The notes under the pieces: model-generated
Databases searched by the model: none
What the model saw: only the letters and a program-made list of their open reading frames with translations
Told to the model about the DNA's origin: nothing
Origin: Chthonomonadales bacterium
GTDB taxonomy: Bacteria > Armatimonadota > Chthonomonadetes > Chthonomonadales > CAJBBX01
Reading direction: 5' to 3'
DNA: 45,047 nt
Assembly (NCBI GenBank): GCA_012517255.1
Contig: JAAYVH010000064.1
Span: 1-45,047, forward strand
Shown here: piece by piece, positions 1 to 45,047 of the stretch
Layout of the letters: the number at the start of each line of letters is the position of its first letter
How positions within the stretch are numbered: position 1 is the stretch's first letter
Program-made: the position numbers and the translations under genes

Positions 1-1541
1 GCCCCAGCGGCATCCAGGCGATTCTCGATGAGCCGGTTCAGGGCATGCATGTAGGCTCGCGCGCTGGCCACGCAGATGTCGGAATGCGAGCCGCGACCGG
101 TGTAGATATCCCCGTTGCTCCGGATACGAATGGTTACCTCCGCAAGCGCGTCTATGCCCTCGGTTACCGCCTGGATCGAGAACTCGATCAGCTCGTTCTC
201 CACCCGTGTCACGCGGTTGATGGCTCTGTAGATGGCATCCACCGGCCCCGTGCCGTGATCTGAGTCCACCATGACCTGGCCGCCCGGTCCGCGCAACTGA
301 ACCGTAGCCGTCGGAATGCTGTGGTCCCCGCACGATACCTGCACCTGGAGCAGCTCGTAGCTGACACGCACCGACGAGGTCTCGTCAGCCACGATCACCT
401 CAAGATCCTCGTCATGCACCATCTTCTTGCGGTCGGCAACCTGCAGGAACCGCTCGTAGACGCGGTCGAGCTGGGTCTCGTCGAGATCGTAGCCGAGCTG
501 CTGCAAGCGATGCTTGAGCGCGTGACGTCCCGACCGAGCAGTCAACAGTATGCGGCTCTCCGGGATGCCGACATCTCGCGGGTCAATGATCTCGTAGGTG
601 CTGCGCTCCTTTAGCACTCCGTCCTGATGGATCCCGGATGAGTGCGCGAAGGCATTCGCTCCGACGATGGCTTTGTTAGGCTGCACAAGAATGCCCGTCA
701 GGTTGGAAACAAGACGACTTGTCTTGTAGATCTCCTGCGTCACGATGCCCGTCGTCACCCCGAACACGTCGGCACGGACGCGCAGCGCCATCACGACTTC
801 TTCGAGGCTTGTGTTGCCCGCGCGCTCGCCGATCCCGTTGATCGTGCATTCGACCTGCCTGGCGCCTGCCGCAACCCCTGCCAACGCGTTGGCTGCTGCG
901 AGTCCCAGGTCGTCATGGCAATGGACCGACACCGTCGCCTTGCCTATGTTCGGTACCCGAGCCATCACGCTGCCAATGAGCGCTCCGAACTCGGCCGGAG
1001 TCGTGTAACCCGTGGTATCGGGGATGTTGATGACCGTTGCGCCGGCGTCAATCACCGCCTCGATTACCCGGCACAGGTAATCGGGATCGGCGCGGCCGGC
1101 GTCCTCCAGGAAGTACTCAACATCCTCCACATAGCGCCGCGCATGCTTCACCGCGGCGATGCCCTGCTCCATCGCCGCCTCGCGCGAGAGGTTGAGCTTA
1201 TGTGCCAGGTGATTGTCGGAAACCCCGAGCCCGGTGTGGATCCGAGGCCGGACGGCGTCCTTGAGCGCCTCGGCTGCCACGTCAATGTCGTTGGGACGAG
1301 CGCGCGCCAGGCCGCACACCGTGGCATTGCGAACGGCCTTGCTGACAGCCTGTACTGCATGGAAGTCGCCCGGCGACGAGATCGGGAACCCCGCCTCGAT
1401 GACGTCCACTCCCAACCGCTCCAACTGGCGGGCGATCTCCAGCTTCTCCTGAACGTTAAGCGACGCCCCCGGCGATTGCTCGCCATCGCGCAGTGTGGTG
1501 TCGAAGATGAAAACCCGGTCAGCCACGCCTGCGTCCTTCAC
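1..1541 (-). CDS. leuA: 2-isopropylmalate synthase (3' end cut by window edge)
   Basis: LeuA condenses acetyl-CoA with 2-oxoisovalerate, the first committed step of leucine synthesis in the cytoplasm. The frame starts at a GTG (1541-1539) that overlaps the ilvC stop in a GTGA junction, and about 513 codons are visible before the window ends. The N-terminal HMGL-like TIM barrel shows [12 protein letters not shown] near residue 14, the metal-binding HCHDDLG and the GERAGN signature. The C-terminal part matches the allosteric LeuA domain (DHGTGPVDA, then [12 protein letters not shown]). Family members have about 510-520 residues, so only a few residues are missing. It is the last visible gene of the T-box-controlled ilv operon, so feedback by leucine is expected at the protein level and by tRNA charging at the RNA level. 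Identity is secure; I did not test the homocitrate or citramalate synthase alternatives, but the operon argues for LeuA. Confidence 0.96.
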
Positions 1542-2539
1542 GCCTCATCCTTCGCTACCCAGCTCATCATGGCCCGGAGTCGAGCGCCGACCTGTTCGAT
1601 CAGGTGATCCTCGTAGCGGCGAGCCAACGCGCGAAAGACGGGCCTGCCGGCGCGGGTCTCCAGAATCCACTCGCGTGCGAAGGCGCCCGTCTGCACCTCC
1701 TCCAGCACCTGGCGCATCCGCTCGCGCACCGACGCGTCTATGAGACGCGGTCCTCGCGTCATGTCGCCGTACTGAGCGGTATCCGAGATGGAATAGCGCA
1801 TCCCTGCTATGCCGGATTCGTACATCAGGTCAACGATCAGCTTGAGCTCATGGAGACACTCGAAGTAGGCGATCTCTGGCTGATATCCGGCGGCTACGAG
1901 AGTTTCGAAGCCGGCCTTGACCAACGAGGTAGCGCCGCCGCAGAGCACGGCCTGCTCGCCGAACAGGTCGGTCTCGGTCTCCTCGCGGAACGTCGTCTCC
2001 AGCACGCCAGCGCGGGTGCTGCCGATGCCGCTGGCCCAGGCCAGGGCCAGCTTGTGGGCGTTGCCCGTGGCATCCTGATGAACGGCGATGAGGGCCGGTA
2101 CACCCTTGCCTTCCGTGTAGATCCTGCGCACGAGATGGCCCGGCCCCTTTGGCGCAACCATAAACACGTCAACGTCGGCTGGCGGCACGATCTGCCCGTA
2201 ATGGATGTTGAACCCGTGGCCGAACGCTAGCGCTTTGCCGGCCTTCATGCCGTCGCGCACAGACTCGTTGTAGAGGGCGGCCTGAAACTCGTCATTGACC
2301 AGCAGCATCACCACGTCGGCGGCTTCGGCGGCGGCGCGCACGTCCAGCACCTCGAACCCTGCCTTGCGAGCAGCTTCCCAGCTCCGACCCGGCCGAGCCC
2401 CGATCGTCACAGTGAAGCCGCTGTCGCGCAGGTTCAGTGCGTGCGCATGCCCCTGACTCCCATATCCGATGACCGCAATGCGCTTCTCACGCAAGACGGC
2501 GGTATCAACATCCTGTTCGTAGTACACCTTCGTTGGCAT
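1538..2539 (-). CDS. ilvC: ketol-acid reductoisomerase, class I
   Basis: IlvC converts acetolactate or acetohydroxybutyrate to the dihydroxy acids of the valine and isoleucine pathways using NADPH and Mg2+. The start chosen is the ATG of [10 protein letters not shown] because GGGGAG lies 6 bases upstream; a longer frame to 2560 adds seven residues without support. The protein has 333 residues, the usual class I length. It shows the Rossmann motif [13 protein letters not shown] near residue 24, [11 protein letters not shown], and the knotted C-terminal domain with [15 protein letters not shown] and [11 protein letters not shown]. It overlaps leuA by 4 bases and lies 54 bases after the response regulator gene. 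Function is certain. Confidence 0.97.
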
Positions 2540-2593
2540 TGTTTCTCCCCTGTATGTCACCTGCAGCGCGGCTCTATGGACGCTCTGTCGGCA

Positions 2594-3016
2594 TCAACTC
2601 TGCCATGGCGTTCTCGGCCACATCTGGGCGCGCGGCTCGCCGGCTCGCAGGTCGTTGAGCACAGTCTTCACCATCTCAAGAAGCCCGGTCGGCGTGAACG
2701 GCTTCACCAGATAGCCGTCAGCGCCTGCGCGCCACGCACGCGTCAGATCGTGATCACCGTCCCGAGCCGTGACAATGACGATGCGAATGCTGCATGTCGC
2801 CGTTGCCGACTTCAGACGCCTCAGCGTCTCGAAACCATCCATGTTCGGCATGGCGACGTCCAGCAGAACCAGATCGGGCCGGTCCCGCTCGATGGCGGCG
2901 AGCGCCTCCATGCCGTCGGTTGCCACAAGCACCTCGTAGCCTGCGCGGTCCAGGGCGGCCTTTGTGAGCTTGGGGATGTGCTTGTCGTCGTCAACGATCA
3001 GTATCTTCTTTGCCAC
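2594..3016 (-). CDS. stand-alone response regulator receiver (CheY-like)
   Basis: A 140-residue protein made of one REC domain plus a short tail of about 20 residues with no recognisable output domain. The start is the GTG of VAKKILIVDDD, with GGAGG 5 bases upstream; a frame reaching 3067 is longer but lacks this. Visible receiver residues are the acidic pocket D9-D11, phospho-acceptor D53 (LLDVAMPNMDG), T83 in IVIVTA and K105 in LVKPF. All key residues are intact, so it should be phosphorylatable. No histidine kinase is nearby. It sits inside the ilvBN-ilvC-leuA transcription unit, overlapping the preceding membrane-protein gene by 26 bases. What it signals to is not visible; CheY- or Spo0F-like partner binding is the likely mode. 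Confidence 0.92.
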   Translation of the reverse strand: MAKKILIVDDDKHIPKLTKAALDRAGYEVLVATDGMEALAAIERDRPDLVLLDVAMPNMDGFETLRRLKSATATCSIRIVIVTARDGDHDLTRAWRAGADGYLVKPFTPTGLLEMVKTVLNDLRAGEPRAQMWPRTPWQS

Positions 3017-3386
3017 GCAATCCTCCAGCGCTTGCTTCCTGCGTTTGGCCCTCGGCGCCTTGATCATCCCGTCGGCGCATCATGTAACCGTACGCGACGC
3101 CCGCAGCGAGACCGAGACCCGTGAAGATGACCAGATTCACGAGCAGGTTCTTGACGCTATCGAGGCCGTAGTGATCCGTCAGCGCATTGTACATGCGCCA
3201 CAGCAGCCAGTTGGCAACTCCCGCCATCCCGACCGCGAAGCCTCGTAGAGCCGATCTAGCCACAGACCGCGTGCGGAGGCCAAGAACAGCTCCGGCCAGA
3301 CCGCCGATGATCGGACCTGCGATCGCAAGGACGACAAAGAGACGCTCCACGGCCTCGATCGAGACGAGCTCCCGCATGTCGTCCAT
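2991..3386 (-). CDS. small three-helix membrane protein, unknown function
   Basis: A 131-residue protein I do not recognise. Three hydrophobic stretches can be seen, about residues 16-37 (LFVVLAIAGPIIGGLAGAVL), 46-66 and 80-103, followed by a charged tail of about 28 residues rich in Gly, Glu and Gln. Glycine-rich helices suggest tight packing or oligomerisation. Its start lies 4 bases after the ilvN stop and its end overlaps the start of the response regulator, so it is almost certainly co-transcribed and perhaps translationally coupled with both. A second ATG nine bases downstream (MRELVS) could be the true start. The context suggests partnership with the response regulator, but nothing in the sequence proves it. 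Confidence 0.7.
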   Translation of the reverse strand: MDDMRELVSIEAVERLFVVLAIAGPIIGGLAGAVLGLRTRSVARSALRGFAVGMAGVANWLLWRMYNALTDHYGLDSVKNLLVNLVIFTGLGLAAGVAYGYMMRRRDDQGAEGQTQEASAGGLRGKEDTDR

Positions 3387-3390
3387 CAGT

Positions 3391-3906
3391 TCAGGCGGTC
3401 CTTGATCCCCGGGCCATAGCGATCACACCCGTGCGTACCATCTCTCGTATTCCGTAGCTGCTCAGTAGCTCAGCCATCTTGTCCAGTTTCTCGACGCTGC
3501 CTGTCACCTCGATCACGAACGTCCGGTCGCTCATGTCAATGATCCGACCACGAAAGACCTCGACGATCTGCATGATCTCGCCGCGATCCTTGGGCTCCGC
3601 CCTCACCTTGATCAGGCCAAGTTCGCGCTCCACCGTTGGAGCATCCACGTAGTCCGCGACCCGGATCACTTCGATCAGCTTGTGGAGCTGCTTGGTGATC
3701 TGCTCCAGGACAAGCTGGTCGCCGGCGACGACAATGGTCATGCGCGACACGTCCGGGTCTTCCGTGACCGAGACCGTCAGGGATTCGATATTGTACCCAC
3801 GGCGAGCGAACAGGCCGGCGACACGGGCGAGCACGCCCGGATGGTTACCCACCAGCGCCGTGATGACATGTGTCTGAGGCGCCCTGCGCGTCAGTGATGC
3901 CGCCAT
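3391..3906 (-). CDS. ilvN: acetolactate synthase small (regulatory) subunit
   Basis: IlvN/IlvH binds the IlvB catalytic subunit, activates it and confers feedback inhibition, usually by valine. The start chosen is MAASLTRRAPQTHVI, with AGGGGGAG 6 bases upstream, two bases after the ilvB stop; this gives 171 residues, a normal length. The N-terminal ACT domain is clear (THVITALVGNHPGVLARVAG, then RRGYNIESLTV near residue 40). The second half matches the IlvH C-terminal domain with RELGLIKV and IREMVRTGVIAM at the end. A longer frame reaching 3993 would read back into ilvB and has no ribosome binding site. Confidence 0.96.
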   Translation of the reverse strand: MAASLTRRAPQTHVITALVGNHPGVLARVAGLFARRGYNIESLTVSVTEDPDVSRMTIVVAGDQLVLEQITKQLHKLIEVIRVADYVDAPTVERELGLIKVRAEPKDRGEIMQIVEVFRGRIIDMSDRTFVIEVTGSVEKLDKMAELLSSYGIREMVRTGVIAMARGSRTA

Positions 3907-3908
3907 CC

Positions 3909-5714
3909 TCAGCTCCCCCTTTCTGCCGAACTGCCGCCTTTGCGAAGGGCCACAAACTGCTCGAGCACGCGCTCCTCGCGATCGAACGACCACTCCTCGC
4001 CTTCCGTGTCCACGGTCACCTTCAGCTCCTCCAGATTCTCCCGAATGCGCATCTCGTCAACGCTCTGTCCTGCCGGGATCATCGGGTAGACGTTCTCCTC
4101 GGTGGGCACCACGCAGTCAATCACAACCGGCCGGTCCCTTACTTCGAGGGCCTTGCTCAGAGCGTTGCGAAACTCCTCGGGGGTTTCCGCTCGCAAGCCG
4201 AAGCCGCCGTAGGCCTCCGTAAGCTTGACAAAGTCCGGAGACGCCTGAAGGTCCACATGACTGTACCGCTCCTGATAGAACAGCTCCTGCCACTGGCGAA
4301 CCATACCCAGCGAACGGTTGTTCACGATCGCGACGATGATTGGAAGACCATAGACCGTCGCCGTCATCAGCTCCTGGGTGCACATCTGGAACGAGCCGTC
4401 TCCAGAAAGGCACAGCACACGCGTGCCGGGCGACGATACTTGAGCGCCGATCGCAGCAGGCAACCCGAAGCCCATGGTTCCCAGGCCGCCGCTTGTGATC
4501 CACTGGTGTGGCCGCCTGCATTTGTAGTACTGCGCGGCCCACATCTGATGCTGGCCCACATCGGTTGTCATGATCGCTTCCCAGTTGGTCGCCTGGCCCA
4601 TCATCTCGATCACGTACTCGGCGTACAGGCGTCCATCCGACGGGTACACCAGCGGGAACTCCGACTTCCATTCCATGATCTGGTCGTTCCAGGCTGACCA
4701 TGGCTTCGGTTTGACATGGGGGAGCATCGCCGCCAGCACGGTCTTGATATCGCCGACGATCGGTACCTCCGGCACGCGCACTTTGCCGATCTCGGCAGGG
4801 TCCACATCAATGTGGACCACACGGGCTCGGGGCGCGAACCGATCCACCTTGCCGGTCACCCGATCATCGAATCGAGCGCCGATTGCGAACAGCAGGTCAC
4901 AGTTGTGGACGGCGTGGTTGGCATAGGCGGTGCCGTGCATTCCGAGCATACCGATCGAGAGCGGGTGATGCTCGTCAATGATCCCTTTGCCCATCAAGCT
5001 GGTGGTAACCAGCGTGTTGGTGCGTTCGGCCAACTCGCGGACCTCGGCTTCGGCCCCCGAGAGGACGGCGCCGCCGCCCACGTACAGCACCGGACACTGT
5101 GCTTCGTCGAGAGCCGCTGCCGCGCGTCTGATTTGCACCTCATGGCCACGCGTTGTCGGCTTGTACGTCGGGATATCGGCCTTGTCGGGATACATGGACG
5201 GATCCCATGCCATCTTCGCCAGGCTTACATCCAGCGGAACATCCACCAGGACGGGGCCGGGCCGGCCAGATCGGGCGATGTGGAACGCCTTGCTGATTGT
5301 CTCCGGAATCTCCTCGACTCTCTTGACGAGGAAGTTGTGTTTCGTGATGGGAATCGTGATCCCGGTGATGTCCGCCTCCTGAAACGCGTCTTTGCCGATT
5401 GCATGGGTCCGAACCTGCCCCGTGATCGCGACGACCGGAATGGAGTCCATGTAGGCTGTAGCCAGACCTGTGACGAGATTCGTCGCCCCCGGTCCGCTCG
5501 TTGCCAGACAGACTCCGACACCGCCCGTGGCTCGCGCGTAACCGTCCGCCATGTGCGCCGCTCCCTGTTCATGGCGCACCAGAATGTGCTCAATCTGCTT
5601 CTCGTCGTAGAGGGCGTCGTAGAGTGGCAGGGCCGCGCCTCCGGGATATCCGAACACGTGCCGGACACCTTCCAGCCGGAGACATTCCAACAGAATGCGT
5701 GCTCCAGTTTTCAT
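3909..5714 (-). CDS. ilvB: acetolactate synthase large (catalytic) subunit, biosynthetic
   Basis: IlvB is the thiamine-diphosphate enzyme joining two pyruvates, or pyruvate and 2-oxobutyrate, in the first shared step of branched-chain synthesis. The 601-residue protein has the three expected domains. The N-terminal ThDP domain carries the catalytic Glu in VRHEQGAAHMADGYARATG; the central FAD-type domain has IGARFDDRVTGK; the C-terminal domain has the ThDP motif GDGSFQM...NNRSLGMV. Length fits biosynthetic AHAS rather than catabolic AlsS, and the adjacent ilvN confirms this. A GGGAA lies 12 bases before the ATG, a weak ribosome binding site. It is the first gene after the T-box leader. The C-terminal 20 residues are slightly longer than in common homologues. 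Confidence 0.97.
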   Translation of the reverse strand: MKTGARILLECLRLEGVRHVFGYPGGAALPLYDALYDEKQIEHILVRHEQGAAHMADGYARATGGVGVCLATSGPGATNLVTGLATAYMDSIPVVAITGQVRTHAIGKDAFQEADITGITIPITKHNFLVKRVEEIPETISKAFHIARSGRPGPVLVDVPLDVSLAKMAWDPSMYPDKADIPTYKPTTRGHEVQIRRAAAALDEAQCPVLYVGGGAVLSGAEAEVRELAERTNTLVTTSLMGKGIIDEHHPLSIGMLGMHGTAYANHAVHNCDLLFAIGARFDDRVTGKVDRFAPRARVVHIDVDPAEIGKVRVPEVPIVGDIKTVLAAMLPHVKPKPWSAWNDQIMEWKSEFPLVYPSDGRLYAEYVIEMMGQATNWEAIMTTDVGQHQMWAAQYYKCRRPHQWITSGGLGTMGFGLPAAIGAQVSSPGTRVLCLSGDGSFQMCTQELMTATVYGLPIIVAIVNNRSLGMVRQWQELFYQERYSHVDLQASPDFVKLTEAYGGFGLRAETPEEFRNALSKALEVRDRPVVIDCVVPTEENVYPMIPAGQSVDEMRIRENLEELKVTVDTEGEEWSFDREERVLEQFVALRKGGSSAERGS

Positions 5715-5767
5715 GCTGTCATCGGTTCCCTTTCATGGTCTTGCCGATCACGCCACGCGCCACAGAA

Positions 5768-6033
5768 CGAAAAACCCCTCATCCCAAGGGACGAGAGGTT
5801 CACTCACGCGGTACCACCCTTGTAGGGCTCGCCGTCGCGAGAAACGGCGTACTGCGCCCCACTCTAACGCTGTATCGGGCGCACCCGGACCGACCTACTG
5901 GGCTACTAAGCCGTTCAGCCGATCAGCTCGGAGGGGAGTTTCCGCCCAGACCCTTATCGCCTCGCACCACCCGGCGACTCTCTGAAACTGAAGTCCGTGC
6001 GTACTGGCCTCGTCAACGCAGGCAGATCGGATT
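5768..6033 (-). ncRNA. T-box leader controlling the ilv-leu operon
   Basis: Read on the minus strand, this 5' UTR has the T-box signature AGGGTGGTACCGCG (5820-5807), followed directly by an intrinsic terminator. Upstream are stem-I features: AGAGAG near 5979, the GGTGGTGCGAGGCG distal-loop region, and GGAAACTCCCCTCCGAGC near the specifier loop. The best specifier candidate is CTC (5938-5936), a leucine codon that fits ilvB-ilvN-ilvC-leuA; the overlapping triplet ACT (Thr) in the neighbouring register cannot be excluded by eye. In the family, uncharged tRNA pairs with the specifier and with the T-box bulge, stabilising an antiterminator. Here AAGGG (5822-5818) can pair with CCCTT of the terminator. 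The start at about 6033 is estimated from the candidate promoter. Confidence 0.93.
5769..5799 (-). terminator. intrinsic terminator of the T-box leader
   Basis: On the minus strand an 11-bp stem forms between CCTCTCGTCCC and GGGATGAGGGG with a TT loop, including two G-T wobbles, followed by five T residues. Its 5' arm contains the CCCTT that pairs with the T-box in the alternative antiterminator fold. It lies about 55 bases before the ilvB start. Confidence 0.92.
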
Positions 6034-6040
6034 GTGACGC

Positions 6041-6047
6041 TATAATA
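6041..6047. promoter_or_regulatory. overlapping divergent -10 elements (kdsA and ilv leader)
   Basis: The plus strand reads TATAAT at 6041-6046, 27 bases before the kdsA start. The minus strand reads TATTAT at 6047-6042, suitably placed to start the T-box leader at about 6035. The same AT block would serve both directions, making the two promoters mutually exclusive at any moment. Neither has a good -35 hexamer at 16-18 bases, so the assignment rests on the -10 boxes and the distances. Confidence 0.5.
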
Positions 6048-6073
6048 CCCCAACATCCGGAATCGAGAGCGCA

Positions 6074-6940
6074 ATGACAAGGATTGTTTTCGCAGGCGAT
6101 CTTCAGATCGGCGCCGCGACGGAGCGGCTGGCCATTATCGCCGGTCCATGCATGGCTGAATCCGCGGAGCTTTGTCTGCGCGTCGCCGAGCGCTGTCGTG
6201 ACATCTGTGCCCGACTCGGGCTCGGATATGTCTTCAAGGCGTCGTTCGACAAGGCAAACCGAACCTCGGTGAACTCCCAGCGCGGCCCGGGCCTCGAAGC
6301 CGGCCTTGACATGCTGCAGAAGGTGCGCCGCGAGCTGATGGTCCCGGTCTGCACCGATGTGCATGAGACGTGGCAGGTCGAGCATGTCGCACGTGTCGCC
6401 GACATGCTCCAGATTCCGGCGTTTCTATGTCGGCAGACCGATCTGATCCTTGCGTGCGCCCGGTCCGGCAGATGCGTAAACATAAAGAAAGGGCAGTTCA
6501 TGGCGCCGTGGGACATGCGCAACGCAGTGGAAAAGGTCGTCAGCGTCGGCAATCATAACGTGATTCTGACGGAGCGCGGGACGTCGTTCGGCTACAACGC
6601 GCTTGTGTTCGATCCGTGCTCCCTCGCCTTCATGCGAAGCTTCGGCTATCCTGTCTGCATGGACATCACGCACGCCGTGCAGCAGCCTGGCGGCGCCGGC
6701 GCTGTGTCGGGCGGCAGACGCGAGATGGTACCCACCATCGCCAGAGCCGCAACGGCCGTGGGAGTGGATGCCCTGTTCATCGAGACGCATCCAGACCCTG
6801 AACGCGCTCTATCGGACTCTGCGACGATGATCCCGCTCGACGAGTTGGAGGGACTGCTCCGGCTTGTCCGCGATCTCGATGCGGTCGTTCGACGTGGTGC
6901 ATCCGAGACGGGAGGAAGCGCCCGCGAGATGGCGAACTGA
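6074..6940 (+). CDS. kdsA: 3-deoxy-8-phosphooctulonate (KDO8P) synthase, metal-dependent class
   Basis: KdsA condenses arabinose 5-phosphate with phosphoenolpyruvate to KDO 8-phosphate, a precursor of the inner core of lipopolysaccharide. The 288-residue protein shows IAGPCMAES near residue 22, FKASFDKANRTS, RGPGLEAGL, the CRQTDLILACA region and ITHAVQQPGG. C26 in AGPC marks the metal-dependent class (Cys, with His of DITHAVQ, Glu of FIETHPDP and Asp of SDSATM as the other expected ligands) rather than the Asn-type E. coli class. It has a TATAAT-type promoter and a GAGAG ribosome binding site, and no other LPS gene is adjacent. The tail after about residue 272 is longer than usual. Confidence 0.95.
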   Translation: MTRIVFAGDLQIGAATERLAIIAGPCMAESAELCLRVAERCRDICARLGLGYVFKASFDKANRTSVNSQRGPGLEAGLDMLQKVRRELMVPVCTDVHETWQVEHVARVADMLQIPAFLCRQTDLILACARSGRCVNIKKGQFMAPWDMRNAVEKVVSVGNHNVILTERGTSFGYNALVFDPCSLAFMRSFGYPVCMDITHAVQQPGGAGAVSGGRREMVPTIARAATAVGVDALFIETHPDPERALSDSATMIPLDELEGLLRLVRDLDAVVRRGASETGGSAREMAN

Positions 6941-6963
6941 GCCCATGACTCTTCAACCACCTC

Positions 6964-6987
6964 GAGCGGTACGATGACGCGCCGCTC
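6964..6987 (+). terminator. possible weak hairpin after kdsA
   Basis: GAGCGG (6964-6969) and CCGCTC (6982-6987) can pair around a 12-base loop between kdsA and the next gene. There is no T tract, so it may be only a weak attenuating structure. Confidence 0.25.
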
Positions 6988-7010
6988 CTGACTGAAAGGG
7001 AGGACATGAC

Positions 7011-7994
7011 ATGGCACAGGATGCCAGGATTCGGATCGGTTTCATCGGAAGCGGCGGCAATGCACGCTATCACATGGGCAGAGTGCTCGAGCTGCCGAAC
7101 GTCGAGATCGTCGCGCTGGCGGACCCCAACCCGGCCATGCTCGATGCAGCCAAACGGCAGCATACTGCGCTGGCGGACGTGCCGACGTTTGCCGACTTCC
7201 ACGAGATGCTGGCCAAAGTCGAGATGGATGCGACGGAGATCAGCACGCCTCACACGACTCACAAAGAGCAGATACTGGCCTCGTTCGAGCGGGGCTTGCA
7301 CGTGCTGTGCGAGAAACCTCTGGTGTGCACCGTCGCCGACGCGCACGAGGTGATCGCTGCACGGGATCGCGCGGGCAAAGTGGCGCTGCTCTCCTATCAG
7401 AGGCACTATCAGCCCGAGTTTCGGTATATCCGTGACCGGATAGCGTCGGGCGATCTCGGCGCCGTCACCGTTGTCAGCGCCCTCCAGTGTCAGAACTGGA
7501 AGAACGGCACACGGGGTTCCTGGCGTCAGGATCCGGCGCTCTCAGGCGGAGGTCAGTTGAACGATTCGGGCAGTCACCTTCTGGACATCATCCTCTGGAT
7601 CACAGGCATGTCCGTCGAGACTGTGGCGGCGTTCATTGACAACTGCGGGACGCCCGTGGACATCAACTCGGCTTTGTCCATCCGTTTCCGCGGCGGGGCT
7701 CAGGGGAACATCTCCATTGTTGGCGACGCCACCGACTGGCATGAGGACGTTACGATCTGGTGTGAACGAGGCATTCTGTTCATGCGGAATGGCCGGCTGC
7801 AGGTTGCCGATGCCGCCGGCCGTTACAGCTTCGACCAGATGCGCGGCGGATCGACTCCCGATCGCAACTTCGTGGCTGCCATCCGGGGCGACGAGGAAGT
7901 GCAGTCGCCGTTTGAATGCGGCCTCCGAGTGATCGAGCTCACCGAGGCCGCATGGCGATCCGGCGCGCAGGCCGGCCAGCCTGTAGTGGTGTGA
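7011..7994 (+). CDS. Gfo/Idh/MocA family NAD(P)-dependent oxidoreductase
   Basis: A 327-residue dehydrogenase-fold protein. The N-terminal Rossmann domain begins IRIGFIGSGGNARYHMG, followed by the family motif CEKPLVCTVADAHEV near residue 105. The C-terminal alpha/beta domain holds a plausible catalytic segment GGGQLNDSGSHLLDIILWITG around residue 182, where family members have (G/A)GGxxxDxGxH. The ribosome binding site GGGAGGAC lies 5 bases before the ATG. Such enzymes act on sugars, inositols or sugar acids; the substrate cannot be read from the sequence. The stop overlaps the start of a sugar-type ABC permease gene by one base, suggesting a role in carbohydrate uptake or degradation. Confidence 0.9.
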   Translation: MAQDARIRIGFIGSGGNARYHMGRVLELPNVEIVALADPNPAMLDAAKRQHTALADVPTFADFHEMLAKVEMDATEISTPHTTHKEQILASFERGLHVLCEKPLVCTVADAHEVIAARDRAGKVALLSYQRHYQPEFRYIRDRIASGDLGAVTVVSALQCQNWKNGTRGSWRQDPALSGGGQLNDSGSHLLDIILWITGMSVETVAAFIDNCGTPVDINSALSIRFRGGAQGNISIVGDATDWHEDVTIWCERGILFMRNGRLQVADAAGRYSFDQMRGGSTPDRNFVAAIRGDEEVQSPFECGLRVIELTEAAWRSGAQAGQPVVV

Positions 7995-8866
7995 TGGCCG
8001 TCGAAGGGCGCGACCGGAACCTGCGATCGGCCGCATCGCCGCGCCGCTCCTGGCTCTGGGCGACTGCTGTGTATCTGCTGCTGACCATCGTCGCTGCGGT
8101 CTACGTCGCGCCCTTCCTCTGGATGGTTTCCACCTCGCTGAAGCCAGACTCGCAGATCTTCTCGCCCGAGGTCCAATGGATACCCCGGCCCGTTCTGTGG
8201 AGCAACTACCCCTCCGCTCTGGCGTCGTTCCCGTTTCTGCTGTACCTCCGCAACACCCTGTGGGTGTGCATCATGACGACGATCGGTACGGTCCTGAGCG
8301 CGGCGTTGCCGGCCTACGGGTTCTCACGTCTTCGGTGGCGAGGCCGCGATCCGCTATTCTTCGTGCTGATCTGCACGATCATGCTCCCCGCGCAGGTGAC
8401 GATGATACCGGTCTTCCTCACCTTTCGCGCATTGGGATGGACCGGAACGTTCCTTCCCCTCATCGTGCCGCCGTTCCTTGGGAGCGCCTTCTCGATCTTC
8501 CTGCTGCGCCAGTTCTTCCTGACCATCCCGCAGGAGTTATCCGATGCCGCGCGCATAGACGGCTGTTCGGACCTCGGCATCCTTGCGCGCGTCATCCTTC
8601 CGATGGCCAAACCCGCGGTGGCAACGGTAGCTCTGTTCGCGTTCACCGCCGCGTGGATGGATTTCCTGAACCCGCTCGTCTACCTGCACGACGAACGTCA
8701 GTACACGCTTGCCATCGGTCTGCAGGCGTTTCTCGGTCGGCATGGCAGCGAGTGGGCGCTGCTCATGGCAGCCGCAACGGTGATCACCCTCCCCATGCTG
8801 GTCCTATTCCTGCTGGCCCAGCGGACGTTCATTCGAGGGATCGCCCTGACAGGGCTCAAGGGTTAG
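7994..8866 (+). CDS. MalG-type carbohydrate ABC transporter permease (orphan)
   Basis: A 290-residue inner-membrane permease of the binding-protein-dependent sugar transporter family. It has six hydrophobic segments, a typical periplasmic loop after TM1 (MVSTSLKPDSQIF), and the EAA loop ELSDAARIDGCSDLGILARV that contacts the ATPase. Length and the C-terminal RTFIRGIALTGLKG ending fit MalG/LacG. I chose the ATG at 7994; an in-frame GTG at 7991 is equally possible. The ribosome binding site is weak, so translational coupling with the upstream oxidoreductase gene is likely. No MalF-type partner, solute-binding protein or ATPase is in the window, which is unusual for this family. Confidence 0.92.
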   Translation: MAVEGRDRNLRSAASPRRSWLWATAVYLLLTIVAAVYVAPFLWMVSTSLKPDSQIFSPEVQWIPRPVLWSNYPSALASFPFLLYLRNTLWVCIMTTIGTVLSAALPAYGFSRLRWRGRDPLFFVLICTIMLPAQVTMIPVFLTFRALGWTGTFLPLIVPPFLGSAFSIFLLRQFFLTIPQELSDAARIDGCSDLGILARVILPMAKPAVATVALFAFTAAWMDFLNPLVYLHDERQYTLAIGLQAFLGRHGSEWALLMAAATVITLPMLVLFLLAQRTFIRGIALTGLKG

Positions 8867-8877
8867 ACGGGGAGCGT

Positions 8878-10149
8878 TCAGTCGGTCTCGACGGCCAGCT
8901 CAGGCAGCTTCCTGCGACGCTCGGGCGGCAGCAAGTGCTCCATCATGTCGTCTACGGTGACGATCCCCACCAGCCTGGCGTCGTCGTCGAGCACGGGCAG
9001 AGCGAGCAGGTTGTACCGATTGAATACGTGAGCTATCTCGTCGGCGTGATCGTGGGCGCTGACGTGTCGAACGTTTCGCACCATCACATCGCCTATGCGG
9101 GCCGACGGATCGGCGACGATGAGGTCCCTCAGCGAGAGAACGCCCACCAGCCGTTCATCTTCATCCACCACGTACACGTAGTACACCGTTTCGGCGCTCG
9201 GGGCTAGCTCGCGAAGATGGTCAATGGTCTCCTGAGCCGTCATGTCGGCACGGACAGCCACATACTCGGTCGTCATCAGGCCGCCCGCGGTCCCCTCGGC
9301 ATAGGCGAGGAGCTCCTTTACATCGGCCGCTTCCTCGGGCTCCATGTGGCCCAGGAGCTCCTCTGAGCGGACCTCCGGCAGGTCGCCGAGCACGTCAGCC
9401 GCGTCGTCGGGCTCCATCTCCTCCAGAATGTCGGCCGCGCGCTCGTCCTCGAGCTGCTCGATGACCTCCGCCGCCTCTTTGTCCTCCATCTCTTCGATGG
9501 TATCCGCGGCAGTCTCGACATCGAGGGCTTCGATGATCTCCGTGCGCTGCTGGGGATCGAGCTGCTCCACGATATCGGCTATGTCGGCCGGGTGGAGGCG
9601 CGCGATCTTCTCGTGGGGGACCTTCAGGCGAATGCGCCCGCCGCCGGCGCCGCTGGGCTCCAGCGTCTCCACGTCGTCCCACGCGATCAGTCGTGAATGG
9701 AGAGGCTTGCCGACCAGCCGCGCTATGGCCTCGATGGGTGCTGCGACACCGGCCCTGCGCAGCAACGCCCGCAGGCTCGCGTCCACCCCCACGATGCACT
9801 GACCTTCGGCACACTCCGCAAGGCGGACATCGTTGACGCGCACGACGCGATAGTCGTGCACGTCCACGATCTGCTTGTCCAGAACGTCGCGGCGCAGGAG
9901 GACATCCTCGGGCAAGGGCTCCTCTGATGGCACCTGATCAAGGGACGCGCTGAGACGGATCTCATCGCTATCCAATGAGAGCTCCCGCGCGGGAACCCAC
10001 AGGGTGCCCTTGTCGGTGGAGACAAGGACGCTGACAAGCAACGGCAACCTGCCGCCCTGACGCGCCGCCGCATCGGCTATTCGCCCGACTGGGAGACCAT
10101 CCGGGCCGCGGACAGGCCGTCCGAGCAACTCGGAAAGGTACTTGATCAC
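8878..10149 (-). CDS. PRC-barrel / MgtE-N / tandem CBS domain protein lacking a channel domain
   Basis: A 423-residue cytoplasmic protein. The N-terminal part (about 1-75) resembles a PRC barrel (YLSELLGRPVRGPDGLPVG), and a second PRC-like segment follows near residue 90. Residues about 190-295 form an MgtE-N-like superhelix of acidic repeats (ADIADIVEQLD, AADTIEEMED, AADILEEMEPDDAADVL). Two CBS domains follow (about 300-355 and 360-410), with VYVVDEDERLVGVLSLRDL and LPVLDDDARLVGIVTVDDM. The MgtE transmembrane channel domain is absent. Relatives are thought to sense Mg2+ or nucleotides, sometimes beside Nramp transporters, but none is visible here. The start is the GTG at 10149, because a TTG frame reaching 10185 begins inside the -35 box. 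Confidence 0.88.
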   Translation of the reverse strand: MIKYLSELLGRPVRGPDGLPVGRIADAAARQGGRLPLLVSVLVSTDKGTLWVPARELSLDSDEIRLSASLDQVPSEEPLPEDVLLRRDVLDKQIVDVHDYRVVRVNDVRLAECAEGQCIVGVDASLRALLRRAGVAAPIEAIARLVGKPLHSRLIAWDDVETLEPSGAGGGRIRLKVPHEKIARLHPADIADIVEQLDPQQRTEIIEALDVETAADTIEEMEDKEAAEVIEQLEDERAADILEEMEPDDAADVLGDLPEVRSEELLGHMEPEEAADVKELLAYAEGTAGGLMTTEYVAVRADMTAQETIDHLRELAPSAETVYYVYVVDEDERLVGVLSLRDLIVADPSARIGDVMVRNVRHVSAHDHADEIAHVFNRYNLLALPVLDDDARLVGIVTVDDMMEHLLPPERRRKLPELAVETD

Positions 10150-10156
10150 AGGGGCG

Positions 10157-10185
10157 ATTATAGCTGTCTGAACCGACGAAGTCAA
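10157..10185 (-). promoter_or_regulatory. sigma-70-type promoter giving a leaderless transcript
   Basis: On the minus strand TTGACT (10185-10180) is followed after exactly 17 bases by a perfect TATAAT (10162-10157). The expected transcription start, 7 bases after the -10 box, is 10150 or 10149, which is the first base of the GTG start codon of the CBS protein. No ribosome binding site can then exist on the mRNA. Confidence 0.8.
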
Positions 10186-10197
10186 ACGCGCACAGCG

Positions 10198-10440
10198 CTA
10201 CTCGGGTTTGGCAAGGCCTCCCTGGGCTGCACCTCCCATGCGCATCTTGAGCTGCTGGATCGCCATCTGCTTGGCCTGCGGAGGCATCCGCGGGTTGTCC
10301 TCGATCTGCTTGATCATCTGCTCAAGCGTCGGTCCCTTCTTCTGCTGCCGTTCCGGGTTCCAAACCGTACTGCGCGCAAACAGCAGGCCGGCAATGATGA
10401 TCAGCACGATGGCGCCGATTGCCAGGTACTTCTGGTTCAT
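10198..10440 (-). CDS. small single-pass membrane protein, unknown function
   Basis: An 80-residue protein I do not recognise. The ATG at 10440 has GGGAG 3 bases upstream; longer frames to 10593 lack support. Residues 5-22 (YLAIGAIVLIIIAGLLFA) form one membrane helix. The remaining 55 residues are hydrophilic, Gln/Lys-rich and probably helical (LEQMIKQIEDNPRMPPQAKQ, then MAIQQLKMRMGG). Topology should be N-in or signal-anchor with the tail in the opposite compartment. It lies between a pseudopilin gene and the CBS-protein promoter on the same strand. Codon use matches its neighbours. Confidence 0.7.
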   Translation of the reverse strand: MNQKYLAIGAIVLIIIAGLLFARSTVWNPERQQKKGPTLEQMIKQIEDNPRMPPQAKQMAIQQLKMRMGGAAQGGLAKPE

Positions 10441-10511
10441 GGTCTCCCTCTCCCGCAGGCCAGTGACGATGAAGCTAGCTCCGATGCGCTCGTCGTGCCC
10501 CAAGAGGATGT

Positions 10512-10539
10512 GATGGGGGCTGCGAGCGCTGCCCCCATC
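10512..10539 (-). terminator. GC hairpin 3' of the pseudopilin gene
   Basis: A perfect 9-bp stem (GATGGGGGC with GCCCCCATC) around a 10-base loop starts 13 bases after the pseudopilin stop. No T tract follows in either direction, so it would be a non-canonical terminator or an mRNA 3' end stabiliser. Confidence 0.6.
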
Positions 10540-10552
10540 GCGTCGGTGGATA

Positions 10553-11353
10553 TCAGTACGGGTACCAGCCCTGGCTCCGCCACTCGGCGGCACGTCCCAC
10601 GGGCACGTAGATGTTGCGATACCAGAGGATCGAGCCCTTGCTCATTGCCTTGGCGTGACCGTCGCCGAAGACGACATTGGCCGTGCCGGTGTGACGATAG
10701 CGGGGATGCATGCCGCAGCCGGCCCAGACGGCGTCGCCCGAGGCGCCGCCATCGCAGTCAAATGTCTGTTCAATGTCGTTGCCGTCGCGAACGGGCGGGT
10801 TACCGATCCATGACACCCAGTCCCACTCCCACGTGGCGAACTGCACCCAGCCCCACGGCCCCTCGGTGCGGCCCTTCTCCATGATGATGATCTTCTCGGC
10901 CGGAGCGTCCAGTTCCGCCATGGATACCACGGCGCGAACTCCGTTCTGCGAATCGCACCAGTTGTCAGCGAAGACATCGAGATGCACGCCGTACTTGCAG
11001 CTTTGTTCGGGCCCGGGGAACGACGGGCATTTGAACAGGCCATCCACGGACCAATGCGTGCCGTCGCCATACCGCGTGCCGCTCTTGATATAGGGGTAGA
11101 CGACCGCCGACCAGATCAGTTGGATGCGCCCGTCGCAGCCGCCATACTGCGACATCGGGTAGTACTCATCGTAGTCCTGCATGTACATCATGACGCCGAG
11201 GCCGATCTGCTTCTGATTGCTCAGGCAGGTGATGCCTCTGGCCTTCTCACGGGCTTGCGCAAACACAGGGAACAGGATGGCCGCCAGGATCGCGATGATA
11301 GCGATCACGACGAGCAGCTCGATGAGGGTGAAGGCCGATTTCTTACTCACCAT
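10553..11353 (-). CDS. DUF1559-type pseudopilin (H-x9-DG protein)
   Basis: A 266-residue type II/IV pilin-like protein. After the short basic leader MVSKKSA comes the class III prepilin motif FTLIELLVVIAIIAILA with Glu at position 5 of the mature helix, then LFPVFAQAREKAR. Cleavage would fall between Ala and Phe, with Ala replacing the usual Gly. The globular part has several Cys residues and ends with HTGTANVVFGDGHAKA, the H-x9-DG signature. Such proteins are greatly expanded in Planctomycetes and Armatimonadota; their individual roles are unknown but probably envelope or secretion related. The start overlaps the end of the LacI-family gene by 11 bases, implying joint transcription and perhaps control by that repressor. 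Confidence 0.9.
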   Translation of the reverse strand: MVSKKSAFTLIELLVVIAIIAILAAILFPVFAQAREKARGITCLSNQKQIGLGVMMYMQDYDEYYPMSQYGGCDGRIQLIWSAVVYPYIKSGTRYGDGTHWSVDGLFKCPSFPGPEQSCKYGVHLDVFADNWCDSQNGVRAVVSMAELDAPAEKIIIMEKGRTEGPWGWVQFATWEWDWVSWIGNPPVRDGNDIEQTFDCDGGASGDAVWAGCGMHPRYRHTGTANVVFGDGHAKAMSKGSILWYRNIYVPVGRAAEWRSQGWYPY

Positions 11354-12500
11354 GCTCTTGATCCTTTCTCGCGCGCGTGCGCGATCGAATGCCGGATGCC
11401 TCTCGCGAACGCATCCGGGTCTTGCCAGTGGCCTTGATGAGTGAGGCGCCCGTTGAGGCCGCGCAACGGGGCCTGCGCGTGGACTGGCGGATGTCCAACG
11501 ACATGGGAAACTGCACAACGGAGGCATCGAACGTGCCGCCTCGAATGCGCTCGAGCAACACGTCTACGGCTGCGCGGCCGATCTCCGGTAAGGGTTGCCG
11601 CACCGACGTCAAAGGAGGTATGCACCGGTCGCTGATCTCGGTGGAGTTGAAGCTCACGACCGATACATCTTCCGGAACCGAGAGGCCCGCCACCGGCAAC
11701 ATCTCCGCGACCATGCGAGCCCTGATCTCATCACAGCAGATAACCGCCGTCGGCCTGGGATCGAGCGTCCGAAACCACTCGACTGCATCGCGCACCCACG
11801 TCGGCTCCGGAAGGCGCTTCTCATCCCACGCCCGCACCTGCAGTCCGTCCGGTGACAGTCCTGCTTCGACCACGGCTCGCCGGATGCCCGCAAGCCGTTC
11901 TCTCCCCCACGAGAGCACGTCGCCCGGATAGAGCACGGCGATCCGAGTATGCCCGAGTTCCACCAGGTGCCGAGCGGCGAGGTAGCCTCCGCTCTCGTTG
12001 TCGCAGTCGACCGACAGGCAGCGCTCGTCGTCCGTGCGGAATGAAACGCACACGAGAGGAAACTCGGCTTCGATGAGGGCAGGCGTCAGTTCGTCGGACA
12101 CGAACCGACTGATCTGCAGCACGCCGTCCACGGCCCCGCCGGTTATGTCGGCGAACAGGCTGCGCCAGGTAGTGTAGTGGGCAGAGAGCAGCAGAACATT
12201 TCGATCATGCTCCGTAGCGCGCCGAATGATGCCGGCCAGAATCTCGGCGAAGTACGTATCGTTCGTCGAGAAGCTTTCGGGCTGATTGAGCACGATGCCG
12301 ATGCGGCGGGTGCGTCCCGTGGCAAGCGCGCGAGCCGCGATATGCGGACGGTAATGTAGTCTGCGGGCGGCATCCAACACCCTCTGCTGCGTCTCGGCCG
12401 GTATGGATTCGCAGCGGTCGTTGAGGACGAACGACGCCGTAGTCGGCGAGACGCCCGCTGCCTTTGCCACATCGCTGAGCCGAACGCGAGACGTTGCCAC
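11343..12500 (-). CDS. LacI-family transcriptional regulator with basic C-terminal tail
   Basis: A 385-residue repressor. The N-terminal helix-turn-helix and hinge region is typical (VRLSDVAKAAGVSPTTASF, AETQQRVLDAARRLHYRPH, RALATGRTR). The periplasmic-binding-like effector domain runs from IGIVLNQPESF to LTSVRQPLPEIGRAAVDVL. Relatives normally end soon after a segment like FPMSLDIRQSTR, but here about 40 extra residues follow, rich in Arg, Lys and Ser. I chose the GTG at 12500, which has AGAGGGG just upstream; an ATG at 12533 is in frame without a site. The ligand is probably a sugar by family analogy. Three tandem repeats lie in the leader, which suggests autoregulation. Confidence 0.92.
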   Translation of the reverse strand: MATSRVRLSDVAKAAGVSPTTASFVLNDRCESIPAETQQRVLDAARRLHYRPHIAARALATGRTRRIGIVLNQPESFSTNDTYFAEILAGIIRRATEHDRNVLLLSAHYTTWRSLFADITGGAVDGVLQISRFVSDELTPALIEAEFPLVCVSFRTDDERCLSVDCDNESGGYLAARHLVELGHTRIAVLYPGDVLSWGRERLAGIRRAVVEAGLSPDGLQVRAWDEKRLPEPTWVRDAVEWFRTLDPRPTAVICCDEIRARMVAEMLPVAGLSVPEDVSVVSFNSTEISDRCIPPLTSVRQPLPEIGRAAVDVLLERIRGGTFDASVVQFPMSLDIRQSTRRPRCAASTGASLIKATGKTRMRSREASGIRSRTRARKDQEHGE

Positions 12501-12540
12501 CCTGCCCCTCTCAGGTGACCGACCGCCGTCCATCGGGTCG

Positions 12541-12580
12541 GTAATGCGCTTCAGTAATGCGGATTACTAATGCGCTTTAC
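12541..12580. repeat. three tandem 13-bp repeats, candidate regulator operators
   Basis: Plus-strand units are GTAATGCGCTTCA, GTAATGCGGATTA and CTAATGCGCTTTA, each carrying TAATGCG at 12542, 12555 and 12568. The middle unit is embedded in the 16-bp inverted repeat AGTAATGCGGATTACT (12553-12568), with six-base arms and a GCGG centre. The block lies just downstream of the lacI promoter, in the first 35 bases of the expected transcript, where bound repressor would block transcription. Confidence 0.75.
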
Positions 12581-12581
12581 T

Positions 12582-12610
12582 ACTATACAGCAGGTTATCG
12601 GCGGTGTCAA
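12582..12610 (-). promoter_or_regulatory. promoter of the LacI-family/pseudopilin unit
   Basis: On the minus strand TTGACA (12610-12605) is separated by 17 bases from TATAGT (12587-12582), a near-consensus housekeeping promoter. Transcription would start at about 12575, inside the repeat block and about 75 bases before the GTG start codon. Confidence 0.82.
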
Positions 12611-12665
12611 GGCGTCTGTGGCACACAACTGACAGATGGCGTGGCGGCGGCAACCGCGATCGGCG

Positions 12666-14420
12666 CTAGCCAAGAATGGCGGCCAGGGCTTTGTCCTGCG
12701 CGCTTCGGAACTGCTCGTCGTAGAGGTTCTTATAGACGCCGGGCCTGTGAACCAGCTCCTCGTGTCTCCCGATGTCAACGATCCGACCCTGATCGAGCAC
12801 CACAATCCTGTCGGCATGCATGATGGTCGACAGCCTGTGGGCGATCACGAAGTTCGTGCGACCTTTCATCACTTGCTCGAGGGCCGCCTGCACATTGGCT
12901 TCGGTCTCAGAGTCCAACGCCGAAGTGGCGTCGTCCAGTATCAGGATGCGAGGATTGGTCAGCGTCGCGCGAGCGATGGCGAGGCGTTGCTTCTGGCCCA
13001 CGGAGAGCTTGACGCCGTCTTCGCCGATCTTTGTGTTATAGCCGTCCGGAAGGCTCACTATGAAGTCGTGCAGGTCGGCGTTGCGCGCAGCCCTCTCGAT
13101 CTCCTCGTCCGTCGCGTCATGGTTGCCGTAGGCGATGTTCTCTTTGATGGTCACCGAGAACAGCAGCGACTCCTGAGTGACGTACCCGATCTGACGGCGA
13201 ATGGACTCGAGTCGGATCTGCCGGACATCAATGCCGTCTATCAGCACCGATCCGTCGGTGACATCGTAGAAGCGGGCGATCAGGTTGACCATGGTGGTCT
13301 TGCCCGCCCCCGAAGGTCCTACGATAGCGATCACTTCGCCAGGTTCGACTGCCAGGTCAATGTTGTGCAGCACCGGCTTCTCCGGATCGTAGCCAAAGGT
13401 GACATTGCGGAACTCCACGGCCCCGGGCATGTCTCGGATCGGCACGGCATCCGGCGCATCCATGATCTCGGGACGAGTGTCGAGCATCTCGAACACCCGG
13501 TCAATGGCTGCTCCGGCCCATTGTGCCTGAATGTTGAAGTCCACGAGGCGCAGCGCAGGACCGTAGAGGTAGCCGATATAGCCGACGAAAGCTATCAGTT
13601 CTCCCGGCTGAAGTTGTCGGTTCAGGACGAGCACGGCGCCGTACCAGTAGATCAGTCCGGTCCCGCCGGCGCTGATGATCGTCACGAACAAGCCCAGAAT
13701 GCGATTGAGCTTGGCCTGCGTCATCCCCAAGCGGAAGTTGTCGGCCACGGTTGTCATGAAGTGGTCGACCTCGTACTCCTCGCGATGGAAGGCCTTCACC
13801 ACCGTGATGCCGGCGATCTTCTCCTGCAGGGCTCCGATCAGGGCATCCCACTTCTCGCGAAGCTCAACGCTCAGCGCGCGGATGCGCTTCAGGAACAGCT
13901 TGTAGATACCGACGTACGTTGGCACCACAACCACCGCAATCCACGCGAGCCGCCACTCCATATGGAACACGACGGGCAACACCACGAACAGCGTCAGAAT
14001 GTCGGTGATGAGCGTTACAAAGCCGCCCGTGACCATGTACTGGATGACGTTGATGTCGTCGATGACCCGGGCCATGATTTTGCCCGTCTGGCGCTTGTCG
14101 TAGTAGCTGAGAGACAGGCGGTTCAGATGACGATACGACTGGAATCGGAGGTCGAACACGATTCGCTGACCCAGCCATCCCAGCAGGTAGTTGAGTCCGA
14201 AGCTGACAAGACCGCGAAACGCGTAGAGACCAACGATCAGCCAGAACACCACGTTGAGCATGCGCCAGAGCTTGCCGGGCAGGACTTCGTCGAGCACATA
14301 CTGCGTGATGCGAGGCATGGGCAGCGTCGAGGCGGTCACAAGAGCCATCAGGATGACGGCCAGCGCAACGCGGGACCGATAGGGCTTCAGGTATCCGAGA
14401 AGCCGTCCGAGATTGCTCAT
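12666..14420 (-). CDS. ABC exporter half-transporter, degenerate nucleotide site subunit
   Basis: A 584-residue type IV (MsbA/BmrCD-like) exporter half with an N-terminal six-helix membrane domain (about 1-310) and a C-terminal ATPase. Walker A is GPSGAGKTT, the Q-loop is YVTQES, the signature is LSVGQKQR instead of LSGGQ, and Walker B is ILILDDATSALD with Asp where the catalytic Glu belongs; the H-loop is IAHRLST. The partner encoded just upstream (4-base ATGA overlap) is canonical at both the signature and the Walker B Glu. This asymmetry is known from heterodimeric exporters such as BmrCD and TM287/288. The substrate cannot be inferred; drugs, lipids and peptides are possible. Confidence 0.94.
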   Translation of the reverse strand: MSNLGRLLGYLKPYRSRVALAVILMALVTASTLPMPRITQYVLDEVLPGKLWRMLNVVFWLIVGLYAFRGLVSFGLNYLLGWLGQRIVFDLRFQSYRHLNRLSLSYYDKRQTGKIMARVIDDINVIQYMVTGGFVTLITDILTLFVVLPVVFHMEWRLAWIAVVVVPTYVGIYKLFLKRIRALSVELREKWDALIGALQEKIAGITVVKAFHREEYEVDHFMTTVADNFRLGMTQAKLNRILGLFVTIISAGGTGLIYWYGAVLVLNRQLQPGELIAFVGYIGYLYGPALRLVDFNIQAQWAGAAIDRVFEMLDTRPEIMDAPDAVPIRDMPGAVEFRNVTFGYDPEKPVLHNIDLAVEPGEVIAIVGPSGAGKTTMVNLIARFYDVTDGSVLIDGIDVRQIRLESIRRQIGYVTQESLLFSVTIKENIAYGNHDATDEEIERAARNADLHDFIVSLPDGYNTKIGEDGVKLSVGQKQRLAIARATLTNPRILILDDATSALDSETEANVQAALEQVMKGRTNFVIAHRLSTIMHADRIVVLDQGRIVDIGRHEELVHRPGVYKNLYDEQFRSAQDKALAAILG

Positions 14421-16207
14421 CCGGCCATCTCCGCGCGTTCGGCCTCAGCCGATGCGGCAGCTTCGGCACGCTGCTCGTCGAGGGCGGCCTTGAACTGCTG
14501 AGTGTACAGGCCGGCGTAGATGCCTCCCTGCTCCAATAGCTCGAGGTGACTGCCGGCCTCCCGAATGACTCCCTTCTCCATCACCACGATCATGTCGGCC
14601 TTGACGATGGTGGAAAGGCGATGGGCGATGACGAATGAGGTCCTGCCCTGCATCAGGCGCTCGAGCGCCTCCTGGATGAGCGTCTCGGTCTCGCTGTCGA
14701 GAGAGGAAGTTGCCTCGTCAAGTACCAGGATGCGAGGATCCGACAGAATGGCTCTGGCTATGGCAATGCGCTGTTTTTCGCCGCCCGACAGCTTGACGCC
14801 CTCCTCACCGATGCGCGTGTCATAGCCTTTCGGGAGCGCCTCTATCACATGAGCCACATTGGCAGCGCGCGCAGCCTCGGCCACCTCCTCATCGGTCGCC
14901 TCGAGCCTCCCGTAGCGGATGTTCTCGCGGATGGTGGTGTTGAACAGGATGGTCTCCTGAATCACCACACCCACCTGGCGCCGCAACGAGGCAAGCGTGA
15001 CATCCCGGATGTCGTGTCCGTCCACGAGGATCGCACCGCCCGTGACATCGTAATGCCTGGACAGAAGGTTGATCATGGTGGTCTTGCCTGAACCTGATTG
15101 GCCAACGAATGCCACCATCTGCCCGGGCTTGACGCTAAGAGACACTCCTTTGATCACGGGCTGTCCCGGCTCATATTCGAACCAGACGTCCCTGTACTCG
15201 ACAGCCCCCTGAATGACCGGCAGCTCTATCGCGGTTGGCTTATCCTTGATATTCGGCTCGGTGTCGAGGGTGCCGAAGATGCGCGTCAGTGCGGCGTTGG
15301 TGCGGGCGATCTGATCGTTGATCTGGATCAGGCGGAGGATGGGGCCGTACAGGTAGCCCGTGATAAACGAAACGAACGCGATCAGCGAACCCGGGGTCAG
15401 GTGGCCGGCCATTACCTGCCTGCCTCCAACGAGCATGATAATGGCGATGCCAAGACCGCTGCCGATGAACTCTGCCAGCGTCCAGAGCCGCGTGCCGAGC
15501 ATGCCCTGATTCACATTCAGCTCGAGCAGATTCCGATTCTGACCGACGAACTGTCGGACCTCAAAGCGCTCCTTGGCGTAGGACTTGACGACCAGGGCTC
15601 CGGCCAGTCGCTCCTGCAGATCGCCCAGCATGATGTCGCGCTCTTCGCGTATCTCATCCGCTCGCTGCTTGATCTTGCCGATGTGCGCCAGGTAGTTGAG
15701 GATGTAGAGGGGAAAAACCGACAGTGACCAGCACGCGAGGTACCAGTTCATGTTGAAGACGATCGCCAACACCGCGATGAGCGTCACCAGATCCGAGACC
15801 AGGGTCACGAAGCCGCCGCTAATGAGCTGATCCAGCGTCGCAACGTCGTTGGTAATGTTCGACATGAGCTTGCCGGTCTGGTTCTTCTCGAAGAAACCCA
15901 GAGATAGCGTCTGCATGTGCGCGTAGAGCTTCCGGCGCATGTCGTACTTGAACCGCTGGCCCAGATAGGTGACGGTCAGCGAGAGACCCGCTCCCACCAG
16001 AGAGCTGGCCAGAGACACGCCGACATAGGCGAGGAAGAACAGGTGGATGGGAAACGGCTTGCGGGCCACAAGGTGATCCACCAGATAGCGGACGATCAGG
16101 GGTCCGGGCAACCCGAGGCCGGCTGTGCACGCCGTGAGGAACACGACAAGCATGAGCACGCGCCAGTAGCGTTTGACCTCGTGGAACAGCCGGACCAGAT
16201 TACGCAC
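14417..16207 (-). CDS. ABC exporter half-transporter, canonical ATPase subunit
   Basis: A 596-residue exporter half. Six membrane helices fill about residues 1-320, with coupling-helix text such as SLGFFEKNQTGKLMSNI. The ATPase domain shows Walker A GQSGSGKTT, Q-loop VVIQET, signature LSGGEKQR, Walker B ILVLDEATSSLD with the catalytic Glu, and H-loop IAHRLST. The start is GTG with an AGG five bases ahead; length is normal. The C-terminal 25 residues are Ala/Glu-rich (EQRAEAAASAEAERAEMAG). It forms an operon with the following half-transporter and probably a heterodimer with one fully competent ATP site. The promoter is not obvious. Confidence 0.95.
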   Translation of the reverse strand: MRNLVRLFHEVKRYWRVLMLVVFLTACTAGLGLPGPLIVRYLVDHLVARKPFPIHLFFLAYVGVSLASSLVGAGLSLTVTYLGQRFKYDMRRKLYAHMQTLSLGFFEKNQTGKLMSNITNDVATLDQLISGGFVTLVSDLVTLIAVLAIVFNMNWYLACWSLSVFPLYILNYLAHIGKIKQRADEIREERDIMLGDLQERLAGALVVKSYAKERFEVRQFVGQNRNLLELNVNQGMLGTRLWTLAEFIGSGLGIAIIMLVGGRQVMAGHLTPGSLIAFVSFITGYLYGPILRLIQINDQIARTNAALTRIFGTLDTEPNIKDKPTAIELPVIQGAVEYRDVWFEYEPGQPVIKGVSLSVKPGQMVAFVGQSGSGKTTMINLLSRHYDVTGGAILVDGHDIRDVTLASLRRQVGVVIQETILFNTTIRENIRYGRLEATDEEVAEAARAANVAHVIEALPKGYDTRIGEEGVKLSGGEKQRIAIARAILSDPRILVLDEATSSLDSETETLIQEALERLMQGRTSFVIAHRLSTIVKADMIVVMEKGVIREAGSHLELLEQGGIYAGLYTQQFKAALDEQRAEAAASAEAERAEMAG

Positions 16208-16436
16208 GGCTGCCTACTCCGGGAAGCCTGCATCTGACGGGCGCAGTCAGATGGCCCCCGCGTTCCAGGCCCTGCCCCACGAACTCGAGCCAGTCCCGCA
16301 ACGGCCCGGCGTGGCCGTGTTTGGGATGGCGTGAGGTAACAGAGGGATTGCGCTCCGTGCCTTGAGCGCCAATGGTACAGACCGTCGTGAGCGCCTCGCG
16401 TGCGCACACATGCAGGTGCGCCAGTGTCTCGTTCAC
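16200..16436 (-). CDS. possible 78-residue protein, doubtful
   Basis: A GTG-initiated frame of 78 codons lies just upstream of the ABC exporter operon and overlaps its first gene by 8 bases. The third-position GC preference resembles that of real neighbouring genes. The product is hydrophilic, with His- and Arg-containing stretches and a segment LRDWLEFVGQGLERGGH that could be a helix. There is no Shine-Dalgarno sequence before the GTG and I recognise no family. It may be a leader peptide coupled to the exporter, or chance. Confidence 0.25.
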   Translation of the reverse strand: MNETLAHLHVCAREALTTVCTIGAQGTERNPSVTSRHPKHGHAGPLRDWLEFVGQGLERGGHLTAPVRCRLPGVGSRA

Positions 16437-16553
16437 GGTGAGCGAACCGGTACTACCAGAATGCCGAGAGTCTACCTCAGTACAACTGCTCGCATGCTAC
16501 CCAACGCCGGACGATTTGCCACCGATTTCTGCACGCGATGCCTGCTCGATCCG
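16437..16553. other. intergenic spacer without recognised features
   Basis: Together with the doubtful frame at 16200-16436 this makes a 346-base gap between the ABC exporter start and the argH stop. I see no tRNA, strong terminator or consensus promoter in it. The exporter promoter should lie here, reading leftwards. Confidence 0.5.
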
Positions 16554-17945
16554 CTAAGACGTCAGCGCCGCCCGCGCAGCCGCTATCTGGATCTTCACCG
16601 CGTCGGTTCCCGTACCGCCCTGAACCGACCGAGACGCGATGGAGTGCTCTACGGTAAGACCTGCAAGGTCCAGCCCGCGGGCCTCAGGTGCTAGCTCGGC
16701 TATCTGCTCAGAGCTCAGGTCCTCCAGCCCGATTCCACGCGCGATACAGGTACGAACCAGACGACCGACGACGCCATGCGCGTCGCGAAATGCCATGCCG
16801 CCTCGCACCAACGCATCGGCAAGGTCCGTCGCAGTCGAGAAGTCGCGCCGCATTGCCGTCTGCATCCGTTCAGCATGAAACGCCGCCGTCCGTATCGTCA
16901 AGGTCAGCGCCGGTACTGTCACCAGTACAGTGTCAACCGCATCGAAAACCGCCTCCTTGTCTTCCTGCATGTCCTTGTTGTAGGCAAGCGGAAGCCCTTT
17001 CATCGTGGTCAGAAGCGACACGGCGTCGCCGATCACGCGCCCTGCTTTGCCGCGGGCGAGCTCGGCAATGTCGGGGTTCTTCTTCTGCGGCATGATGCTG
17101 CTGCCGGTCGTGACAGCATCGCTGAGGGTCACGAAACCGAACTCCTGACTGCTCCAGAGAACCAGCTCCTCCCCCAGCCGCGAGCAGTGCACCATGAGAA
17201 TGGCCGCAGCCATGAGGAACTCCATTAGGAAGTCACGGTCTGAGACAGCATCAAGACTGTTTTCGCTGACCCTCTCAAAGCCGAGGGCCTCAGCCACCAT
17301 CTGCCGATCCACGGGGAATGACGTTCCCGCGAGCGCCCCGGCTCCCAACGGCAAGACAGACGTTCGGCGTTCAGCGTCCATCAGTCGCTCGCGATCGCGC
17401 TGAAGCATCCAGAAGTACGCCAGGAGATGGTGCGATAGGAGGATGGGCTGAGCATGCTGCAGATGCGTGAATCCCGGCATGATCACCCCGAGCTCACGCT
17501 CGGCGGTCTCGAGCAGCGCGCGCTGGAGTTCGGCAACGGCGGCGCGGATCTCGCCCACCACGCGGCGCATGTACATCCGCATGTCGGTCGCCACCTGATC
17601 GTTGCGCGAACGGGCGGTGTGCAGCTTTCCGGCGACCGGTCCGATCCGTGCCCTCAGAAGCGACTCGACGGCTGTGTGGACGTCCTCGGCCCCGGGATCG
17701 AAGGCGATCGAGCCGTCTGCGAGGCCCGCCAGTATCTCGCGCAGGCCTGCGACGATGAGATCCGCTTCCGAGGCCGGGATGATGCCGGTGCGGCCCAGCA
17801 TGGACGCGTGAGCGATGCTGCCCTCGATGTCCTCCCGCCAGAGGCGGGCATCGAAGGCCAGCGAGTTGTTCAGCCGCTCGATGAGAGGATCTGTCTCAGC
17901 CTCAAAGCGACCTCCCCACAGCTTGGCCGCAGGCTGATCGGTCAT
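16554..17945 (-). CDS. argH: argininosuccinate lyase
   Basis: ArgH cleaves argininosuccinate to arginine and fumarate, the last step of arginine synthesis. The 463-residue protein belongs to the fumarase/aspartase superfamily. It shows KLWGGRFEAETDPL at the start, HTARSRNDQVATD, GFTHLQHAQPI with the conserved His, and the signature loop GSSIMPQKKNPD that carries the catalytic Ser. Length is normal. Its ATG overlaps the argG stop by 4 bases, so it is the third gene of argF-argG-argH. Nothing is unusual. Confidence 0.97.
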   Translation of the reverse strand: MTDQPAAKLWGGRFEAETDPLIERLNNSLAFDARLWREDIEGSIAHASMLGRTGIIPASEADLIVAGLREILAGLADGSIAFDPGAEDVHTAVESLLRARIGPVAGKLHTARSRNDQVATDMRMYMRRVVGEIRAAVAELQRALLETAERELGVIMPGFTHLQHAQPILLSHHLLAYFWMLQRDRERLMDAERRTSVLPLGAGALAGTSFPVDRQMVAEALGFERVSENSLDAVSDRDFLMEFLMAAAILMVHCSRLGEELVLWSSQEFGFVTLSDAVTTGSSIMPQKKNPDIAELARGKAGRVIGDAVSLLTTMKGLPLAYNKDMQEDKEAVFDAVDTVLVTVPALTLTIRTAAFHAERMQTAMRRDFSTATDLADALVRGGMAFRDAHGVVGRLVRTCIARGIGLEDLSSEQIAELAPEARGLDLAGLTVEHSIASRSVQGGTGTDAVKIQIAAARAALTS

Positions 17946-19165
17946 GTGCGGTCGCGATCCTTGAGCATCCAGTACATGCGCCCCTGCAGGCCGTGGAGCT
18001 TCACCATTCCCTCGCTCTCCGACTGATCGAAGGTCTTGCTGTCGAACGATGCGAGGTCCTCATTGTAGAGCGCCCAGGCGCTGCGGCGCCCGATCACCGT
18101 GGCAGAGCCTTTGAGCAGACGCACGATGACCTCGCCGGTGACCCTCTCCTGAATCCGATTGATGAACGCTTCGAGGGCATCCTTGAGCGGATCGAACCAC
18201 AGCCCCTTGTACGCCAGCTCACCCCACTCCCTGTCCACCGACGCTTTGAACTTCAGCTCGCCCTGCGTGGCAACCAGCGCTTCCAGCGCGCGATGAGCCG
18301 TGAGAAGCACGACAGCCCCTGGGCATTCGTAGTTCTCCCGGACCTTCAGGCCCAGCATACGGTCTTCCATGATGTCCACACGGCCAACGCCGTGGGCGCC
18401 GGCCAGAGCGTTCACCTTCAGCACGAGATCGAGCGCCTCGAGCCGCTCGCCATCCAGGCTCACCGGCACGCCGTTCTCGAATCCAACGGTCAGGATGCAC
18501 GGATCATCCGGGGCGTCCGCTACGCTGCGGGTCCACTGGAATATCTCCTCCGGCGGCGCGTAGTCGGGCTCTTCCAGCCGCCCTCCTTCGATGCTTCGTC
18601 CCCAGAGGTTCTCGTCAATGCTCCAGATGCGGTCGCGGGTCTGCGAGACGTTCAGCCCGTGGGCCGCCGCATACTCGATCTCCTCGCTGCGCGTCCAGGG
18701 CTCCCGTGTGCCGTCGGGCTTGAGCCGCCCCTCGCGCATCGGGGCAATGATCCGGATATCGGGCGTCAGGGTCCGCATGACATACTCGATGCGGAACTGA
18801 TCGTTGCCCTTGCCGGTGCAGCCATGGGCGTAGGCATCGGCACCCACTCTGCGCGCCACCTCCACCGCCTTGAGGGATATCAGAGGCCGAGCGATGGAAG
18901 TCGAGATCGGGTAGCCCTGGTAGTCCCCGTTCGCCTTGACCGCAGGCCAGCAGTAGCGCTCCACAAACTCAGACCGCGCATCAACGGTGTAGTGCTCCGT
19001 CGCAAGGGCGGCGGCGCGGGCTTCCGCCTGGGCGATGTCGTCGCGCGGCTGCCCAACGTCCACTGTCACGGTCACGACTCGATCGAACCCGTACTCCTCA
19101 CGCATGAGAGGTATGCACACGGACGTATCGAGTCCGCCGGAATACACAAGCACAACAGTTGACAT
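17942..19165 (-). CDS. argG: argininosuccinate synthase
   Basis: ArgG joins citrulline and aspartate using ATP. The start is MSTVVLVYSGGLDTSV at 19165, giving 407 residues, with AAAGG about 9 bases upstream; frames extending to 19255 add a non-homologous Arg/Pro-rich stretch. The ATP pyrophosphatase P-loop YSGGLDTSV lies at residues 8-16. Further family text is HGCTGKGNDQFRIEY and SIDENLWGRSIEGG. It is the middle gene of the arg cluster, 49 bases after argF. No ArgR-type operator is evident nearby. Confidence 0.97.
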   Translation of the reverse strand: MSTVVLVYSGGLDTSVCIPLMREEYGFDRVVTVTVDVGQPRDDIAQAEARAAALATEHYTVDARSEFVERYCWPAVKANGDYQGYPISTSIARPLISLKAVEVARRVGADAYAHGCTGKGNDQFRIEYVMRTLTPDIRIIAPMREGRLKPDGTREPWTRSEEIEYAAAHGLNVSQTRDRIWSIDENLWGRSIEGGRLEEPDYAPPEEIFQWTRSVADAPDDPCILTVGFENGVPVSLDGERLEALDLVLKVNALAGAHGVGRVDIMEDRMLGLKVRENYECPGAVVLLTAHRALEALVATQGELKFKASVDREWGELAYKGLWFDPLKDALEAFINRIQERVTGEVIVRLLKGSATVIGRRSAWALYNEDLASFDSKTFDQSESEGMVKLHGLQGRMYWMLKDRDRT

Positions 19166-19214
19166 TGCGATCGTACCTTTCTCTCTGGCGGGCGTCTGTT
19201 TCGGCGGACCTGCC

Positions 19215-20216
19215 CTATGGCCCGATGAGCAGCGCCAGCACGGCCTTCTGGGCATGCAGACGGTTTTCAGCCTGGTCTAGCGCTGCCGACTGCGGCCCGT
19301 CGAGCACCTCGTCGGTCACTTCCTCGCCGCGATGGGCGGGCAGGCAGTGCAGGAAGATGGCCCTGGCGCCGGCTCTTCGCATGAGATCAGCGTTCACCTG
19401 ATAGGGCGCGAATACGGCCTTCCGCTGCGATGCTTCAGCCTCCTGACCCATGCTCGCCCACACGTCAGTGTAGACTACGTCGGCGTCGGCAACGGCCTCA
19501 TAGGGATTGCCGGTGACACGAATGGCTCCGGGATCGTGGGCCAGACTGCGGGCCTTCTCCACGATCGCGGCATCCGGCTCGTAGCCGGTGGGGCACGCTG
19601 CGATCACCGACGCTCCGGTCAGTGCGGCTCCGAGCATCAGCGAGTGCGCCACGTTGTTGCCATCACCGACCCAGGCAATGCGCACGCCGTCCAGGCGCCC
19701 GAGGCGCTCACGGATGGTGAGCAGGTCGGCGAGCGTCTGACACGGATGCTCCACATCGCTCAGCGCGTTGATGACAGGGATTGCGCAGTTGTCACGCATC
19801 TCCACGAGCGCCGAGTGGTCATACACACGGGCCATGATGGCGCTGACCCACCGCCCCAGGTTTCGGGCCACATCAGCAACGCTCTCGCGCTTACCCAGAC
19901 CGATTTCGGTCGGCCCAAGAACGATGGGGATTCCTCCCAGCTCCCGCATGCCGAGCTCGAACGTCACACGTGTGCGAAGACTGGGTTTCTCGAAGATCAT
20001 CGCCAGCGACCGCGTTCCGTTCCACAGCGGCGCTGCGCCCGTGCCGCGCGCACCCTTGAGAGCCGCTGCGAGGTCAAGAACGCCGGTGACCTGATGCGCA
20101 TCCAGATCAGCGATAGAAATCAGACTCCGCCCTCTGAGCTCGAGGGAGTCGTAGCGGACCGCCGCCCAGGTCGGCGATGGCGTGGTTCGGCCCTCGTTCG
20201 TCGAGTCTTGCCCCAT
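19215..20216 (-). CDS. argF: ornithine carbamoyltransferase
   Basis: ArgF makes citrulline from ornithine and carbamoyl phosphate. The 333-residue protein shows the carbamoyl-phosphate loop FEKPSLRTRVTFE (Leu where many enzymes have Thr), HPCQTLADLLT, the ornithine loop DVWASMGQE and the catalytic FLHCLPAHRGEEV. It is about 20 residues longer than typical because of a hydrophilic N-terminus before the LRGRSLISIADL segment; the true start could be internal. AAGGA lies 11 bases before the ATG. The C-terminal LDQAENRLHAQKAVLALLI is typical. It heads the argFGH unit. Confidence 0.96.
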   Translation of the reverse strand: MGQDSTNEGRTTPSPTWAAVRYDSLELRGRSLISIADLDAHQVTGVLDLAAALKGARGTGAAPLWNGTRSLAMIFEKPSLRTRVTFELGMRELGGIPIVLGPTEIGLGKRESVADVARNLGRWVSAIMARVYDHSALVEMRDNCAIPVINALSDVEHPCQTLADLLTIRERLGRLDGVRIAWVGDGNNVAHSLMLGAALTGASVIAACPTGYEPDAAIVEKARSLAHDPGAIRVTGNPYEAVADADVVYTDVWASMGQEAEASQRKAVFAPYQVNADLMRRAGARAIFLHCLPAHRGEEVTDEVLDGPQSAALDQAENRLHAQKAVLALLIGP

Positions 20217-20412
20217 GACGTTTGGATCCTTGCTCTTGCGTCGCGCGGTTCATGCCCGCAGGGGGTTAGTTTACCGCACCAACGGCTGCCGGACAGCCCC
20301 GCTCACAGGCCAACCTGCCGGTCCGACGCGTCTATACTATACAGGCCGTGTGTTCGCCGGGAGTCGTGGCGCGAATAGGCGGCTGCATGACCGCCTGGCG
20401 CAGGGAGCCGCA

Positions 20413-21225
20413 ATGCTGACATCATACCGCCTTGCTGCGATTGACCTCGACGAGACGCTGATCGCCAAAGACGGATCCGTTCCGCCGCGCAATGCCGAAG
20501 CGGTCGCTCGACTGCGGCAGGCCGGCGTGCTTTGCGTGATTGCAAGCGGACGGATGCATCAGGCCACGCTCCGCTTCGCAGAGGCGCTCGACCTCATGAG
20601 CCCCATCATCTCCTACAACGGGGCGATGATCCGTGATCGCGCAACGGACGAGATATGGCGCCACGTCACGGTTCCGCCCGATCTGGCCTCGGAGATCGTT
20701 CGGTTCTGCGCTGACAATGGCTACCACCTGAACTACTATCTCGACGACCACCTGTACGTGGCGGAAGTCGGCGAGTGGGCCATGCTCTACCATCGCCATA
20801 CGGGATCGAAGATGGAGCCCGTCGGCGATCTGACCAGGCTTGAGGGCACACGTCCGACCAAGATGATCCTCATTGACCGACCGGCCGAGGCAGACCGTCT
20901 GTACGAGGTGATGTCGCAACGCTATGGCGGCCGCCTGTACATCACGCGGACCAATCCCGAGTATCTCGAGTTTATGGCAGCCGGCTGCGACAAGGGAGTG
21001 GCTCTGCGCGAGCTTGCGGACCGCCTGCAGGTCCCAAGGGAGCAGACACTAGCATTCGGCGACGGCGGAAACGACCTTCCGATGATCCAATGGGCCGGCT
21101 TTTCCGTTGCCGTGGCATCGGGCAAAGAAGCCGTGCGACGGGCGGCATCCTGGATTGCGCCTCCCTGCGATGCCGACGGCTTCGCCGTCGCTGTTGACGC
21201 CATTCTGGATGGCCGCATCGGCTAG
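20413..21225 (+). CDS. Cof-type HAD superfamily hydrolase
   Basis: A 270-residue type IIB HAD phosphatase. Motif I is IDLDETLI near residue 9 with both catalytic Asp residues, motif II is the Ser of VIASGR, the conserved Lys lies in TKMILID, and motif IV is AFGDGGNDLPMIQWAG. The cap domain lies between about residues 80 and 190. Such enzymes dephosphorylate sugar phosphates, pyridoxal phosphate or flavin nucleotides; the substrate is not predictable. The ATG has GGGAG 6 bases upstream. Possible -10 TATACT occurs at 20333-20338 without a good -35. It is followed by the acidic protein gene on the same strand. Confidence 0.9.
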   Translation: MLTSYRLAAIDLDETLIAKDGSVPPRNAEAVARLRQAGVLCVIASGRMHQATLRFAEALDLMSPIISYNGAMIRDRATDEIWRHVTVPPDLASEIVRFCADNGYHLNYYLDDHLYVAEVGEWAMLYHRHTGSKMEPVGDLTRLEGTRPTKMILIDRPAEADRLYEVMSQRYGGRLYITRTNPEYLEFMAAGCDKGVALRELADRLQVPREQTLAFGDGGNDLPMIQWAGFSVAVASGKEAVRRAASWIAPPCDADGFAVAVDAILDGRIG

Positions 21226-21257
21226 CCAGACCAGACGTTGCCAGAAGGAGAGCTGCC

Positions 21258-21734
21258 ATGGACTTTCCATCGCGACTGAGCCGGCTTGTTCGGACAAGCA
21301 GCTCTGAGATCTACCTGATCTGGTCCGGTGATCGCCGGGTAGGCCAGGTTGATGTGCACTTCGCCCACGACACGATCCACGCCACGATCATCCTCGAAGC
21401 AGATTTCAGCTATGCGGAAGAGGAGCAACTCATCGCTCAGATAGATGAACAGGTTGTCGAGAGCTATCTCCCGCGCTTTGAACGAGACGATTTCGTGGCG
21501 CATGTCTTCCGCGCCGAGCAGATCAACCGGTACACGGATGCCTCCGGAGCTGTCGAGGACCTCGAGGACATGGAGGAAGTCGAAGGTGCCGATGAGATGG
21601 AAGAGATCGAGGACGAGCCAGACTACGACAACCTCGAGCGACTCTTCGAGGACAGTGACGAGGATGCCGACGACACGCCCGGCATGCCCGACCTGCCGGA
21701 CGACGACGACTATGACCCGTTTCGCGAAGACTGA
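21258..21734 (+). CDS. highly acidic protein of unknown function
   Basis: A 158-residue protein I cannot assign. The first 90 residues look folded, with alternating hydrophobics such as EIYLIWSGDRRVGQVDVHF and ATIILEADFSYAEEEQL. The last 70 residues are almost purely Asp/Glu-rich with few hydrophobics (EDLEDMEEVEGADEMEE, then DLPDDDDYDPFRED) and are probably disordered. A strong ribosome binding site AGGAGAG precedes the ATG. The stop codon is directly followed by the ATG of the dipeptidase gene, so the two are translationally coupled. Acidic tails of this kind may bind basic partners or metals; that is inference. Confidence 0.82.
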   Translation: MDFPSRLSRLVRTSSSEIYLIWSGDRRVGQVDVHFAHDTIHATIILEADFSYAEEEQLIAQIDEQVVESYLPRFERDDFVAHVFRAEQINRYTDASGAVEDLEDMEEVEGADEMEEIEDEPDYDNLERLFEDSDEDADDTPGMPDLPDDDDYDPFRED

Positions 21735-22394
21735 ATGGTGACAGGCGCTCCGGAGCCCATTGCGGCGCTGAACCGCATTCGGATCGTCGAAAACCACGAG
21801 CCGTTGGTTGATCTCCGCGTCGTATGCCCGCACATCGTTGTGCTTGCCCGAGCGCGCCCCTTCGTTCGGGTGCGGGTTGCGGAGATGCTCAACACCGTCC
21901 CGCCGAGGCTGCCTCATGGGCTACGACTGCGTATCAGCACGGCGCTTCGAACAATAGACGATCAACGGCGGCACTGGGACTCTTTCTACCACCACATGCG
22001 CGCCGAGCATCCCGAATGGCCGCTCTCGGCGCTGCACCGCGCGACCGACCGTTTCTTCGCGCCGTATGATCAGCCGGCGCCTCCAGGCCATTGCACCGGC
22101 GCCGCCGTCGATGTGCAGATCATTGACGCGAACGGCGCCCCCCTCGACATGGTGTCGCCCCTCAGCGGATGGGAGGCCGCCCCAACGGACGTTGCGGGCC
22201 TATCCGAGCAAGCCGCGGCCAATCGGCGACTGCTGGTCCAGTCCATGCTCGAGGCCGGTTTCTCCAACTGCAGAGACGAGTACTGGCACTATTCCTACGG
22301 GGACTCGGCGTGGGCGGTGAGGACAGGCCGTCGCGAGTGCTGCTACGGCCTCGTGAAGCCTCCGCCCCTATCTGCGCTCGGGGGCCAGTGCTGA
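21735..22394 (+). CDS. VanX-like D-Ala-D-Ala dipeptidase (peptidase M15)
   Basis: A 219-residue zinc peptidase homologue. The M15 metal site is visible as GHCTGAAVDV with H119 and D126, and DEYWHYSYGD with catalytic E182 and third ligand H185. Arg in RISTALRTIDDQ near residue 66-72 could match the VanX substrate-binding Arg. There is no signal peptide, so the protein looks cytoplasmic, as VanX is. Roles in the family include cell-wall precursor turnover, and glycopeptide resistance when vanHA are present; neither gene is here, so turnover is more likely. It starts immediately after the stop of the acidic protein. A Cys-containing tail (RRECCYGL) is unusual. Confidence 0.85.
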   Translation: MVTGAPEPIAALNRIRIVENHEPLVDLRVVCPHIVVLARARPFVRVRVAEMLNTVPPRLPHGLRLRISTALRTIDDQRRHWDSFYHHMRAEHPEWPLSALHRATDRFFAPYDQPAPPGHCTGAAVDVQIIDANGAPLDMVSPLSGWEAAPTDVAGLSEQAAANRRLLVQSMLEAGFSNCRDEYWHYSYGDSAWAVRTGRRECCYGLVKPPPLSALGGQC

Positions 22395-22395
22395 G

Positions 22396-22857
22396 TCACC
22401 TATCCGGAGCAGCGGGGACCTTGCGCGCGAAGCCCCGAGACAACCGCGCGTAGCTTCGCCTCAGCTCGCCGACCAGCCGACGCACCCGTGCCCTCTGCCG
22501 CGCATCCATCGCTGCCAGCATGTCGCGACACACGAACGCCGTGCACTCCACGGGGCGCAGATCGTCCGGGAAGGTGCACCCGTGCGAACGGAGGAATGGG
22601 CATGGAACCGACAAGGGCTCGCCGTCGAGAACGAGAGCCGACGTGGCCTGAGCGATGGCGATCATCACTGGATCGTCACGGTCGTCGCCATCCTCGCGCC
22701 ATCCCCCGGCCTGCGCCAGCAGCACATCAACCGGTCCCACCCGGGCAGGGACGCGGCAACATGGGTTCGGGCACGTCGCACAAAGCCGAGCCGTCAGGCC
22801 CGCAAACTCATTGCGCAGGGCACGCTGGGCCTTTCGATAGTCGTCGAACGCCCCCAT
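22396..22857 (-). CDS. YkgJ-family cysteine-cluster protein
   Basis: A 153-residue protein with the spacing of the putative zinc- or iron-chelating YkgJ/FliB-like family: CATCPNPCC near residue 26, then VPCPFLRSHGCTFPDDLRPVEC and FVCRD. These Cys residues could bind a metal or Fe-S cluster. The C-terminal 40 residues are a basic helix. AGGAAGG lies just before the ATG. It is 12 bases downstream of the clostripain-family gene and convergent with the dipeptidase gene with a 1-base gap. The biochemical role of this family is not established. Confidence 0.82.
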   Translation of the reverse strand: MGAFDDYRKAQRALRNEFAGLTARLCATCPNPCCRVPARVGPVDVLLAQAGGWREDGDDRDDPVMIAIAQATSALVLDGEPLSVPCPFLRSHGCTFPDDLRPVECTAFVCRDMLAAMDARQRARVRRLVGELRRSYARLSRGFARKVPAAPDR

Positions 22858-22869
22858 CGGCCTTCCTGT

Positions 22870-24636
22870 CTAGCCCGGCGGCTGGTTCTGGAGCCACGTG
22901 TCCCAGTCTGTCACGCGCGACAACGCCGTGCTGGAGTACGAGATCAGATACGATGCGGGACTCGGCAGGTACACGGCCAGACCGTGGGAGTTGGGGTGCA
23001 GGTTGCCGTGGGCTTCGGCAATGACAGCGCTCGCGACTGCCTCCTGCAATCGGGATGCGGCCGTCTGCAGAGCCGGCGTCGTCACGCCTGTACGCACTAG
23101 CTCCGCATAATGCCACAGATCCTTGTTGTCGCGGTAGAGGTAGGACTCCGCGTTCTGTCGGGCGCTGATGAGCGCAGCGGCATTTTCGGCGCCGTAGAAC
23201 TGCAGCGACTTCGCGAAGGCATCAAGGCGCTCGGCCACCGTCTGCATGCGCGATAGGTCCACGGCAGACTGCGTGATGTTGCTGAACGGGCCGTAACTCT
23301 CCACGGTCCGGTTAACGATCTGGGTCGCGAACTGCTCCGGCGTCATCGTCGGCGACGCCGCCAGGTCCTTCAAGAACGCATCATAGACGTAACCCTCCCC
23401 CGGAGGGCTTTCCTCGGAGCCGACCATGAGCTTGGCCATGTCGCGGACTTCGTAGGCCACCTCTGTCATCTGCATCAGCGAGGCATCGAAGATGAGCAGG
23501 TCCATCTTGGGGGATGTGTTCAGAGCTTGCGGAAGCTCCCAGGTCTGGATCTCGTTGCCCGTCGAATCGTCGATGGAAACCGACCGGACAGCCCGTCCGG
23601 CGGCCCGCGTACTGCGCCACCCTGCGCCGTGATCCCATATCACGAGGGCATACCTGTCGGCCGGATACCGCTGCTGCGTCCAGCGGATGAACGCATTCAG
23701 CTCGCGCCAGTCGCCCATATCAACGTTGGGTCCCATCTCCTGCACGAGCTGAGAGCCGATCGTGCTGGTGTTCTGATCGCGGGTGATGTAGTAGCGCCTC
23801 GTGCCAATCCACGCGGGGTTGCCGCATGTCGTGCAGTTGGCCTGCTTCCACTGAACGACGATATTGAGATCGGCGGACGAGCCGACTTTTTCCATCTGAT
23901 TGACATTCAGCGGCCCGAACTGCTGAAGATCGTTCGCGGCGTTGATGAACACCATGAACGTCCACTTGGCGCGCGTCGTGCGTGATAGCGGCAGACTGAG
24001 CGCCACGGACTGTCCGTTCAGTCGGGTGATCTCCAGCGTTGCGTCGGCCCGCAAGACCGTGACCTTGCCGACCGTATCGCCGGACGCCGAAGACAGCGCT
24101 CCGGTGCCGCTCACCGTGACCGCCGACGCACCGTTAACCGTGGATGTGTTCACCCACAGCGCCCCGTGCCCGCTGGCATCCAGGGTCAGAAGAGCCGCAT
24201 CGCCGCCCTCATCGTGCAGGTAGGTGCCAATGAGGTCCATCGGCGTCGCCGTGCCCTGCGGAGCTGCATGCGCAGTTACACTGAAGAGCGTGGAGCCCGA
24301 GCGGCGCACAACGCACGTGATCGCGTCGCCCGATGCCGAGGCGTTGCCCTCGAACTGAAGCAGCCCGTCCGGCGTCTGAGCGAAGAACTGATCGTTCGGA
24401 CCGAACGCGCCCTGCGCGCCTGCCCATGACGGGATCGAAGAGGCGTCGCGCACTATCAGGGTAAATCGACCGACGGTATCCACGCTGACATAGAGCGCCC
24501 GATCAGGCCCCTCAGCGCTGAAGGAACGTCCCCTGTATCCCGCGGACTTGCCGCCGCCGCCGCACCCGACAAGCGTCGCTGCAACAAGGGAGACGAGCAG
24601 GCAGACGACCACCGACCGACGTCGGTATGACTTCAT
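22870..24636 (-). CDS. clostripain-family (C11) lipoprotein with Cys-to-Ser active site
   Basis: A 588-residue predicted lipoprotein. The start is MKSYRRRS at 24636, with GGTGGAG just upstream; the signal ends in lipobox LVGC with lipidated C25. Residues about 30-250 are a beta-rich region, then the C11 domain begins at WTFMVFINAANDLQQFG. The catalytic His lies in WDHGAGW (H336). The segment that normally reads DACLM reads FDASLMQMTEVAYEV, so S386 replaces the nucleophilic Cys. Other family features are intact (GSEESPPGEGYVYD, HGLAVYLP). It is therefore either a pseudoprotease or a Ser-dependent variant. It should sit on a membrane facing the periplasm. Confidence 0.88.
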   Translation of the reverse strand: MKSYRRRSVVVCLLVSLVAATLVGCGGGGKSAGYRGRSFSAEGPDRALYVSVDTVGRFTLIVRDASSIPSWAGAQGAFGPNDQFFAQTPDGLLQFEGNASASGDAITCVVRRSGSTLFSVTAHAAPQGTATPMDLIGTYLHDEGGDAALLTLDASGHGALWVNTSTVNGASAVTVSGTGALSSASGDTVGKVTVLRADATLEITRLNGQSVALSLPLSRTTRAKWTFMVFINAANDLQQFGPLNVNQMEKVGSSADLNIVVQWKQANCTTCGNPAWIGTRRYYITRDQNTSTIGSQLVQEMGPNVDMGDWRELNAFIRWTQQRYPADRYALVIWDHGAGWRSTRAAGRAVRSVSIDDSTGNEIQTWELPQALNTSPKMDLLIFDASLMQMTEVAYEVRDMAKLMVGSEESPPGEGYVYDAFLKDLAASPTMTPEQFATQIVNRTVESYGPFSNITQSAVDLSRMQTVAERLDAFAKSLQFYGAENAAALISARQNAESYLYRDNKDLWHYAELVRTGVTTPALQTAASRLQEAVASAVIAEAHGNLHPNSHGLAVYLPSPASYLISYSSTALSRVTDWDTWLQNQPPG

Positions 24637-24746
24637 GGGCTCCACCTCATCCAAGCTAATGCCGACTCGCGGCAACGCGGATCGGCTGCCACGCGAACAG
24701 TGCTCATACCGGCGCCAGAACCGGAACCGTTCCCGCGACATGAGCG

Positions 24747-24777
24747 CTGCGCCGAACGCCTGACACGCTCGGCGCAG
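24747..24777 (-). terminator. GC hairpin 3' of the HEAT-repeat gene
   Basis: A perfect 9-bp stem (CTGCGCCGA with TCGGCGCAG) around a 13-base loop starts 10 bases after the HEAT-repeat gene stop. There is no T tract. It separates that gene from the clostripain-family gene on the same strand. Confidence 0.6.
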
Positions 24778-24787
24778 TTGCGTTCCG

Positions 24788-26347
24788 CTACTGCAGCGAC
24801 AGGCGCTGTAGAGCCGCCGAAGCCACCTTCTTGGTTTCCGGATCGCCGTTTGCGCTCAGTTGCTTCAAAGCTTCAAGAGCGTTCTGTGACTTGTTGCGTG
24901 CCAGGGACTCCACGGCCCATTTGCCGGCTGCAGGCTGGCTGGTGGCGATGCTCAGCACATCAGGCACGGACTCCGCCCCCTGCTTGGCAAGCGCCACGGC
25001 AGCGAGGAACCCCGTACCGGCGGGCCCTGCAAGCATACGAACCAGTGAAGGACGTGCGGGTGCGCCGATTCGCGACAGTGCGTCTGCGCATGCCGCGGCA
25101 ACAGCCCCCTCGCGATCGTTCATACCAGCGGCCAGCGCGGGTACGGCTGGCCCGTTCCTGGGAAATCCGAGCGCGCGAGCGGCCTCGGTGCGCACTTCGA
25201 CCGCTGGGTCACGAAGCGCCGGCAGCAAGGCCGCGTTCACGGAAGGCGTCGCAATGGCCCCCAATGCCTCGATCGCCCGTATGCGTGTGCGTGCTGCCGG
25301 GTCGCCTATGGCGCGGGTCAGCGCCGGGATGGCCGGCTGTCCGGCGTGCGCAAGTCCGTCAACTGCTGCCACCTGGACCTTGAGATCGTCGTCGCTCAGA
25401 GCCTTGACGAGCGTGGCTATGGCAGTCGGCGTGCCTATGCGGCCGAGGCCGACGGCAGCCTGTGCACGAGCCTCGTTGTCATCGTCCTTGTTGTTGATCG
25501 CCTCGGTCAGCGCGGCCTCGCCAGACGGATGAGCTATCAGCGCAATGGCGCCGATGGCGACGCGCCGCACCTGGGCGCTCCGCTTGTGCATCGCGTCAAC
25601 GAGTTGCGGCACCGGCGTCGGGCTGCCGACCTTGCCCAGGGCCTCGGCGGCGCCCGAACAGACGCCGTCATCGGCGTCGGCAAGGAGCGGGAGCAACGCC
25701 TTCACACACTCCTCTCGGCGCGAGGCCAATGCGCCCAGCACATCGCCGCCCGGTCCCCGTGCGGCAGCATTGGCCTTCATCCCCTCCACAACCTTGGGGA
25801 CGATCTGATCAGCCACCGAGCCGTTGCGCATGGCAAGGGCATCCCGCAAGACGTTCGGGTCGGCGTCTGGAAGGGCACGCTGGAGCAGCTTCATCGCCAC
25901 ATCCTGATCGTCTTGCCCCAGGATCTGCAGCAAGGCAATGCACACCTTGCGCACATTGCTGTCGCCGTCCGCCGTACCCGTCACGATTCCCTGAAGGTTA
26001 TCGGCTGATTTGGTGCCGATCCGCACAAGCGCGAGGGCAATGCGATCACGCACGGGCCTGTCCGGATCCTTCAGAAAGGCGACGGCTTGCGTGACAGCCT
26101 CCTTCTCGCCCCAGTCTTCGAGCGCCTGAACGATGCGGATGCGTCGTGCTACGCTCTCGCCCGTGATGGCGTCCATGAACTGCTCCATCTTGACCAGTTC
26201 CTTGGCAGCCGCGACGCGGGCCTTGCTGTCGTTCCCCGCCATGGAGTTCACCAGGAAGGCCATATGACGGCTGTGTCGGACTGCTAGCCCGACCACCACA
26301 GCGACGATGGCCACAAAGATGGCATAGTTCAGGAACTTTCGATTCAT
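24788..26347 (-). CDS. membrane-anchored HEAT-repeat protein
   Basis: A 519-residue protein. Residues 6-24 (LNYAIFVAIVAVVVGLAVR) form a signal anchor. The rest is a solenoid of about a dozen HEAT/PBS-lyase-like repeats of about 30-38 residues, each with a pattern such as AVPALAAGMNDREGAVAAA or DPAVEVRTEAARALGF. Such solenoids serve as scaffolds for protein contacts and have no catalytic residues. The ATG has GAGGGGG about 8 bases upstream. It lies 67 bases after the PP2C phosphatase gene on the same strand, so it may scaffold substrates or partners of that enzyme; this is inference. Confidence 0.88.
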   Translation of the reverse strand: MNRKFLNYAIFVAIVAVVVGLAVRHSRHMAFLVNSMAGNDSKARVAAAKELVKMEQFMDAITGESVARRIRIVQALEDWGEKEAVTQAVAFLKDPDRPVRDRIALALVRIGTKSADNLQGIVTGTADGDSNVRKVCIALLQILGQDDQDVAMKLLQRALPDADPNVLRDALAMRNGSVADQIVPKVVEGMKANAAARGPGGDVLGALASRREECVKALLPLLADADDGVCSGAAEALGKVGSPTPVPQLVDAMHKRSAQVRRVAIGAIALIAHPSGEAALTEAINNKDDDNEARAQAAVGLGRIGTPTAIATLVKALSDDDLKVQVAAVDGLAHAGQPAIPALTRAIGDPAARTRIRAIEALGAIATPSVNAALLPALRDPAVEVRTEAARALGFPRNGPAVPALAAGMNDREGAVAAACADALSRIGAPARPSLVRMLAGPAGTGFLAAVALAKQGAESVPDVLSIATSQPAAGKWAVESLARNKSQNALEALKQLSANGDPETKKVASAALQRLSLQ

Positions 26348-26414
26348 GCGGATACCCCCTCTCTGTGGTTTCCACAGAGGCGCGCCCGTCTCCTGCTCGC
26401 GACTGGCGCAGCCA

Positions 26415-27398
26415 TCACTTCGTCGCCTTCAGCAGCCGGACCTCTTCAGCCAGCCGATTCCTTTCGGATACTGACAGAAAGAGCAGCACCGCCAGCACCA
26501 TGCATAGAGCGGCCAGCGCCATGGCTAACGCCGTCGGCCACGGCGATCGCGATCGCCGACGTCGCCGTGGCGAGCTTCGCGTGTCGTCGGCGGGAACTGC
26601 CGCCTCCACGTCGTTGCCAGCAGCCACCTGATAGGGGACATACTCTGCGCCCCTGCACACCGCCACACCGATGTTATCAACCCCGCCGGCGCTGTTGGCC
26701 TCGGCGACCAGTCTGATGCATGCATCACTTGCGGTCGGCGCCTCGGCAAGCACCGCTGCTATGCGCCGATCTCGCACCATATTGGTAAGCCCATCGGTGC
26801 AGAGCAGCAGCGCGTCACGCGGACCGAGACGAGTCAGCTCGAGATCCGCATCAACCGTCCGCGACAACCCTATTCCGCGCGTGATGACAGTGCCGAACCG
26901 TCCCTCAACGCCGACGTCGTCGCCCGTGACTACCTCCTGAATGAGCGAATGGTCGGCGGTAATCTGGCTCATCGCGCCGTCCGATAGGAGGTAGGCGCGA
27001 GAGTCGCCGGCGTGGCAGATGAGGACCGTGCCGCCGGTGACGAGAGCCGCCACACACGTCGTTCCCATGCCCCGGAGATCAGGGTCCTCCTGCGCGCGCT
27101 TCCACACGGCGAGATTGGCGGCGGCAGTGGCGTCACGAAGCGCCTGGGCAAGCTGCTCCTGCGTGGGAGAGTCGGGCAGCTCCCGGAGCGTTTGCACGAG
27201 GGTGGTCGGCAGCACTTCCGCGGCGATCAGGCTCGCCGTGTCGCCTCGGCGATTGGCCCCCATGCCATCGGCAACCATCAGAAACGCATCGGCTCGGTTG
27301 CCCAGCGCCTCCCTGTCGGCAGTCACGCAGCGGTCGCAGTTGATGTTGCGAGCGCGTCCAGGATCCGTTAGAAATGCTATGTCGAGCTGTGATGCCAT
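26415..27398 (-). CDS. PP2C-type serine/threonine phosphatase with C-terminal membrane anchor
   Basis: A 327-residue phosphatase. PP2C motifs are RNINCD near residue 17 (usually RxxNED; here Cys takes the Glu place and D22 is kept), VADGMGANRRGD (D44), MGTTCVAAL, HAGDSRAYL, LLCTDGLTNM and the metal Asp in GGVDNIGVAV. Residues about 240-265 are a linker, followed by a basic segment RRRRRSRSPW and one membrane helix at about 290-312. The catalytic domain is thus cytoplasmic and tethered by its C-terminus, like Mycobacterium PstP without the extracellular domain. No Ser/Thr kinase is in the window. The small FHA-anchor-like gene lies directly upstream. Confidence 0.92.
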   Translation of the reverse strand: MASQLDIAFLTDPGRARNINCDRCVTADREALGNRADAFLMVADGMGANRRGDTASLIAAEVLPTTLVQTLRELPDSPTQEQLAQALRDATAAANLAVWKRAQEDPDLRGMGTTCVAALVTGGTVLICHAGDSRAYLLSDGAMSQITADHSLIQEVVTGDDVGVEGRFGTVITRGIGLSRTVDADLELTRLGPRDALLLCTDGLTNMVRDRRIAAVLAEAPTASDACIRLVAEANSAGGVDNIGVAVCRGAEYVPYQVAAGNDVEAAVPADDTRSSPRRRRRSRSPWPTALAMALAALCMVLAVLLFLSVSERNRLAEEVRLLKATK

Positions 27399-27463
27399 GG
27401 GCGGCTATATATCCGGGTAGACGAACAAGCGTACAACGCGGCAGCGACGAATGCAGACCGGCA

Positions 27464-27568
27464 TTAGCGGCGGTCCAGATCCCGCTTGATGAGCCAGGCG
27501 ACGTACAGGGCAAACGCCACGATCAGCGCCAGATAGCCGAAGCGGAGTACGCCCATGACGACGTTCAT
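27464..27568 (-). CDS. 34-residue membrane stub resembling an FHA-protein anchor
   Basis: A tiny frame reading MNVVMGVLRFGYLALIVAFA and on to a stop after IKRDLDRR. The LRFGYLAL...W-x-x-K-R-D-L pattern matches the N-terminal membrane anchor that precedes the FHA domain in FhaB-like proteins of Actinobacteria and Chloroflexi, which are often encoded beside PP2C phosphatases. Here a stop follows the anchor, and the 65 bases left before the PP2C start leave no room for an FHA domain. It could be a remnant or a true small membrane protein. A promoter places transcription start about 3 bases before this ATG. An upstream ATG at 27595 would give 43 residues. Confidence 0.6.
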   Translation of the reverse strand: MNVVMGVLRFGYLALIVAFALYVAWLIKRDLDRR

Positions 27569-27577
27569 CAGGTGCCC

Positions 27578-27607
27578 ATCGTAGCACGCTCGCATGGACA
27601 GCGTCAA
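27578..27607 (-). promoter_or_regulatory. candidate promoter of the stub/PP2C unit
   Basis: On the minus strand TTGACG (27607-27602) is followed after 18 bases by TACGAT (27583-27578). The predicted start at about 27571 leaves only about 3 bases before the ATG at 27568, again nearly leaderless. Confidence 0.5.
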
Positions 27608-27676
27608 GATAATCGGAAGCCGGCAGGAGACGCGGGTCCTGGCCGACGAATACATGGGCCAACCACAGGTTCCGAC

Positions 27677-29140
27677 ATGGACATGCCATCGTTCAGCTCG
27701 ACAAGCGCTGTTAGCCGCCGTGAGCTCATGACGGCGGCAGGCGGGACCGCGGTGGGCGCACTGACAGGAGGCGAGAGGATGGCAGATCGTGATCTGGACG
27801 AGGGGCTCGACAGCGACATCGCGGCGCGCGTGCGCCGCACTCCGTTGGTAGATACGCATGAGCATCTCGTCGAGGAGAGCTCACGCACCGACTGGAAGCC
27901 GGGCGGGATGATCACCTGCGACGACTGGTCGGTGCTGTTCATGCACTACATCGATTCCGATCTCATCGTGGCCGGTATGCCGCCCGCCGACCGTGCCGCC
28001 CTCACCTCGCCCGACCTCGACACGCGCCGCAAGTGGCAGATGCTGGAGCCGTGGTGGCCCGCCGTGCGGAACACAGGCTACGGGCTTGCGGTTCGGTTCG
28101 CCGTCGAGGCGCTCTATGGGATACGGGACCTGAACGGCACCACGGTGAAGCTGATGGAGGATCGCTACCGAACCACTGTCAAACCCGGGTTCTACAAGCG
28201 ACTGCTCACAACCATTGCGGGCATCGAGTCGTGTCAGGTCAACTCGCTGGAAAAGCCCTTCATGCCGACGGCACAGCCGACGCTCCTCATGCAGGACATC
28301 TCGCTCCTGAGCCTGCACAGCCCCGAACAATGGCGCGCCAACGCCGAGCACGCGAACATGAGGGTGAGCGACCTGGGCGACTACCACGCAGTACTCGATT
28401 GGTGGTTTGCGACCTACGGCCCCTACGCCGTCGCCGTCAAGACTCAGGCAGCATACGGCCGCAGGCTCGACTTCGAGGACGTTCCCGCTGAAGCCGCCGC
28501 GCCGATCTTCACTCGTCTCGTGGAGGGTGGCCAGATCTCACCACCCGAGCGCAAGAAGCTCGAAGATCATCTCTTCTGGTATGGCGTCCGCAAGGCGACC
28601 GCCATGAACCTGCCCGTCAAACTGCACACGGGCTACTATGCGGGCCACAACGGCATGCCGATGGACCGAGTCGCCGCCAATCCATCCGACGTCACCGAGA
28701 TTCTGCGACGCGCGCCAGATACCACCTTCGTGATCATGCACATCGGCTATCCCTTCTGGCAGGAGATGGTGGCAATCGCCAAGCACTGGCACAATGCCGT
28801 CATAGACATGTGCTGGGCCTGGATCATCGATCCGGCGTCCTCGGTTCGCTTCTTGCAGACGTTCCTGACGACCGCGCCCTGCAACAAGGTCCTGACGTTC
28901 GGTGGCGATTTCATCCCTGTCGAACCGGTGGTCGGTCACTCCATGGTGGCGCGGCGAGGCATCGCGCTAGCGTTAACGGGTCTGGTCCGAGACGGATGGA
29001 TGTCGCGGCCGCAGGCCGTCGAGCTGGTCGAAACACTCATGCGAGGCAACGCGCGCCGGATCTTCCGTCTTGCCGACAAGGCCAGGCTGCTCGAAAACGC
29101 GCCGTGGCTGAAGCAAGAGTGGCCGACGCGCACGTCCTAG
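27677..29140 (+). CDS. amidohydrolase-superfamily protein (Amidohydro_2 / uronate-isomerase-like)
   Basis: A metal-dependent hydrolase-fold protein of 487 residues from 27677, or 453 from 27779. The HxH motif is VDTHEHLVEE; later metal-site candidates are KLHTGYYAG, IMHIGYPFW and the Asp in TFGGDFIP. Sequence style fits the Amidohydro_2 group that includes uronate isomerase-like enzymes; the substrate is unknown. The long form begins with a Tat-like segment SRRELMTAAGGTAVGALTGG, suggesting export. However, a perfect AGGAGG sits 7 bases before the internal ATG at 27779 (MADRDLDEGL), which would give a cytoplasmic form. I list the long form and flag the alternative. It is convergent with serA, 19 bases apart. 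Confidence 0.8.
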   Translation: MDMPSFSSTSAVSRRELMTAAGGTAVGALTGGERMADRDLDEGLDSDIAARVRRTPLVDTHEHLVEESSRTDWKPGGMITCDDWSVLFMHYIDSDLIVAGMPPADRAALTSPDLDTRRKWQMLEPWWPAVRNTGYGLAVRFAVEALYGIRDLNGTTVKLMEDRYRTTVKPGFYKRLLTTIAGIESCQVNSLEKPFMPTAQPTLLMQDISLLSLHSPEQWRANAEHANMRVSDLGDYHAVLDWWFATYGPYAVAVKTQAAYGRRLDFEDVPAEAAAPIFTRLVEGGQISPPERKKLEDHLFWYGVRKATAMNLPVKLHTGYYAGHNGMPMDRVAANPSDVTEILRRAPDTTFVIMHIGYPFWQEMVAIAKHWHNAVIDMCWAWIIDPASSVRFLQTFLTTAPCNKVLTFGGDFIPVEPVVGHSMVARRGIALALTGLVRDGWMSRPQAVELVETLMRGNARRIFRLADKARLLENAPWLKQEWPTRTS

Positions 29141-29159
29141 ACCCGGCAGCATCGCAGCG

Positions 29160-30761
29160 TCAGCTCAGGTTGACGATACAGGCGGTTTCCATGCCATCCA
29201 CCTGACGGATCTGCGCCAGCAGCTCCGGCGCGACCGGATCGTCAAGGATGAGCACCATGAGCGCGAGCCCGCCCTCCTGCTTCCGTCCCACGTCCATCCC
29301 GGCGATGTTCACATTGTTGCGTCCGAGCAGCGTGCCCACCGCACCGATGGTGCCGGGTCGGTCCCTGTGCGTCGTCATCAGGAGTATGCCGTCGGGCACG
29401 AAGCTTACCTCGTAGCCGTCTACCTCCACCACACGCTGCTGGCGGCGCCCAAACGCCGTACCGGACACCGACCGTTGCGACGTCCCCGAACCGACGGTCA
29501 CCGACACCAGCGCGCTGTACTCGCCGCGGGAGGGCGTGCTGCTCTCAGTGACGCGAATGCCGCGAGCTTCGGCGAGCATGGGAGCGTTCACCATGTTGAC
29601 CGCATCGGACAGAATCGGCGTCAGCAGACCGGCCAGCACCGAGCGTGTGATCATTCCCGTCGGATGGTCGCCGAAATCGCCCGCGTAGCGAACGTCAACG
29701 ACCTCTACCGGACCCGATGCCCCCCCGCCTGCTACCGCAAGCTGGCCCACGAGACTGCCCATCCGACGCCCCAGGTCGAGATAGGGCTTGAGCGCTTCGT
29801 AGGTCTCGGCAGGCAGATTAGGCAGGTTCACCGGCGACCGGGCCGGCCTGCCCTCGAGCACGTCGCACACCTGCTCGGCGACATCCAGCGCCACGGCGAC
29901 CTGCGCCTGCTCCGTTGAGGCGCCGAGATGCGGCGTTACGACGGCTGCATCCAACTGGACCAGCGGGTTGTCGGGGCCGACGGGCTCCTCAGAGAAGACG
30001 TCGAAGGCGGCGCCGGCAACGTGGCCCGACTGAATGGCATCCGCCAGCGCGCGCTCATCCACGATGCCGCCGCGGGCGCAGTTGATGATTCGGACGCCCG
30101 GCTTCATGCGCGCCAGTTCCCGGCTCCCGATCATGCCCTTGGTCGCGTCTGTCAGGGGCACATGCAGAGAGATGAAATCCGCCGACCGCAGTACGTTGTC
30201 GAGAGCCATGAGCGTAACGCCGTGCTGCTCGGCGAGACTGGCGTTGGCGAACGGATCATGCGCGATCACCTTCATCCCGAACGCGCGACAACGCCGAGCG
30301 ACTTCGAGGCCAATGCGCCCCAGGCCCACGATGCCGATCGTCCTGCCGTAGACCTCCGTGCCGACGAACCGCTTCCGATCCCATACTCCCGCTCGCAGGG
30401 CCGCGTCGGCCTGCGGGATGCGGCGAGCCAGCGATAGCATCAACGCAACGGTCAGCTCGGCCGCCGCCGTTGTGTTGCCATGCGGCGAGTTGACCACCAG
30501 AATGCCTCGCCCCGTCGCCGCCTCGACATCAATGTTGTCGACGCCGACGCCCGCGCGCCCTACGACCCGCAGCCGGTTCCCGGCTTCGAGTACCCGAGCG
30601 GTGACCCGGGTCTCGCTGCGAACTACGAGAGCATCATAGTCTCCGACGATCTGGATGAGATCGTTCTCGCCCAGTTTGGGGCGCACATCTACATCGGCGT
30701 GCTGACGAAGCAGTGCGATCCCTTCCTGCGCAATGGGATCGGCAACGAGGACCTTGGCCAT
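29160..30761 (-). CDS. serA: D-3-phosphoglycerate dehydrogenase, long form with ACT domain
   Basis: SerA oxidises 3-phosphoglycerate, the first step of serine synthesis. The 533-residue protein is the long type. The catalytic and NAD domains show KVLVADPIAQEGIALLR at the start, GRAGVGVDNIDVEAA, the Rossmann IGIVGLGRIGLEVA, NCARGGIVDE and HLGASTEQAQ. An intervening domain (about 320-450) and a C-terminal ACT domain (RPGTIGAVGTLLGRNNVNI) follow, the latter for serine feedback. GGAGG lies 6 bases before the ATG. The gene stands alone. Serine made here links to glycine, as does the tdh-kbl pair further along. Confidence 0.96.
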   Translation of the reverse strand: MAKVLVADPIAQEGIALLRQHADVDVRPKLGENDLIQIVGDYDALVVRSETRVTARVLEAGNRLRVVGRAGVGVDNIDVEAATGRGILVVNSPHGNTTAAAELTVALMLSLARRIPQADAALRAGVWDRKRFVGTEVYGRTIGIVGLGRIGLEVARRCRAFGMKVIAHDPFANASLAEQHGVTLMALDNVLRSADFISLHVPLTDATKGMIGSRELARMKPGVRIINCARGGIVDERALADAIQSGHVAGAAFDVFSEEPVGPDNPLVQLDAAVVTPHLGASTEQAQVAVALDVAEQVCDVLEGRPARSPVNLPNLPAETYEALKPYLDLGRRMGSLVGQLAVAGGGASGPVEVVDVRYAGDFGDHPTGMITRSVLAGLLTPILSDAVNMVNAPMLAEARGIRVTESSTPSRGEYSALVSVTVGSGTSQRSVSGTAFGRRQQRVVEVDGYEVSFVPDGILLMTTHRDRPGTIGAVGTLLGRNNVNIAGMDVGRKQEGGLALMVLILDDPVAPELLAQIRQVDGMETACIVNLS

Positions 30762-31087
30762 CTCTCACCTCCAGAAGACCGTAGGATACCCTGTGCGCGA
30801 TCGTGCAAAGTGCGACGGATGGACGCCTCACGACCGCCACAGAGCCTGTCTGGCGCACATCCTTGCATACGCGGCCGCGGACAGAGTCGTCCGAAAGAGC
30901 CCGGGTCCTTGACGTGCGCCGGTTCACTCAAGTACTCTAGACTGTCTGACCAGCCACAGGCAGGGGTTTGCCTGCGTCGGCGCCAGCGGGCACTGCAGGG
31001 CGCCAACGGAACACCATGCCACAGGACGGCGTCGGTATAGCAGACAGCGCGCAACAGCACTGCCTGCGTTGAGGGGAGCGTCTCGCC
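30762..31087. other. divergent intergenic region between serA and a pseudopilin gene
   Basis: These 326 bases must hold the promoters for serA (leftward) and for the pseudopilin gene and its downstream run (rightward). I see no consensus promoter. A 6-bp hairpin, CAGGCA with TGCCTG, lies at 30957-30974. TTGACG occurs at 30909-30914 without a good -10 box. No riboswitch or RNA gene is recognisable. Confidence 0.5.
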
Positions 31088-31849
31088 ATGGATCGTGCCG
31101 GAACACGGGCCATCACGTTGATCGAGCTTCTGACCGTCATTGGGATCATCGCGGTCCTCGTCGCGATCATTTTCCCGGTCTTCAGTCGCGTTCGCGAGCA
31201 GGCTCGCGTGACTTCCTGCATCTCGAACATGCAGGAGATCCACGTGAAGATCAGCCTGTACGCTCAGGACTATGACGCGTATCCGCCCGTGCTGCTGGGC
31301 CTGCCCGAGAACGCAGACGGCTCGCGATGGCAGCCAGGCGGCGGACCGCCTGCGCCTGCCTCTAGCCTCAAGCACGGCTATCTGTACCCGGCCTATGTCC
31401 GGGATTTGAACGTATTCCACTGCCCCAACAACGGCATCACAGATCAGACGGTCGTCGTCAACGCGGTCTTCCCGAGCGGAGCCGGCTTCTCGGGGGCGGC
31501 CACCTATGCCACTCACGACATTCCCGGGCCGAATCCGCTCGACCCGATCCCCTATCATGCGTTTAACAGCTACGACATCACCGTTGCGTTGGGTCAGCCT
31601 GGCGTCTATCAGGTGGTCTACAGCCGCGACTGGACCAACGCCGAAGGGCGCGGCATAGACACGCGAACCGACAACCCCAACCAGTTGAAGTACCCGAATC
31701 CGCCTCTGGACAAGACCATTATCACCTGGTGCAACCAGCATGTGCAATCGGGCGGCGACAAGGCGACTGTGCTCTTTGCCAACGGCACCGCTCGGCCGGT
31801 CTTTTCGCGCGACATGCAGAACAGATCCTGGAACTACGCAGGCGACTGA
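31088..31849 (+). CDS. DUF1559-like pseudopilin with degenerate C-terminal signature
   Basis: A 253-residue pilin-like protein. After the leader MDRAGTRA comes ITLIELLTVIGIIAVLVAI with the mature-position Glu, then FPVFSRVREQARVTSC. The globular part contains the common YAQDYDAYPPV and FHCPNN segments. The C-terminal signature differs from the other two copies: there is no H-x9-DG, and the place reads ATVLFANGTARPVFS, with NG instead of DG. GAGGGGAG lies about 9 bases before the ATG. It heads a rightward run (DUF2344, RNase E/G, rplU, rpmA, obgE), with 29 bases to the next gene. Confidence 0.85.
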   Translation: MDRAGTRAITLIELLTVIGIIAVLVAIIFPVFSRVREQARVTSCISNMQEIHVKISLYAQDYDAYPPVLLGLPENADGSRWQPGGGPPAPASSLKHGYLYPAYVRDLNVFHCPNNGITDQTVVVNAVFPSGAGFSGAATYATHDIPGPNPLDPIPYHAFNSYDITVALGQPGVYQVVYSRDWTNAEGRGIDTRTDNPNQLKYPNPPLDKTIITWCNQHVQSGGDKATVLFANGTARPVFSRDMQNRSWNYAGD

Positions 31850-31878
31850 CCGTACCCGAGGCGTGCCGCCCCAATCCC

Positions 31879-32580
31879 ATGGAGGCGACCTGTACGACGG
31901 TTCGTATCGTGTTCGAGAAGACCGGTCCGGCGCGCTGGATTGGCCACCTCGACGTGATGCGCGCATTTGAGCGTGCTTTCCGCCGCGCGAGCATCTCCAT
32001 TGCGCTCACCCAAGGTCACAACCCTCGTCCACGGCTTCGTTTCGTGTTCCCCGCCAGCGTCGGGCTCGTGTGTCGGGCCGACATCGTATTCGCCGATGTA
32101 GAATCGGACCCAGCGGAGATCACCCCGGAGCGCCTGAATGGCTCGCTGCCGCCGGGTCTCATGGCTCGCGCCGTTGAGCCCGTTTCGCCAGCCGACCGCA
32201 AGTCGGCGCTCGCCGCCTACGAGTTCGCCGAGTACCGCATAGCGCTGACTCTCCACGACGAGGTAAGCTTTGATGAGATGTGTGCGGTTGCGCGCCGCGT
32301 CCTGGATCGCGACCGTATCACAGTCGCGAGGTCCGGCAGCGCCGGAGACCGCGACGTAGACATTCGACCGTTCATCGCAGATCTGCGAGCCGAACGTTCA
32401 CAACCGGCCGGTGCAGTCTTCACGGCGCTCGCGCACTTCGGCAGCGAGGGAACCGTCAAACACTCGGAGCTCGGACAGATACTGCGGGCCGAAGTCGGGC
32501 ATGCTGAGATAGGCATGATCGAGCGCACCGGTCTCCTGAGCAGCGCCGAAGCGACGGCGGCGCGATCAGCGCCGACATAA
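31879..32580 (+). CDS. DUF2344 / TIGR03936 family protein (radical SAM-associated)
   Basis: A 233-residue protein recognised from VRIVFEKTGPARWIGHLDVM, FERAFRRASISIALTQGHNP and RLRFVFPASVGLVCRADIV, the typical opening of DUF2344. In many Firmicutes, Cyanobacteria and Chloroflexi this family is encoded after, or fused to, a TIGR03960 B12-binding radical SAM protein and before RNase E/G, rplU, rpmA and obgE. Here the downstream order is kept but the radical SAM gene is missing and a pseudopilin gene takes its place. The exact reaction is not established. The chosen ATG has a poor ribosome binding site, so the start is uncertain. Eight bases separate it from the RNase gene. Confidence 0.85.
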   Translation: MEATCTTVRIVFEKTGPARWIGHLDVMRAFERAFRRASISIALTQGHNPRPRLRFVFPASVGLVCRADIVFADVESDPAEITPERLNGSLPPGLMARAVEPVSPADRKSALAAYEFAEYRIALTLHDEVSFDEMCAVARRVLDRDRITVARSGSAGDRDVDIRPFIADLRAERSQPAGAVFTALAHFGSEGTVKHSELGQILRAEVGHAEIGMIERTGLLSSAEATAARSAPT

Positions 32581-32588
32581 GGCTTTTC

Positions 32589-34394
32589 ATGGACACCAAC
32601 CTGACAAAGGACATCTACGTCAATGTCGGCGAACGCGAGACGCGTATAGCCGTTGTGGAAGACGGACGGTTAACCGAACTCCACATCGAGCGCGGCGAGC
32701 GGATCGTCGGCAGCCTCTACAAAGCCCGCATCGAGAACGTGCTGACCGGTATGGACGCCGCGTTCGTGGATATCGGGCTTGGCCGCAATGCCTTCCTGCA
32801 TGTCGGCGACGTTCTGCCGAGCATCGCAGCCGAGAGCGCGGGCAAGGATGCCGATGCTGATGACGGCTCCGAGCGCGATGACGACGGCGAAGGCGAAGCC
32901 GATGCCGACCATCCTTCGAGTCATCGGCGTCTGTTGCGACGGTCGCAGCGCAAGCAGCAGCGCATAGGCCAGATACTCAAACGGGGCCAGGAGCTTCTGG
33001 TTCAGGTCACCAAGGGACCGCGGGGAAGCAAGGGAGCGAGAGTCTCAACCCTGATCTCCCTGCCGGGCAGATACCTCGTGCTCATGCCGGAGTCCGATAC
33101 CGTCGGAGTGAGCCGGAAGGTTGAGGAACGGAGCGAGCGCGAGCGACTGAGGAGGATCGGGGAGCGCCTACGCCGCCCTGGATTCGGCGTGATCCTCCGC
33201 ACGGAAGCTGAGGACAAGGCCGAGGCCGATCTGGCAGCAGATGCCGAGTACCTGTATAACCTGTGGAACCAGATACTCGCGTCGGCGCGCAAGGCAAAAG
33301 GCCCGACGCTCATCCATCGTGATCTGTCGCTGGTCAGCAAGGCCATCCGGGACATTTTCGGCTCCGATGTGCGCAAGCTCGTCCTGGACGACCCCGACGA
33401 GTACGAGAGGGTCCATGAACTGCTGGCGACCGTTTCGCCCAAACTGCGGGGGAGAATCCACCTGTACACGGGCGAGGTACCGTGCTTCACGCATTTCGGG
33501 CTCGAGGCCGAGATCGAGCGGAGCCTCAAGCGCAAGGTCTGGCTCAAGTCGGGCGGGCACCTCATCTTCGATGTCACCGAAGCCCTGACCGTTGTGGATG
33601 TGAACACGGGCAAGTTCACCGGCGGCTCGAATCTGGCGGAGACGATCGTAAAGACGAACGTTGAGGCCGCCACGGAAATAGCGCGTCAGCTTCGCCTGCG
33701 CGACATCGGCGGGATCATCGTCATCGATTTCATCGACATGGCGAGCAGCCATGATCGCCAACAGGTCCTCTCCGCCCTCGAGGCCGCCCTCAAACGTGAT
33801 AAGGCTCGCACCAAGATCTCGGCCATCAGCGCTCTCGGCCTCGTGGAAATGACGCGCAAGCGGACCTCCGAGACGGTTGCCGATTTCCTGGGAGAGCCCT
33901 GCGCGTACTGTGGCGGCCGGGGCTCGGTGCCATCCTGCGAGACCATCAGCATGGCCATCGAGAGAGAGATCATGGGAATCGCTCTCAAGAAGCAGCGAGG
34001 GTCAGACGCAGTCCTGGTGCGCTGCAGCCCGGGCGCCGCAGAGGTGCTTATTGGCGAACATGGCGAGAATGTCGAACGGCTCGAACAACTGACCCATCTC
34101 GCCATCTATGTGCGCAGCAATCCCGACTTGCCGCCGGATCGCTACGAAGTTCGTTCCGCCAGAATGGTGGAGATCGAGCGAGAGATTCCGGCATTGCGAC
34201 GCGACCAGGTGGTAACGGGCTACCTGTGCAGTTCGCGACTGCAGCCCGATACGGGTGTCGTGGCCTGGGCCGACGGGTTCCTTATCGAGATGGATGACGG
34301 CCGGAGAATGATCGGCCAGGAAGCCCGCGTGCGGCTCGGCTCGGTGAGGCGGTGCTGGGCGAACGGCACCCTTGCCGCCGACCGCCGCGCTTGA
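32589..34394 (+). CDS. rng: RNase E/G family endoribonuclease
   Basis: A 601-residue Rne/Rng ribonuclease that processes rRNA and decays mRNA. Order: an S1 domain interrupted by a strongly acidic insert at about residues 82-108 (ADADDGSERDDDGEGEAD), then RNase H-like and DNase I-like catalytic domains. Catalytic metal ligands are D337 in TVVDVNTGKFTG and D380 in IIVIDFIDM. The Zn-link is C438-x2-C441 in PCAYCGGRG. After the small domain, the last 55 residues form an extra beta-rich module ending at GQEARVRLGSVRRC. No long RNase E-type scaffold tail exists, so it resembles RNase G. The S1 insert and terminal module are lineage features. Its stop overlaps the -35 box of a promoter for rplU. Confidence 0.95.
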   Translation: MDTNLTKDIYVNVGERETRIAVVEDGRLTELHIERGERIVGSLYKARIENVLTGMDAAFVDIGLGRNAFLHVGDVLPSIAAESAGKDADADDGSERDDDGEGEADADHPSSHRRLLRRSQRKQQRIGQILKRGQELLVQVTKGPRGSKGARVSTLISLPGRYLVLMPESDTVGVSRKVEERSERERLRRIGERLRRPGFGVILRTEAEDKAEADLAADAEYLYNLWNQILASARKAKGPTLIHRDLSLVSKAIRDIFGSDVRKLVLDDPDEYERVHELLATVSPKLRGRIHLYTGEVPCFTHFGLEAEIERSLKRKVWLKSGGHLIFDVTEALTVVDVNTGKFTGGSNLAETIVKTNVEAATEIARQLRLRDIGGIIVIDFIDMASSHDRQQVLSALEAALKRDKARTKISAISALGLVEMTRKRTSETVADFLGEPCAYCGGRGSVPSCETISMAIEREIMGIALKKQRGSDAVLVRCSPGAAEVLIGEHGENVERLEQLTHLAIYVRSNPDLPPDRYEVRSARMVEIEREIPALRRDQVVTGYLCSSRLQPDTGVVAWADGFLIEMDDGRRMIGQEARVRLGSVRRCWANGTLAADRRA

Positions 34395-34421
34395 CATTCA
34401 TCCGGTCTCCTCGGGTATAGT
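34391..34421 (+). promoter_or_regulatory. candidate promoter for rplU-rpmA-obgE
   Basis: TTGACA (34391-34396) is followed after 19 bases by TATAGT (34416-34421). The spacer is a little long but both boxes are near consensus. The -35 box overlaps the stop codon of the RNase gene. Transcription would start near 34428, giving a 150-base leader. Confidence 0.65.
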
Positions 34422-34481
34422 GGTTGGCTGTACGCCCTGTCAGGACCAGCAACGGCGCTGGCGTGCTTGCAGGGATGAATT

Positions 34482-34519
34482 GCGGGACGCTCCTCTCGGC
34501 GTTTGGGGGAGCGTCCCGC
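34482..34519 (+). promoter_or_regulatory. 12-bp hairpin in the rplU leader, candidate attenuator
   Basis: A perfect 12-bp stem (GCGGGACGCTCC with GGAGCGTCCCGC) closes a 14-base loop, about 60 bases before the rplU start. It lacks a T tract. Its place in the L21 leader suggests autoregulation or processing by the co-encoded RNase; this is inference. The arms carry GGAG and CTCC, so alternative pairing with the ribosome binding site is possible. Confidence 0.6.
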
Positions 34520-34578
34520 TGTGATGAGCAGTCGTTACGCGAGCCGAAATCCGCGGCACAGCATGCGAGGGGGTTGAA

Positions 34579-34935
34579 GTGTACGCAATCGTGCGTTCTG
34601 GGGGCAAGCAGTACAAAGTGGCGCCCAATGCCATCGTGTCCGTCGAGAAGGTCGAACCCGACAAGGACGGGCGCTACACATTCGAGGATGTGCTGCTGGT
34701 GTGCGACGATACCGGCGTGCGCATCGGGACACCCCGCGTGCCAGACGCCGCTGTCCAGGCGGAAGTCATCGAGCAGTACCGGGGCAAGAAGGTTCGGGGT
34801 TTCACCTACAAGCCGACGAAGAACATCCAGCGGCACTATGGCCACAGGCAGTCTCTCACGCGCGTGAGAGTTGTGGCAATCACGACGGGACAGACGGCAG
34901 CGAGTGCCCCGGCGTCGGGCGAGAGCGAGGAGTAG
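34579..34935 (+). CDS. rplU: 50S ribosomal protein L21
   Basis: L21 of the large ribosomal subunit, binding 23S rRNA with L20. The 118-residue protein starts at a GTG with GAGGGGG 7 bases upstream. Family text is [16 protein letters not shown] at the start, [15 protein letters not shown] in the middle and [20 protein letters not shown] near the end. The last 15 residues are a variable Ala/Ser/Glu tail. Two bases separate its stop from rpmA. Confidence 0.98.
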
Positions 34936-34937
34936 CG

Positions 34938-35234
34938 ATGGCACATAAGAAGGGTGTGGGCAGCTCGCGGAACGGACGCGACAGCAAGCCCAAGATGCTC
35001 GGCGTGAAGGAGTTCGCGGGCCAGTCGGTGCGCTGCGGCGCGATCCTGGTTCGACAGCGCGGCACGCCGTTCCGGCCCGGCAAGAACGTAGGGCTCGGCA
35101 AGGATCACACGCTGTATGCCCTCGTGGACGGCATCGTGAAGTTCGAGGGCCCCAAGACGGGCCGTCGCGTGAGCGTGTATCCGGTCGTTGAGCCCGAAAC
35201 AGCCGAGATGGCGTCGGAGGGCCCCGCAGCCTGA
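34938..35234 (+). CDS. rpmA: 50S ribosomal protein L27
   Basis: L27 sits near the peptidyl transferase centre. The 98-residue protein starts [20 protein letters not shown], so it has the standard short N-terminus without the cleavable extension of some Firmicutes. [20 protein letters not shown] and [14 protein letters not shown] are typical. GAGGAG lies upstream of the ATG. The C-terminus carries about 12 extra residues ([12 protein letters not shown]). It follows rplU directly, the usual order. Confidence 0.98.
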
Positions 35235-35291
35235 CCCGTTTTGTCAAGGCGTCCGGCGGTGCGATGACGCCGACAGTGTGTGGGATCATTC

Positions 35292-35326
35292 GATCGGCCC
35301 GGATCCGCATGAGGTCCGGGCCGGTC
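35292..35326 (+). terminator. hairpin between rpmA and obgE
   Basis: A 12-bp stem (35292-35303 with 35315-35326, one G-T pair) encloses an 11-base loop. There is no T tract. It may partly terminate or set the rpmA to obgE expression ratio. Confidence 0.55.
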
Positions 35327-35354
35327 GTTCCTCTGATAGGCGGGTAACCTCATC

Positions 35355-36689
35355 ATGTTCGTTGACCAGGCCGAGATAGTGGTTGAGGCAGGTGACGGCG
35401 GGTCAGGAGCCGCGACATTCCGGCGTGAGAAGTACGTTCCGCGCGGAGGTCCCAGCGGTGGCGACGGCGGCTCGGGCGGCAGCATTGTTCTCGAAGTGGA
35501 CGAGAACCTCTCGACGTTGCTGGATTTCCGCTACAACCATCAGTACCGAGCTCCACGGGGTGAAGACGGGCAAGCCAAGAAGCGGGCTGGTCGCGACGGC
35601 GCCGACCTGATCCTGAAGGTGCCTCCCGGAACAGTGGCAACAGACGTCGAGACCGGCAAGGTGCTCGCAGATCTTGTGGCGCCGGGCCAGCGGGCCATTA
35701 TCGCCAGAGGGGGCAAAGGGGGCCGCGGCAACCTGCATTTCACCACCTCGGTGCGTCAGGCGCCCAAGTTCGCTGAACTCGGAGAGCCGGGCGAACGTCG
35801 CAAGGTTCGGCTCGATCTCAAACTTGTGGCGGATGTCGGCGTGATCGGCCTGCCGAGCGTGGGGAAATCCACGCTCATCGCGGCGGCTTCGGCGGCTCGC
35901 CCCAAAATCGCCGACTATCCATTCACGACCCTGGTGCCAAACCTTGGGGTTGTCAGCATCGGCCCGTCTCAGTCCTTTGTCATGGCCGACATGCCAGGCC
36001 TCGTGCCAGGCGCCCACCAGGGCGTGGGACTGGGAGACAGGTTCCTTCGGCACATTGACCGCACGCGCGTGCTGGTGCACATGCTGGACGCATCCGGACT
36101 GACGGGCCGAGACCTGCTCGCCGATTTCGAAACCATCAACGAGGAGCTGCGCCTCTACGATCCGGCGCTCGCACGGCGGCCGCAAGTGGTGGCGCTCAAC
36201 AAGATGGACGTGGCAGCGGATCCGAACGCCGCGGAGCGCGCACGAGCCGATCTCGAGGGCCGAGGATTGCGGGTGTTCGCGATCTCTGCGGCGACCCATC
36301 AGGGAGTTCACGAGCTCATGCAGGCTCTGTGGCAACTGCTCCAGGAGCATCGCGCCGCTCCCCAGCCAGTGGCCCCGACAGAGCACGTTGTTTTCACCGG
36401 ACCTCCAGCCGAGGATGAGCGAGCATGGCACGTGCGCCGCGACGCGACCGGCGCCTGGCTGGTTGAAGGACGATCGCTGGAGCGGCTCGTTCAGCGAACC
36501 GACCTGAACAACCCTGATGCGGTGGAGCGTCTCCAGCAAACGTTGGAGAGGTCCGGTGTTCACCGGAAACTGCGGGAGCTCGGGGCCAAGCACGAAGACA
36601 CCGTGCGGATCGGTCAGGCTGAGTTCGTCTTCGACGACGAGGACCTCGAGCGCGCGCGGGGACACAGGCGCAGCGACAGAAAGACATAG
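35355..36689 (+). CDS. obgE: Obg/CgtA GTPase
   Basis: A ribosome-associated GTPase for late 50S assembly and stress signalling. The 444-residue protein has the Gly-rich Obg fold (about 1-155, GPSGGDGGSGGSIVLEV), then the G domain with GLPSVGKSTLI, DYPFTTLVPNLGVV, the DMPGLV switch II and NKMD. A C-terminal OCT domain follows (about 340-430, LVEGRSLERLVQRTDLNN). The start is ATG; the ribosome binding site GGCGGG is rather distant. Position after rpmA is the common bacterial arrangement. All catalytic loops look intact. Confidence 0.97.
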   Translation: MFVDQAEIVVEAGDGGSGAATFRREKYVPRGGPSGGDGGSGGSIVLEVDENLSTLLDFRYNHQYRAPRGEDGQAKKRAGRDGADLILKVPPGTVATDVETGKVLADLVAPGQRAIIARGGKGGRGNLHFTTSVRQAPKFAELGEPGERRKVRLDLKLVADVGVIGLPSVGKSTLIAAASAARPKIADYPFTTLVPNLGVVSIGPSQSFVMADMPGLVPGAHQGVGLGDRFLRHIDRTRVLVHMLDASGLTGRDLLADFETINEELRLYDPALARRPQVVALNKMDVAADPNAAERARADLEGRGLRVFAISAATHQGVHELMQALWQLLQEHRAAPQPVAPTEHVVFTGPPAEDERAWHVRRDATGAWLVEGRSLERLVQRTDLNNPDAVERLQQTLERSGVHRKLRELGAKHEDTVRIGQAEFVFDDEDLERARGHRRSDRKT

Positions 36690-36728
36690 GAGGCTGCGAT
36701 GACAACGTGAGCAGATGCGCAGCCTCCT
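36688..36728 (+). terminator. hairpin at the end of obgE
   Basis: A perfect 11-bp stem (AGGAGGCTGCG with CGCAGCCTCCT) with a 19-base loop begins within the obgE stop codon. No T tract follows. Probable transcript end of the ribosomal run. Confidence 0.6.
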
Positions 36729-36795
36729 CGGGAACATCTGCTATAGACTTGGTAGGAGGTTCGGCGGTTCCCGATGTATAGACGCTTGGCTCGCG

Positions 36796-36846
36796 CGAAT
36801 CTGCGGTTTTTCGACTTATTCCCCCGAATCAGCAGGTTTTTTTTCG
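36796..36846. repeat. imperfect direct repeat with T tracts
   Basis: CGAATCTGCGGTTTTTCG (36796-36813) recurs as CGAATCAGCAGG plus eight T residues and CG (36825-36846), 29 bases apart. This is AT-rich compared with its surroundings and lies in the 200-base gap before tdh. No hairpin precedes the T8 run. It may be a protein-binding or promoter-related element. Confidence 0.45.
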
Positions 36847-36928
36847 TTGCGGCGTGAAATGACAACCATCTGACCGTGGTCCGAGCCGTCGAGAGGCCGG
36901 CATCGGTCGCTCACAGAGGTGCATCTGA

Positions 36929-37960
36929 TTGAGAGCGATAGTCAAGCGGGAGGCGGGTCCCGGCGCAATGATGTGCGCTGTCACCGCGCCGACGATCGTC
37001 CGTGCCGATGAGGTACTCCTTCGCCCCTTGCTCACCAGCATCTGCGGAACGGACTACCATGTCTACTCATGGGATGCCTGGTCGGCTGCGCGTGTGCGTC
37101 CTCCGCGCATCATGGGCCATGAGTTTGTTGCCGAAGTGGTTGACGTCGGTTCGGATGTCCGAGCGCTGCGCGTCGGGGACCTCGTTTCGGGCGAGTCCCA
37201 TCGGGTATGCGGCGTTTGCCAGCAGTGTCGGACCGGTGAAGGCCATGTGTGCGCCCAGACTCGCATTTTTGGCGTGGACATTGACGGATGCTTTGCCGAG
37301 ACCGTATGCGGGCCGGAGGCCAGCCTGTGGCGCAATCCATCGGACATGCCTCCCGACGTTGCGTGCATTCAGGATCCGCTCGGCAACGCTGTGCATGCGG
37401 TCATGGCTGGCGACGTAGCAGGGCGATCCTTCGCCATTCTCGGATGCGGTCCCATCGGCCTGATGGCCATCGCTGTCGCCCGCGCTTGCGGCGCCTCCTA
37501 CGTCGTCGCGACGGACACACGCTCGTATCGCCTCGATCTAGCTCGACAGATGGGCGCCGACGTCGTTCTGGACGCGACAGAGTGCGACGTAGTCGAGGCC
37601 ATTGGCGACACTCATCCGAACGGAGTGGATGTGGTCCTCGAGATGTCCGGCGCGCCATCGGCCATACAGGCGGCGTTCAACGTTGCCCGCAGAGGCGGTC
37701 GCGTTTCCCTCATGGGCATTCCATCACGTCCCGTGGAGCTCGATGTAGCCGAGAGCATGGTCATGAAGGGGCTCGACATTCGCTGCATCGTTGGTCGCAG
37801 GCTCTATGGCACGTGGGCCACCATGAGCGCCTTGCTGGGGTCCGGTCGGCTGAACATTGCGCCGGTCATCACCCACCGTCTGCCCTGGACCGACTTTGCG
37901 CACGGCATGGACCTCATGGGTCGCGGCCTCTGCGGCAAAGTGGTGCTGGAGATGGACTGA
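36929..37960 (+). CDS. tdh: L-threonine 3-dehydrogenase
   Basis: Tdh oxidises threonine to 2-amino-3-ketobutyrate with NAD+. The 343-residue zinc medium-chain dehydrogenase has catalytic C39 (SICGTDYHVYSWD), G63-H64-E65, and structural zinc Cys residues C94, C97, C100 and C108. The Rossmann motif is AILGCGPIGLMAIAVA. ICGTD-H-Y-x-W-D and LEMSGAPSAIQ are typical of Tdh rather than sorbitol dehydrogenase, and kbl follows. The start is TTG with AGAGGTG upstream. Flow is threonine to glycine plus acetyl-CoA through the next gene. Confidence 0.94.
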   Translation: MRAIVKREAGPGAMMCAVTAPTIVRADEVLLRPLLTSICGTDYHVYSWDAWSAARVRPPRIMGHEFVAEVVDVGSDVRALRVGDLVSGESHRVCGVCQQCRTGEGHVCAQTRIFGVDIDGCFAETVCGPEASLWRNPSDMPPDVACIQDPLGNAVHAVMAGDVAGRSFAILGCGPIGLMAIAVARACGASYVVATDTRSYRLDLARQMGADVVLDATECDVVEAIGDTHPNGVDVVLEMSGAPSAIQAAFNVARRGGRVSLMGIPSRPVELDVAESMVMKGLDIRCIVGRRLYGTWATMSALLGSGRLNIAPVITHRLPWTDFAHGMDLMGRGLCGKVVLEMD

Positions 37961-38081
37961 TCGGCGATGGCGCCAGCAACGTGAGCGTGCGCAGGCAAGG
38001 CACCACGAAGATTGGAGCGGGCTATACCCCGCATAGAGTGAGGGGTTGCCTCCATACGGCAGACCCGGAGAGGAAAGGAAC

Positions 38082-39269
38082 ATGAACCCTACCCTTCAGA
38101 ACTGGCTTTCCGACCAGCTCCAGTCGCTCAAGGATCAGAGTCTGTACAAGCCGCTGGTGGAACTGCAGTCGCCACAGGGCGGCACGATCACGGTAGACGG
38201 CAAGCGTGTCGTCAACCTCTCATCCAACAACTATCTCGGCCTCGCCAACCATCCGCGTCTAAAGGAGGCCGCGATTCGTGCGGTTCAGGAGTGGGGCGCT
38301 GGCGCCGGAGCCGTCCGCACCATCATCGGCACCATGAGCCTGCACCTCGAGCTGGATCGCAGGCTGGCGCAGTTCAAGCATGTCGAGTCGGCCATTGTAT
38401 TCCAGTCTGGCTTCACCGCCAACGCCGGCACCATTCCCGCCATCATCACCAAAGAGGACGCCATTATCTCGGATGAACTGAACCATGCCAGCATCATTGA
38501 CGGTTGCCGTCTGGCGGGGCTGCCATCAGAGCAGCGACCGATCTACAAGCATCGTGACATGGACTCGCTCGAGGAGGTTCTGAAGCGATTCGGCTCCTAC
38601 CGCAAACGGCTGATCATCACAGACGGCGTGTTCAGCATGGATGGCGACATCGCCCCGCTGGATACGATCGTCGAGCTTGCCGAGCGCTACGATGCTGCGG
38701 TCATGGTGGATGACGCCCACGGATCGGGCGTGCTTGGCGGAGGGCGGGGCACGGCGTACCACTTCGGCGTGCATCAGCGCATAGACGTCCAGCTCGGCAC
38801 ACTCTCTAAGGCTGTGGGCGTGATGGGCGGATACATTGCCGGCAGTGCGGCCCTTCGTGACTGGCTGACGCAGCGGTCGCGCCCGTTCCTCTTCAGCACG
38901 GCTCATCCGCCGGCGGTGACCGCCGCGATCCTTGCGGCGCTCGACCTCATGGAGACCGACTCGTCGCTCACGGAGAAGCTCTGGGACAACACGCGACACT
39001 GGCAGTCCGGGCTCCGGGCCATGGGATTCGATCTCGGCGTCACGCAGACCCCGATCACGCCGGTGGTAGTCGGCGACGAGTCGAAGGCTCAGCAACTCCA
39101 GCGCGAGCTGTTCGAGGAAGGCGTGCTCGCGCTGGCGGTGGTGTTCCCGACAGTCGCTCGAGGCAAGGCCCGTGTTCGTACCATGCCGAACGCCTCCCAC
39201 TCTCTTGCGGAACTCGATCAAGCCCTCGAGGCGTTCGGGAAGGTCGGCCGCCGTCTCGGACTGATCTGA
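38082..39269 (+). CDS. kbl: glycine C-acetyltransferase (2-amino-3-ketobutyrate CoA ligase)
   Basis: Kbl cleaves 2-amino-3-ketobutyrate with CoA to glycine and acetyl-CoA. The 395-residue protein is a PLP alpha-oxoamine synthase. The PLP lysine is K243 in LGTLSKAVG. Other motifs are SSNNYLGLANHPRL, DELNHASIIDGCRL and VDDAHGSGVLG. The ATG follows AGGAAAGGAAC. Pairing with tdh makes Kbl much more likely than the homologous BioF or serine palmitoyltransferase. The 121-base gap after tdh shows no terminator. Confidence 0.94.
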   Translation: MNPTLQNWLSDQLQSLKDQSLYKPLVELQSPQGGTITVDGKRVVNLSSNNYLGLANHPRLKEAAIRAVQEWGAGAGAVRTIIGTMSLHLELDRRLAQFKHVESAIVFQSGFTANAGTIPAIITKEDAIISDELNHASIIDGCRLAGLPSEQRPIYKHRDMDSLEEVLKRFGSYRKRLIITDGVFSMDGDIAPLDTIVELAERYDAAVMVDDAHGSGVLGGGRGTAYHFGVHQRIDVQLGTLSKAVGVMGGYIAGSAALRDWLTQRSRPFLFSTAHPPAVTAAILAALDLMETDSSLTEKLWDNTRHWQSGLRAMGFDLGVTQTPITPVVVGDESKAQQLQRELFEEGVLALAVVFPTVARGKARVRTMPNASHSLAELDQALEAFGKVGRRLGLI

Positions 39270-39289
39270 GGCTGATACGGCTCCCGACA

Positions 39290-40174
39290 GTGGCAGTCGG
39301 TGGCAACGCTCCCACTAGGACGCGGCTGTTGACCCGTCGGCGGCTTCTCGGGTCACTGGCGGCGGGACTGTCGGGCGTCGCCGGCGTCGGCGCGTATGCC
39401 CGCTGGATTGAGCCGGAGCGCATAGAGCTAACCCGGCGCGATTTGCTCCTCGCGGGCTGGCCTGCCGATCTTCCGCCATTGCGTGTGGGCCATCTCAGTG
39501 ATCTCCATTGCGACGGAGACCGAGCGCTGGACCGTACGCGCCGCGCTGTCTTGATGCTCATGGCGGCCCGACCCGACATTGTGTTCCTGACCGGCGACTA
39601 CGTTACGAGCCATGGCGAGCAATGGGCGCCCCGCTGCATAGATGCCCTATCTCCGCTGGCCCAGGCCCCCCTTGGCGCGTTCGCCGTCCGCGGCAACCAT
39701 GATTGGTGGACTGGCAGCAGCGAAATCGTGGAGCGGGAGTTCAGGCGGATCGGAGTGCCGACGCTCAGCAACGCGGCGGCGCGCGTGCGCGGTCTGGGCA
39801 ACGTGTGGGTGATTGGCGTCGAATCGCTGGCTACCGGAACGGAGGACATTACGAAGGCCGTCGAGAATGTTCCTTCGGGTGCATTCCGCTTCCTGTTGGT
39901 GCATGAGCCTGACTACGCGGACAGTGTCACGGCGCCGGTCGGCCTGCAGTTGTCCGGGCACTCGCACGGTGGTCAGGTACGCGTGCCCGGTCTGCCCGCC
40001 TATACGCCGTATGGTGCGCGGAAGTACGTGAGCGGATACTACGAGACGGCTCCGCACCCGGTGTTTGTGACCCGCGGCGTGGGTATGATCGGTGTGCCGT
40101 TGCGGTTTCGATGTCCGCCGGAAGCTGCGCTTCTCATCGTAGACCGCGACAGAAGGAACAACGCGCGTCTCTGA
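39290..40174 (+). CDS. Tat-exported metallophosphoesterase (YaeI/YkuE-like)
   Basis: A 294-residue calcineurin-like phosphoesterase. The N-terminus holds a twin-arginine signal, [20 protein letters not shown], so export in folded form is likely. Metal ligand motifs are all present: [23 protein letters not shown] and LSGHSHGGQ. Relatives include YkuE and YaeI, the latter a phosphodiesterase acting on lipid A-linked or related substrates. The start is GTG with a weak site; alternatives downstream would break the Tat signal. It follows kbl by 20 bases. Confidence 0.88.
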
Positions 40175-40248
40175 CGCGTAGGAGAACGCGAGCAACCGAT
40201 CATTGTCGTCGGCCAGCGACGACAGATCTATTAATGGGAGGTGTGTCC

Positions 40249-40575
40249 ATGGGTGCAGTTGCAGAAGTGACAGCGGCCAACTTCGATCAGGAAGTGCTTC
40301 AATCCGACGTTCCGGTTTTGGTGGATTTTTGGGCAACATGGTGTGGACCGTGCCGAATGGTCGCCCCGCACGTTGAGGCGGTCGCCGAGGAGTTCGCCGG
40401 CGTTGCCAAGGTTTTCAAGCTTGACGTGGACAAAGAGAGCGAGATCGCGGCCCGTTACGGCATCATGTCCATCCCGACGCTTGTGTACTTCAAGGATGGC
40501 AAGGTCGCGGATCAGGTTGTTGGAGCTCAGCCCAAGAAGGCGATTGCCGATCGGCTCCAGAGGCTGGTCGGCTGA
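40249..40575 (+). CDS. trxA: thioredoxin
   Basis: A 108-residue general disulfide reductase. The active site is WCGPC with C32 and C35, the buried Asp is in VLVDFWATW, and cis-Pro lies in [15 protein letters not shown] lies 7 bases before the ATG; an in-frame ATG just upstream (MGGVS) sits on the ribosome binding site and is less likely. It has the usual length and full activity is expected. A short hairpin follows the gene. Confidence 0.96.
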
Positions 40576-40582
40576 CGCAGAT

Positions 40583-40598
40583 CGGGGTTGACACCCCG
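40583..40598 (+). terminator. short hairpin after trxA overlapping a -35-like TTGACA
   Basis: CGGGGT and ACCCCG pair around a TGAC loop, 8 bases after the trxA stop. The loop region spells TTGACA (40588-40593), and TATTCA lies 18 bases on, so the same DNA may hold a weak promoter for the riboswitch operon. Confidence 0.45.
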
Positions 40599-40663
40599 AA
40601 ACAGATCGAGGTATTCATCTCAATGTGCCGCTGAGACCAGATCTCCGCGGCCTAACTGAACAA

Positions 40664-40753
40664 CGCTGGGGGTGCTGGCTTGCGCCGGCTGAGATTCCGC
40701 TTTGGCGGAGAACCCCGAGAACCTGATGCGGGTAATGCCGACGGAGGGAAGCG
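40664..40753 (+). ncRNA. TPP riboswitch (THI box)
   Basis: The conserved aptamer elements occur in order: GGGGGTGC, GGCTGAGA (40688-40694 region), AACCCCGAGAACCTGATGC, GGGTAATGCC and GGAGGGAA. The P1 helix forms from CGCT (40664-40667) and AGCG (40750-40753), the latter touching the ATG at 40754. GGAGGG (40743-40748), part of the conserved 3' side, also serves as the Shine-Dalgarno sequence. Thiamine diphosphate binding should therefore directly block translation of the next frame. The genes behind it include thiamine pyrophosphokinase, as expected. Confidence 0.96.
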
Positions 40754-40912
40754 ATGAAGCCATTCATCGAGACGCCGTTGCCTGACCGCCGGGTTCAGGA
40801 CAACGGCGTCGTTGTCTTGATCCGGCAACGAGTATGCACGCTGCCGGCTCTGGCGCTCCTCCTCGCGGTCCCTATCGCTTCCTCGTCGCGCACCCGAAGG
40901 AGCCAGCCATGA
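40754..40912 (+). CDS. 52-residue riboswitch-proximal frame, possible leader peptide
   Basis: ATG at 40754 begins MKPFIETPLPDRRVQDNGVV and ends 52 residues later in a TGA that overlaps the pseudopilin ATG (ATGA). The ribosome binding site is the aptamer's own GGAGGG, ideally spaced. The middle is hydrophobic (LPALALLLAVPIASSS), followed by a basic end, somewhat like a signal sequence. I recognise no family. It could be a leader peptide whose translation transmits riboswitch control to the next gene, or the remains of an earlier riboswitch-controlled gene. Confidence 0.5.
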   Translation: MKPFIETPLPDRRVQDNGVVVLIRQRVCTLPALALLLAVPIASSSRTRRSQP

Positions 40913-41649
40913 CAAGATATCGCCAGGCTTTCACCCTGATTGAGCTGCTTGTGGTCATCGCTATCATTGCGATACTGGCAGCGATCCTCTTTCCCGTCTT
41001 CGCGCAGGCACGGGAGAAGGCCCGCGAGACCGCGTGCATCTCCAATGCGCGACAGATCGGCCTGCAGGTCCGCATGTACGTGTCGGATTACGACGAAGTC
41101 ATGCCGATCTTCTACGCTTACAACTCCCAACCGCCGTCCGGCACGCCTGGACACAAGGGCATCGAGCTGCTCATACTCCCCTACGGCAAGAGCAGAGAGC
41201 TCTTCCGGTGCCCCAATGACGCCGGAGGACCGGCGGTCGCCGATCCCGACTATGGCTGTCCGGGTCGTCCGAGCTACCACGCTTGCTACGGGTCCAGTTA
41301 CCGCTTCAGCAAGGGCAGCTTCAGCGTCGTGGCCGGCGAGTCGAGCCAGAACAACGAGATCTACGCGTTCTCGCGCCCGGTCTCAGACGCATCCTTTGCG
41401 CTTCCTGCTGAGACCCGCATGATGCGAGACGAGATGTTCCCGTTCTTCACCGAGAGCAAGTACGGCTACGTCCCGGACTACTTCCGCCAGTGGCACGCAC
41501 GGGGCGGCAGCGTGATCTTCGTGGATGGACACGCACGGTTCACCGTCTCGGCCGGAGCGTTCGATGCCCAGGTCGTGTGCCCCGATGGGCAGCGCAGCGG
41601 TGACATCAACCCAGAGACGGGTGAGATGTACTACTGGGGCTGCGATTAG
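40909..41649 (+). CDS. DUF1559-type pseudopilin inside a thiamine operon
   Basis: A 246-residue pilin-like protein. After the leader MTRYRQA comes FTLIELLVVIAIIAILA, then LFPVFAQAREKARETAC. The signature WHARGGSVIFVDGHA is the H-x9-DG box. Segments YVSDYDEVMP and LFRCPNDAGG are common to the family. It has its own AAGGAG 6 bases before the ATG, inside the 52-codon frame that it overlaps by 4 bases. It lies between the TPP riboswitch and thiN, with only 6 bases to the latter, so it should be co-regulated by thiamine diphosphate. Why a pilin-like protein should be so controlled is unknown. Confidence 0.9.
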   Translation: MTRYRQAFTLIELLVVIAIIAILAAILFPVFAQAREKARETACISNARQIGLQVRMYVSDYDEVMPIFYAYNSQPPSGTPGHKGIELLILPYGKSRELFRCPNDAGGPAVADPDYGCPGRPSYHACYGSSYRFSKGSFSVVAGESSQNNEIYAFSRPVSDASFALPAETRMMRDEMFPFFTESKYGYVPDYFRQWHARGGSVIFVDGHARFTVSAGAFDAQVVCPDGQRSGDINPETGEMYYWGCD

Positions 41650-41655
41650 TTAGCC

Positions 41656-42324
41656 ATGAGCTTGCCGGCGCCCGAACCCACAGATCTACAGGAAGCGCTG
41701 ATCGTCGCCAACGGCGGTCGCGTGGGTTCGGGCCTGCTGCGCAGACTGCACCAGCAAGCCAGGGTCATCATCGCCACGGACGGCGCAGCGTCGCGTCTGC
41801 TCCGCCGGGGCATCACGCCCGATTTCGTAGTGGGCGACCTCGATTCCCTGGATCCGGAAGCCCGAAGCCGCATCCCGGCGGCGTCGCTGGTTTACGCGCC
41901 GGATCAGGATCGCTGCGATCTCGACAAGGCCATCGAGGTCTCGATAGAGCGCGGCTTCAGGCACATCACCGTCGTCGGCGGGCTTGGACGACGCTGGGAC
42001 CACAGCCTGACCACGATCAGTCTACTCATCGCCTATGCCGACAAGGCGCGAGTCCGACTGGTTCGCGGCTCGACGGTGATCATGGCGGTCACCGACCGCC
42101 TTACCATCTCGGGCTCGGCAGGCGACCGTGTGTCGCTGATCGCCTTCGCGCCGGTCCAAGGGGTCACGCTCACCGGCGTAGCGTGGCCCCTGAACGGCGC
42201 AACCCTCCGACCGGGATCACAGGGCGTGAGCAACCGCATGACTCAGGCCGTCGCAGAACTGACCATTGAGAGCGGCTGCGTGGTTGTCTGCCATCACGCC
42301 TCGCGGCGCGAGGCCCGGCCGTGA
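41656..42324 (+). CDS. thiN: thiamine pyrophosphokinase
   Basis: Thiamine diphosphokinase makes TPP from thiamine and ATP in the cytoplasm. The 222-residue protein shows ATDGAASRLLRRGITPDFV, VGDLDSLDPEA, the Asp-rich DQDRCDLDKAIEV, and VVGGLGRRWDHSL, matching the TPK N-terminal catalytic domain. The C-terminal beta domain ends with GVSNRMTQAVAELTIESG, the thiamine-binding region. The ribosome binding site is poor, so coupling to the pseudopilin gene is probable. The following symporter gene overlaps by 4 bases (GTGA). Presence behind a TPP riboswitch confirms the function. Confidence 0.93.
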   Translation: MSLPAPEPTDLQEALIVANGGRVGSGLLRRLHQQARVIIATDGAASRLLRRGITPDFVVGDLDSLDPEARSRIPAASLVYAPDQDRCDLDKAIEVSIERGFRHITVVGGLGRRWDHSLTTISLLIAYADKARVRLVRGSTVIMAVTDRLTISGSAGDRVSLIAFAPVQGVTLTGVAWPLNGATLRPGSQGVSNRMTQAVAELTIESGCVVVCHHASRREARP

Positions 42325-43751
42325 CGCGGGCCTCGTTTTCGACGCCGGACCTGATTCTGCTGGGTGTCTATGCCCTGCTCACCCTCTCGATCGGTTTCTG
42401 GCGTAGGAAGCGCACCCACGAGGACTTTCTCGTTGCAGGACGCGCTCTCGGTCTGCCGGTGTTCGTAGCCACCGTCGTCGCAACCTGGTACGGCGGCATC
42501 CTTGGCGTGGGGGAGATGACCTATCGCTACGGACTCATCAACTGGACCACCCAGGGCCTGCCCTACTACATTATGGCTGTCATCTTCGCGCTTGCGCTTG
42601 CGGGCAGGATACGCACTGCTTCGCTCTATACGATCCCCGACAAGCTCGACGAGGCGCATGGACGCGGCGCTGCTCTCGTCGGCGCCGCCTGCGCTTTCAT
42701 CATGACCACACCGGCGCCCTATGTCCTGATGGTGGGCCAGTTGGTCCATATCGTCACGGGCTGGAACCTGCTGCCATCCATCATTGCGGGCGTGCTGTTC
42801 AGCGTCGCATACGTCTATGTCGGCGGCTTTCAGTCGGATGTGCGCATCAACGTTTTCCAGTTCCTGCTGATGTTCGGCGGCTTTCTTGTGGCCCTGCCGA
42901 TCATCGCCGTGCGATGCGGCGGGCTTGACGGCCTGATCAGCGGGCTTCCGCCTGACCATCTCAAGCTCGATGGAGGGCTTGGTACCGGATACGTTGCCGT
43001 CTGGTTCTTCATCGCGATCTGGACGATCGTGGACCCCGGTTTCCACCAGCGCTGCTATGCTGCCCGCACCCCTCAGATCGCGCGGCGTGGCATTCTGCTA
43101 GCTGTGCTCTGCTGGATCGTGTTCGATCTTCTGACTACGACGACCGGCCTGTTCGCGCGGGTCGCCTTACCCGGCCTCGAGGGAGCTCAGACCGGGTATG
43201 CCTTCCCGCTTCTGGCCGAGAGGCTGCTCCCGCCCGGTATCAAGGGGCTGTTCTACATAGCCATGCTCGCCACGGTAATGTCCACCGTCGTGTCCTACAC
43301 GTTCCTCGGCGGAATGACCATCGGCAGAGACCTCCTGTGGCGGCTCACTGGCGGTCCCATCGAGCGTGTCACCTCGTTGACCCGCCTCGGTCTCGTGATC
43401 ACCTCGGCTGTGGCGGTGGTCGTGGCTGTGTCCATTCCTTCGGTGGTGCAGCAGTGGTGGGCGATCGGCACGGTGTGTGTGCCCGCCATGCTTCCTGCCG
43501 TCCTCACGAGCTACGCGCCCCGCTGGCGCGTCGGTCCGCTCTGGACGACAGTCGGCATGCTGGCCGGCGGCGGCGTGGCCGCCCTGTGCCTCGCGTCCGC
43601 ATGGTTGCGCCATGGGCTCGGCGCGGAGATGTCCGACAGTTCGCTGTTCCCGCTGGGGATCCAGCCCATGTACCCGGGGCTTGCTGCCGCAGCCGTGGCC
43701 TATGTGCTGGGTCGCCTGGTCGGACGAGGCCGGGCCATGGGAGCCCCATAG
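42321..43751 (+). CDS. SSS-family sodium/solute symporter, predicted thiamine or precursor transporter
   Basis: A 476-residue membrane protein with about 13 helices of the LeuT-fold SSS family. The opening PDLILLGVYALLTLSIGFW, then RRKRTHEDFLVAGRALGLP and ATWYGGILGVGEMTY, is typical, as is MLATVMSTVVSYTFLGG near residue 315. The GTG start overlaps the thiN stop. SSS members co-regulated with thiamine genes (for example ThiV of archaea and some proteobacteria) have been proposed as thiamine or HMP transporters. By that logic this one imports thiamine or a precursor for phosphorylation by the thiN product. Substrate assignment is inference. Confidence 0.88.
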   Translation: MTRASFSTPDLILLGVYALLTLSIGFWRRKRTHEDFLVAGRALGLPVFVATVVATWYGGILGVGEMTYRYGLINWTTQGLPYYIMAVIFALALAGRIRTASLYTIPDKLDEAHGRGAALVGAACAFIMTTPAPYVLMVGQLVHIVTGWNLLPSIIAGVLFSVAYVYVGGFQSDVRINVFQFLLMFGGFLVALPIIAVRCGGLDGLISGLPPDHLKLDGGLGTGYVAVWFFIAIWTIVDPGFHQRCYAARTPQIARRGILLAVLCWIVFDLLTTTTGLFARVALPGLEGAQTGYAFPLLAERLLPPGIKGLFYIAMLATVMSTVVSYTFLGGMTIGRDLLWRLTGGPIERVTSLTRLGLVITSAVAVVVAVSIPSVVQQWWAIGTVCVPAMLPAVLTSYAPRWRVGPLWTTVGMLAGGGVAALCLASAWLRHGLGAEMSDSSLFPLGIQPMYPGLAAAAVAYVLGRLVGRGRAMGAP

Positions 43752-43779
43752 CGGGGCATGCAACGAGCTGGCAGTTCAG

Positions 43780-44313
43780 CTAATCCCGGTGCAGGGCTCG
43801 CACGAAGACACGGCCAGGTATGGGACCATCATCGGGAGCGAGTTCGCTTAGCAGCGCTGCCTCGCGCTCGATGGTCTGCACGACGCTGGCGCGATTCATG
43901 ACGATCTGATTGGAGCCAGTTACCGTCGGGGCGTGCCGCCATGGGATCTCGCCAGTCTCCCCGGCGAGCGCTTCGACAATGGCAGAGCCGTCCGCCCGTC
44001 CGTCGCCGATATCGAGCAGCATTCTGCCCACATCGGCGCGTGCCGGATCTCCGGGAGCCCGCACGGTATAGCCGTTCCCCTGAAGATACACGCACAGGGC
44101 CACCAAGGCTGTCCGCAGATTGCCGCTCGCGAACGGCCTGCCGTGCGCAAGGGCAACGACGAAATCGGAGCCCTGTCCAAGCACGTCCGTGCTATCCCCG
44201 TAGCCATACTGGGCGGCTACGGCTTCCTCCAGCAGTTCATAGTTGAAGGGCTGTTCTTCGCCGCAGATGCGGGCGTTCAGCCAGACCAGATCATGCACGG
44301 ACAGGTATAGCAT
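43780..44313 (-). CDS. Doc/Fic-fold protein with degenerate active site
   Basis: A 177-residue protein related to Doc (death-on-curing) toxins. The opening MLYLSVHDLVWLNARICGEE and GYGDSTDVL resemble Doc, and the core reads ALAHGRPFASGNLRTALVAL. The active motif H-P-F-x-D-G-N-K-R of relatives is altered to R-P-F-A-S-G-N-L-R: R59, S63 and L66 replace His, Asp and Lys. Catalysis (kinase or AMP transfer) is therefore not expected. About 50 extra C-terminal residues follow, with no clear fold. No Phd-type antitoxin is encoded next to it. It starts 6 bases after the nuoN stop on the same strand and thus is probably co-transcribed with respiratory complex I genes. Confidence 0.75.
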   Translation of the reverse strand: MLYLSVHDLVWLNARICGEEQPFNYELLEEAVAAQYGYGDSTDVLGQGSDFVVALAHGRPFASGNLRTALVALCVYLQGNGYTVRAPGDPARADVGRMLLDIGDGRADGSAIVEALAGETGEIPWRHAPTVTGSNQIVMNRASVVQTIEREAALLSELAPDDGPIPGRVFVRALHRD

Positions 44314-44319
44314 GAGCCT

Positions 44320-45047
44320 TCACCTTCCTCCCGAGACCAGATGGGTGCGCGCGTTGCTCAGCGTCTCCACCGCTTGAGCCGCACGCTCTCCAAGAGCGAC
44401 CCATGGTCGCGGATATACGCCGATGGACACCGTCGCTATCACACAGACCGCAAGCGCCACTGCGAGCGGCGCCGGTACGCGGATCGGCGTATCTTCATCG
44501 GGATCACGGATATACGCTTCAAGCGCCACTCTGAGATAGTAGTAGAGCGCGACGACGCTGATGGCGGCTCCCACTGCGACCAGCAAGACCTGACCTCCGT
44601 CCCAACCCGCCGCAAAGAGGTACAGCTTGCCCACGAAGCCTGCCAACGGAGGTATGCCGCCGAGCGAGAAGAGGACTACCAGCGCAGTCAAGGCCAGCAG
44701 GGGCGCTCTCCGGTGCAGTCCGCGCAGCGCAACGATCTGATCGGAGCCCGTCGCCTCACCCACGGCGTGAGCCAGCAGGAAGCCGCCGACGTTCGTGAAG
44801 GCATACAGGAAGGCATACATCACAATGGATGCGACGGCCAGACGGTTGCCGGGCAGCCAGGCGCCGGCGACGGCCACCAGCATGTATCCCGCCTGCGCGA
44901 TGCCTGAATATGCCAGCATCCGCTTCAGGTTCCTCTGGGAGATGGCCATCAGATTGCCGGCGATCATCGAAGCCAGCGCAAGGATCACCACAACGGGAAC
45001 CCATCGGTCACCCGCCACGCCTATGGCGACCAACAGAAACCGCAGGA
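44320..45047 (-). CDS. nuoN: NADH-quinone oxidoreductase subunit N (N-terminal part outside window)
   Basis: The open frame runs past the window edge, leaving about 242 C-terminal residues of an antiporter-like complex I subunit. The segment GNLMAISQRNLKRMLAYSGI contains the Lys and following Ser/Gln pattern typical of NuoN/NuoM, then AQAGYMLVAVAG and LFSLGGIPPLAGFVGKLYLF. The last two helices and the ending with VYPRPW are typical of NuoN, which usually ends the nuo operon. Six or seven membrane helices are visible. Subunit M cannot be fully excluded, but GIPPLAGFVGKLYLF and position favour N. Confidence 0.9.
   Translation of the reverse strand, partial: LRFLLVAIGVAGDRWVPVVVILALASMIAGNLMAISQRNLKRMLAYSGIAQAGYMLVAVAGAWLPGNRLAVASIVMYAFLYAFTNVGGFLLAHAVGEATGSDQIVALRGLHRRAPLLALTALVVLFSLGGIPPLAGFVGKLYLFAAGWDGGQVLLVAVGAAISVVALYYYLRVALEAYIRDPDEDTPIRVPAPLAVALAVCVIATVSIGVYPRPWVALGERAAQAVETLSNARTHLVSGGR

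Follow-up and report, generated by a model that had tools for sequence, protein, structure and literature searches.

A clostripain-family lipoprotein with serine at the catalytic cysteine position, and its Ser and Cys relatives across Armatimonadota

Clan CD, which includes the caspases, legumain, separase and clostripain, is classed as holding cysteine peptidases only, and we know of no serine peptidase assigned to it. The closest described relatives of the protein reported here belong to family C11. Clostripain of C. histolyticum (MEROPS C11; structure 9cip) shares with it the fold, the His-Gly pair, the S1 Asp, both activation-site arginines (R181/R190, equivalent to R341/R351) and secretion, but differs in its nucleophile, Cys231 in place of Ser386, and in its pocket loop (SSPVVW rather than SEESPP), while the predicted lipid anchor and the N-terminal beta domains belong to the Armatimonadota protein. 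In PmC11 of Parabacteroides merdae (3uws/4yec), His133, Asp177 and Lys147 have counterparts and the cleaved chain starts at the equivalent of R351/S352, yet the nucleophile is Cys179 and the loop reads SPTETMAD against SEESPPGE. The residue roles used throughout are those established for known C11 enzymes (PMC4850288, PMC11296011).

Serine at the nucleophile position is already described in another family of the clan, C14, where Trypanosoma MCA1/MCA4 and the cyanobacterial YS/YN pseudo-orthocaspases carry Ser (or Asn) there, the pseudo-orthocaspases with a preserved acidic pocket. These Ser-bearing metacaspases and orthocaspases have been described as pseudoenzymes that have mostly lost His too, and TbMCA4 is a functional pseudopeptidase, described as inactive and cut in trans by MCA3 (PMC6426788, PMC8283722, PMC6657590). 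The combination HS is absent from the 18 dyads listed in PMC8283722, which has TbMC1 as YS, whereas PMC6426788 reports HS for it. In the proteins analyzed here, in contrast to MCA1/MCA4 and the pseudo-orthocaspases, His is invariant and Ser and Cys have exchanged repeatedly. In the literature searched, no paper combines clostripain with Armatimonadetes.

The C11 lipoprotein gene and its neighbourhood

The gene lies on the minus strand of the window, the whole 45,047-nucleotide stretch of Chthonomonadales DNA that was analyzed. Residue numbers start from the ATG at 24636; a GTG at 24645, three codons upstream, is a possible alternative start, and numbering from it (P0001) runs 3 higher. The features are as follows.

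22870..24636 (-): C11 (clostripain-family) lipoprotein gene, 588 aa from ATG 24636; open reading frame, PF03415 and 9cip structure match
24562..24564 (-): putative lipobox Cys, LVG/C GGGG, after an N-terminal hydrophobic helix; from the sequence and the aligned position in relatives of family f1
23974..24534 (-): N-terminal all-beta region with two beta domains; AlphaFold2 model
22891..23970 (-): C11 catalytic domain; PF03415 match, AlphaFold2 model and structure match
23629..23631 (-): His336 (P0001 H339), catalytic position, equivalent to clostripain His176 and PmC11 His133; 9cip alignment, invariant in Ser and Cys forms of the tree set
23614..23616 (-): Arg341 (P0001 R344), five after His, equivalent to clostripain activation site Arg181; 9cip alignment
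23584..23586 (-): Arg351 (P0001 R354), P1 position of activation cleavage, equivalent to clostripain Arg190 and PmC11 Lys147; alignment and cleaved chains
23485..23487 (-): Asp384 (P0001 D387), S1 pocket for basic residues, equivalent to PmC11 Asp177 and clostripain Asp229; alignment, role from PMC4850288
23479..23481 (-): Ser386 (P0001 S389), codon TCG, at the catalytic Cys position; sequence
23392..23418 (-): pocket loop SEESPPGEG, in which Ser410-Pro411 (P0001 413-414) covary with the nucleophile; column comparison
24788..26347 (-): HEAT-repeat protein with an N-terminal hydrophobic helix, upstream neighbour of the C11 gene, which it adjoins in several f1 genera

Membership in C11 is clear from both profile and structure. 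Pfam Peptidase_C11 (PF03415) matches the open reading frame with an E-value of 7e-48 and 164.5-166 bits against a cut-off of 25.8. The AlphaFold2 model has a mean pLDDT of 91.7, and its residues 224-591 (P0001) superpose on clostripain 9cip with Z 40.9 and an rmsd of 2.3 Å over 348 residues at 24% identity; the next structure matches are other C11 structures. Fold and homology, the His-Gly pair, the S1 Asp two residues before the nucleophile and a basic activation residue are all present, and the one departure is the catalytic Cys of the Ala-Cys motif, whose aligned residue is Ser (TCG). On the minus strand, positions 23490-23467 read TTC GAT GCC TCG CTG ATG CAG ATG, or FDASLMQM, within IFDASLMQM. 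The preliminary description, which placed TCG (S386) at 23481-23479 where Cys is expected and held His (WDHGAGW, H336) and the remaining signature to be intact, is correct on both counts.

The hydrophobic N-terminus followed by LVG/CGGGG indicates a lipoprotein. The N-terminal beta region is present in family f1 and is variable or missing elsewhere; its first domain distantly resembles the fHbp/TbpB barrel in structure comparison (Z about 10, 6% identity). Several f1 genera keep the gene order PP2C, HEAT, C11, small protein, M15 peptidase, 158-aa protein, HAD and OTC, a block that is not kept in genome G003 or in genus g7. It is possible, as a guess, that the HEAT-repeat protein is a partner of the C11 lipoprotein. 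In genus g7 the sole C11 protein (L017/L019; genomes G009, G007) is a shorter Cys form that lacks the N-terminal beta domains and is encoded outside the f1 block. Synteny is unusable as proof that this Cys form is a replacement, since the block is also broken in G003.

Serine and cysteine forms across the phylum

Of 61 related genomes, 50 contain PF03415. A profile scan extended the relatives to 211 of 291 genomes of the phylum, and a scan of species genomes contributed another 80 named loci, which belong to Armatimonadota, Elusimicrobiota and unnamed bacteria. Across 183 distinct cores, the motif triplet is DAC in 79, DAS in 62, DCS in 27 and DSS in 8, with 7 others. The set of 137 cores used for the tree comprises 97 Ser forms, 39 Cys forms and one Asp, the latter in a copy that has lost His. 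The preliminary description had proposed aligning C11 proteins of Armatimonadota at this position and had offered 'a rare Ser variant of C11' as one reading; a Ser variant it is, but it is not rare, with Ser the prevailing residue in the alignment (97/137) and the common state across Armatimonadota, in about 20 family-level groups. The FDAS motif occurs in all orthologues of family f1 except those of genus g7, as well as in members of f2, f3, f6 and f10. Cys forms within Armatimonadota are those of f8, f16, f19 and f22 and parts of f1, f10, f12, f13, f14 and f17.

All Elusimicrobiota C11 copies that were read have Cys. For one Elusimicrobiota genome, its phylum was scanned for DNA encoding D-A-Ser-L-M-Q/E-M: the form with a TCN serine was absent from 248 genomes and the AGY form from 60, and the form with Cys turned up 28 times, in 5 of 60 genomes. 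Three genomes (G291, G293 and G295; the Elusimicrobiota loci L060 and L064 and locus L092 of an unnamed bacterium) hold 9 to 13 C11 matches each, some in tandem, and the motifs read there are all Cys.

As an account of Ser386, a sequencing error or a recent point loss of Cys in this genome is, for practical purposes, ruled out. The same TCG codon is found in a same-genus genome from another assembly (L027/L031), which excludes a read error, and Ser occurs in independent assemblies, in about 20 family-level groups and with both TCN and AGY codons. The preliminary description would have taken relatives with Cys as a sign of such a loss or error. This fails here: Ser is found in 10 of 12 genomes of f1, and the relatives that have Cys represent separate switches in the phylogeny.

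The tree of the 137 cores was built without the motif columns and requires at least 8-9 Ser/Cys changes at the nucleophile position. A single Ser clade is rejected (AU p 7e-60, likelihood gap 370; the group was named after the data had been seen). Since the Ser forms are not one clade, the exchange must have happened repeatedly. Cys L205 is sister to Ser L004 with support 100, Cys L206/L207 group with L197 (support 97), Cys L180 is nested within the AGY group of f14, and Cys L017/L019 stand beside the f1 Ser group (support 79). The Ser-for-Cys variant is confirmed, at the level of sequence, as a phylum-wide, repeatedly evolved and old set in Armatimonadota.

The residue preceding the nucleophile has switched between Ala, Cys and Ser 16 times on the same tree, while at the nucleophile position itself Ala, Gly and Thr never occur in the tree set, which apart from the one Asp holds only Ser and Cys. 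We read this contrast between a free neighbour and a Ser/Cys-only site as apparent selection for a hydroxyl or thiol group as such. The DCS variants (27/183 cores, including L012, L013, L021, L045 and L135) carry Cys in the place just before the Ser, where Cys, Ala and Ser alternate across the tree. The shifted Cys was considered as their nucleophile and rejected, as this position with its frequent swaps looks like one for a small residue.

Retained active-site residues and a coupled pocket loop

The rest of the site is retained in the Ser forms of the tree set. His is present in 97/97 Ser forms and 39/39 Cys forms, the S1 Asp in 100% of Ser forms, and the activation position (clostripain Arg190/PmC11 Lys147) is held by Arg or Lys in 98% of them and in all Cys forms; Arg at position 341 is found in 77% of Ser forms versus 15% of Cys forms. 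Two observations align Arg351 with the activation site: phmmer pairs AVR/SVSIDDS with clostripain LNR/AICWDDS, and in the structure comparison model residue 355 (P0001), which directly follows Arg351, is where the alignment begins for the cleaved chains 3uws_B and 5dyn_B (residue 148) and 5l20_B, which come from PmC11 and two Bacteroides enzymes and were modelled separately.

Aside from the nucleophile itself, the two columns of the domain that discriminate best between Ser and Cys forms are Pro411 (95/97 Ser forms vs 1/39 Cys forms) and Ser410 (97/97 vs 4/39). They lie in a loop whose end coincides with PmC11 Asp207, a residue of the S1 pocket. When these columns were left out of tree building, Pro411 went with Ser in 5.7 of 6 independent pairs on average (median p 0.03) and Ser410 in 4.7 of 6 (p 0.06); these p values are nominal, with six pairs and a column picked as the best of about 370.

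Three copies from family f17 (L209, L210 and L218; genomes G057 and G044) show another pattern, having lost His (replaced by R, T and P), the nucleophile (D, G and G) and the loop, with motifs RG/DSD, TG/DAG and PG/DTG, and in L209 the activation segment as well. They are probably true pseudopeptidases, judging by these residues, and their genomes hold further C11 copies. Because they drop His and nucleophile together, real loss of function in this family looks unlike the Ser forms.

Candidate functions of the Ser forms

We favour, at a probability of roughly 55%, the reading that the Ser forms are a lineage of zymogen-type Arg/Lys-specific hydrolases with a Ser-His active site. The gene product is a surface or periplasmic lipoprotein whose clostripain-type (C11, clan CD) domain carries Ser386 for the catalytic Cys. 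Cleavage after the activation residue Arg351, beside the active site, would free a site that binds Arg or Lys in the acidic S1 pocket (Asp384), His336 would activate Ser386 to cut the peptide, and the re-shaped Ser-Pro loop by the pocket may tune the site for a hydroxyl nucleophile. In this scheme cleavage, the role of Ser as nucleophile and the physiological substrate are inferred. Several points count against a Ser-His hydrolase: no third catalytic residue was identified in the lipoprotein, the Ser-bearing relatives among the caspases (TbMCA4, pseudo-orthocaspases) are inactive or presumed to be, and viability of T. brucei was not restored by an engineered Cys-to-Ser form (C136S) of its C11 protein PNT1 (PMC4850289).

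That non-functional PNT1 variant is in keeping with a conserved pseudopeptidase, in which the Ser forms would bind Arg/Lys peptides or proteins as a receptor or scaffold, with Ser, His and loop kept for binding and no cutting. TbMCA4 and the pseudo-orthocaspases with their acidic pockets offer precedents within the clan, Arg351 could occupy the S1 pocket as a built-in ligand, and the loop coupling and kept activation Arg could suit a binding role too. We nevertheless hold this reading to be the less probable one. The double loss of the dyad seen in YS and YN proteins, the commonest pattern of clan CD pseudopeptidases, is not what is found here, with His in every Ser form; the only exchange is between Ser and Cys, either of which is able to be a nucleophile; and the genome of the window, estimated to be 100% complete, has a single PF03415 copy and thus no active C11 paralogue to regulate. 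A role as a decoy for such a paralogue is rejected on the same ground. As to the alternatives posed in the preliminary description, a peptidase-like binding protein or a Ser variant of C11, the evidence leans toward a working Ser-His site rather than binding alone.

It is also conceivable, and in our view unlikely, that the Ser forms run another reaction on a similar site, as an esterase, an amidase or an enzyme of acyl transfer or ligation. With its pocket loop altered, a Ser-His site could act preferentially on esters or in transfer, and some clan CD enzymes are ligases, such as butelase, a distant structural match of the model. However, the likelier targets, judging by the S1 Asp and the activation Arg, are basic peptides, in line with other C11 proteins.

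If the Ser-His hydrolase reading holds, the tolerated Cys/Ser exchange with its coupled loop would be a natural experiment on nucleophile switching in a protease fold, comparable to the serine and cysteine members of clan PA. We would give even odds that this is a clan CD peptidase family in which Ser has repeatedly replaced Cys as the working nucleophile with a matching loop change, which would make its members the first serine peptidases of the clan and provide natural Cys/Ser sister pairs. If instead the Ser forms are inactive, they would be an unusually well-conserved, phylum-wide set of pseudopeptidases that automated annotation keeps naming cysteine proteases.
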